Assembly (NCBI GenBank): GCA_030600655.1
Contig: JAUVLP010000012.1
Location: 1 to 35,237, forward strand
DNA length: 35,237 nt
Reading direction: 5' to 3'
Source of the DNA: Candidatus Eiseniibacteriota bacterium
GTDB lineage: Bacteria; Joyebacterota; Joyebacteria; Joyebacterales; Joyebacteraceae
Within the stretch, counting starts at the first letter, position 1. Each line of letters opens with the position of its first letter. Position numbers and translations under genes: made by a program. This document shows positions 1 to 35,237 of this stretch, piece after piece. A model generated the notes under the pieces. It was not told the origin of the DNA and did no database searches. It was given only the letters and a program-made list of their open reading frames with translations.

Positions 1-1086
1 GGTGTCGACCTCATCCGTGTAGAAGTCGGACACTCTCTCGAGCATGTCGGGCAGATTGCCCGACCTCTCTCCGGCCGAGACCATACTGACTACCATCTTC
101 GGGAAGACCGGGGACTCTGCGAGCTTTTCTGAGATGGTCGCCCCGTTAATGACTCCTTCACTTACTTTGTCAATCGCCTGTTTCACGACGGTGTTTCCCG
201 AGGTCTCGGCGACTATTTCGAGCGCATTGACTACTGTTACTCCGTTTTCCATGAGCGTACCGAGTGTCCTGCTGAATCTGGCAACCGATGCCTTCTGGAT
301 GAGCTTCCCGAACATGGGCAGCTTGAGGATCATGCCGTCGAACTTGAGCCTGCCTGCCGGTGTTTTCTTCCACTTGAGGAAGAGGAAGGTCCCGAGTCCG
401 AGAATCAGGAGCTCCCAGAGGATGTTCTGCCCGAGGAAGCGTGATATCGCGATGAGCGCCGTAGTGAGCGGCGGCAGTGTCATGTCGAAGTCAGCGAAGA
501 TGACCTCGAATTTCGGAATCAGGAAGAACATGATGGCTATGACGGCGAACAGGAAGAAGCTGGCGATGAATGCCGGATAGGTTGACGCCGATATGATCTT
601 CCGGGTAAGGGCGTCCCTCGCCTCGAGGTAGCTGGCCAGACGTGCAAGCACGGCCGGCAGTGAACCCGACTCCTCGCCGGCTTTCACCATGGACACGAAG
701 AGCGTCGAGAAGACCTTCCCGTGTTTTGCGACTCCCTGAGAAAGCGTCGATCCAGCCTCGATGTCCGCGGCTATCTCCTTGAGTATGCCGGCTAGAGTCT
801 GGTTATCGATCTGGTCGGCGATTCCATCAAGACTCTCGAGTACAGGCAGACCGGCGTCCAGCATCGCGGAAAGCTGACGACAGACGACGGCCTTGTCCTT
901 CGTCTTCACTTTCTTACCGCCATGCGAGCCACGGGCCTTCTGCGCCGCGGCCAGCGGCGCAACGGAGATGACGACAAGATCCTCTCTCCGGAGAATGGAC
1001 ACGAGACCCATCTCAGTCTCAGCGGACCGAATCCCCTCTACGGTCTTGCCCCTGGCATTCTTGGCGATGTATGCAAATTCGGACAT
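1..1086 (-). CDS. pilC: PilC/GspF-family type IV pilus inner-membrane platform protein, 3' end off the window
   Basis: Inner-membrane platform of the type IV pilus, which couples the cytoplasmic PilB and PilT motors to pilin assembly and retraction. The frame is open from an ATG at 1086 to the window edge (362 codons; the family is about 400 residues), so only the C-terminal end is missing. It starts MSEFAYIAKNARGKTVEG, the usual PilC opening. Two GspF repeats are visible: residues about 65-190 (RQLSAMLDAGLPVLESL, then the hydrophobic stretch from about 172 to 191) and the second from about 260 (RFSRTLGTLMENGVTVVNAL, then SAGERSGNLPDMLE). A further hydrophobic segment lies at about 222-238. 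A purine-rich GGGAAGAG precedes the ATG. It lies 54 bp after pilT and is probably the last gene of the pilB-pilT-pilC operon visible here. Confidence 0.95.
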   Translation of the reverse strand, partial: MSEFAYIAKNARGKTVEGIRSAETEMGLVSILRREDLVVISVAPLAAAQKARGSHGGKKVKTKDKAVVCRQLSAMLDAGLPVLESLDGIADQIDNQTLAGILKEIAADIEAGSTLSQGVAKHGKVFSTLFVSMVKAGEESGSLPAVLARLASYLEARDALTRKIISASTYPAFIASFFLFAVIAIMFFLIPKFEVIFADFDMTLPPLTTALIAISRFLGQNILWELLILGLGTFLFLKWKKTPAGRLKFDGMILKLPMFGKLIQKASVARFSRTLGTLMENGVTVVNALEIVAETSGNTVVKQAIDKVSEGVINGATISEKLAESPVFPKMVVSMVSAGERSGNLPDMLERVSDFYTDEVDT

Positions 1087-1140
1087 CGTGCTCTTCCCTC
1101 TGCCTGAACGGCGTGTCGATACAGTCCGCGAGCGCCGGTT

Positions 1141-2259
1141 CTAGTTGGCTGCTCTACGCCCAAAAGTGGGTGTATTGATTCTCAGTTTCCCTAGCTCTCT
1201 CATCATTCCCTTGATGTCATTCGAGGACAGAAGCGCCGTTTCCGGCGTCAGATTCCCATCCTGCGTCAGCTTCAGAAGCGTCGAGTTCAGACTGTGCATT
1301 CCGTCCTTCGAGCCCGTCTCGATTGCAGATCTCAGCTGCTGGAGGTTGTTTTCCCTGATCAGGTTCCTCACAGCCGCCGTCGCCACCATCATCTCGGTCG
1401 CCAACTGCCGGCCGGTTCCGCTCGCATCAGGCAGAAGCTGCTGAACAAGCACCCCCTCGAGACAGAGCGACAGTTGCGTCCGCACACCCTGCTGCTCGTG
1501 TGAAGGAAAGATGTCGACGATTCTGCTTATCGCCTGTGGCGCCTCACTCGTGTGGACTGTGGTCAGCACGAGGTGACCGGTCTCTGCAAGGGTCAGCGCC
1601 GTACGAACCGTATCAAGATCTCTGATCTCACCTATGCAGATCACGTCCGGGTCCTGTCGCAACACCTGTCGGACGGCCTCCGCGAAAGACCGAGTGTCCC
1701 TGTCCAGCTCTCGCTGGTTCACGATGCTCCGTTTGTGCCTGTGCAGATACTCGATGGGATCCTCGATCGAGAGAATGTGAACAGCCTTGGTAGCGTTGAT
1801 GTAGTCGATCATCGAAGCGAGAGTCGTCGACTTACCGGAACCGGTCGGCCCACTCACGAGAACCAGGCCGTGCAGTTTCTCGCAGAATTCCTGCATGACC
1901 GGCGGGACGCCGAGTTCCTGCATGGAGGGGATCTCCCAGGGCAGGTGACGCACGGCGGCGGCAACGGTCCCACGCTGGAAGAACACGTTCAATCTGAAGC
2001 GTCCGAGTTCCTCAACGCTGAAGGACGTATCGAGTCCCTTCTCAACTTCCAGGCGAGCAATCCTCTTCTCATCGAGCATCGCGTACGAGAGCTCGCGCGT
2101 CTGATCAGGGGTAAGACGTGGGGCATCGAGGGGCTCCAGCTGGCCGTCGACCCTGAACTGGGGCGGCACACCCGGGGTGAGATGAAGATCCGACGCCCGT
2201 CGGGATACCATCTCCTCGAGGAGCGATACGATTGCTTCACTCAGACCGCTGTCCGACAT
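1141..2259 (-). CDS. pilT: PilT, type IV pilus retraction ATPase
   Basis: Hexameric cytoplasmic ATPase that powers pilus retraction and twitching motility. At 372 residues it has the normal PilT length. Visible motifs are the Walker A GPTGSGKS (137-144), Asp box SIEDPIEY (164-171), Walker B region DPDVICIGEIRD (203-214) and His box TGHLVLTTVHTSEA (227-240). The PilT-specific AVRNLIRE (296-303; AIRNLIRE in classic PilT) separates it from PilB/GspE and also from many PilU proteins. The ATG is preceded by AGGAGG, and this ribosome-binding site overlaps the TAG stop of pilB, indicating translational coupling. It has no promoter of its own that I can see. Confidence 0.96.
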   Translation of the reverse strand: MSDSGLSEAIVSLLEEMVSRRASDLHLTPGVPPQFRVDGQLEPLDAPRLTPDQTRELSYAMLDEKRIARLEVEKGLDTSFSVEELGRFRLNVFFQRGTVAAAVRHLPWEIPSMQELGVPPVMQEFCEKLHGLVLVSGPTGSGKSTTLASMIDYINATKAVHILSIEDPIEYLHRHKRSIVNQRELDRDTRSFAEAVRQVLRQDPDVICIGEIRDLDTVRTALTLAETGHLVLTTVHTSEAPQAISRIVDIFPSHEQQGVRTQLSLCLEGVLVQQLLPDASGTGRQLATEMMVATAAVRNLIRENNLQQLRSAIETGSKDGMHSLNSTLLKLTQDGNLTPETALLSSNDIKGMMRELGKLRINTPTFGRRAAN

Positions 2260-2268
2260 CTCATCCTC

Positions 2269-3804
2269 CTAGCCACTCGCGACGGAGAGCACCTCGTCTA
2301 TCGTCGTCAAGCCTTCGCGGACCTTCTCCATGCCGTTCACAAGAAGCGGCTTCATTCCTTCGGCAAGTGCCATGTCTCTCACGGGTTCACCCACATTCCC
2401 TGCCAGAACAAGTTCTCTGATGGCGCGTGTCACGGAAAACAGCTCATAGAGAGCCATTCTTCCCTTCCACCCTGTACCGGAGCATTTGGAACAACCAGCG
2501 CCTCGTTTGAAGACTGTGTCGGTGGCCTCCGGCAGCACGTCTCGGAATCTCTCGAGAAGCAGCGGTTCCAGATCGTATTCCTCAATGCAGTTCGCGCAGA
2601 TCGTTCTGACAAGTCGCTGCGCGATGACCAGGTTCAGGGATGTGCAGATCAAGTACGGTTCGGCTCCCATGTTGAGGAGTCGATCTATCGAAGAGGTGGC
2701 ATCGTTCGTGTGTAGAGTGCTGAACACCAGATGACCCGTCTGCGCAGCCTTGATGGCTATCGAAGCCGTCTCGAGGTCGCGGATCTCACCTACGAGGATT
2801 ACATCCGGATCCTGACGAAGAAACGACCTTAGAGCTGCGGCAAAATCCAGCCCGATCCCCGGCTTCGCCTGGACCTGATTGACTCCCTTGAGCTCATACT
2901 CGACAGGATCCTCTACGGTCATGATGTTCTTGTCAGGCGAGTTGATGTGTGAGAGCGCCGAGTAGAGTGTCGTCGTCTTGCCGCTTCCCGTTGGGCCGGT
3001 CAACAGAACCATTCCGTGTGGCGCGCTGATTGCGCTCTTTATGAGGTCAAGTGATGCGCCATCGAATCCGAGATCGCTCAGATCCGTCTTTAGATTTGTC
3101 CTGTCCAGGATCCGCATAACGACCTTCTCACCGTGTATCGTGGGGATCATGGATATGCGAATATCGACCTCTCGGCCCATTATTCTCACCCTGCAGCTAC
3201 CGTCCTGCGGAAGCCTGCGTTCAGCGATATTGAGCCCGGAGAGGATCTTGATTCTGGAAGTGATCGCCCACTGCATCTTCTTCGGAGGCGGCAGTATCTC
3301 ACGAAGCACACCGTCGACACGGAGCCGCACAGCAATGTCTTTGTCACGCGGCTCAATGTGGATGTCACTAGCTCCCTCCTGAATCGCCTGAAGCAGGATC
3401 AGATTGACAAGCCTGATAACTGGAGCATCGTTCGGCTCAATCGAGAGCTGCTCTGCATCTCCGCTGCCGACTGTGCCGACGTCGACCTCAACCTCAACGA
3501 TGCTCTGAATCGATTTCTCAATGTCAATCTCATCGCCGTAGAATTTCTCGATCGCGGCTTGGATCAAATCGGGATCAGCCTTGACTGGGCGGACATCATA
3601 TCCGGTGTTCGCAGCGACGGTGTCGGTAGCTATGACGTCCAGTGGATCATCCATAGCAACCAGAAGACCGCCGTCCTCTCGCGCCACGGCGATGAGGTGG
3701 AAGCGCCTTGCCATCTCCCGCGGAACGAGCTGGGTCACATGCGAGTCAACCTCGAAGGTCGCGAGATCCAGCTGGGGCCGTGTCTGTGATTCTGCATACG
3801 TCAC
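2269..3804 (-). CDS. pilB: PilB/GspE-family type IV pilus assembly ATPase with a short N-terminus
   Basis: Extension ATPase of the type IV pilus (GspE/PilB family; 511 residues, where PilB is usually 560-570). Part of the MshEN/T2SSE N domain is present (LVPREMARRFHLIAV, about 26-40). The ATPase core follows: Walker A GPTGSGKT (270-277), Asp box VEDPVEYE (about 297-304), Walker B DPDVILVGEIRD (332-343) and His box TGHLVFSTLHTND (356-368). A zinc site of paired cysteines lies at C403/C406 and C438/C441. The start is a GTG at 3804 with AGGGA just upstream and an in-frame stop a few codons before it, so the missing 50-60 N-terminal residues are not simply a mis-chosen start. A consensus sigma-54 promoter lies about 63 bp upstream. 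Confidence 0.93.
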   Translation of the reverse strand: MTYAESQTRPQLDLATFEVDSHVTQLVPREMARRFHLIAVAREDGGLLVAMDDPLDVIATDTVAANTGYDVRPVKADPDLIQAAIEKFYGDEIDIEKSIQSIVEVEVDVGTVGSGDAEQLSIEPNDAPVIRLVNLILLQAIQEGASDIHIEPRDKDIAVRLRVDGVLREILPPPKKMQWAITSRIKILSGLNIAERRLPQDGSCRVRIMGREVDIRISMIPTIHGEKVVMRILDRTNLKTDLSDLGFDGASLDLIKSAISAPHGMVLLTGPTGSGKTTTLYSALSHINSPDKNIMTVEDPVEYELKGVNQVQAKPGIGLDFAAALRSFLRQDPDVILVGEIRDLETASIAIKAAQTGHLVFSTLHTNDATSSIDRLLNMGAEPYLICTSLNLVIAQRLVRTICANCIEEYDLEPLLLERFRDVLPEATDTVFKRGAGCSKCSGTGWKGRMALYELFSVTRAIRELVLAGNVGEPVRDMALAEGMKPLLVNGMEKVREGLTTIDEVLSVASG

Positions 3805-3866
3805 TAGAAAGTCCCTTCAATCCACCCTGACATATGGCCAAATGAGAGCCTGCAGTATCCAATGGC

Positions 3867-3882
3867 TGCAAGGCTCGTGCCA
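3867..3882 (-). promoter_or_regulatory. sigma-54 (RpoN) -24/-12 promoter of pilB-pilT-pilC
   Basis: Read on the minus strand the site is TGGCACGAGCCTTGCA. It fits the RpoN consensus TGGCACG-N4-TTGCW at every defined base, with the invariant GG and GC at the canonical spacing. It lies in the 192-bp gap upstream of pilB and points towards it. The start of transcription would be near 3855, giving a leader of about 50 nt. It implies control by a sigma-54 activator not present in this window. Confidence 0.8.
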
Positions 3883-3996
3883 GTCCTTCTTGACTATCTG
3901 ACAATATGGTGACCAAGTGTAAGCACTTGCGTGCCTGCACGTTAGAACCTGTCCGGAATCCCGTAGGCGGCCTCCACGCTACAATATTCATGAGGC

Positions 3997-5103
3997 CTAT
4001 TCGCCCTGGGAATGAAGCTGTTTCGCATCATGCAAGGGCACCGAGCCGAAGATCGGATACGGCACGTGTTCACTGCTCTCACGCTTGTCTGTGAAACTCA
4101 GAAAAGCCTCAACTATGACCGGGTCGAATTGCGTTCCTGCACCATCCTTAAAGATCTGAATCGCCTCTTCCGAGGTCATTGGCTCTCTGTATGGACGCTT
4201 CGATGTGAGTGCGTCATACGCGTCCGCCACGGACAGGATTCTCGCACCAAGCGGAATGTCCGGACCTGCGAGTCCGTCCGGGTAGCCGCTGCCGTCGAAC
4301 CGTTCGTGATGATGTCTCACCATTTTGATAACGTCCCTGAGTTCATCAATCGGATCGAGGATCCTTGCAGCAAGAACCGGGTGTTCCTTAACGGATTCCC
4401 ACTCCATCGCATCGAGTTTCCCAGGCTTGTTCAGCACGCTCTCTTTCACGCCGATCTTGCCGATGTCATGAAGGAACCCCGCAATCCAGATGCTCTGTAT
4501 CTCGGCTTCGGAAAGGGACAAGTACCTCGCGATGCGGACGGACTCCTCCGCCACCCTGGCCGAATGGCCCTGCGTGTACTCATCCTTGGCCTCCAGCGCC
4601 TGTGCAAGAGCCTTAATGCTCCCTATGAACAGACTTCTCAGATTGTCGTTGGCGCTGTTGAGTTGCTTCGTCCGCTCGTGCACCATGGATTCCAGGTTCC
4701 GTTGATACTCGCGGTTCTGAGCGACCAGACGCTTCTTCTCAACAGCCCTCTCTACCGTCAGTGTCAGCATATCCAGGTTGAGAGGTTTCGAGAGATGATC
4801 GTGGGCGCCGAGCTTCATGGCTTCCACAGCGGCAGCAAGATCCGGCGCTCCGGTCATGATTATGACGGCGACGTCCTCATCAGTCAGTCTGATGCGGCGG
4901 AGCATCTCGATGCCGCTCATGCCCGGCATGTTGACGTCGGAGAGAATCCCGTCGTACGCACACAGGGACAGCATGCTCAGAGCCGTTTCCGCATCCTGGG
5001 CGAGATCGCACTCGTACCCATCGTCGGTCAGCTTGAGCTTCACCAGTTCCCTGATGCTCGGCTCGTCATCCACAATGAGGATCTTGCCCTTCGCGTCAGC
5101 CAA
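3997..5103 (-). CDS. Response regulator with receiver and HD-GYP domains (probable cyclic-di-GMP phosphodiesterase, RpfG-like)
   Basis: Two-domain signalling protein. From a TTG at 5103 (product MADAKGKILIVDDE...) it has 368 residues. The receiver domain covers about 5-120, with acidic DDE near 12-14, phospho-acceptor Asp56 in ILSDVNMPG and Lys106 in LSKPLNLD. A coiled-coil linker (about 120-160) leads to the HD-GYP domain with GFLHDIGK (HD at 212-213) and HHERFDGSGYPDG (265-277), the residues that bind the metal centre and define GYP. These domains are known to hydrolyse cyclic-di-GMP. The open frame extends to a GTG at 5148 and an ATG at 5136, but those residues are low-complexity and lack a good ribosome-binding site. 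It stands alone behind pilB, so a role in switching motility is plausible but inferred. Confidence 0.9.
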   Translation of the reverse strand: MADAKGKILIVDDEPSIRELVKLKLTDDGYECDLAQDAETALSMLSLCAYDGILSDVNMPGMSGIEMLRRIRLTDEDVAVIIMTGAPDLAAAVEAMKLGAHDHLSKPLNLDMLTLTVERAVEKKRLVAQNREYQRNLESMVHERTKQLNSANDNLRSLFIGSIKALAQALEAKDEYTQGHSARVAEESVRIARYLSLSEAEIQSIWIAGFLHDIGKIGVKESVLNKPGKLDAMEWESVKEHPVLAARILDPIDELRDVIKMVRHHHERFDGSGYPDGLAGPDIPLGARILSVADAYDALTSKRPYREPMTSEEAIQIFKDGAGTQFDPVIVEAFLSFTDKRESSEHVPYPIFGSVPLHDAKQLHSQGE

Positions 5104-5236
5104 ACCTCGTCCCCCAGCTCTTGCCGCACCAATCATGCCGCGCAGCACACAGCGTCCAGCGCACCTACTGATGCCTGTCCGTCACAGCACGCCCACTCAC
5201 ACAAGACAAGCGCGCTCCTCAACTGTGCTGCAACAA

Positions 5237-5252
5237 AGCAAGGACCGTACCA
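5237..5252 (-). promoter_or_regulatory. Probable sigma-54 promoter of the HD-GYP regulator
   Basis: The minus strand reads TGGTACGGTCCTTGCT, one base away from TGGCACG-N4-TTGCW (T for C in the -24 box), with GG and GC correctly spaced. It lies about 85-130 bp upstream of the possible starts of the receiver/HD-GYP gene and points towards it. It is the second site of this class within 1.4 kb. Confidence 0.6.
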
Positions 5253-5586
5253 GTGAAAGAGTGGCTACCGACCGCTAATGCCTATGGCTGGGCGCGACCG
5301 CACTGTGCGACCGCTATACCGGCACGAGCTGACTGTGCAGATACTCGAATCGCCTTAAGAGCGTGTCGAAAATTGGAGCAGGTGAGAGATCAAATGGTGG
5401 GGTGTTCAGTGATTGAACAGAAGGAGGCATTCAAATGAGTGCAAACGGCAAGGAACACCCCATACGGGGTGTTCAACATTTGGACGGAGATACTGCCGCT
5501 CCCGGGGAAACGCATAACCTGACTGTTGCAGAGAACAGCCCGGGCTTCGCAGGAGCGGAGAACCGGCCTTCGCCGGCGCGGACATG
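5253..5586. other. Gene-free regulatory region with palindromes and a repeated decamer
   Basis: No confident gene lies between the HD-GYP regulator and the small gene ending at 5587. It contains TGTTCA-N5-TGAACA at 5403-5419, a 9-bp inverted repeat GAACACCCC-ATAC-GGGGTGTTC at 5453-5474, and the decamer GGGGTGTTCA at both 5399-5408 and 5466-5475. These lie about 150-240 bp upstream of the sigma-54-like site at 5237-5252, the usual distance for activator binding. Two short plus-strand frames (5253-5438 and 5435-5650) overlap by ATGA; the second has AAGGAGG before its ATG. Neither product looks like a known protein. A small GC hairpin at 5563-5576 could end the gene at 5587. Confidence 0.5.
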
Positions 5587-5913
5587 TTACCGCCCGAGAT
5601 CGAAGATATCGATCTCCTTCCACTCCCAGGCAAGCTTGTCCCACTTGTAGTAGCGCACTACGTCTACGACTTCGTTCTCGGAGTATATGTTTTCGAACTC
5701 CGTCTCCGACCCAACGCGCTTGGAGTAGGCGGCCTTCCGCTCGAGGAAGAGAGCCTTCACAGTTCGCTCAAGCATCATTCTCCCCGAAGCTCCGTCGAAG
5801 ACAACAGTCTCCACGGATTTCCTCCGCTCGGGATATTCCTCAAAAGTGTGCTCGATGAAACCGAAGAGCTTCTCGATCTTGTCGAGGAGCCCATCCCACT
5901 TCGTCTGGTGCAT
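5587..5913 (-). CDS. Conserved-looking protein of unknown function
   Basis: I do not recognise this 108-residue protein. It starts at ATG 5913, chosen because AAGGAGGGGGA lies directly upstream; the frame runs on to 5970 without another good start. The product (MHQTKWDGLLDKIEKLFGF...) is soluble, rich in Glu, Lys and aromatic residues, and without signal peptide or membrane segment. An amphipathic N-terminal helix is followed by a mixed segment with FDGASGRMMLERT and a C-terminal YYKWDKLAWEWKEIDIF. It is a single gene divergent from the threonine dehydrogenase gene, separated by about 150 bp. Good start signal and composition make it a real gene; its function is open. Confidence 0.7.
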   Translation of the reverse strand: MHQTKWDGLLDKIEKLFGFIEHTFEEYPERRKSVETVVFDGASGRMMLERTVKALFLERKAAYSKRVGSETEFENIYSENEVVDVVRYYKWDKLAWEWKEIDIFDLGR

Positions 5914-6064
5914 TCCCCCTCCTTGGCCCAAATGCGTCTCCCTATAATCATAGCTCGAGTTGGGTTCCACAAGAAGCAGGTTCTGCGTAGGCCGGCCTCT
6001 CGGCTAGAGTCGCCTTCCCACCCCATATCTGTTAGGGTTGCAGCATCAGAGGTGTTTCCCGATC

Positions 6065-7078
6065 ATGCACGAAGCAACCAGGAAGGACAATATAGTGGCT
6101 GGAGAGGGGATCAAACGGGTACTGGTCACGGGATCCGAGGGACAGATCGGATCCGAACTGACGCGGGAACTCAGGAAGCGATATGGCGATGATTGCGTGG
6201 TTGCCAGCGATATCAAGGATTCAAGTGTGGGCAGCAGCAGCGCTACCGGACCCTACGAACGCCTCGATGTCACAGATCATGCAGCATTCAAAGACATCGT
6301 TGACTCACAGCGAATTGACACGATAGTCCACCTCGCGGCGATTCTGTCCGCCACCGGCGAGAAGGCCCCACTGCAGGCGTGGAACGTCAATGTCACAGGG
6401 CTCATCAATGCACTCGAAATAGCGCGAGAGTGTGAGCTGACTCAGGTGCTCTGCCCAAGCTCAATAGCTGTGTTCGGTGCCGGATGTCCGCGAGAGGACA
6501 CGCCGCAGGAAACGGTGCTCAAACCTACGACCATCTACGGAGTCACCAAGGTCACGGGGGAGCTTCTTTGTGACTACTACGTGCGCCGATTCAATGTGGA
6601 CGCGCGGGGACTCCGCTACCCGGGGATTATCTCAGCCGAGACTCTCCCAGGCGGCGGGACGACAGACTACGCCGTCGACATATACTACAAAGCTATTGAG
6701 AAGAAACGATACACGTGCTTCGTCAAGGCGGACACCAGACTGCCGATGATGTACATGCCGGACTGTATCAAGGGCACGATCGATCTCATGGAAGCCGACT
6801 TTGATCTGCTTGAGCATCACGGCGATTTCAACATGGGCTCGATGAGCTTCACTGTCCAGGAATTGGCCGATTCGATCCGCCGGCACATCCCGGAGTTCGA
6901 GGTCACCTACGAACCTGACTACCGCCAGGCAATCGCGGATTCATGGCCGGCCTCTATAGATGACTCCGCAGCGCGTCGGGAATGGAGATGGAGCCCCCGC
7001 TACGATCTTGAGACGATGACCGCCGACATGCTCGACATACTGTCTAAACGGCACGCCTTGGACAAGCTGTATGGCTAG
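6065..7078 (+). CDS. tdh: L-threonine 3-dehydrogenase, epimerase-like (extended SDR) type
   Basis: NAD-dependent oxidation of L-threonine to 2-amino-3-oxobutyrate, the step before Kbl in threonine breakdown. The protein (337 residues from ATG 6065, with AGAGGTG upstream; a TTG at 6038 is an alternative) belongs to the extended SDR/UDP-galactose-epimerase-like threonine dehydrogenases, not the zinc alcohol-dehydrogenase type of E. coli. The Rossmann motif TGSEGQIG lies at about 22-29 and the catalytic Tyr158/Lys162 in TIYGVTKVTGE. The stretches LRYPGIISAE, GGGTTDYAVDI and DTRLPMMYMPDC match the hallmark region of animal and bacterial SDR-type TDH. It converges with kbl, its pathway partner, across a shared hairpin terminator. 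Confidence 0.88.
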   Translation: MHEATRKDNIVAGEGIKRVLVTGSEGQIGSELTRELRKRYGDDCVVASDIKDSSVGSSSATGPYERLDVTDHAAFKDIVDSQRIDTIVHLAAILSATGEKAPLQAWNVNVTGLINALEIARECELTQVLCPSSIAVFGAGCPREDTPQETVLKPTTIYGVTKVTGELLCDYYVRRFNVDARGLRYPGIISAETLPGGGTTDYAVDIYYKAIEKKRYTCFVKADTRLPMMYMPDCIKGTIDLMEADFDLLEHHGDFNMGSMSFTVQELADSIRRHIPEFEVTYEPDYRQAIADSWPASIDDSAARREWRWSPRYDLETMTADMLDILSKRHALDKLYG

Positions 7079-7090
7079 CCTGCACGCGCA

Positions 7091-7138
7091 ACGGGCGTTA
7101 TGCTCCCAACCTGCCTATCGGGAGCATCCGGCGCCCGT
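7091..7138. terminator. Bidirectional terminator between tdh and kbl
   Basis: ACGGGCG pairs with CGCCCGT and, after a small internal loop, ATGCTCCC pairs with GGGAGCAT around a 12-nt loop. It fills the 64-bp gap between the convergent stops at 7078 and 7143, so it can serve both genes. Confidence 0.7.
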
Positions 7139-7142
7139 GCGA

Positions 7143-8390
7143 CTACATGCCGTACTTGTCGATGATCGCCTTCTTGTCCATACCTATGATGCCGTACTTG
7201 TCTCCCACCTTCGCGAAGGCGTCGACGCACCTGTCGATGTGCTCGAACTCATGCGCCGCTGAGAGCTGGACACGAATCCGTGCAGCGCCGGCTGCGACAA
7301 CTGGGAAGAAGAAGCCGATCACGTAGATGCCCTCGGCGTACATATCCCTCGCCATATCATTCGCCAGCTTCGCATTGTAGAGCATGACTGGGACGATGGG
7401 CGTGACACCCGATCGGATATTCAGACCGGCGGACGTCATCTTCTCCCTGAAGCGTTGTGTGTTCTCCTCCAGTTTGTCGCGCCGCTTCGTTGTCTTCGAC
7501 AGCACCTCAATCACCTTGATGGATCCGGCAACAATGGGCGGCGCCATGGAGTTGGAGAAGAGATACGGCCGCGCCTTCTGGCGACAGAGTTCTATGAGTT
7601 CCTTCCTGCCGGACACGCAACCACCCGAGGCTCCGCCAAGGGCTTTGCCGAACGTCGTGGTAATGAGATCAATCCTGTCCATCACGCCGAAGTGCTCATG
7701 TGTGCCGCGGCCCGTTCTGCCGATGAACCCGCTGGCATGAGACTCATCAACCAACAGCATCGTGTCGTACTTGTCCGCGAGCTCGCACATCTCATCGAGC
7801 GGACAGAGATCACCATCCATTGAGAAGACGCCGTCCGTTACGATAAGCCTGTGTCGTTTGTCCTGGTGAAGCTCCAGCTTCTTCTCGAGGTGTTTCATGT
7901 TCATGTGCTTGAACGTATCGTACTGGGCGGAGCAGAGCCTGATGCCGTCGACAAGCGACGCGTGGATCAATCTGTCGGCTATGATCACGTCCTCCGGCTC
8001 GAGAATGGACTCGAAGACGCCCGCGTTTGCATCCATGCACGATGGGAAGAGGAGCGTGTCCTCCATTCCAAGGAAGCTCGACATCTTGTCCTGGAGTTCC
8101 CGGTGAATATCCTGTGTGCCACAGATGAACCGTACCGAACTCATGCCGTACCCGCGCGAGTCCAGACCCTCGTGCGCGGCCTTTATGACGTCAATATGAC
8201 TTGAAAGACCGAGGTAGTTATTCGCGCAGAAGTTGAGGACTTCCTTCCGCGGAGCCCCCTCAGGATACTCAACATCTATCACCGCCCCCTGCGGCGACCA
8301 GATGAAGCGCTTTTCCTTGAAGATCCCCTTCTTCTTGATTGTCTCTACGTCATCGACGAACGCCTGTCGTGTCTTGTCGGAGTATGCCAT
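7143..8390 (-). CDS. kbl: Glycine C-acetyltransferase (2-amino-3-ketobutyrate CoA ligase), alpha-oxoamine synthase family
   Basis: PLP enzyme interconverting 2-amino-3-oxobutyrate + CoA and glycine + acetyl-CoA. The 415-residue product follows E. coli Kbl closely by eye: NFCANNYLGL (53-62), GMSSVRFICGTQDIH (82-96), TDGVFSMDGD (185-194), VDESHASGF with the PLP-nitrogen Asp (215), and the Schiff-base Lys249 in TTTFGKALGGASGG. The strongly Kbl-like SVRFICGTQ and GFFFPVVAAGAARIRVQLSA segments argue against serine palmitoyltransferase or 8-amino-7-oxononanoate synthase. It is the last gene of the acpS-acsA-acp-kbl run, only 13 bp after the acp gene, which raises the question of whether the acetyl donor or acceptor is CoA or the carrier protein. 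Confidence 0.92.
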   Translation of the reverse strand: MAYSDKTRQAFVDDVETIKKKGIFKEKRFIWSPQGAVIDVEYPEGAPRKEVLNFCANNYLGLSSHIDVIKAAHEGLDSRGYGMSSVRFICGTQDIHRELQDKMSSFLGMEDTLLFPSCMDANAGVFESILEPEDVIIADRLIHASLVDGIRLCSAQYDTFKHMNMKHLEKKLELHQDKRHRLIVTDGVFSMDGDLCPLDEMCELADKYDTMLLVDESHASGFIGRTGRGTHEHFGVMDRIDLITTTFGKALGGASGGCVSGRKELIELCRQKARPYLFSNSMAPPIVAGSIKVIEVLSKTTKRRDKLEENTQRFREKMTSAGLNIRSGVTPIVPVMLYNAKLANDMARDMYAEGIYVIGFFFPVVAAGAARIRVQLSAAHEFEHIDRCVDAFAKVGDKYGIIGMDKKAIIDKYGM

Positions 8391-8403
8391 GCCCGCCTCC
8401 AGA

Positions 8404-8652
8404 TCAACCTAGGTGCTTGTTCACGAGTTCCACTATGGAAGTGACGGTGTCGAACGCCTCCGGCGTAGCCTCGCTGTCCGCAAGCGTAATGTCGTATTTC
8501 TTCTCAAGAAAAATCTTGAGTGACACCATGGAGAAACTGTCTACGATGCCCGAGGAGATGAGCGCAGTATCGAAATCAACTTCCACATCATCGTCCTCAT
8601 CGACGTACTCGTCGACGATGTACTCCAGAACAACACCTTTCATCTCATCCAT
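8404..8652 (-). CDS. Stand-alone acyl carrier protein
   Basis: An 82-residue acidic carrier protein. The start is the ATG at 8652 (product MDEMKGVVLEYI...), chosen for AGAGGA at good spacing; the frame reaches an ATG at 8667. The predicted phosphopantetheine attachment Ser is in GIVDSFSMVSL (Ser39 from this start), with DSFS instead of the DSL of fatty-acid AcpP. It ends in a typical helix IVELVNKHLG. It sits between acsA and kbl and downstream of acpS, so it is probably a specialised carrier for this operon, not the housekeeping AcpP. The absence of fab genes nearby supports this. Substrate unknown. Confidence 0.88.
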   Translation of the reverse strand: MDEMKGVVLEYIVDEYVDEDDDVEVDFDTALISSGIVDSFSMVSLKIFLEKKYDITLADSEATPEAFDTVTSIVELVNKHLG

Positions 8653-8712
8653 TGGTCTTCCTCTCATCTGTGATCGTTACATGGCCGTCTGCTTGTTGCC
8701 TCCACGCCAGTC

Positions 8713-10473
8713 TCAGTCATCCTCAAGTGTCGAGAGATCTCCAACATCCTCGCCCCACTCAAGCGCCCTGAGATAGCGTCTCAGAATCTTTCCGGAGCGG
8801 GTCTTCGGAAGCTTCTCCATGTATTCTATCTCCTGAGGCATTGCCAGAGGAGACAGCTTCTTCCTGATGAAGTTCATGATCGAGAGTTCCAGATCGCCGG
8901 ATGGTTCAAACCCAGGCTTGAGAGACACAAAGGCTTTCACCACCTCCATGTTCACCTTGTCGGGCTTGCCAATGGCCGCCGCTTCCGCGATAGCCTCGTG
9001 CTCAACGAGCGCTGACTCTATTTCGAAAGGACCAACGAGGTGGCCGCCCGTATTGATGACATCGTCATCCCGTCCGACGAACCAGTAGTACCCATCGGTG
9101 TCAATGCTTGCTCTGTCGCCGGAGACGTACCAGAGATCGGTGTTGGTGCGAAGCTCATCAGGCTTGGCGCCTTCAGGCGCCCCGGCGAACTTGCTCCGGT
9201 AGATGTCCGGCTTATTTCTGTACGCGCGGAACATCGCGGGCCAGCCCGGACGAAACGCTATGAGCCCCACTCTGCCAGGTTCCTCAATGGGATCGTGCGT
9301 CTTGAGATCCAGCACGGCAGCTTCGATACCGGGGAACGGCTTCCCCATTGATCCGGGCTTGATGGGCATGCCGGGGTAGTTCGAGATCATCATTGCACCC
9401 GTCTCCGTCTGCCAGAATGTATCCAGGAACGGGAGCCCGAACACCTCCTCGCTCCAGATAACGGCCTCTGCGTTGAGCGGCTCACCCACGGAGGCAAGAT
9501 GCCTCAGCGAGGACAGATCGTGCGCATTGACAGGCTCGACACCATCACGCATGAGCGAGCGAATGGCCGTGGGTGCCGAGTACCAAACGGTGATGCGGTT
9601 GTCCTGTATGAACTGATACCACCGCGCGCATGTGAAGCCGGAATCAAGCACGCACTGCGTGACGCCGAGCGACCACGGTCCGATGATGCCGTAGCTCGTT
9701 CCGGTGACCCAGCCAGGGTCCGCCGTGCACCAGTAGATGTCGTCATCCCTGAGATCCAGTACCCAGGATGCTGTGAGTGCCTGTCCCCAGATCGAACTGT
9801 GGACGTGCTGCGCGCCCTTCGGCTGTCCTGTCGTTCCCGAGGTGTAATGCAGTACGGACGGGGTCTCCGGGGTCGCTTCGTATGCGTCGAACTCCTCGAC
9901 CCGAGGCGCTGCTTCCACGTCGAAGAACACTTCCTCGCCCTTCAGTTTGGATTCGTCACCTTCCACTACGATGACGTGTTTGAGTTCCGGAAGCTTGTCC
10001 AGGATCTTGCGGATCTTCTTGACGTGTTTCCTGGTCGTAAGTATCGCCGCTGTTCCCGCGCTCTCCAGACGGACCTCTAGCGATTCGTCGCCGAACGCGG
10101 AGAAAAGGGGCTGTGCGACACCACCCATCTTGAGGACGCCCAGAAATGAGAAATAGAGACTGGGGATCTTGTCCATGAAGATACAGATGCGGTCTCCGGG
10201 CTTGAGTCCCCGGTCGCAGAGAAACTTCGCGAATCCGTTCGAGTAGATTCTGAGATCATCGAAAGTGTAGGTGTGCTTCTTGTCCCCGAACCCCTCCCAG
10301 ATGAGGGCGATCTTGTCGGCTTGCCCCCGCGCACATACTCTGTCTGTACAGATGTGCCCTATGTTAAGGAGTTCACCATCCTCCCAACCCAACACCTCTT
10401 TCGCGATACCCCAGTCGAAATCCTTCAGTCTCTCTTCGTAAGATCCAATGTTGCTCAAGACAGCTCCTTTCAC
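8713..10473 (-). CDS. acsA: Acetyl-CoA synthetase, AcsA type (AMP-forming acid ligase)
   Basis: Adenylate-forming enzyme activating acetate with ATP (586 residues), close in layout to the Bacillus AcsA type. Motifs: YTSGTTGQPKG (210-220), the DIYWCTADPGWVTGTSYGI region (245-263), DTFWQTETG (351-359), SGDRASID (451-458), GRDDDVINTGGHLVGPFEIES (about 467-487) and catalytic Lys562 in KTRSGKILRR. Trp354, which in known acetyl-CoA synthetases narrows the acyl pocket, is kept, so acetate or propionate is the likely substrate and a long fatty acid is not. Its start overlaps the acpS stop by 4 bp (ATGA), and acp follows after about 60 bp. It could load CoA as usual or, by inference from context, the neighbouring carrier protein. 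Confidence 0.9.
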   Translation of the reverse strand: MKGAVLSNIGSYEERLKDFDWGIAKEVLGWEDGELLNIGHICTDRVCARGQADKIALIWEGFGDKKHTYTFDDLRIYSNGFAKFLCDRGLKPGDRICIFMDKIPSLYFSFLGVLKMGGVAQPLFSAFGDESLEVRLESAGTAAILTTRKHVKKIRKILDKLPELKHVIVVEGDESKLKGEEVFFDVEAAPRVEEFDAYEATPETPSVLHYTSGTTGQPKGAQHVHSSIWGQALTASWVLDLRDDDIYWCTADPGWVTGTSYGIIGPWSLGVTQCVLDSGFTCARWYQFIQDNRITVWYSAPTAIRSLMRDGVEPVNAHDLSSLRHLASVGEPLNAEAVIWSEEVFGLPFLDTFWQTETGAMMISNYPGMPIKPGSMGKPFPGIEAAVLDLKTHDPIEEPGRVGLIAFRPGWPAMFRAYRNKPDIYRSKFAGAPEGAKPDELRTNTDLWYVSGDRASIDTDGYYWFVGRDDDVINTGGHLVGPFEIESALVEHEAIAEAAAIGKPDKVNMEVVKAFVSLKPGFEPSGDLELSIMNFIRKKLSPLAMPQEIEYMEKLPKTRSGKILRRYLRALEWGEDVGDLSTLEDD

Positions 10474-10865
10474 ATCGGCGATCCGGCCCCTGCAGGATCC
10501 GAGTCAATCACAACAACGGCGGCGGCACTCGTTCGACTGTGAGTGAGCGACAGGTGCCACCGGCCTGCACTCCTCTTCCTCGCGGCGCTGAGAACCGCAC
10601 CGCTGAGCTTGAGTTGTGGCTCGCCCGACGGTTCTCTCACAACCTCAACGTCCTTCCAACGCAACCCCTGCGCCAGACCGGCTCCCAGAGCCTTGAACAG
10701 CGCTTCCTTCGCCGCAAAGCGAGCGGCGAACGCCTCCCACGGCCGAGCCTGTGTCTTGCAGTACTCAATCTCGGCAGGTAGGAAGAGCTCATCCGCCAAA
10801 TCATCACTCAACTTAGCCCGGAACACGTCAAGATCGACAATGTCTATCCCCACTCCTACAACCAA
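10470..10865 (-). CDS. acpS: Holo-[acyl-carrier-protein] synthase (phosphopantetheinyl transferase)
   Basis: Transfers 4'-phosphopantetheine from CoA to the Ser of an apo-carrier protein. The 131-residue product has the AcpS signatures GVGIDIVDLD (4-13, metal-binding Asp), FAARFAAKEALFKALG (about 46-61) and WHLSLTHSRT (about 103-112). It opens a minus-strand operon ahead of acsA, acp and kbl, an unusual place for acpS. This suggests it serves the neighbouring acp, perhaps besides the general one. The start is taken as TTG 10865 (MVVGVGIDIV...); the ribosome-binding site is poorly spaced, so a nearby alternative cannot be excluded. Confidence 0.9.
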   Translation of the reverse strand: MVVGVGIDIVDLDVFRAKLSDDLADELFLPAEIEYCKTQARPWEAFAARFAAKEALFKALGAGLAQGLRWKDVEVVREPSGEPQLKLSGAVLSAARKRSAGRWHLSLTHSRTSAAAVVVIDSDPAGAGSPM

Positions 10866-10930
10866 ACCTCTTCTCCGGGATCTGTCGGACTCCCGCCCGA
10901 TCCGGCGGAACAGTCAGTTTGTATGGTGGA

Positions 10931-10960
10931 ATTGTACCCCGGCGCCGGGCGTGCGGTCAA
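10931..10960 (-). promoter_or_regulatory. Predicted sigma-70-type promoter of acpS-acsA-acp-kbl
   Basis: On the minus strand: TTGACC, an 18-bp spacer, then TACAAT, five of six matches in each box. It lies about 65 bp upstream of acpS and reads into it. Interleaved inverted repeats lie immediately upstream of the -35 box. Confidence 0.55.
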
Positions 10961-10962
10961 CG

Positions 10963-10995
10963 CCTGTGGCACGGCCACAGGTCCGCCTGTGGCCG
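10963..10995. repeat. Interleaved inverted repeats upstream of the acpS promoter
   Basis: CCTGTGGC, GCCACAGG and CCTGTGGC follow each other with 3- and 4-nt spacers. The middle arm can pair with either side; the right-hand pairing CGGCCACAGG/CCTGTGGCCG is 10 bp. The position just upstream of the -35 box at 10955-10960 would suit a regulator site or alternative hairpins. Confidence 0.5.
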
Positions 10996-11017
10996 TAACA
11001 GATCCCCCTGCACACAG

Positions 11018-11053
11018 AAATGCCCGCGGCCGATCCGGCGGCCGCGGGCATTT
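11018..11053 (-). terminator. Terminator hairpin of the lamin-tail-like gene
   Basis: A perfect 15-bp inverted repeat, AAATGCCCGCGGCCG and its complement, with a 6-nt loop. It lies about 50 bp downstream of the stop at 11102 on the minus strand and isolates that gene from acpS. Confidence 0.75.
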
Positions 11054-11101
11054 CGCCACGATACTGGCAAGCTCCACAAGCTTGCCGAGAGTGTATGTCT
11101 A

Positions 11102-11929
11102 CTAATCCTGGTCAGGCCTGTAGAGTGCCTTTATCCGCCCCCATGACGACGTCTCTACGGGTGAGACACAGTCCTGTGGATCAGATGGGATGGCCGGCTC
11201 CCCCGGACTGGGAATCATCATGAACCAGTCATCGGCGCTGCTCCAATTGTGATCAACGCCCCCTGGACAACGGCCCAGGCAATTGCCCTGAGGGACACCC
11301 GATGCAGGCTCAGGATCGACACACAGACCGTAGCCAATCGGCACGGGATCGGCCACCTCGCCCCAGTTCACCCCATCCACGACAGTCCAGCAGTCGATGG
11401 CCGCAGTCGTGTCCGTACCGGTCGCAAGGAGAATCCCGTCACCCACGTTCGCCAGCGCAATGTCGGTGTCGTAACCTCCGCAGAGGATCAGGTTTGGAAC
11501 ATCCGGATTGTCATTGTCATCCGCAGGATGCACAAACTCCCAATCGGCGCCGGACAGATCGGGGGTGAGCTCTCCCGGAATCGCGTCTCTCGCAATCACG
11601 ATTCTCTCACCCGGCCAGAGCGGATGCAGACAGCCTCCGTGCTGCCCAGGGAAGCGGTAGACGGGTTCCGGCATCCCATCATCACCCTCATCAGTAATGA
11701 TGGCCCCGTCCAGAAACGCGACAGTACCACCGGCATTCATCAATTCGATGTACTCGTTGTGAGCATCGAAGCCCGGAACGTAGTAGTAGATCTCCGTGAA
11801 CACGACACGGTCCCAGACCTGCAGAGCCATAGCCTGTGGAGCAACAAGACACACGATTGCAACCATGATCATGACCACGGCACCGGATCCTTGAGCGTTC
11901 TGCTTTGCAGCCTTCACCTTTGCCCTCAC
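11102..11929 (-). CDS. Secreted protein with a lamin-tail-like domain
   Basis: A 275-residue exported protein of unknown role. The start is a GTG at 11929, chosen for GGGAGG at good spacing; the frame runs on to 12010. A basic n-region, a hydrophobic core AVVMIMVAIVCLVA and a PQAMALQ cleavage region form a signal peptide of about 36 residues. The mature part begins RVVFTEIYYYVPGFDAHNEYIEL, then LDGAIITDEGDD and PGERIVIARD. This is the layout of lamin-tail domains (NE..Y.P....EYIEL.N), which occur in bacterial secreted proteins. Five or more cysteines in the C-terminal half (CGGYD, DCW, LCVD, NCLGRC, DCVS) could form disulphides. It is downstream of, but separated by a terminator from, the purine-catabolism genes. 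Confidence 0.7.
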   Translation of the reverse strand: MRAKVKAAKQNAQGSGAVVMIMVAIVCLVAPQAMALQVWDRVVFTEIYYYVPGFDAHNEYIELMNAGGTVAFLDGAIITDEGDDGMPEPVYRFPGQHGGCLHPLWPGERIVIARDAIPGELTPDLSGADWEFVHPADDNDNPDVPNLILCGGYDTDIALANVGDGILLATGTDTTAAIDCWTVVDGVNWGEVADPVPIGYGLCVDPEPASGVPQGNCLGRCPGGVDHNWSSADDWFMMIPSPGEPAIPSDPQDCVSPVETSSWGRIKALYRPDQD

Positions 11930-12122
11930 CACACCACCTCCCCCAACGGGACCCATGAGATCCCTTGCCCAAGTCATATCCACCCGGCGGCGGCGCCCCG
12001 ACGTCCGCAATCACGGGGATCGTGAGAGCGCAGCCTGCCGCCGTTGGACTCGTGCCCGCCGAAGCGCGGTCGACGGACGATGTGTCTGACGAGCAGGAGT
12101 CGCTCCACGTCAGCTGGAAACG

Positions 12123-12150
12123 CGAAAAGGCCCACTGAGTGGGCCTTTCG
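12123..12150 (-). terminator. Terminator of the 8-oxoguanine deaminase/xanthine dehydrogenase operon
   Basis: AAAGGCCCAC pairs with GTGGGCCTTT around a TGA loop, extended by two outer pairs past a bulged A. On the minus strand the stem ends in TTTT. It lies 35 bp after the deaminase stop at 12185. The remaining gap 11930-12184 shows no other gene. Confidence 0.8.
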
Positions 12151-12184
12151 TGAGTTCGTGGGTATTCCCGGACGGGCGCTACCG

Positions 12185-13576
12185 TCAACTACGTGGACGC
12201 CCCCATGGGATCTCAATCCCGGCCGCTTCGAGCATCGCGAAGGAGGCGTCGTTGCCATCGGCGGCAATTGAAGCTTCGTCAGCCCGGACAAGCCGGCCGG
12301 CCTCCACGACGATTCGACCGTCGACAACGGTGTAGTCAACCCGGTGATCGAACCCCGAGTAGACAATGGCTGCCAAGGGATCCGACAGCGCCCCCGAGTA
12401 TCCGAGGCCTGCCATATCGAAGAGCACGAGGTCGGCGGCCTTGCCTTCCTCGATCGATCCAATCTCCTCACGCCCCAGTATCTGCGCTCCACCGCGCGTC
12501 GCCATCCAGACGACGTCCTCTGCCGTCATCGCCTCGGGTCCTTCGGCCAGCAGGTGTACCAAGAGGCAGTTCCTCAGCTCACCAAGCATGTCCGATGTGT
12601 CATTGCTGGCACTCCCATCGACGCCCAGTCCGACACGCACACCCCGCCTGAGCATCTCTGGAACGCGGGCCACGCCTGATGAGAGACGCATGTTCGACGT
12701 CGGGCAATGCGCGATCGCGGTACGTGTTTCGGCCAAGAGATCAAGCTCGTCGTCCTCGAAATGGACACCATGCGCCAACCACACATCTTCCCCAAGCCAC
12801 CCTATCCGTTCCAGGAACGCGAGGGGACGCACACCATACTCGCGAAGGCAATAGTCGTTCTCATCCTCAGTCTCGCCAAGGTGCGTGTGCAGCAGTACGC
12901 CATGCTTCCGCCCAAGTTGCGCGGTCTCGCGCATCAGTCCCTCGTCGACGGAGAACGGCGAACAAGGCGAGAGCGCGATTCTCACCATGGCAAAGGGATC
13001 GGAATCGTGATGGCGCTCGATGAGCCGTTCTGAATCCTTCAGTATTTCAGCGGCCGTCTGGACAACGCCGTCCGGTGGAAGGCCACCGGCGGAGCGCCCA
13101 CGCGACATGCTTCCCCTCGTCGGATGAAAGCGAATCCCGAGTTCCGTTGCGGCCTCGATCTCCGCTCCGATCAGATCACCGCTCACACCCCTCGGAAAAA
13201 CGTACATCTGATCGCTCGTCATCGTGCAACCGGTGAGAAGGAGCTCGGCGCAGGCGAGACGCGTTCCTGCACGAACGGCCTCTTCTGAGAGGCCGTCCCA
13301 GATCCCGTAGAGCGTCGTCAGCCAATCGAAGAGCTTCCGGTTCTGGGTAGCAGGCAGGTTGCGCTGGAGTGTCTGGTTGAAGTGGTGGTGCAGGTTCACG
13401 AGTCCCGGAATCATAAGCATCGATGAGCAGTCGATGACTCGCGCTCCGTCCGGGACCGCAAGATCTACACCGATCCTCGCTATGCGATTGCCCTCAACGA
13501 GGACGTCCGCACCGCAGAGCCGGTCGCGTGTGTCGCTCATCGTGGCGATGTGATAGACGTTCTTGAAAAGAAGCAA
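12185..13576 (-). CDS. Amidohydrolase, 8-oxoguanine deaminase type
   Basis: Zinc-dependent deaminase of the AtzB/TrzN/guanine-deaminase branch; its best recognisable relative is 8-oxoguanine deaminase, which makes urate and ammonia. The start is a TTG at 13576 with GGAGGG upstream (463 residues); the longer frame to 13714 lies inside the upstream gene. Metal and catalytic motifs: LHHHFNQTLQR, then RNLPATQNRKLFDWLTTLYGIW (diagnostic for the 8-oxoguanine deaminase group), THLGETEDE, AHGVHF and GVDGSASND. Where Pseudomonas-type enzymes have DHHYLFP, this protein has SDQMYVFPRG, so the substrate could differ. It starts 13 bp after the xanthine-dehydrogenase-type gene, supporting a shared purine pathway. 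Confidence 0.85.
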   Translation of the reverse strand: MLLFKNVYHIATMSDTRDRLCGADVLVEGNRIARIGVDLAVPDGARVIDCSSMLMIPGLVNLHHHFNQTLQRNLPATQNRKLFDWLTTLYGIWDGLSEEAVRAGTRLACAELLLTGCTMTSDQMYVFPRGVSGDLIGAEIEAATELGIRFHPTRGSMSRGRSAGGLPPDGVVQTAAEILKDSERLIERHHDSDPFAMVRIALSPCSPFSVDEGLMRETAQLGRKHGVLLHTHLGETEDENDYCLREYGVRPLAFLERIGWLGEDVWLAHGVHFEDDELDLLAETRTAIAHCPTSNMRLSSGVARVPEMLRRGVRVGLGVDGSASNDTSDMLGELRNCLLVHLLAEGPEAMTAEDVVWMATRGGAQILGREEIGSIEEGKAADLVLFDMAGLGYSGALSDPLAAIVYSGFDHRVDYTVVDGRIVVEAGRLVRADEASIAADGNDASFAMLEAAGIEIPWGRPRS

Positions 13577-13589
13577 CCGTCCCTCCGAT

Positions 13590-16448
13590 CTAGACGCCCG
13601 AACCGCTGCCGGGTGAGGCTCGTCCACCCGCAAGCGAATCCAGACCGGCCAGTACTCTCTCTGGTGTGAATGGAAGCTCTCGCAACCGAAGCCCCGTCGC
13701 CGCGAAGATGGCATTCGCCACGGCCGGGGCTACAACGTCCACCGGGATCTCCGAAACGCTCTTCGCTCCAAACGGTCCTGTCGGCTCATCAGTCTCGACG
13801 AGAATGGCCCGGATCTCAGGAGCATCAACAGCGGAGTAGATTTTGTAGTCGGTCAGGTTGGCATTGACCATCCTGCCCTTCCCGTCAAAGATCATTTCTT
13901 CGCTCAGTGCCTGCCCCAACCCCTGCAGGATCCCTCCATGAATCTGTCCTTCTGCGAACGTCGGGTTGATAGCGTATCCGAGGTCTACCGCGCACACGAA
14001 CTCCAGGACTTCGACCCTGCCCGTACCGACGTCGACCTCCAAGTCCACACAGGCCGCCGCAAAGGGCGGCGGGCAGGCGAATGTTATGTTGGATGACGTG
14101 TACGCCACCTGCTCCTTCTCTTCACCGTACATCGCCTCCATCGCAACGTCCCCCATCGAGACGCTCTTGCCGGATGGAGCCGCAATGCGATTGTCGGAGC
14201 AAGTAAGTCCAGACGCATCCTCTCCGAGGAGCTTCGATGCGTGATAGAAGAGGCGATCCCGCACCTTCTCCGCCGCCTTTACGACGGCGCCGCCGCTCAC
14301 GTAAGTGGTACTCGATGCGTAGGCCCCGACATCGAACGGGGTCCTGTCGGTATCAGAAGAGTAGACGAGTATTCTGTCGGACGACACGCCGAGCACCTCT
14401 GCGGCCATCTGCCCGAGAATAGTGTCGCTGCCGGTTCCGAGGTCCGTTGCGCCGATCAGAAGATTGAACGATCCGTCTTCGTTCGACTTGATGGTCGCGG
14501 CCCCCATGTCATCGCCCGGGATACCGGTCCCGTGCATGGCGAAAGACATGCCCTTGCCGCGCCGCGTCCACGATTTCGAACCAAGCCGGCCTGTCTCGCC
14601 GGGCTTGAGCAACGCCTGCCACGCGTCCCAGTCACAGACGGCTTTCACCTTCTCCCAACACTCGGCGAGTCCGTTCGTGCGGATTATCCTTTCGAACCCC
14701 TCCTTGCCCTCGCCAAGCTGCCGCGCCACGGGGTCCTCTTCACCCTGTCGGATCACGTTTCTGAGCCGGAAGTCGACCGGATCGAAGCCCATCTCGTGAG
14801 CGATCTCGTCCATCTGCGAATCGATGGCGAAGTAACCCTGGACTGCTCCGTAGCCACGGTACGCACCTCCCACCGGGAGATTCGTGTAGACGGAGTGGTT
14901 GACGAAGCGGATGTGCTCAGTCCTGTAGAGTGGAAGCGTCTTACTACCTGTGTTCGACGGAACGGTAAGTGCGTGCCCACCGTAGGCGCCAGTGTTTGTG
15001 AGTACATCGAGTTCCCTCGCCACGATGCTCCCGTCGTTTCGCACCCCCGTCTTGACACGCAGCTTCTGAGGATGTCGCGTCCGGGTCGCAAAGAGTTCCT
15101 CATCGCGATCGAGCATGATCTTTACGGGGAGCCGTGTCCTGAGCGTGAGCGCGGAACAGATATCCTCGAGCATTATCTCCTGCTTGACGCCGAACCCACC
15201 GCCTATCCTGGGCTTGATAACCCGCACCTGGGAAACAGGGATCTCGTTCGCGTGAGCGACGATGCGACGCACGTGAAAGGGAACCTGCGTACTCGTCACG
15301 ATAACAAGCCGTCCCTTCTCATCCAGAGAAGTAGCCGTGACGTGCGGTTCGGTCGGAGCGCAATGCACATACTGCGAGTAGTACTCGGTTTCAAAGACGC
15401 GGTCCGCCTCCTCGAAACCCTTCGCGACATCACCGATGTCCATATCCAGATGTGCGGCGAGATTCCTCGATGTGTCCGCTATTCCCCTGGGATCCTCCTT
15501 CTCGTGAATCCTGGGTGCCCCCTCGCTCATGGCCTGTTCCATATCGAGCACGGCCGGCAGAATCTCATACTCGACATCGATGAGGTCGCATGCTCGCTTC
15601 GCCAGAAGAGGCGTCTCCGCCGCCACGGCCGCCACACGGTCGCCGACGAAGCGGACCTTTTCATCCAGTATCACCTTGTCGTACGGCGACGGCTCGGGGT
15701 AGTTCTGGCCGGCCGTCGTGAAAGGAACCTGAGGAACATCGTCGTGGGTGAGAACGCAGTGAACACCGGGCAGCGCCAGGGCCTTAGAGGCGTCGATCCG
15801 CACAATGCGCGCGTGAGCGTGCGGGCTGCGAAGAACCCGTCCGTAGAGAAGATTATCAAACTGGAAATCATCTACGTATTTGGCGCGGCCCGACAGAAGT
15901 CCTATGCCCTCGGTTTTCTCCACGCAGGCGCCGACGGTGCTGTATCGCTCCTCGTCGCATTCCTTCCGTTTCCAGGGATCCGGGTTCTCGTTTCCGCGCC
16001 CGGCCAGCTCACGAATAGCCTCGATCGCCTTAACGTACGCCGTGCAACGGCAGAGGTTGCCTGATATCCCCTCACGAATCTCGATATCGGTAGGATGCGG
16101 GTTCTCATCCAGAAGCGCACGGGTTGAGAGGATCATCCCCTGCATGCAGTAGGCGCACTGCTCGGCACCGTGTCTGAGGAAGGTCTCCTGGATCGGATCC
16201 GGCTTGTGATCGTCCCCGAGACCCTCAATCGTCGTGACGGCGTGGCCGTCCGCCTGCGCCGCCAGCACAGTGCACGACGGCACGGGCTTTCCGTCCAGAA
16301 GCACCGTGCAACTCCCACAATTGCCCGTGCGACAGCCCGATTTCACTCCCTTGTACCCGAGGCGCCTGAGGGTGTCGAGCAGGACCTCACCCACGTCCAC
16401 GACGGTGGTCACTTCCTTGCCATTGATGGTGAATCGCACAGTCATCAT
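13590..16448 (-). CDS. Xanthine dehydrogenase-family hydroxylase, fused [2Fe-2S] and molybdopterin subunits
   Basis: 952-residue fusion of a two-cluster ferredoxin-like subunit and a molybdenum-binding subunit. Residues 1-160 hold both [2Fe-2S] sites: C39, C44, C47, C59 and C98, C101, C133, C135. From about 168 the large subunit begins (VGACVEKTEGIGLLSGRAKYVDD), with GRVLRSPHAHARI, PRIGGGFGVKQE (Mo-cofactor contact), GAYRGYGAVQG, ATDLGTGSDT and the catalytic base Glu900 in GPFGAKSVSE. With the FAD subunit encoded just upstream it forms a complete hydroxylase transferring electrons from a purine to NAD or another acceptor. The adjoining 8-oxoguanine deaminase suggests hypoxanthine/xanthine as substrate, but the family also oxidises other heterocycles and aldehydes. 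The FeS-Mo fusion is less common than separate subunits. XdhC-type maturation genes are not in the window. Confidence 0.88.
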   Translation of the reverse strand: MMTVRFTINGKEVTTVVDVGEVLLDTLRRLGYKGVKSGCRTGNCGSCTVLLDGKPVPSCTVLAAQADGHAVTTIEGLGDDHKPDPIQETFLRHGAEQCAYCMQGMILSTRALLDENPHPTDIEIREGISGNLCRCTAYVKAIEAIRELAGRGNENPDPWKRKECDEERYSTVGACVEKTEGIGLLSGRAKYVDDFQFDNLLYGRVLRSPHAHARIVRIDASKALALPGVHCVLTHDDVPQVPFTTAGQNYPEPSPYDKVILDEKVRFVGDRVAAVAAETPLLAKRACDLIDVEYEILPAVLDMEQAMSEGAPRIHEKEDPRGIADTSRNLAAHLDMDIGDVAKGFEEADRVFETEYYSQYVHCAPTEPHVTATSLDEKGRLVIVTSTQVPFHVRRIVAHANEIPVSQVRVIKPRIGGGFGVKQEIMLEDICSALTLRTRLPVKIMLDRDEELFATRTRHPQKLRVKTGVRNDGSIVARELDVLTNTGAYGGHALTVPSNTGSKTLPLYRTEHIRFVNHSVYTNLPVGGAYRGYGAVQGYFAIDSQMDEIAHEMGFDPVDFRLRNVIRQGEEDPVARQLGEGKEGFERIIRTNGLAECWEKVKAVCDWDAWQALLKPGETGRLGSKSWTRRGKGMSFAMHGTGIPGDDMGAATIKSNEDGSFNLLIGATDLGTGSDTILGQMAAEVLGVSSDRILVYSSDTDRTPFDVGAYASSTTYVSGGAVVKAAEKVRDRLFYHASKLLGEDASGLTCSDNRIAAPSGKSVSMGDVAMEAMYGEEKEQVAYTSSNITFACPPPFAAACVDLEVDVGTGRVEVLEFVCAVDLGYAINPTFAEGQIHGGILQGLGQALSEEMIFDGKGRMVNANLTDYKIYSAVDAPEIRAILVETDEPTGPFGAKSVSEIPVDVVAPAVANAIFAATGLRLRELPFTPERVLAGLDSLAGGRASPGSGSGV

Positions 16449-16461
16449 GCCCCCGGTTGTC

Positions 16462-17343
16462 TCATTGGTTGGAATGCGTGGCGGAGTCGACAGCGCGAAG
16501 CAACGCCCTTTCGACCGCCACTCCGGCCATCCTGCCCCGGTACTCGCTCGAAGCCCTGTGATCCCTTCTCGGCTTCACGCCCGAGACCGCGATCCGCGCG
16601 GCCTCCGCCAGGGATTCCCCCGTACACTCCCGGCCGGCGAGGAATGCCTCTGCCTCAAGTGCGCGGAAGGGCACCGTCGCCACGGCACCCAGCGCGATTC
16701 TTGCCTCACGGACCGTGTGGCCATCGCACGCGACGACCACCGCAGCGCTTGCGATGGCGATATCCTGATTGAGGCGCCCTATCTTCTCGAACGCAGCTCG
16801 CGCCCCCGCCGCGATGGGTGGGATCCGGACTTCAACGATCAGATCGCCCTTACTATGGACCTCGCTACGCCGCGAGTAGAAGTCCCGAACAGTCACACTA
16901 CGTTCGCCGTTGACGCCACGCAGAACGAGCAGAGCATCGAGCGCCAGGAGCGCAGGCGGCAGATCCGCCGGGTACGCCCAGGAAGCGATATTGCCGCCTA
17001 CCGTCGCCCTGTTGCGGATAGTGTGGCTGCCGAGACGGTTGACCGCCTCACGCAGAAGCCCACCGTCGACCGCCGCGACCTCATCGGAGCGTGCCAGATC
17101 CGCAGCTGTTACCGTGGCTCCAACCGCAACCCCGTCAGAACGTGATTCCCCCTGCGATTCCCATCGCTTGATATAGTCTAGACCGGCCTTGCTGAGATCG
17201 ATGAGGAAGTCGACATTCGGCGAGCCGACCGAGACGACCACCGTCCCGCCGGCGACGTAGAGACCTCTCCCCTCTGTCTCAGAGAAAAGCCTCACCGCAT
17301 CCTCCACATTTCGGACACTGTGAAGCGCTTTGAGATCCAGCAT
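16462..17343 (-). CDS. FAD-binding subunit of the xanthine dehydrogenase-type hydroxylase
   Basis: 293-residue CoxM/XdhB-like flavoprotein subunit. The start is the ATG at 17343 (MLDLKALHSVRNVEDAV...), giving the normal family length; the frame extends to 17529 but those residues are not family-like. FAD-contact motifs: YVAGGTVV near 28-35 and RNRATVGGNIASWAYPADLP near 111-130. The C-terminal CO-dehydrogenase flavoprotein domain (FEKIGRLNQDIAIASAAV, then RIALGAVATVPFRA) is complete. It lies 13 bp upstream of the fused FeS/Mo gene and is the first gene of the operon. Confidence 0.88.
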   Translation of the reverse strand: MLDLKALHSVRNVEDAVRLFSETEGRGLYVAGGTVVVSVGSPNVDFLIDLSKAGLDYIKRWESQGESRSDGVAVGATVTAADLARSDEVAAVDGGLLREAVNRLGSHTIRNRATVGGNIASWAYPADLPPALLALDALLVLRGVNGERSVTVRDFYSRRSEVHSKGDLIVEVRIPPIAAGARAAFEKIGRLNQDIAIASAAVVVACDGHTVREARIALGAVATVPFRALEAEAFLAGRECTGESLAEAARIAVSGVKPRRDHRASSEYRGRMAGVAVERALLRAVDSATHSNQ

Positions 17344-17446
17344 CGAAACCCCCGAGTTCGTGTAGGCATGTACGCACCGACGCAGGCATTGCCGGCCAAT
17401 GGCGACAGGGTGACTGTGGGACTCAGGGAGTCGCCCTATGACCCGC

Positions 17447-17475
17447 AGGATACCGGAGAAAGCCACGGCCTTCAA
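17447..17475 (-). promoter_or_regulatory. Candidate promoter of the xanthine-dehydrogenase operon
   Basis: On the minus strand TTGAAG, 17 bp, TATCCT: four of six matches in each box with ideal spacing, about 105 bp upstream of the FAD-subunit start. Confidence 0.35.
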
Positions 17476-17591
17476 GACAGAAGGCGCGGAACAGACTCGG
17501 GAGTGCTTCAGCCGCCTCCGTCCTTGCACCGCTTCGCCTCACTTCTCGTCAAGATCACTTGTCTCCAGTACGCGATCCGGACGCACGTCAC

Positions 17592-17620
17592 TTGACAAAC
17601 ACCAAGATGGTTGATATGCT
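17592..17620 (+). promoter_or_regulatory. Predicted sigma-70-type promoter before the orphan FlgD-domain remnant and capK-like gene
   Basis: TTGACA (six of six), a 17-bp spacer, then TATGCT (four of six). Transcription would begin near 17627, inside the frame of the orphan FlgD-type domain, and would run into the CapK-like gene. Confidence 0.55.
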
Positions 17621-17639
17621 TCCGGCAGACTTCAACGAC

Positions 17640-18072
17640 GCCGCTCGGAGGTCTTGAGTCCAGCTCACATCACACACCGACGCCAAGGGCTGAGCTGATC
17701 GGAGCCTTGGGCGCGGGCGGGTGCGGGCCGTCAACCGGCGTCGACGAACCGGCTGCCCCAGCGAGTCTGGCTCTCCTGGCGCCATCACCTAACCCCTTCT
17801 CAACGACCACGACTATCGGGTATTATGTGCCGACCACAGAGGGTAAGCTCGAGCTGGCCATCTACAGTGTGGGCAGCCGGGTTGTCAGGACAGTCACAAG
17901 CTGTAGAACCGACCCAGGTGCACACGTGTTTGTGTGGGACGGTACTGACAATACCGGAGAGCGTGTCTCCTCGGGAGTCTACTTCGTGAAAGCATCGCTC
18001 GGAACTGAAAGAGCGGAGAGCAGCCGGGGGCTCATCAAGACGCTCTATCGGCGAGGATCAAGCAGTCCATGA
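17640..18072 (+). pseudogene. Orphan C-terminal FlgD-Ig/T9SS-like sorting domain, remnant of a secreted protein
   Basis: The frame 17611-18072 (153 codons from a TTG) encodes a complete FlgD-Ig-like C-terminal domain: LLAPSPNPFSTTTTIGYYVP, ELAIYSVGSRVV, AHVFVWDGTDNTGERVSSGVYFVKASL. It is preceded only by about 45 residues of non-descript linker (GVDEPAAPAS). Such domains normally end long secreted proteins. No signal peptide precedes it, and the TTG lies upstream of the predicted transcript start, so this is most simply the surviving tail of a deleted gene. Its TGA overlaps the ATG of the next gene (ATGA). It may still be translated as a small peptide; I cannot decide. Confidence 0.6.
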
Positions 18073-19478
18073 AGCTACACAATGAGCGCCTTTACGCTCG
18101 CATCCCAATCCCGCTCCAGAATGCACTCATCTCCGTGTACGGCTGGCAAGTGCTCAGACGCAGAAGCGGACCTGATCTCGAGGCCGCGAAGCGCCTGTTG
18201 GAAGAGAGTGAGCGCTACGACAAGACACGCCTCCGCGAATGGCAGGACGAGAAGCTGAAGGGGCTCATTCTCTACGCTTATGAGACAGTGCCATACTACC
18301 GGGAGCTGATGGACTCGCTGCATCTCAGGCCTTCCGATGTGGAGACGGTGGACGACCTCGCGAAGCTTCCCGTGCTCACAAGGGAGGACATACGGGAACA
18401 GGGTGAACGCCTGCTCTCGACAGCCGTCAAGAGCAAGTCCCTTCGACGAGTGGCAACGTCGGGGACGACGGGCGCCCCCATAACGATCTTCTGGGACCGG
18501 GGCGTTGAGATCTTCAACAATGCGTGCATGCACCGCTTTCACCACTTGGCGGGCATAGACCCCCGCGAGCCCTTCGCCACACTGATGGGCCGTCCGACCG
18601 TGCCGCTTTCCCAAACGAAGCCGCCGTTCTGGCGATACAACGCGGCACGAAGGCAGCTCCTTCTATCAACCCTCCATCTGCGTCCGGATAACATCAGCTC
18701 CTACGCCAGGGAGCTCAAGCGAAGACGCATTGCCGTGCTCGAAGCTTATCCGTCGTCCGCCTACATTCTTGCGAAGCTTCTGAAAGATGCCGGTGAAGAA
18801 CTGCGCTTCAGAATCGTGACATTGACCGGTGAGCCGCTGTTGCCACCTACACGCAGCTTCATCGAGAAGCACTTCCAGTGCGAGATCTTTGATGCATACG
18901 GAGCGGCCGAACGGACTCTCTTCGCGGCGGAGTGCGAGCGACACGAGGGACTTCACATCTTCGAGGAGTACGGGGTTACAGAGATCCTCGACGGAGATGG
19001 CCTCCGGCTCCCACACGGAGAGTCCGGGAGAATCGTGGCCACGAGCCTCCACAATCGGGCAACGCCTCTCATCAGGTACGCGTGTGGCGATATAGGAACG
19101 ATCTCAGAGACACCGTGCTCGTGCGGACGCAGCCACCCCCTGTTCGAAGATCTCACTACCAGGGAGGAAGACATACTCGTCCTCCCCGATGGACGGCTGC
19201 TGCCTCCGCTTTTCCTCCTGAGCGGATACGGTTGCATCACAGGAATCCGAAAGGCGCAGGTTCTGCAAGACGAACCCTCTGCCATCCATATCAAGCTCGA
19301 GACGGATCACCCCCTGATCGCCGCGGAAGTCGCAGTCCTGATGGACTACCTCACGAAGCGACTGGGCAATGGTGTGAAGATCACGCTGGAGCGCGTCGAT
19401 GAGATTCCTCTCTCCCCTCTCGGCAAGTTCCGTCGCGTCATTTCGACGGTCCCACTGCCCAAAAACAACAACACATGA
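18069..19478 (+). CDS. CapK/PaaK-like adenylate-forming enzyme
   Basis: 469-residue member of the phenylacetate-CoA-ligase-like branch (CapK/WcaK-type 'coenzyme F390 synthetase' relatives) of AMP-forming enzymes. The N-terminal LILYAYETVPYYREL (66-80) and LAKLPVLTREDIRE (98-110) are typical. The phosphate loop is TSGTTGAPI (130-138). YGAAERTLFAAEC (about 278-290) is the adenine/metal motif, RYACGDIGT (about 338-346) the ribose-contacting motif, and a CSCGRSHPLFE segment follows. The C-terminal ENSLGKFRR-like lysine segment is LSPLGKFRRV. The acid substrate cannot be read from sequence; relatives occur in capsule and lipopolysaccharide loci, but no glycosyltransferases are nearby. It starts inside the stop of the orphan FlgD-domain remnant. 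Confidence 0.82.
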   Translation: MKLHNERLYARIPIPLQNALISVYGWQVLRRRSGPDLEAAKRLLEESERYDKTRLREWQDEKLKGLILYAYETVPYYRELMDSLHLRPSDVETVDDLAKLPVLTREDIREQGERLLSTAVKSKSLRRVATSGTTGAPITIFWDRGVEIFNNACMHRFHHLAGIDPREPFATLMGRPTVPLSQTKPPFWRYNAARRQLLLSTLHLRPDNISSYARELKRRRIAVLEAYPSSAYILAKLLKDAGEELRFRIVTLTGEPLLPPTRSFIEKHFQCEIFDAYGAAERTLFAAECERHEGLHIFEEYGVTEILDGDGLRLPHGESGRIVATSLHNRATPLIRYACGDIGTISETPCSCGRSHPLFEDLTTREEDILVLPDGRLLPPLFLLSGYGCITGIRKAQVLQDEPSAIHIKLETDHPLIAAEVAVLMDYLTKRLGNGVKITLERVDEIPLSPLGKFRRVISTVPLPKNNNT

Positions 19479-19565
19479 TCACCGTGTTCTAGTGCTGGAG
19501 GAATGGATGCGGGGCATCTGCTCCTTCACGCTGCCGGGAGCCGGTTGAGTCACAGCATGTCCATC

Positions 19566-19594
19566 TAGTCAAGAACACTCGATCATGCTATAAT
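19566..19594 (+). promoter_or_regulatory. Predicted promoter of the metallophosphoesterase gene
   Basis: TAGTCA (four of six), 17 bp, TATAAT (six of six) with an extended TGC before the -10 box. It lies 60 bp upstream of the ATG at 19654 in the 175-bp gap after the CapK-like gene; no terminator hairpin is obvious in that gap. Confidence 0.65.
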
Positions 19595-19653
19595 GACAGG
19601 AGAGGATCCCAAGGGAAATCCTGAACGATCTGAGAGGCCTCCAAGGAGGAGTC

Positions 19654-21414
19654 ATGCTCCGAAACGCACTCGCAACCGCACTGCTCTTGCTGGCCACTCT
19701 ATTGGCCACTGTACCAGCCGGTGCTTCCGCCCAATCGACCGACCTGCCCGGCGCACGCGCCATCGGCGACACGCTCACAGTTGTCATGCAACCCATTCTA
19801 TCGGTGCCGACAATCGTCGCGGACGGCCATAGCTTCACGATCGAAGCCATGGCTTCATCCTCCACGACCGGCTGGACGGCGACACTTGAACGCGGCGGAC
19901 TCTCCTACTCCCTCGCCCTGAGCTCGGTCTCCTACGAGTCATCCCACGAACGCTGGTTCATGACAGCCACTGTCCCGTCCGGCACGCCGGAGGAACTCTA
20001 CGACCTGCACGTCCAGGCAAACGGCGGCATCGACGATGTGACCGCGCACTCTGTCATGGTCGAGGACACTCTCTCGAACGACTTCTACTTCATTCAGATC
20101 GCGGACACTCACCTTCCCACCCACCTCTACTACTACCAGAGTGGCGCGGATACGGACACGACCGAGATGGACGACTTCCGGGCCGTGATCGACGACATCA
20201 ATATCATCAATCCCGCGTTCGTGCTCCTGACCGGCGACGTCATCAACGAGGGCGAGCTGGAGGATTTTCTCGACAAGCGTTACTTCACGCGTACGAAGCG
20301 CATCCTGAGGGAACTCGACGTTCCCATCTACCTCATTGCGGGGAATCACGACGTCGGTGGCTGGGATGACAGTCCTCCCTCCGACGGAACGGCACGGCGT
20401 AATTGGTGGAAGTTCTTCGGCTGGCGCTATCTGAACGACCCGCCGCCAGGTGAAGAAATCTACACTCAGAACTACTCATTCGATTACGGTGGGGCACACC
20501 TTGTCGGGATCGAGTCCTACAATAACTACGACCGCTGGCGCCGCTCCATATACGGGAACGACAGTTTCACGGACCGCCAGCTCGACTGGCTCTCGGACGA
20601 TCTGAGCCTCGTGAATCCGGCCGATGCCGTCGTGCTCTTCTATCACATGGACTTCCAGGACCAGCTGAATCTGGGAAGCCTTGGCGTCGACGGGACGCTC
20701 TGGGGACACATCCATTCGTCCTCGGGCTCCATCGGCGCGTCTCCGTTCAACCTTTCGACCGACAACGTGTGCGACGGGGGTCGCTCCATGCGCCTCATCC
20801 GGGTGGAAGACGATATCGTCACACCCTCAGACCACATCAGAGCAGGCTCGAGCGGACAAAACCTCGCAATCATGTTCGACGTGCCGAACGACGGGACCGA
20901 GACCGAGATCGTTGCCACGGTCACAAACTGGCAGTCCGAGGCGTTTGAGTACGGGCGCGTGAAGTTCCACGTCCCGGCCTCCTCGATGCCATACGAGGTG
21001 GACCAGGGAACAATCACGCACTCGATCGTGGATGGGAGCATCGCCACGTACTACGTCAATGTGGCACTCCCCTCGATGAGCGTCACAACCGTGACCATCA
21101 GTCCCGGGACCGGCGTCGCAGACGCGCCTCTTCCGACACTCGCGCTCGTCACGCCGATCGCCCCGAACCCAGCGAACTCAGGCGCGAATCTCAACTTCTC
21201 GATCAGCGCACCCGGGCACGTCACGGCGGAGGTTCTTGACCTCTCCGGCCGAAGGGTCGCTACGCTTTGCAACAGCTACACGCCTGCGGGCACGCGCCTG
21301 CTCTCGTGGAACCTACGCGACACATCGGGCCAGCTCGTCTCCTCCGGCGTCTATTTCGTGAAGATAGCGATTGCATCCGAGGTAGTCATAGCACGGCTCG
21401 TTGTACTGAGGTAG
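19654..21414 (+). CDS. Secreted calcineurin-like metallophosphoesterase with C-terminal FlgD/T9SS-type domain
   Basis: 586-residue exported phosphoesterase. The ATG has AAGGAGG seven bases upstream. A signal peptide covers about 1-26 (ALLLLATLLATVPAGASAQ). A beta-rich region (30-140) precedes the dinuclear-metal domain: IADTHLP (Asp151, His153), LTGDVINEGE (Asp195), AGNHDVGG (Asn231, His232), FYHMDF (His331) and WGHIHS (His352, His354), the complete ligand set of active family members. After a beta domain, the last 85 residues form the FlgD-Ig-like domain (IAPNPANSGANLNFSIS, VLDLSGRRVATL, SGVYFVKIAI...VVLR). Its substrate is unknown: nucleotides, phospholipids or phosphodiesters are all possible. 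The product is probably surface-bound or secreted. Confidence 0.85.
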   Translation: MLRNALATALLLLATLLATVPAGASAQSTDLPGARAIGDTLTVVMQPILSVPTIVADGHSFTIEAMASSSTTGWTATLERGGLSYSLALSSVSYESSHERWFMTATVPSGTPEELYDLHVQANGGIDDVTAHSVMVEDTLSNDFYFIQIADTHLPTHLYYYQSGADTDTTEMDDFRAVIDDINIINPAFVLLTGDVINEGELEDFLDKRYFTRTKRILRELDVPIYLIAGNHDVGGWDDSPPSDGTARRNWWKFFGWRYLNDPPPGEEIYTQNYSFDYGGAHLVGIESYNNYDRWRRSIYGNDSFTDRQLDWLSDDLSLVNPADAVVLFYHMDFQDQLNLGSLGVDGTLWGHIHSSSGSIGASPFNLSTDNVCDGGRSMRLIRVEDDIVTPSDHIRAGSSGQNLAIMFDVPNDGTETEIVATVTNWQSEAFEYGRVKFHVPASSMPYEVDQGTITHSIVDGSIATYYVNVALPSMSVTTVTISPGTGVADAPLPTLALVTPIAPNPANSGANLNFSISAPGHVTAEVLDLSGRRVATLCNSYTPAGTRLLSWNLRDTSGQLVSSGVYFVKIAIASEVVIARLVVLR

Positions 21415-21434
21415 GCTGTCGACAATCACGCTGG

Positions 21435-22568
21435 CTAGAATCCGAAGGCATGAGCCCGACCGAGCCGCGCTCCGCCTGCGCAGATAACCAGCCGCCCTTT
21501 TGCGGGCTCGATCACCGCTGTGGCGACGGTCGCAGACTCCCCGTAGACACCGTCGTAATCCTCGTTGCAGACAGCGCCAGCTCCTCGCGTGTTATCTGAG
21601 AGAAGCTTCCAGCAAGTGTCGGCCGTGGTGAGATGTGGCGCGTCCCGGAAGAGCTCCATGAGGTGTGCCTCGCGCCAGCGGGAGCCCGCCATGTCAATAC
21701 GTTCGTAGGCAGCTGGAAGAAGCGCCGGAGCTGTGTAATGGTTGGCGTGAACGAAGACGCCACGTTTTACCTCGGTTCGCGCCGAGGCCGTCGCCGTCGT
21801 CTCCACGTTGAACGCATCTTCAGCATCCCCCACGACGAAGTTGTGTCCCGAGAGCCTGGGGGTCTCCTCGATGGCCCTGACTGCCTCCAACGCTGTCGTC
21901 GATGCAAGAGCGCGTGTGATGGCGAAAAGATAGTTCACACCCGGTCGCGGGTCCGTGGGCACTAGGTTGTTGTTGCAGACCGCTACACCCTCGCTGTTCA
22001 GCCCGACGAGCGATAGGCAACCCACTGTCGTAAGCGAGAGCGTCTCCGGAGTGTCGTTCGGCCTGCGGCGGACGACGACCAGGTACTCACGCGCATCCGG
22101 GTGCATGTCCCATGTTTGACCAATGATGGGAGATCCATCGCAGGTCTCGGCGGAGCAAGCGAACGACGTACACTCGCCAGTGTCTCCCCCACCCGGCGCC
22201 CCGGCATTCCCCAGTTTACGAGGACCGGCGCTCGTCCCATCCGCCATCAGCACCAGATCGCGCAGATCAGTGAGCCCATTCGCTACGAGGAGCTCCGGCA
22301 GACCGAGATCGGCCCCGCGCGCGATACCCTCGAACTCCTGCCAGACGGCGTCATCGTACTGCCGGTGCGCTCCCAGGACCTGTTCCGCGGCGCGAAGTAC
22401 GTCCACGCGTCCAACCGGTCGGCCAGGGTCGTATTTGTCAACGAATCCGAGGCAGTACTCGATGCGTCGCTCCGTGAACTTGCGTATGGCATCGCGGAAC
22501 GCTTCGCCGTGCGCCTCTCCCATCGCGCGGGGCGAGCCTGTCACTTCGATGTATCTCAGTTCAGTCAC
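21435..22568 (-). CDS. C45-family peptidase / acyl-CoA:6-aminopenicillanate acyltransferase-like N-terminal nucleophile hydrolase
   Basis: 377 residues from a GTG at 22568 with AGGGAGA at good spacing; an ATG at 22589 in the same frame has no ribosome-binding site. N-terminal EVTGSPRAMGEAHGEAFRDAI and QEFEGIARGADLGLPELL are typical of the C45 family. The predicted nucleophile is Cys133 in GECTSFAC, the new N-terminus after self-cleavage. Then follow IIGQTWDM, LVGLNSEGVAVCNNNL and HNFVVGDAEDAFNVETT. Members cleave or form amides; fungal members finish penicillin, while bacterial substrates are mostly unknown. There is no signal peptide. It converges on the metallophosphoesterase gene with 20 bp between stops and no terminator there. 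Confidence 0.82.
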   Translation of the reverse strand: MTELRYIEVTGSPRAMGEAHGEAFRDAIRKFTERRIEYCLGFVDKYDPGRPVGRVDVLRAAEQVLGAHRQYDDAVWQEFEGIARGADLGLPELLVANGLTDLRDLVLMADGTSAGPRKLGNAGAPGGGDTGECTSFACSAETCDGSPIIGQTWDMHPDAREYLVVVRRRPNDTPETLSLTTVGCLSLVGLNSEGVAVCNNNLVPTDPRPGVNYLFAITRALASTTALEAVRAIEETPRLSGHNFVVGDAEDAFNVETTATASARTEVKRGVFVHANHYTAPALLPAAYERIDMAGSRWREAHLMELFRDAPHLTTADTCWKLLSDNTRGAGAVCNEDYDGVYGESATVATAVIEPAKGRLVICAGGARLGRAHAFGF

Positions 22569-22640
22569 GGTGTCTCCCTGAATCGGCATCGTAGCAGACC
22601 GTGATCATAACAGATTCGCGCCACATCAGGCACAGAACAG

Positions 22641-22669
22641 AGGAGCCCGGTCCTGACAACCGGGCTCCT
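22641..22669 (-). terminator. Terminator of the LVIVD-repeat protein gene
   Basis: AGGAGCCCGGT pairs over 11 bp with ACCGGGCTCCT across a 7-nt loop. It lies about 75 bp downstream of the stop at 22743 on the minus strand. Confidence 0.75.
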
Positions 22670-22742
22670 TCCATTTGGAATCTCTCTCAAATCCAGCCCG
22701 TACGGAACGGCCTGGCTCTTCTGAACATCGATTGTGGGAGTC

Positions 22743-25010
22743 CTATTTCAGCAACACCATTTTCCGCACGGCCTCCCCCGCCTCGGTCGAAAGCCTGGCG
22801 AAGTACACACCGCCGGCGACCGTCTGACCATCGCTCTTCGTCCCGTCCCAGACAGTGAAGTGCTTGCCCGCCGTCCGGGTTCCGTCGATGAGCGTTGTAA
22901 CGTATCGCCCTGCCGGATCATAGACGTCGAGCGTGACGTGCCCGTCGGTATCGAGCATGTAGGACATGACGGTTGTCGGGTTGAAAGGATTGGGGTAGTT
23001 CTGCGACAGCGTCGCGCGAGCGATGTCACCGGGCCACTCGGGTACGTCGAGAATGTCGTCGCACTGGCGGAAACCGACCGAAAGATACTCGTCCCACGTC
23101 ACGAACAGCACATCGTCCCCGTGCACGAGAACGTTGCACGGATCTTCGGAGAGCGACACCTGTGACATGATGTGTCCGACGAGCTCCGGGTTCTCCGGAT
23201 CGCTCGCATCGATTACCCGCACGCCGTCCCGCTTGCTGCCCGTGTACACCCATTCCCCGGAGACGCACAGGGTCGGACTGTCGCACTCGAACCGGAGGAA
23301 GCTCTTGACCACGGGGTTCTCAGGATCGTAGAAATCCGTAATGACAAGACCGACCGGTCCGGTGAGATACACCATGTGCCCGGCCGCCTTGACGTTCTGG
23401 GAGTACGCATCCATCCCGACAATCTCGACAACGCTCAGCAGCGACGGAGCAGCAGGGTTATCACCGAGGTCGTACGCGCTCACCGAGAGGTACCCGTCGT
23501 CGCTCTTGACGGCGACGTACAGAATATCACCCGAGACCTCCACGGCATTCACATACTCGTAGGGGAAATCGTCGATCTCTCCCGCCCAGCTCGGCGAGGA
23601 CGGCGTCGAGAGATCCACGATCTGTACCTTCTTGTCCGCCGCCACGTAGGCGTACTGTCCGCGTGCAACCACATCAAGGTGTCCGTTGTCATCAGGAAGA
23701 CTGATCTCCGAGAGATACTCGATGTCATCGTCGGCGACGATCTCGAAGATGACAAGTCCATCGTACTCCGCCGTCACGAGCAGGTAGTCGCCCCAGAGCT
23801 CAATCGAGTAGAAGTCCACACCACCGTACCAGTCCTCATCAACGACCGAGCCATCCGTCAGGTCGACTACGATGACGCCGCCCTCGTAGTCGAGCACGTA
23901 CGCATAGTCACCGCGTGCGACAAGGTCGACCGCGCTGCTCGCGACATCGTACACGTTGTGTGTGGTGCGGAAATGGTGAGTTGGTTTCTTGATGATATTA
24001 AGCCCACCATCCCAGTCAGGCGACGATCCCTTCGTGGGAACGTAGCAGTAACCATCGAAGGCGATGACCCCACCACCCTTCGCATATCCCTGAAGGGTAA
24101 CCGTCCCGACGACCTGCATGTGCTCCTCATTGGGTGGATCGAGAACAACAGTGAGGCCGAAGTTGGTGATGTAAAGATGGTCGTCTATACACGAGATTCC
24201 GAGGGGTGTGTATGTGTAGAGCGGACCGAGACTCTCCATGTGCACCGGATTTCGCGGGTCGCTGATGTTGATCTTCTCTATCGACCCGTAGCCCCCGTAG
24301 GAACCCGAGAGACCGAGGTAGAGGATCGTGTCCGCGACGCACGTACTCAGCGCATTGGTGAGTGCGTCCATCGTTGCTACGATGCTTGGAGGCGTAGTCT
24401 CGAGATCGACGACGCAGAGTCCGGCGTCCCAGCACGCGACGTACGCATACCTATCCCCGGGATCGGCTGAGACCGCCATCGCATCCCCGGGCATACCAAT
24501 CGTGTACTGCAGCGTCGGTTTGTCCACGTCACGCTCGCAGGTGCTGAACCCGCCCTCCTTGCCCGCGACGAGGATGAGGTCATGTGTCATGGCGATGTCG
24601 TATGCGGGGACGTTCTCAACCACTTGCACGTACATGCTGTTCCAATCAAGAGCGTTGATGACGACGAGGCCGGAGTCGGCATCCGCGACCCAGTTGTAGT
24701 TGCCGTCCTTCACGACACTCGTAAAGCCGCCGTATGGGGAAACAGGCCCGTAGATCGTGGGATCCTCAGGATCAGCCAGGTCGAAAAGAAAGAGCCCCGC
24801 ATCTTCGTACACGACCGAGAGCAACGCGGATGTCCCGTCGACGTCATTCCTTGACGAGTAATCGAACACCGGCAGCTCGGCGCCGGGTTTCCAGCAGAGG
24901 TAGTCTTCGTAGTTGCGACAGTCCTGAGCCTGAACTCCTGCGGCCACCGTCATGATGCAGACCACAGCCAGAACGGTCGCGGTGAAGTGCATAGATCTCC
25001 CGAGTCCCAT
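22743..25010 (-). CDS. Secreted LVIVD-repeat beta-propeller protein with C-terminal FlgD/T9SS-type domain
   Basis: 755-residue exported protein. The start is the ATG at 25010 with GGGAGGAG upstream; the open frame runs on to 25325 but those codons are antisense to a gene fragment. The signal peptide is MHFTATVLAVVCIMTVAAGVQAQ, preceded by MGLGRS. Repeats of about 40-50 residues with the LVIVD pattern run through most of the length (GLVVINALD, AGLCVVDLE, GGVIVVDLTDG, DGLVIFEIV, KKVQIVDLS, VGLVITDFYD, DGVRVIDASDPENPELVGH). These are predicted to form one or two propellers. The end is YPNPFNPTTVMSYML, LDVYDPAGRYVTTL, GGVYFARLST, RKMVLLK, a textbook sorting domain. Function is not evident; surface binding is plausible. 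Confidence 0.85.
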   Translation of the reverse strand: MGLGRSMHFTATVLAVVCIMTVAAGVQAQDCRNYEDYLCWKPGAELPVFDYSSRNDVDGTSALLSVVYEDAGLFLFDLADPEDPTIYGPVSPYGGFTSVVKDGNYNWVADADSGLVVINALDWNSMYVQVVENVPAYDIAMTHDLILVAGKEGGFSTCERDVDKPTLQYTIGMPGDAMAVSADPGDRYAYVACWDAGLCVVDLETTPPSIVATMDALTNALSTCVADTILYLGLSGSYGGYGSIEKINISDPRNPVHMESLGPLYTYTPLGISCIDDHLYITNFGLTVVLDPPNEEHMQVVGTVTLQGYAKGGGVIAFDGYCYVPTKGSSPDWDGGLNIIKKPTHHFRTTHNVYDVASSAVDLVARGDYAYVLDYEGGVIVVDLTDGSVVDEDWYGGVDFYSIELWGDYLLVTAEYDGLVIFEIVADDDIEYLSEISLPDDNGHLDVVARGQYAYVAADKKVQIVDLSTPSSPSWAGEIDDFPYEYVNAVEVSGDILYVAVKSDDGYLSVSAYDLGDNPAAPSLLSVVEIVGMDAYSQNVKAAGHMVYLTGPVGLVITDFYDPENPVVKSFLRFECDSPTLCVSGEWVYTGSKRDGVRVIDASDPENPELVGHIMSQVSLSEDPCNVLVHGDDVLFVTWDEYLSVGFRQCDDILDVPEWPGDIARATLSQNYPNPFNPTTVMSYMLDTDGHVTLDVYDPAGRYVTTLIDGTRTAGKHFTVWDGTKSDGQTVAGGVYFARLSTEAGEAVRKMVLLK

Positions 25011-25069
25011 GTGCGTCTCCTCCCAGCGATGCTGGACCATGTACCGTATGAAGCATATTCTTCTAGTCC

Positions 25070-25098
25070 ACAATACCACAGATATCACCAGTTGGCAA
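25070..25098 (-). promoter_or_regulatory. Predicted promoter of the LVIVD-repeat protein gene
   Basis: On the minus strand TTGCCA (five of six), 17 bp, TATTGT (four of six). It lies 60 bp upstream of the ATG at 25010. Confidence 0.5.
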
Positions 25099-25262
25099 CA
25101 TCTACATCGCTGAGTGCGGAGCTGGCCTTCGGGATTGAGACCCCGAAGGACCATCTTCCCCTCACGATCCTGCTCGACGAGTCCGATGGCACGCTCGTCT
25201 GGCTCAGAGGCATGCGTGGCGACATGGGCGCGCACCTGCAGAGGGTGCTCGAACAGCGGTGA
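25095..25262 (+). pseudogene. Fragment of a degraded plus-strand gene
   Basis: The plus-strand frame ending at 25262 encodes about 55 residues that read like real protein: LSAELAFGIETPKDH, LPLTILLDESDGTLVWLRG, MGAHLQRVLEQR, ending in TGA. The strand, hydrophobic pattern and codon bias are protein-like, and the minus strand carries a long stop-free shadow frame, as opposite real genes. The ILLDESDGTLVWLRG piece resembles the C-terminal strand of redoxin/TlpA-type folds, but that is a weak guess. There is no start signal and the upstream part is replaced by the LVIVD gene promoter, so a remnant is likely. Confidence 0.3.
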
Positions 25263-25264
25263 GG

Positions 25265-26434
25265 TCAGCCGAAGTACTGCTCCATTCTGTCGAAGGCCTT
25301 GTTGATCTCCTCCTCGGTCACACAAAAGGAAAGCCGGAGGTGGCCCTCTCCTGTCGGCCCGAACGCTGCTCCAGGTGTCGTTGAAACCCGGGCCTCGCGC
25401 AGGAGCTTCTTGCAGAACGCCGCCGAATCCCGTCCTTCATCCAGAAGGATTCTGGGGAACATTAGATAGGAACCGGCGGGCTTCGTGTACTGGAACACAT
25501 TGGGAAGCTGATCCAGCCGCTCGCACATCAGGTCCCGAGCTGACCGATAGTGCTCCCTGAAACCGGCAACGCAATCCTGCGGACCCTTGAGGGCGGCGAG
25601 GGCGGCGTACTGGGACACCACAGGAGCACAGATGGCGAAGGGAATGTGCGCCTTCGTAATCTGCGGGATCAGTTCATCATCCGCGTGAAGGTAGCCGATC
25701 CTCCACCCGGTCATTGCGTAGGTTTTGGTGAACGTGTAGCAGCTGACGACGCGCCCCCGCATCTCCGGAATCGCCCCGATGCTGAAGTGTTCGTGTCCAT
25801 CGAACGTGAAATACTCGTACGCCTCGTCCGTGATGACCGCGAGATTGTGCTCGATCGCCACCCCTGCCAGCTCTCGAAGCTGCTCCTCGGAGAACACGGT
25901 TCCGGTCGGATTGCTCGGTGAACAGTAGAGGATCGCACGAGTCTTCGGGGTAATCGCAGCTCGAATGGCATTGATATCCAGAACGAACCCGCCCTCTTCG
26001 ATCATGGGGGCGAAAACGGGTTTCCCTGACGCTATGACGACCTGACGGGCATGCGTAGAATACGTCGGGGAAGGCAGGATGACCTCGTCGCCGGGGTCAA
26101 TCAGAGCCATCACTGCAGCCGCCAGCCCCTCGATGGCGCCTACCGTGACAAGTATCTGAGAGGGCTCGGCATCGATCGCGTTGTCCCTCTTGAGTTTGCT
26201 GCAGATCTCCTGCCTGAGTTCGGGAAGCCCGGCGTTGCCCGAGTAGCCGCTACAGAGGCCTGCGCGGATGGCTTCTATCGCCCCTGCGTCGATGTGTTCC
26301 GGTGTGCCGGAGGTCGGCTTCGCCCAGGACAGAAACGCAGCATCCTCAACCTCTCTGGACAACCTCGTCATCTCATGGATCGCCGACTTTCCTATCTCCG
26401 ACACCCTCTTCGACACTCTCAAACGCGCACCCAT
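25265..26434 (-). CDS. Class I/II PLP-dependent aminotransferase (aspartate-aminotransferase fold)
   Basis: 389 residues from the ATG at 26434, which has ACGGAGG upstream; the frame extends to 26461. Fold-type I motifs: GYSGNAGLPELR (63-74), SPSNPTGTVF (172-181, Asn175), TDEAYEYF (202-209, Asp203 to the PLP nitrogen), the Schiff-base Lys237 in TFTKTYAMTGWRIGYL with the phosphate Arg245, and the carboxylate Arg in GHLRLSFC near the end. It is typical of the broad Asp/aromatic/Ala aminotransferase subgroup; amino-donor specificity cannot be read. It follows the cupin gene after 113 bp that hold a terminator-like hairpin, so it may be only partly co-transcribed with the transporter operon. Confidence 0.87.
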   Translation of the reverse strand: MGARLRVSKRVSEIGKSAIHEMTRLSREVEDAAFLSWAKPTSGTPEHIDAGAIEAIRAGLCSGYSGNAGLPELRQEICSKLKRDNAIDAEPSQILVTVGAIEGLAAAVMALIDPGDEVILPSPTYSTHARQVVIASGKPVFAPMIEEGGFVLDINAIRAAITPKTRAILYCSPSNPTGTVFSEEQLRELAGVAIEHNLAVITDEAYEYFTFDGHEHFSIGAIPEMRGRVVSCYTFTKTYAMTGWRIGYLHADDELIPQITKAHIPFAICAPVVSQYAALAALKGPQDCVAGFREHYRSARDLMCERLDQLPNVFQYTKPAGSYLMFPRILLDEGRDSAAFCKKLLREARVSTTPGAAFGPTGEGHLRLSFCVTEEEINKAFDRMEQYFG

Positions 26435-26499
26435 GCCAACGCCTCCGTTTCGCTCAGACACACATATCAGAAACTGCTCACGACTACGGCATCAAGCAA

Positions 26500-26530
26500 C
26501 AAGACCCCCCTCACGTCAAGGGCGGTCTTG
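26500..26530 (-). terminator. Hairpin between the cupin and aminotransferase genes
   Basis: CAAGACC-CCC pairs with GGG-GGTCTTG (ten pairs, one mismatch, 9-nt loop). It lies 18 bp after the cupin stop on the minus strand and probably ends or attenuates the transporter operon. Confidence 0.5.
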
Positions 26531-26547
26531 AGGAGCGACGCGCGCTA

Positions 26548-26892
26548 CTACAGCACCTTTGTCGGCCCGGTTGGACGCGGCACCTTCACCACCAGAAACC
26601 TGAGGATCTCACTGCTCTCGTTGTACCAGCAGTGCGGGATCTTCGCCGGACTGTCGACCAGCGTATCTGGGCCGACCTCCAGCTTCTCTTCCCCTACCTC
26701 AACGATTCCCGTCCCCTCAATGACGTAGAACACCACGTCAACCGGGGTGATGTGCCGTTTGAGCGCCTCACCAGGATGGAGCGTGATGTGAGAAACAAGC
26801 GCATGCTCACTCTGGTAAAGAGCCCTTGCATCAACACCGTGCGGATTCTCGCGGGACTCGGCATCTTTAACCTTGATGGTTTTCACGTTCAC
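26548..26892 (-). CDS. Small single-domain cupin
   Basis: 114-residue RmlC-like cupin, cytoplasmic (no signal peptide). Motif 1 is HITLHPGEALKRHITPVDVVFYVIEGTG (about 35-62), with His46 and the E of EGTG; classic G(X)5HXH(X)3,4E(X)6G is degenerate. Motif 2 is DTLVDSPAKIPHCWYN (about 75-90), with the metal-ligand His87. The start is taken as GTG 26892; a second GTG at 26886 is better spaced from AGGGGAA. It starts 15 bp after the outer-membrane barrel gene and is probably the last gene of the tetR-transporter operon. Small cupins act as sensors, isomerases or dioxygenases; nothing here chooses between these. Confidence 0.8.
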   Translation of the reverse strand: MNVKTIKVKDAESRENPHGVDARALYQSEHALVSHITLHPGEALKRHITPVDVVFYVIEGTGIVEVGEEKLEVGPDTLVDSPAKIPHCWYNESSEILRFLVVKVPRPTGPTKVL

Positions 26893-26906
26893 TTCCCCTT
26901 TCGATC

Positions 26907-28157
26907 TCAGAAGCTGTATTTCAGCTTCGCGTATACCGAATTGTTAGCATCGTACGCCCCGAACATCCCCTCTTCGCCCACGAAGAAATCTGCTCCAACC
27001 AGAACCTCGAACCCGTCGGCCATGTCGTAGCTGACCTTCGGCCGCAGAAGCGCATCACTGTCGCTCAGGCCCACGTACGAGAAGATCTCCAGATGCAGCG
27101 TCTCGTTCAGAAAGCTGTCTCTTGCGAGTAAAGTCATCACGTCCGATCGCTCCTCGGATGCCAGCGAATCATCATGCTCCAGGATCACTTCCTGGATGAA
27201 TTGGACGCTCATGCTGACACCGAGAAGGGTCCAGTCGACGCCGAGAAGGTAGTGAACGTAGTCGCGCTCGAGCACCCCGTCTCCGATCAACGGGCTCTCG
27301 GTGGCAAACCGCTTCCCCCAATAGTAGGCGCCCTCTCCACGCACAATGGTTCCTCCGACGGCCGTGCTGAAACTCCCACCCGCAATCGTCAGGCGGTGGT
27401 GCTCAGGTGCGATAGCAATTGAGACTATCTCGTGGGTATCCGGATCCTGCTCCACGGACAGGTGCATCGCGGGCTCGTCGTCCCAGGCATACCCAGCCAT
27501 CATCTCCAGATCGAACGAGGATGACAGCAGAGAGTACTTAGCAAACACCTCACTGTTCTCGATGGATGCTTCTACACCCCCCGATGACATGTCGAAGCTG
27601 GGCTGTACCGGAAACTGCAGGGACGTTGCCCAGATAGATCCTTCATCTGGGGGAAGCGTCGGCGCGAACGCAGGGATCCAGACTACTTCCAGCGTTCCAT
27701 CGCCCCTGTAGTAGTCAAGCTTCACTGCATCAACCCCGATTCGTATCTCCTCGAAATCCGGCAGGAGAAAGCGACGCAGGTCCTTCGGTGACACAACATC
27801 GGTGATGAATACACCGTCGCCCTTGCCCCAGATGACCTGCTGCCTGCCGACACGGAGGTCGACGCTGTCCCAGTAGATGTCCAGATACGCCTGACGCAGG
27901 CCTATCTCGAGCTCCTCGCCTAGGCGCTGGTAGACGTATGGATCTGCGCGGAATGCGATATTGCCACGCGATTGATCCAGAGTCAGGTCGAGTGTGTTCT
28001 CAATGATCGAGTAATCGCCGCCGTCGACCATGACTGACGTGTGTTGCCGAACGTAGCCGCTCACACGTATCGATTCCGACGCGGCGGCGGGGACCGCGGA
28101 AACGGTCGCGCCGAGGACCGTGACGGCCACCGTCAGGCGGACCAGGAGATTCCTCAT
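26907..28157 (-). CDS. Outer-membrane beta-barrel protein of the RND/LolA-like transport operon
   Basis: 416 residues with a signal peptide (MRNLLVRLTVAVTVLGATVSAVPAAASE) followed by alternating amphipathic strands rich in aromatic residues and ending in Phe (VYAKLKYSF), the outer-membrane insertion signal. The start IRVSGYVRQHTSV and the segments LRQAYLDIYWDSVDLRVGRQQVIWGKGDGVFITDVVSPKDLR resemble DUF1302-type porin-like proteins, which occur beside RND/MmpL transporters. It begins 1 bp after the stop of the LolA-like gene, so the two are co-translated. It is likely the outer-membrane component or acceptor of the cargo moved by the operon; this is inference from context. Confidence 0.82.
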   Translation of the reverse strand: MRNLLVRLTVAVTVLGATVSAVPAAASESIRVSGYVRQHTSVMVDGGDYSIIENTLDLTLDQSRGNIAFRADPYVYQRLGEELEIGLRQAYLDIYWDSVDLRVGRQQVIWGKGDGVFITDVVSPKDLRRFLLPDFEEIRIGVDAVKLDYYRGDGTLEVVWIPAFAPTLPPDEGSIWATSLQFPVQPSFDMSSGGVEASIENSEVFAKYSLLSSSFDLEMMAGYAWDDEPAMHLSVEQDPDTHEIVSIAIAPEHHRLTIAGGSFSTAVGGTIVRGEGAYYWGKRFATESPLIGDGVLERDYVHYLLGVDWTLLGVSMSVQFIQEVILEHDDSLASEERSDVMTLLARDSFLNETLHLEIFSYVGLSDSDALLRPKVSYDMADGFEVLVGADFFVGEEGMFGAYDANNSVYAKLKYSF

Positions 28158-28158
28158 T

Positions 28159-28965
28159 CTAGAGTCCCCTCGTCATCATTCTTTCGGTGAACTTGTTCTC
28201 CGGAATACCCGTGTCAAGTTGGATGTCGTCCAGAGCCATGATCGTCGTGTGGTCCCTCTGCACATGATGCATCGTCGAGTGCATCACTACCCAGTAGCCA
28301 TCGATCTCCCCGTATTCGTCCACGGTCAGCGTCTTCAGAAGCTCGTCATCCTCGTCGTAGAAATCCTTCTTCACGACGACCCACTTGTCCTCAACGATCC
28401 AGCTGATCGTCCTACCGTAGATATACTCCTCCTCGACAGGAACGCTCTCAACCACGTAGCAAGGCTCATCATTCACGTTCTCACGACTGAGCACCGTGTG
28501 CGTGTCGCTGCTCGGATGGCGGTCGCCAAGGTCGTCGTATGTGAAATCGGATCCCATGAAGTAGTCGCCCTTACTGTCACTGGAGATCCTCTTGACCTTC
28601 TTGAGCGCAGGCAGGAAGATCCACTGATCATCATCCTTGCCGACGGTCGTGTAGCTCCAGTTCATGAACGATGTGTTCCTGATGTCCGCCGGGGACTCGA
28701 AGAACATCACACTCTTTTCGACGTCGCCGAAGTCCTTCATGAACTGGCGGATCTCACGCACGCGCGTGTCTCCACGTGAGTTCATGAGCGTCATCGTGAG
28801 TTTGGACTGCATGTCCTCACCATCAGGTCTGTTGTAGGCGTTCTCGATCAGCTCGAGCCCGCTCGGCTCTTCAGCAACCACGTCGAGTCCGCTCGGCTCC
28901 TCAGCCAGCACCGAGCCGGCAGCCATGACCAAGACCAACACTGCAAGTGCGAATGTCTTCTTCAT
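28159..28965 (-). CDS. Periplasmic LolA-like (outer-membrane lipoprotein-sorting) protein
   Basis: 268 residues from ATG 28965 (MKKTFALAVLVLVMAAGSVLAEE...), a clear signal peptide; the GGGAGG ribosome-binding site is about 10 bases upstream. The mature part matches the LolA/LolB-like fold family usually annotated 'outer membrane lipoprotein-sorting protein' paired with RND exporters: NAYNRPDGEDMQSKLTMTL, EIRQFMKDFGDVEKSVMFF, WIFLPALKKVKRISSDSKGDYFMGSDFTYDDLG. The last is the family's most conserved stretch. It is expected to carry a hydrophobic ligand across the periplasm. A ten-residue tandem duplication (AEEPSGLDVV/AEEPSGLELI) follows the signal peptide. It lies 67 bp after the RND gene. 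Confidence 0.88.
   Translation of the reverse strand: MKKTFALAVLVLVMAAGSVLAEEPSGLDVVAEEPSGLELIENAYNRPDGEDMQSKLTMTLMNSRGDTRVREIRQFMKDFGDVEKSVMFFESPADIRNTSFMNWSYTTVGKDDDQWIFLPALKKVKRISSDSKGDYFMGSDFTYDDLGDRHPSSDTHTVLSRENVNDEPCYVVESVPVEEEYIYGRTISWIVEDKWVVVKKDFYDEDDELLKTLTVDEYGEIDGYWVVMHSTMHHVQRDHTTIMALDDIQLDTGIPENKFTERMMTRGL
28846..28905 (-). repeat. 30-bp tandem duplication in the LolA-like gene
   Basis: Two 30-bp units encode AEEPSGLDVV and AEEPSGLELI directly after the signal peptide. The units differ at several bases, so the duplication is not brand-new. Confidence 0.7.
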
Positions 28966-29032
28966 TTCGGTCATCCCTCCCTTACGGACACTCTCACAGC
29001 TACCTGGCGTGAGGGCTCGCATGCCTCCATCT

Positions 29033-31312
29033 CTATTTCTTGAAGTACATCTTTGTCTGAACCATGACAACGACCATGATCGTAACCGTACCCAGAAGAC
29101 TGATAAACATGTTTCCCGACACCAGCGCCCCAAGTGCCCTGTTCGGCGGAAACGCCGAGAATAGCAGGACCAGGAAGCCGGCGATCACTACGATCGCATT
29201 GAACATGATCGCCCTGCCCGAATGGTGCATGGCGTCCGCGATAGTGGCAACTACGTCTCCCGTCCTTTTCGCAGCAACCCTGAAGCGCTCCATGAAGTGA
29301 ACGGCGTAATCGATCCCCACCCCCACCGCAATGCTCGAGATGAGCGCCGTGGTTGTGCTGAGCGGTATGTTCAGGAGTCCCATGACGCCGAAGCTCACGA
29401 TGGCCGTGATAGTGATCGGGATAACTCCTATGAGCCCCGCTGAGATCCGCTTGAACATCAGGGACAGGAGAATGACTATGATGCCCAGCGAAAGGATGAG
29501 GCTCTGCACCTGGCCCTTCAGGATCAGATCCGAGAAGATGAGGCTCTTGTAACCGGAGCCCGCGTAGTTGACATTGACACCGAGCTCCTCGAAGAGCGGC
29601 TTGAACTCCTCTACCACACCGATTGCGCGGTTGATGGTCTTCGAATCGTCACCCTTGAGCTGCAGAGTGACGTTCGACCTGGCATAGACGTAATCGACGG
29701 TCCTCCACAGCATATCGGGGTCTCCCGACATCTCATAGAGAAGGAGGTACTGCGCCACGAGCTCCGCAGACTCCGGGATCGCATCGAATGCTGGGTCGTC
29801 CGCATGCATCACCATGTTGATGCGCCTGAGATAGTCCGCAAGACCGAACGAATCGCCGACCTCGTCCAGCATTTCACTCTGCGTCTGCATCTCGTCCATC
29901 AGGCGGAGCACATCCGGTCTCTTCATCGCATCATTATCGGCGCTGTCGAGAATGACGTTCAGCGTCGATGTGCCTCCGAATCGTTCATTGATGAACGCGT
30001 CCGTTAGAACGATGTCGCTGTCGCGCTCGAACTTCTCGAGGAAGCTGGAGTTGATCCAGATCTTCGTGGCACCCATGGCGGATACGACCACGACGATAAC
30101 GGCTATCACGACGACCAGTCGTTTGTGCTTCAAGACGCCCTTGCCGAAAGCCACCGCGATGTCGCCCGCTCCCTTCTTCTCTGGCTTCACCTTCCTTGCT
30201 CCGGGCAGACCGAATGCCACAACACCCGCCGGGATTAGAACGAGAGAAAGGACCATTGCCGCCATCACGCCGAATGCCGTGAAAACGCCAAAGTACTTGA
30301 TCGGGTAGACGTCCGACGTCAGAAGCGAGATGAATCCCACCGCCGTTGTAACGGATGTCATGACGACGGGCTTCCACATACCGCGTATCATCTCAGAAGC
30401 GCCGTCTCGAGCGCTGACGCCGGGGGTCGCACGTTGGTAGAGCCCGAGATGCCCGTATATGTGAATCCCGTCGGCGACTCCTATGGCGATGAGCATCACC
30501 GGGATCATGGTTGAGACAGCGTAGATGGGGATGCCCAGCCACGCCATCAGGCCGAATGTCCAGAGCGTGCTCAGAACCACGACGAGCAGGGTGAAGAACG
30601 TGCTCTTGGGACTGCGCAGAACCAGCGCCAGAACGACCGTGATGATAAGAAGCACAATGGGGACCATGCGCTTCATGTCCTTGGGGGCCAGGTAGGCCAT
30701 CGTACCCTCGACGATGGGTCTGCCCGCAACGTAGAGCTTTTCCGGCCCCTCGTAGGCGGCCGTGAGATCCAGTATCTCGTGATAGAACTCCTGGGAGAAC
30801 GCGTCGTCACCGAGTTCGGCGATGATCAGCGTAACCGTCTCGTCCTCCGACACGAGCCTCCCCCGGACCATGTCATTCGCCCTCACACCTCTGCGGAGCG
30901 CGTCGAGTTCGAATTCGGTCTCCGGTACCTTCGAGTAGAACGCCCGCACATCCAGCCCATCTTCGGAACCGGTGATGTTGTCGGCGGTGTAGAGCGACGT
31001 GACATCACTTCTGTCTATCAGGTCGTGCTTCCCAAGCTCCTTAGTGAGACCCTTGACCTTCGACAGAGTGCCGTGGTTGTAGATGCCGTCCGTGTGCTCG
31101 ATGGCAATGATGATACCGTCATCGATGTCGAACCACTCCTCTGCCTCATCGCTATAGATGAACGCCGGATGGTCCTTCGGCATGTACTCGTCCAGATCGG
31201 TTTCCATCCGCGTGTTGCCGGCCACGGCGGCCAGAAACGCCGCTGAGACAGCAAAGACGACCACGAACACGAGCCATGGACGGCTTGTAAGGGCAGTCAG
31301 AAATCTGTGCAT
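29033..31312 (-). CDS. RND-superfamily exporter, MmpL/HpnN-like
   Basis: 759-residue inner-membrane transporter. The start is ATG 31312 (MHRFLTALTSRPWLVFVVV...), with AAAGGGG upstream; the frame extends to 31351. Two halves each have one helix, a large periplasmic loop and five helices: TM1 at about 10-30, loop with METDLDEYMPKDHP, TM2-6 at about 213-370 (including IPVMLIAIGVADGIHIYGH), TM7 near 405-425 and TM8-12 from about 610. The repeated GVGIDYAVHFMERF (second half) corresponds to GVADGIHIYGH (first half), the proton-relay helix. Such proteins export lipids or hydrophobic small molecules. With the adjoining LolA-like carrier and barrel it forms a plausible inner-to-outer-membrane path. 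Confidence 0.9.
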   Translation of the reverse strand: MHRFLTALTSRPWLVFVVVFAVSAAFLAAVAGNTRMETDLDEYMPKDHPAFIYSDEAEEWFDIDDGIIIAIEHTDGIYNHGTLSKVKGLTKELGKHDLIDRSDVTSLYTADNITGSEDGLDVRAFYSKVPETEFELDALRRGVRANDMVRGRLVSEDETVTLIIAELGDDAFSQEFYHEILDLTAAYEGPEKLYVAGRPIVEGTMAYLAPKDMKRMVPIVLLIITVVLALVLRSPKSTFFTLLVVVLSTLWTFGLMAWLGIPIYAVSTMIPVMLIAIGVADGIHIYGHLGLYQRATPGVSARDGASEMIRGMWKPVVMTSVTTAVGFISLLTSDVYPIKYFGVFTAFGVMAAMVLSLVLIPAGVVAFGLPGARKVKPEKKGAGDIAVAFGKGVLKHKRLVVVIAVIVVVVSAMGATKIWINSSFLEKFERDSDIVLTDAFINERFGGTSTLNVILDSADNDAMKRPDVLRLMDEMQTQSEMLDEVGDSFGLADYLRRINMVMHADDPAFDAIPESAELVAQYLLLYEMSGDPDMLWRTVDYVYARSNVTLQLKGDDSKTINRAIGVVEEFKPLFEELGVNVNYAGSGYKSLIFSDLILKGQVQSLILSLGIIVILLSLMFKRISAGLIGVIPITITAIVSFGVMGLLNIPLSTTTALISSIAVGVGIDYAVHFMERFRVAAKRTGDVVATIADAMHHSGRAIMFNAIVVIAGFLVLLFSAFPPNRALGALVSGNMFISLLGTVTIMVVVMVQTKMYFKK

Positions 31313-31377
31313 CGTTACCCCTTTGTGAAACACGCTTTGCACAAGAAACAAGAGAAAGACCGGTGCATGGTATGTAC

Positions 31378-31983
31378 CTAATCCTGTGCCACGGCCCTGC
31401 GAAAGAGATCCCAGACCCGTGCGGCATGTACAGTGATATCGAAACGCTCGCCTTCGGCGTGCCGGAGCAGAGCCGCCGGCTGGATCATGCCCACGAACAG
31501 GAGGGTGGCAGCGGTCGGATCGATGTCCGAACGAACCTGACCCGATTCCTGTCCCTCCCGCACAAGTGACTCGACTCTGGCAACGTAGCCGGCGAAAATC
31601 CTCTCCGTCTTCGCTCGGCGAGCAGCGTGTTCCTCCGACGCACTCATAGACGCCATGATGTGTGGGACAGCTCCCCCGCTCTCTATCAGCCTCGCGTGCC
31701 GGGTCAGCAACAGCTCGAGCGCCATGAGTGGATCTTGAGCCTCATTCCGCGCCGCCTCCACGAGACCGTAGACCCTGTCCCGAAAGAGATCTAGAGCAAC
31801 GTCGAGCACATCCTCCCTGCCCTCGAAGTGGCGGTAGATGGCCGAGGGAACCAGCCCAACGCTCTCCGCGAGATCGGCGATATTGAACCCCTCGCTACCT
31901 CTCTCGGCCAGAAGATTCAGCGCAGCACTCGCCATCTGCTCCCGCCGCGCTTCCGTGTTCATCTTCTGCGTCACTGTGGCCAT
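31378..31983 (-). CDS. TetR/AcrR-family transcriptional regulator
   Basis: 201 residues. The N-terminal TetR DNA-binding domain covers about 8-60: REQMASAALNLLAERGSEGFNIADLAESVGLVPSAIYRHFEGREDVLDVAL, with the helix-turn-helix NIADLAESVGLVPSAIYRHF. The C-terminal ligand domain is helical and unassigned. It is the first gene of the operon with the RND exporter, LolA-like protein, barrel and cupin. A perfect palindrome overlies its own transcript start, so it probably represses the whole operon until a ligand, perhaps the exported compound, binds. Start ATG 31983 has GGGGG too close; a GTG four codons in is possible. Confidence 0.88.
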   Translation of the reverse strand: MATVTQKMNTEARREQMASAALNLLAERGSEGFNIADLAESVGLVPSAIYRHFEGREDVLDVALDLFRDRVYGLVEAARNEAQDPLMALELLLTRHARLIESGGAVPHIMASMSASEEHAARRAKTERIFAGYVARVESLVREGQESGQVRSDIDPTAATLLFVGMIQPAALLRHAEGERFDITVHAARVWDLFRRAVAQD

Positions 31984-31988
31984 CCCCC

Positions 31989-32008
31989 ATGTGAATCCAT
32001 ATTCACAT
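31989..32008. promoter_or_regulatory. TetR operator candidate
   Basis: ATGTGAATCCATATTCACAT: two perfect 8-bp arms with a 4-bp centre. It touches the -10 box of the promoter at 32007-32035 and covers the expected transcript start and the 5' leader of the tetR gene. This is the standard layout of an autorepressing TetR site. Confidence 0.75.
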
Positions 32009-32035
32009 CATAACCACGCCTTACTACTGTGTCAA
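32007..32035 (-). promoter_or_regulatory. Promoter of the tetR-RND-LolA-barrel-cupin operon
   Basis: On the minus strand TTGACA (six of six), 17 bp, TATGAT (five of six). Transcription would begin near 32000, about 17 nt before the ATG at 31983, within the palindrome at 31989-32008. Confidence 0.8.
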
Positions 32036-32223
32036 GCCAAGAACATTCGTGACAGCCTCATCCTGACAGTTGACGGCCGGGTCGAGGCTCGACGGCCCCC
32101 ATTCCCAGACCGGAACGCCACCACAGGATGCGGTTGTAAAGTCTTTGTTGGAGAGGTTGAAATCGAACTCATGGCAGACAAAACAAGCGGAGGGGAGCGG
32201 TTCACGTCACCCGGCGCACAACG

Positions 32224-32257
32224 CGAAGAGCCCGCTCCAAATGGAGCGGGCTCTTCG
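32224..32257 (-). terminator. Hairpin downstream of tRNA-Asp
   Basis: A perfect 15-bp inverted repeat (CGAAGAGCCCGCTCC and its complement) with an AAAT loop. It begins 4 bp after the tRNA 3' end. There is no T-run after it, but position and strength suit a terminator. The rest of the gap to tetR (32036-32223) shows no gene. Confidence 0.65.
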
Positions 32258-32261
32258 ACAA

Positions 32262-32339
32262 TGGCGGGGCCGACGAGACTCGAACTCGCGACCTCCGGCG
32301 TGACAGGCCGGCGTTCTAACCAAACTGAACTACGACCCC
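32262..32339 (-). tRNA. tRNA-Asp (anticodon GTC), CCA encoded
   Basis: On the minus strand the acceptor GGGGTCG pairs with CGGCCCC (one T-G), followed by discriminator G and an encoded CCA (32262-32264). The D arm is GTTCAG...GAAC, the anticodon stem CCGGC/GCCGG with loop CTGTCAC (anticodon GTC, Asp), and the T arm GCGAG-TTCGAGT-CTCGT. All arms close, with standard loop lengths. It has its own promoter. Confidence 0.96.
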
Positions 32340-32358
32340 GCAAGGTCTTCGAACCAAG

Positions 32359-32387
32359 AATATACCAAGCGGATGCCCCTCTGTCAA
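32359..32387 (-). promoter_or_regulatory. Promoter of tRNA-Asp
   Basis: On the minus strand TTGACA (six of six), 17 bp, TATATT (five of six). It lies 20 bp upstream of the tRNA 5' end at 32339. Confidence 0.85.
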
Positions 32388-32510
32388 CTCGAATTTCCCC
32401 ACCCGCGGGAACGCATGGGTACATGGTGACCCACCCGCAAGATACAAGCCGCGCCCGGGCACTGCGCTCAACAGAACAGGCCGGCACCCGCCTCCAGCCT
32501 GGAGCCTGCC

Positions 32511-33986
32511 CTAGTCCCAGTAGCCTGGGGGCGTGGCAATCCGGATGCCTGGATAGTAGTGCCTGAGTATCTGCTCGTACGAAAACCCTCGGCGCGCCAT
32601 CCCGAGGGCTCCATGCTGGCACATACCGACGCCGTGGCCATACCCGCGGCCCTCTGCTTCTACGCTTGCCACCCGCCCACGGCGCCGGGACACATTTAGG
32701 TCGAACCACGAACTCCAGAGGATGCTGTCGGAGCCAGGCCTCCTCAAGAGCCGGCGCACTCGATCACCATGAACCCTGTAGTCTCCGACATCAGTCTCAA
32801 CTCGAAGCCACTTGATCCTGCCTGACGGCGCTCGATCGGTGATCGTCAGACTCAGGACTTCACCGACAGATCCTCGCACCGGCGTGGAAGCGAGGTCCGG
32901 AAGATAGCGGCGCACCAGATCGAGGATCTCATCTCCATCCCATGTCGCGCTCCACTTGAAGTCCCGTGACTCATTGCAGTAGGCTGCGTTCAGATCAGCG
33001 ATTCCACCGGGCGTGTCCTGCACGGAGATAAGATAGGGCACGGGATCGAGTTCCCAGACCTCCTGGCGCGCCTCGGTTCTCCCTCCGCAACACGACGAGA
33101 AATAGGCATCGATCGGCTGTCCTTGGTAGAATGCCACGAGCCCAGCCGTCTCAAGCACGGCTCTGTCGCTGATGGGATCCTCATAGTCACGCCCACCGTA
33201 TGCCTGATCCGCGATCGTTGAATGAAGATCGAAGTCGCCTCTCTCTCTGCCTCCTCCACGAGCCAGAACGTACGTGCGGGCTGCCACAGCCTGAGCCCTC
33301 ACGGCCTCAATCTCACGATTCGACCTCGGCCCGATCTCCTTCGGCACCACACCTCGCAGGTACGACTCCAGATCGATCACGTTGACAACCGAGAGCCCTC
33401 CGGAGTTGGAGATGAAGATCTCTATCTCCCCCCTGTAGGCCGTGCCGTCGTGGATCATAGCTCCTTCGCCCTCAGGAGCAAGACGGACCGTTCCCCGGAG
33501 CAAGATGTTCTCCCCAGGCCCGACCATCCTAAAAGCATTTCCCTCGGCCCGGAACATCCACTCGACGCCCTGAGCTGATGCGATGCGTCTCGTAGACTCG
33601 GCATATACGGCCACTGTGAAGGGCCCCCGTCCCGAGATGGTCGCACTCTCCACATCGTGCCCCAACCCCACCCGCAGCACCGGACCACCTGCTACAAGAT
33701 CTCTCTCAGGCCACACCGTCCGACCGGCTCCACCGTACTCAGCTCCAGTGTGAGCGGCTTCTCGTCCGCCGCTCCCCACTGTCTCAACACCTCCCGCTGG
33801 ATCCGTGGACAACGCCTCAGGATCGGAGACAACGTCGGCCTCCGATCCCAGAAGAGTGCAACCCACGAGCATCACGGGAATCAAGAGGAAGAGCAGAGCC
33901 ACCGGGCGGCAGACAAACAGAAGGGCGCCGGAGGCTCCCTCCGACGCCCTTCTGTATCTACTGCCGGTGTGCCATCTCAAGCTCAC
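32511..33986 (-). CDS. SpoIID/LytB-domain lipoprotein (putative peptidoglycan-modifying enzyme)
   Basis: 491 residues from GTG 33986, 2 bp after the rplQ stop, with AGAAGG at good spacing. A lipoprotein signal ends in LIPVMLVGC (lipobox Cys43) after a long basic n-region. The SpoIID domain is evident: LRVGLGHD, VVNVIDLESYLRGVVPKEIG, EAVRAQAVAARTYVLAR, DLHSTIADQAYGG, AVLETAGLVAFYQGQPIDAYFSSCCGGRTE and the C-terminal GRGYGHGVGMCQHGALGMARRGFSYEQILRHYYPG. SpoIID of spore-formers cleaves glycan strands denuded of stem peptides; diderm members probably act on septal or daughter-cell peptidoglycan. A strong hairpin lies within codons 11-23, so a later start (GTG 33902, product VALLFLLIPVMLVGC...) is a real alternative. 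Confidence 0.88.
   Translation of the reverse strand: MSLRWHTGSRYRRASEGASGALLFVCRPVALLFLLIPVMLVGCTLLGSEADVVSDPEALSTDPAGGVETVGSGGREAAHTGAEYGGAGRTVWPERDLVAGGPVLRVGLGHDVESATISGRGPFTVAVYAESTRRIASAQGVEWMFRAEGNAFRMVGPGENILLRGTVRLAPEGEGAMIHDGTAYRGEIEIFISNSGGLSVVNVIDLESYLRGVVPKEIGPRSNREIEAVRAQAVAARTYVLARGGGRERGDFDLHSTIADQAYGGRDYEDPISDRAVLETAGLVAFYQGQPIDAYFSSCCGGRTEARQEVWELDPVPYLISVQDTPGGIADLNAAYCNESRDFKWSATWDGDEILDLVRRYLPDLASTPVRGSVGEVLSLTITDRAPSGRIKWLRVETDVGDYRVHGDRVRRLLRRPGSDSILWSSWFDLNVSRRRGRVASVEAEGRGYGHGVGMCQHGALGMARRGFSYEQILRHYYPGIRIATPPGYWD
33918..33954 (-). terminator. Terminator-like hairpin after rplQ, inside the 5' end of the SpoIID-domain frame
   Basis: Sixteen base pairs with one C-A mismatch and a CTC loop (CAGAAGGGCG..CGGAGG-CTC-CCTCCG..CGCCCTTCTG). 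On the minus strand the stem is followed by the T-rich TTCTGTTTGTCTG. It lies about 35 bp after the rplQ stop. Confidence 0.7.
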
Positions 33987-33988
33987 AC

Positions 33989-34591
33989 TCAGCCTTCTTT
34001 CGTCTCCTGGTCTCCTGAGGGAGACACGTCTCCTGAGGGAGACACACCTTCATCGGAAGACGCATCGGACACTACCTCACCACCTCCCACTCCCTCCGCC
34101 GGTGTCTCCTCTGCCGCTCCGTCGACTGCAACCTCGGCCCCATCCGACGGCGCCTGCTCGGCTCCAGCTCTGATAACTTCGTCGGGCTCCTCTGCGAGGC
34201 GAGGTTTGCGCTCCTTGAAAGTAACAGGCTCCATCACGAACTGCAGAATGGAGAGTGGAGCCGCATCGCCGCGTCTACCGCCCTGCACCTTGATGATCCG
34301 TGTGTATCCACCCGGCCTATCTGCGTAACGGGGAGCGATTTCATCGAAGAGCTTGGCAACGACCTTTTTGCTCCGAACGACTCTGAGAACCTGACGTCTC
34401 GCCGCCAGGTCATCACTGCCGCGCTTCGCGATGGTAACGAGCCTCTCAGCCAGCGAACGGAGTTCCTTGGCTTTGGCATCCGTTGTTTCGATCTGCCCGA
34501 GGTCAAAGAACGCGGTGACCATGTTTCTCAACGTGGCCTTTCTGTGACTCCACGTCCTCCCGAGCTTCCTTCCCTTTTTTCTGTGTCGCAT
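33989..34591 (-). CDS. rplQ: 50S ribosomal protein L17 with a long acidic C-terminal tail
   Basis: 200 residues; usual bacterial L17 is about 115-130. The core (1 to about 130) is unmistakable: [92 protein letters not shown]. The remaining 65-70 residues are low-complexity and strongly acidic (Glu, Asp, Ala, Gly, Ser) and include a tandem duplicated [12 protein letters not shown]-type unit near the end. It follows rpoA by 94 bp, the conserved alpha-operon order (rpoA-rplQ). Confidence 0.96.
34010..34045. repeat. Two perfect 18-bp tandem repeats in the rplQ tail
   Basis: GTCTCCTGAGGGAGACAC occurs twice in direct succession. Each unit is itself an inverted repeat (GTCTCC-TGAG-GGAGAC). Being a multiple of three, copy-number change would keep the L17 frame. 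Confidence 0.9.
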
Positions 34592-34685
34592 CTACTGCTC
34601 TGCCTTTCTCCCCTCAGCGGTGTCTGCAGCTTCCCGAGCGGAGCCCTTCCCTTCACCAGGGCTGGATCGGGTGGCCGAACCAAGC

Positions 34686-35237
34686 CTACTCCTCCCCCGT
34701 CTCCTTGACTTCCTCGGTCTCCTCGGTTTCGGACAGCTCGGGGACATCCTCAACGGTCCCATCAGCAGCATCGCCGCCGTCGGGATCCGAGAGGTACTCC
34801 GCTTCCATGCCGAAGTGCAATCCCATGTCGGACAGAATATCGACCAGCTCCTGAAGTGACTTGCGGCCGAAATTCCTGTACTTCAACATCTCCGCCTCAG
34901 CCTTGACAACAAGATCTCCCAATGTGGCAATCCCTGCATCTCGCAGGCAGTTCGACGACCTCACAGAGAGCTCGAGTTCCTCAACACTGTGACCCAGAAG
35001 CTCCCCAAGGCGTTGCTGCTCCGGATCGACCACTGCCACAACTTCCTCCTCCGGCTCCACGTCGAACGACATGAACAGGAGAACGTGATCTTTCAGGATC
35101 TTCGCCGCGAAGGACATGGCGTCCTCGGGAGTAACCGTTCCGTTCGTCCAGACCTCGATTGAGAGCTTGTCGTAGTCCGTACGCTGTCCGACTCGCGTGT
35201 TCTCAACCTCATAGTGAACCCGCTTGACCGGAGAGAA
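34686..35237 (-). CDS. rpoA: RNA polymerase alpha subunit, C-terminal part (5' end off the window)
   Basis: The frame is open from the right edge (183 residues before the stop at 34686; the complete protein is about 320-340). It begins FSPVKRVHYEVENTRVGQRTDYDKLSIEVWTNGTVTPEDA, the end of the alpha N-terminal domain. An acidic linker follows. The C-terminal domain has LELSVRSSNCLRDAGIATLGDLV and MLKYRNFGRKSLQELVDILSDMGLHFGM, including the RSxNCL segment that contacts UP-element DNA and activators. An acidic tail of about 30 residues (VPELSETEETEEVKETGEE) extends past the usual end, echoing the acidic tail of the neighbouring L17. Confidence 0.97.
   Translation of the reverse strand, partial: FSPVKRVHYEVENTRVGQRTDYDKLSIEVWTNGTVTPEDAMSFAAKILKDHVLLFMSFDVEPEEEVVAVVDPEQQRLGELLGHSVEELELSVRSSNCLRDAGIATLGDLVVKAEAEMLKYRNFGRKSLQELVDILSDMGLHFGMEAEYLSDPDGGDAADGTVEDVPELSETEETEEVKETGEE

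Follow-up and report, generated by a model that had tools for sequence, protein, structure and literature searches.

A sigma-54 (RpoN) promoter is predicted at the head of a type IV pilus gene cluster in this genome, immediately upstream of pilB, and we put the probability that the 16-mer TGGCACGAGCCTTGCA is a genuine RpoN-dependent promoter element of that cluster at roughly 90%. The element occupies positions 3867–3882 of the minus strand in the window, which is the entire contig of 35,237 nucleotides (C39). As the preliminary description had claimed, it has no mismatch to TGGCACG-N4-TTGCW at any defined RpoN consensus position, and it carries the GG-N10-GC arrangement of a sigma-54 promoter at -24/-12 within the broader consensus TGGCAYR-N4-TTGCW. 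The GTG start codon of pilB (3804) lies 78 nt downstream of its first base, and by the -24/-12 convention transcription would begin near 3856 on the minus strand, in line with the earlier estimate of about 3855. It is one of two perfect TGGYACR-N4-TTGCW elements in the window, a point on which the earlier account needs correcting; the second lies at 5237–5252 on the same strand and is considered below. A sequence scan upstream of pilB found no sigma-70-like promoter, and we rejected a promoter of that class there.

Conservation of the -24/-12 element

Taken alone, the sequence match is weak evidence, since pattern searches of the 2.6 Mb genome give 9 matches to TGGYACR-N4-TTGCW and 6 to a reversed control pattern; TGGCATG-N4-TTGCW gives 4 further matches and its reversed control 1. 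Counts so little above the control are what might be expected if TGGCACGAGCCTTGCA were a chance consensus match in non-coding DNA. Against this, 11 of the 13 genomic sites lie in gene-free DNA and are oriented toward a nearby gene start, and such upstream DNA makes up 4.3% of strand positions as judged by a simple gene caller trained on the window (binomial tail approximately 7e-14). We also compared the pilB promoter among relatives. Searches with PilB recovered a further 19 genomes from the family (Candidatus Eisenbacteria/Effluviviaceae), making 20 with the source genome; upstream sequence was available for 19 of these, the source genome included, and they span 8 genera with PilB proteins that are 70–91% identical. 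All 19 have TGGCAYR-N4-TTGCW 63–97 nt before pilB, and no such site was found upstream of PilB homologues from other families. Between genera, identity is 95% over the 12 core positions of the site, 71% over its 4-nt spacer and only 28–31%, approximately random, in its flanks. A chance match, which would have to recur in the same place in all 19 genomes while its flanks were randomised, is thus extremely improbable, and we rejected it on the strength of this conservation. Position and conservation together are, to judge from these alignments, strong evidence for the element, with conservation the decisive part, and the pattern indicates that the pilB site is under strong selection.

Pilus genes downstream of the promoter

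The identities first given to the genes behind the promoter hold when they are compared with protein family profiles. The pilB gene (2269–3804, minus strand), for the pilus extension ATPase, matches Pfam T2SSE at 447 bits together with MshEN, and the best NCBIfam model for its product is PilB TIGR02538, with a score below that model's cut-off. Regulation of PilB by c-di-GMP by way of MshEN was considered and set aside. Next on the same strand are pilT (1141–2259; NCBIfam TIGR01420 at 456 bits, cut-off 319), for the retraction ATPase, and pilC (1–1086; Pfam T2SSF), for the platform protein, within which the contig breaks. A second contig, C33, opens with the C-terminal end of PilC, about 24 nt being missing between the two contigs, and continues with two pilin genes, pilM, pilN, pilO and pilP (these last three assigned by gene position), the secretin gene pilQ and the prepilin peptidase gene pilD. 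A relative in which this region is unbroken (L063) has the same gene order through pilM, N and O. Because C33 carries PilC on into pilins of the same cluster, the pilB promoter probably heads the pilin genes too, and with them the whole pilus cluster, presumably through one transcript that reaches the pilins. An RpoN promoter directly before a pilin gene was considered and rejected, since C33, which carries the pilins, has no strict RpoN site and none is kept before those of the relatives. The proposal that RpoN governs the motor genes is well supported, and its corollary, that it governs the motor operon rather than the pilins, is not supported, as the pilins lie downstream in the same cluster.

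The reach of the transcript could be shorter, with the promoter driving only pilB-pilT-pilC while the pilins and pilMNOPQ are read from a separate sigma-70 promoter, so that the motor level would be independent of pilin. We consider this unlikely. It would accommodate the lack of an RpoN consensus at the pilins, and the gap between the two pilin genes, about 150–230 bp among the genomes and about 230 bp in L063, may hold another promoter; but the upstream gaps in L063 are short (about 10 nt from pilB to pilT, 55 nt from pilT to pilC and 39 nt from pilC to the first pilin), which favours one transcript extending at least into the first pilin gene. A further point on the side of a motor-only unit comes from genus g4, in which pilB and pilT are farther apart and pilT itself has an RpoN promoter in non-coding DNA, complete with the upstream element and TAAC box described below and a -24/-12 element. 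Such a copy at pilT would allow the extension and retraction motors to be regulated separately. The g4 genomes also have a GC-rich, hairpin-like sequence between pilB and pilT (L066 6388–6813, with equivalents in L067, L069, L071 and L077); within the pilT promoter it separates the candidate enhancer from the RpoN site, and it resembles a pilB terminator.

Candidate enhancer and activator

RpoN polymerase depends on an enhancer-bound activator, and a candidate upstream activator site (UAS), TGCATGATGCGA, is present at 4023–4034 (minus strand), within the 3' end of the coding sequence of the HD-GYP gene upstream of pilB. In the family alignment the motif TGCANGATGCGA occurs in 19 of 19 pilB promoters, at 118–121, 130 or 151–152 nt upstream of the TGG. 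These offset classes differ by approximately one and three helical turns, as might be expected of an activator that acts by looping, though few independent events underlie them. Between TGCANGATGCGA and the -24/-12 element lies a second box, TAAC-N18-TTA, at 3920–3944 (minus strand) in the window, 62 nt upstream of the -24 element (51 or 52 nt in most relatives). Its strict form is found in 15 of 19 pilB promoters and in 6 of 6 pilT promoters, and it may be the site of a second activator or of an accessory protein.

Some of this conservation has to be read with the overlapping gene in mind. At pilB the UAS is in phase with the HD-GYP reading frame, where it encodes L[HQ]DA[KR] or VQDAK, so that its conservation at this position may in part reflect the protein sequence; the pilT copies are non-coding and hence the only ones free of such constraint. 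The TAA of the TAAC box doubles as the HD-GYP stop codon in most relatives. A composite search of the 20 genomes for the UAS followed after 102–132 nt by the -24/-12 element, a range that leaves out most of the source genus because of its longer spacing, gave 24 matches, 22 of them at pilB or pilT, and the reversed control gave 1. Of the other two, one is on a second, near-identical contig of genome G011 and one is off target. The remaining RpoN sites of the source genome have neither the UAS nor the TAAC box. Two more exact UAS copies occur in that genome, one within rpoN and the other within a coding sequence of contig C121; the latter is taken as chance because no RpoN site is near it, and both were rejected as activator sites.

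The sigma factor and enhancer-binding activators, which the preliminary description had named as prerequisites, are encoded. An rpoN gene was found in 20 of 20 family genomes, and the RpoN of the source genome is complete, with all three Pfam domains (AID, CBD and DBD). This genome also encodes approximately 10 enhancer-binding proteins. One of them, on contig C63, is a PilR-type regulator with a receiver, an AAA+ domain, the GSFTGA motif and a Fis-type HTH, and it follows a kinase with the six-transmembrane (six-TM) PilS domain, the adjoining arrangement by which a PilS-PilR regulon is recognised. The PilS-type six-TM kinase is present in 18 of the 20 family genomes (13 of 13 good ones), and in 18 loci a PilR receiver lies directly behind it. 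By analogy, this conserved pair makes PilR the leading candidate, and we think it probable that PilR is the activator that binds TGCANGATGCGA.

The assignment rests on family analogy, through the six-TM PilS domain, since the PilR gene lies apart from the pil cluster and is not the only activator gene in the genome. Both of these features would suit a real RpoN promoter that answers to some other activator, for example of the PAS, TPR or TPR-GAF type, or to several. Such an arrangement is a substantial but lesser possibility, given that a six-TM kinase with an adjoining NtrC-type regulator, the classic pair for pilus genes, is kept through the family. The mechanism that we favour remains one in which an NtrC-type activator, most likely the PilR encoded on C63 beside PilS, would bind TGCANGATGCGA approximately 140–175 bp upstream of the start, loop over and use ATP to open the RpoN polymerase complex; the polymerase would then start near 3856 on the minus strand and read pilB-pilT-pilC, followed by the pilins, pilMNOPQ and pilD. 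Both the role of TGCANGATGCGA as enhancer of the pilB promoter and transcription from that promoter are predicted here from DNA sequence.

Some of the other enhancer-binding proteins are very large. Two of them, 1561 and 1621 aa long (L105 1–4686 and L106 935–5800), are TPR-GAF-Sigma54_activat fusions, the shorter one also weakly matching a protein kinase; a third, of the TPR-Sigma54_activat type, has 1032 aa (L102 3497–6595).

Other RpoN sites and comparison with known systems

The gene upstream of pilB (3997–5148, minus strand) encodes a response regulator with an HD-GYP domain, of the c-di-GMP phosphodiesterase type (Pfam Response_reg and HD_5), and it is the upstream neighbour of pilB in those relatives whose flank was read. 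The second perfect element of the window, TGGTACGGTCCTTGCT at 5237–5252 (minus strand), is its predicted promoter. Of 17 loci scanned, 16 have such a GG-N10-GC site in front of the HD-GYP gene, the exception being L049, where none was found, and the site is kept through the family as a TGG[AT]AC-type site without the upstream element of the pilB type. The same sigma factor would thus link the pilus genes with a neighbouring gene of the c-di-GMP phosphodiesterase type. Further upstream, the gene-free stretch at 5380–5500 contains a repeated GGGGTGTTCA motif in direct and inverted orientation.

Among the matches elsewhere in the genome is a conserved site at a second PilB/PilC/pilin cluster (contig C128, 9959–9974, equivalent to L095 3960–3975), 71–73 nt before the first gene (DUF4900); it recurs in 4 genomes of its genus and also in several other genera. 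Sites seen in the source genome only precede genes for a FIST protein (followed by a kinase), a GGDEF response regulator, a GAF kinase, a HAMP protein, DUF3467 and others. The phylum description calls the cells flagellated (PMC11323493), and a genome-wide search of the source genome found no flagellin, on which ground a flagellar RpoN regulon was rejected. With separate promoters for the pilB cluster, the HD-GYP gene, the second pilus-like machine and, in g4, pilT, RpoN might be imagined as the family's master switch for surface filaments, with extension and retraction motors that could be set independently; we regard this as a doubtful generalisation.

Control of pilA by PilR and RpoN is classic. 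It has been described in Pseudomonas aeruginosa, Geobacter sulfurreducens and Xylella fastidiosa, where PilS-PilR and RpoN control pilA (PMC6058289, PMC2725144, PMC3224663). The cluster studied here resembles those systems in its RpoN -24/-12 promoter, in the six-TM PilS and NtrC-type PilR that the genome encodes, and in having a type IV pilus as target. It differs in that their mapped promoter precedes the pilin gene, whereas the promoter predicted here precedes pilB, the first gene of the cluster; in addition, pilSR is unlinked here, and the candidate UAS TGCANGATGCGA lies inside the upstream coding sequence. Since the pilin genes lack an RpoN consensus, the layout does depart from the classic pilA promoter, and to that extent the suggestion of a different design was apt; action of RpoN and PilR on pilus genes other than pilin, however, had already been described. 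In Xanthomonas oryzae pv. oryzae, RpoN2 and PilRX act on both pilAX and pilCX (PMC8657755), a likeness in a different phylum, but in the present cluster a single predicted promoter precedes pilB-T-C and the other genes. In Azoarcus BH72 the pilAB operon likewise has an RpoN -24/-12 promoter, with a mapped start and PilR dependence (PMC3262810); that operon begins with the pilin gene pilA and the present one with the extension motor gene. The pilB gene of P. aeruginosa is reported to be sigma-70 dependent, though its expression is lower when pilR is mutated (PMC6058289). A survey of sigma-54 regulons published in 2025 lists PilA among the pilus genes that are enriched, mainly in beta- and gamma-Proteobacteria, with no mention of pilB (PMC12316311), and neither pili nor sigma factors are discussed in the description of Candidatus Effluviviacota (PMC11323493). 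The literature that we found on this lineage is thus silent on pilus control, for which we offer a well-bounded and testable predicted promoter with a conserved candidate enhancer. What appears to be new, relative to these systems, is the head-of-cluster RpoN promoter before pilB, the candidate enhancer sequence, the extra copy at pilT in g4 and the lineage itself, by which a known type of pilus control would be extended to a family of uncultured seep bacteria and to the head of a whole pilus cluster.
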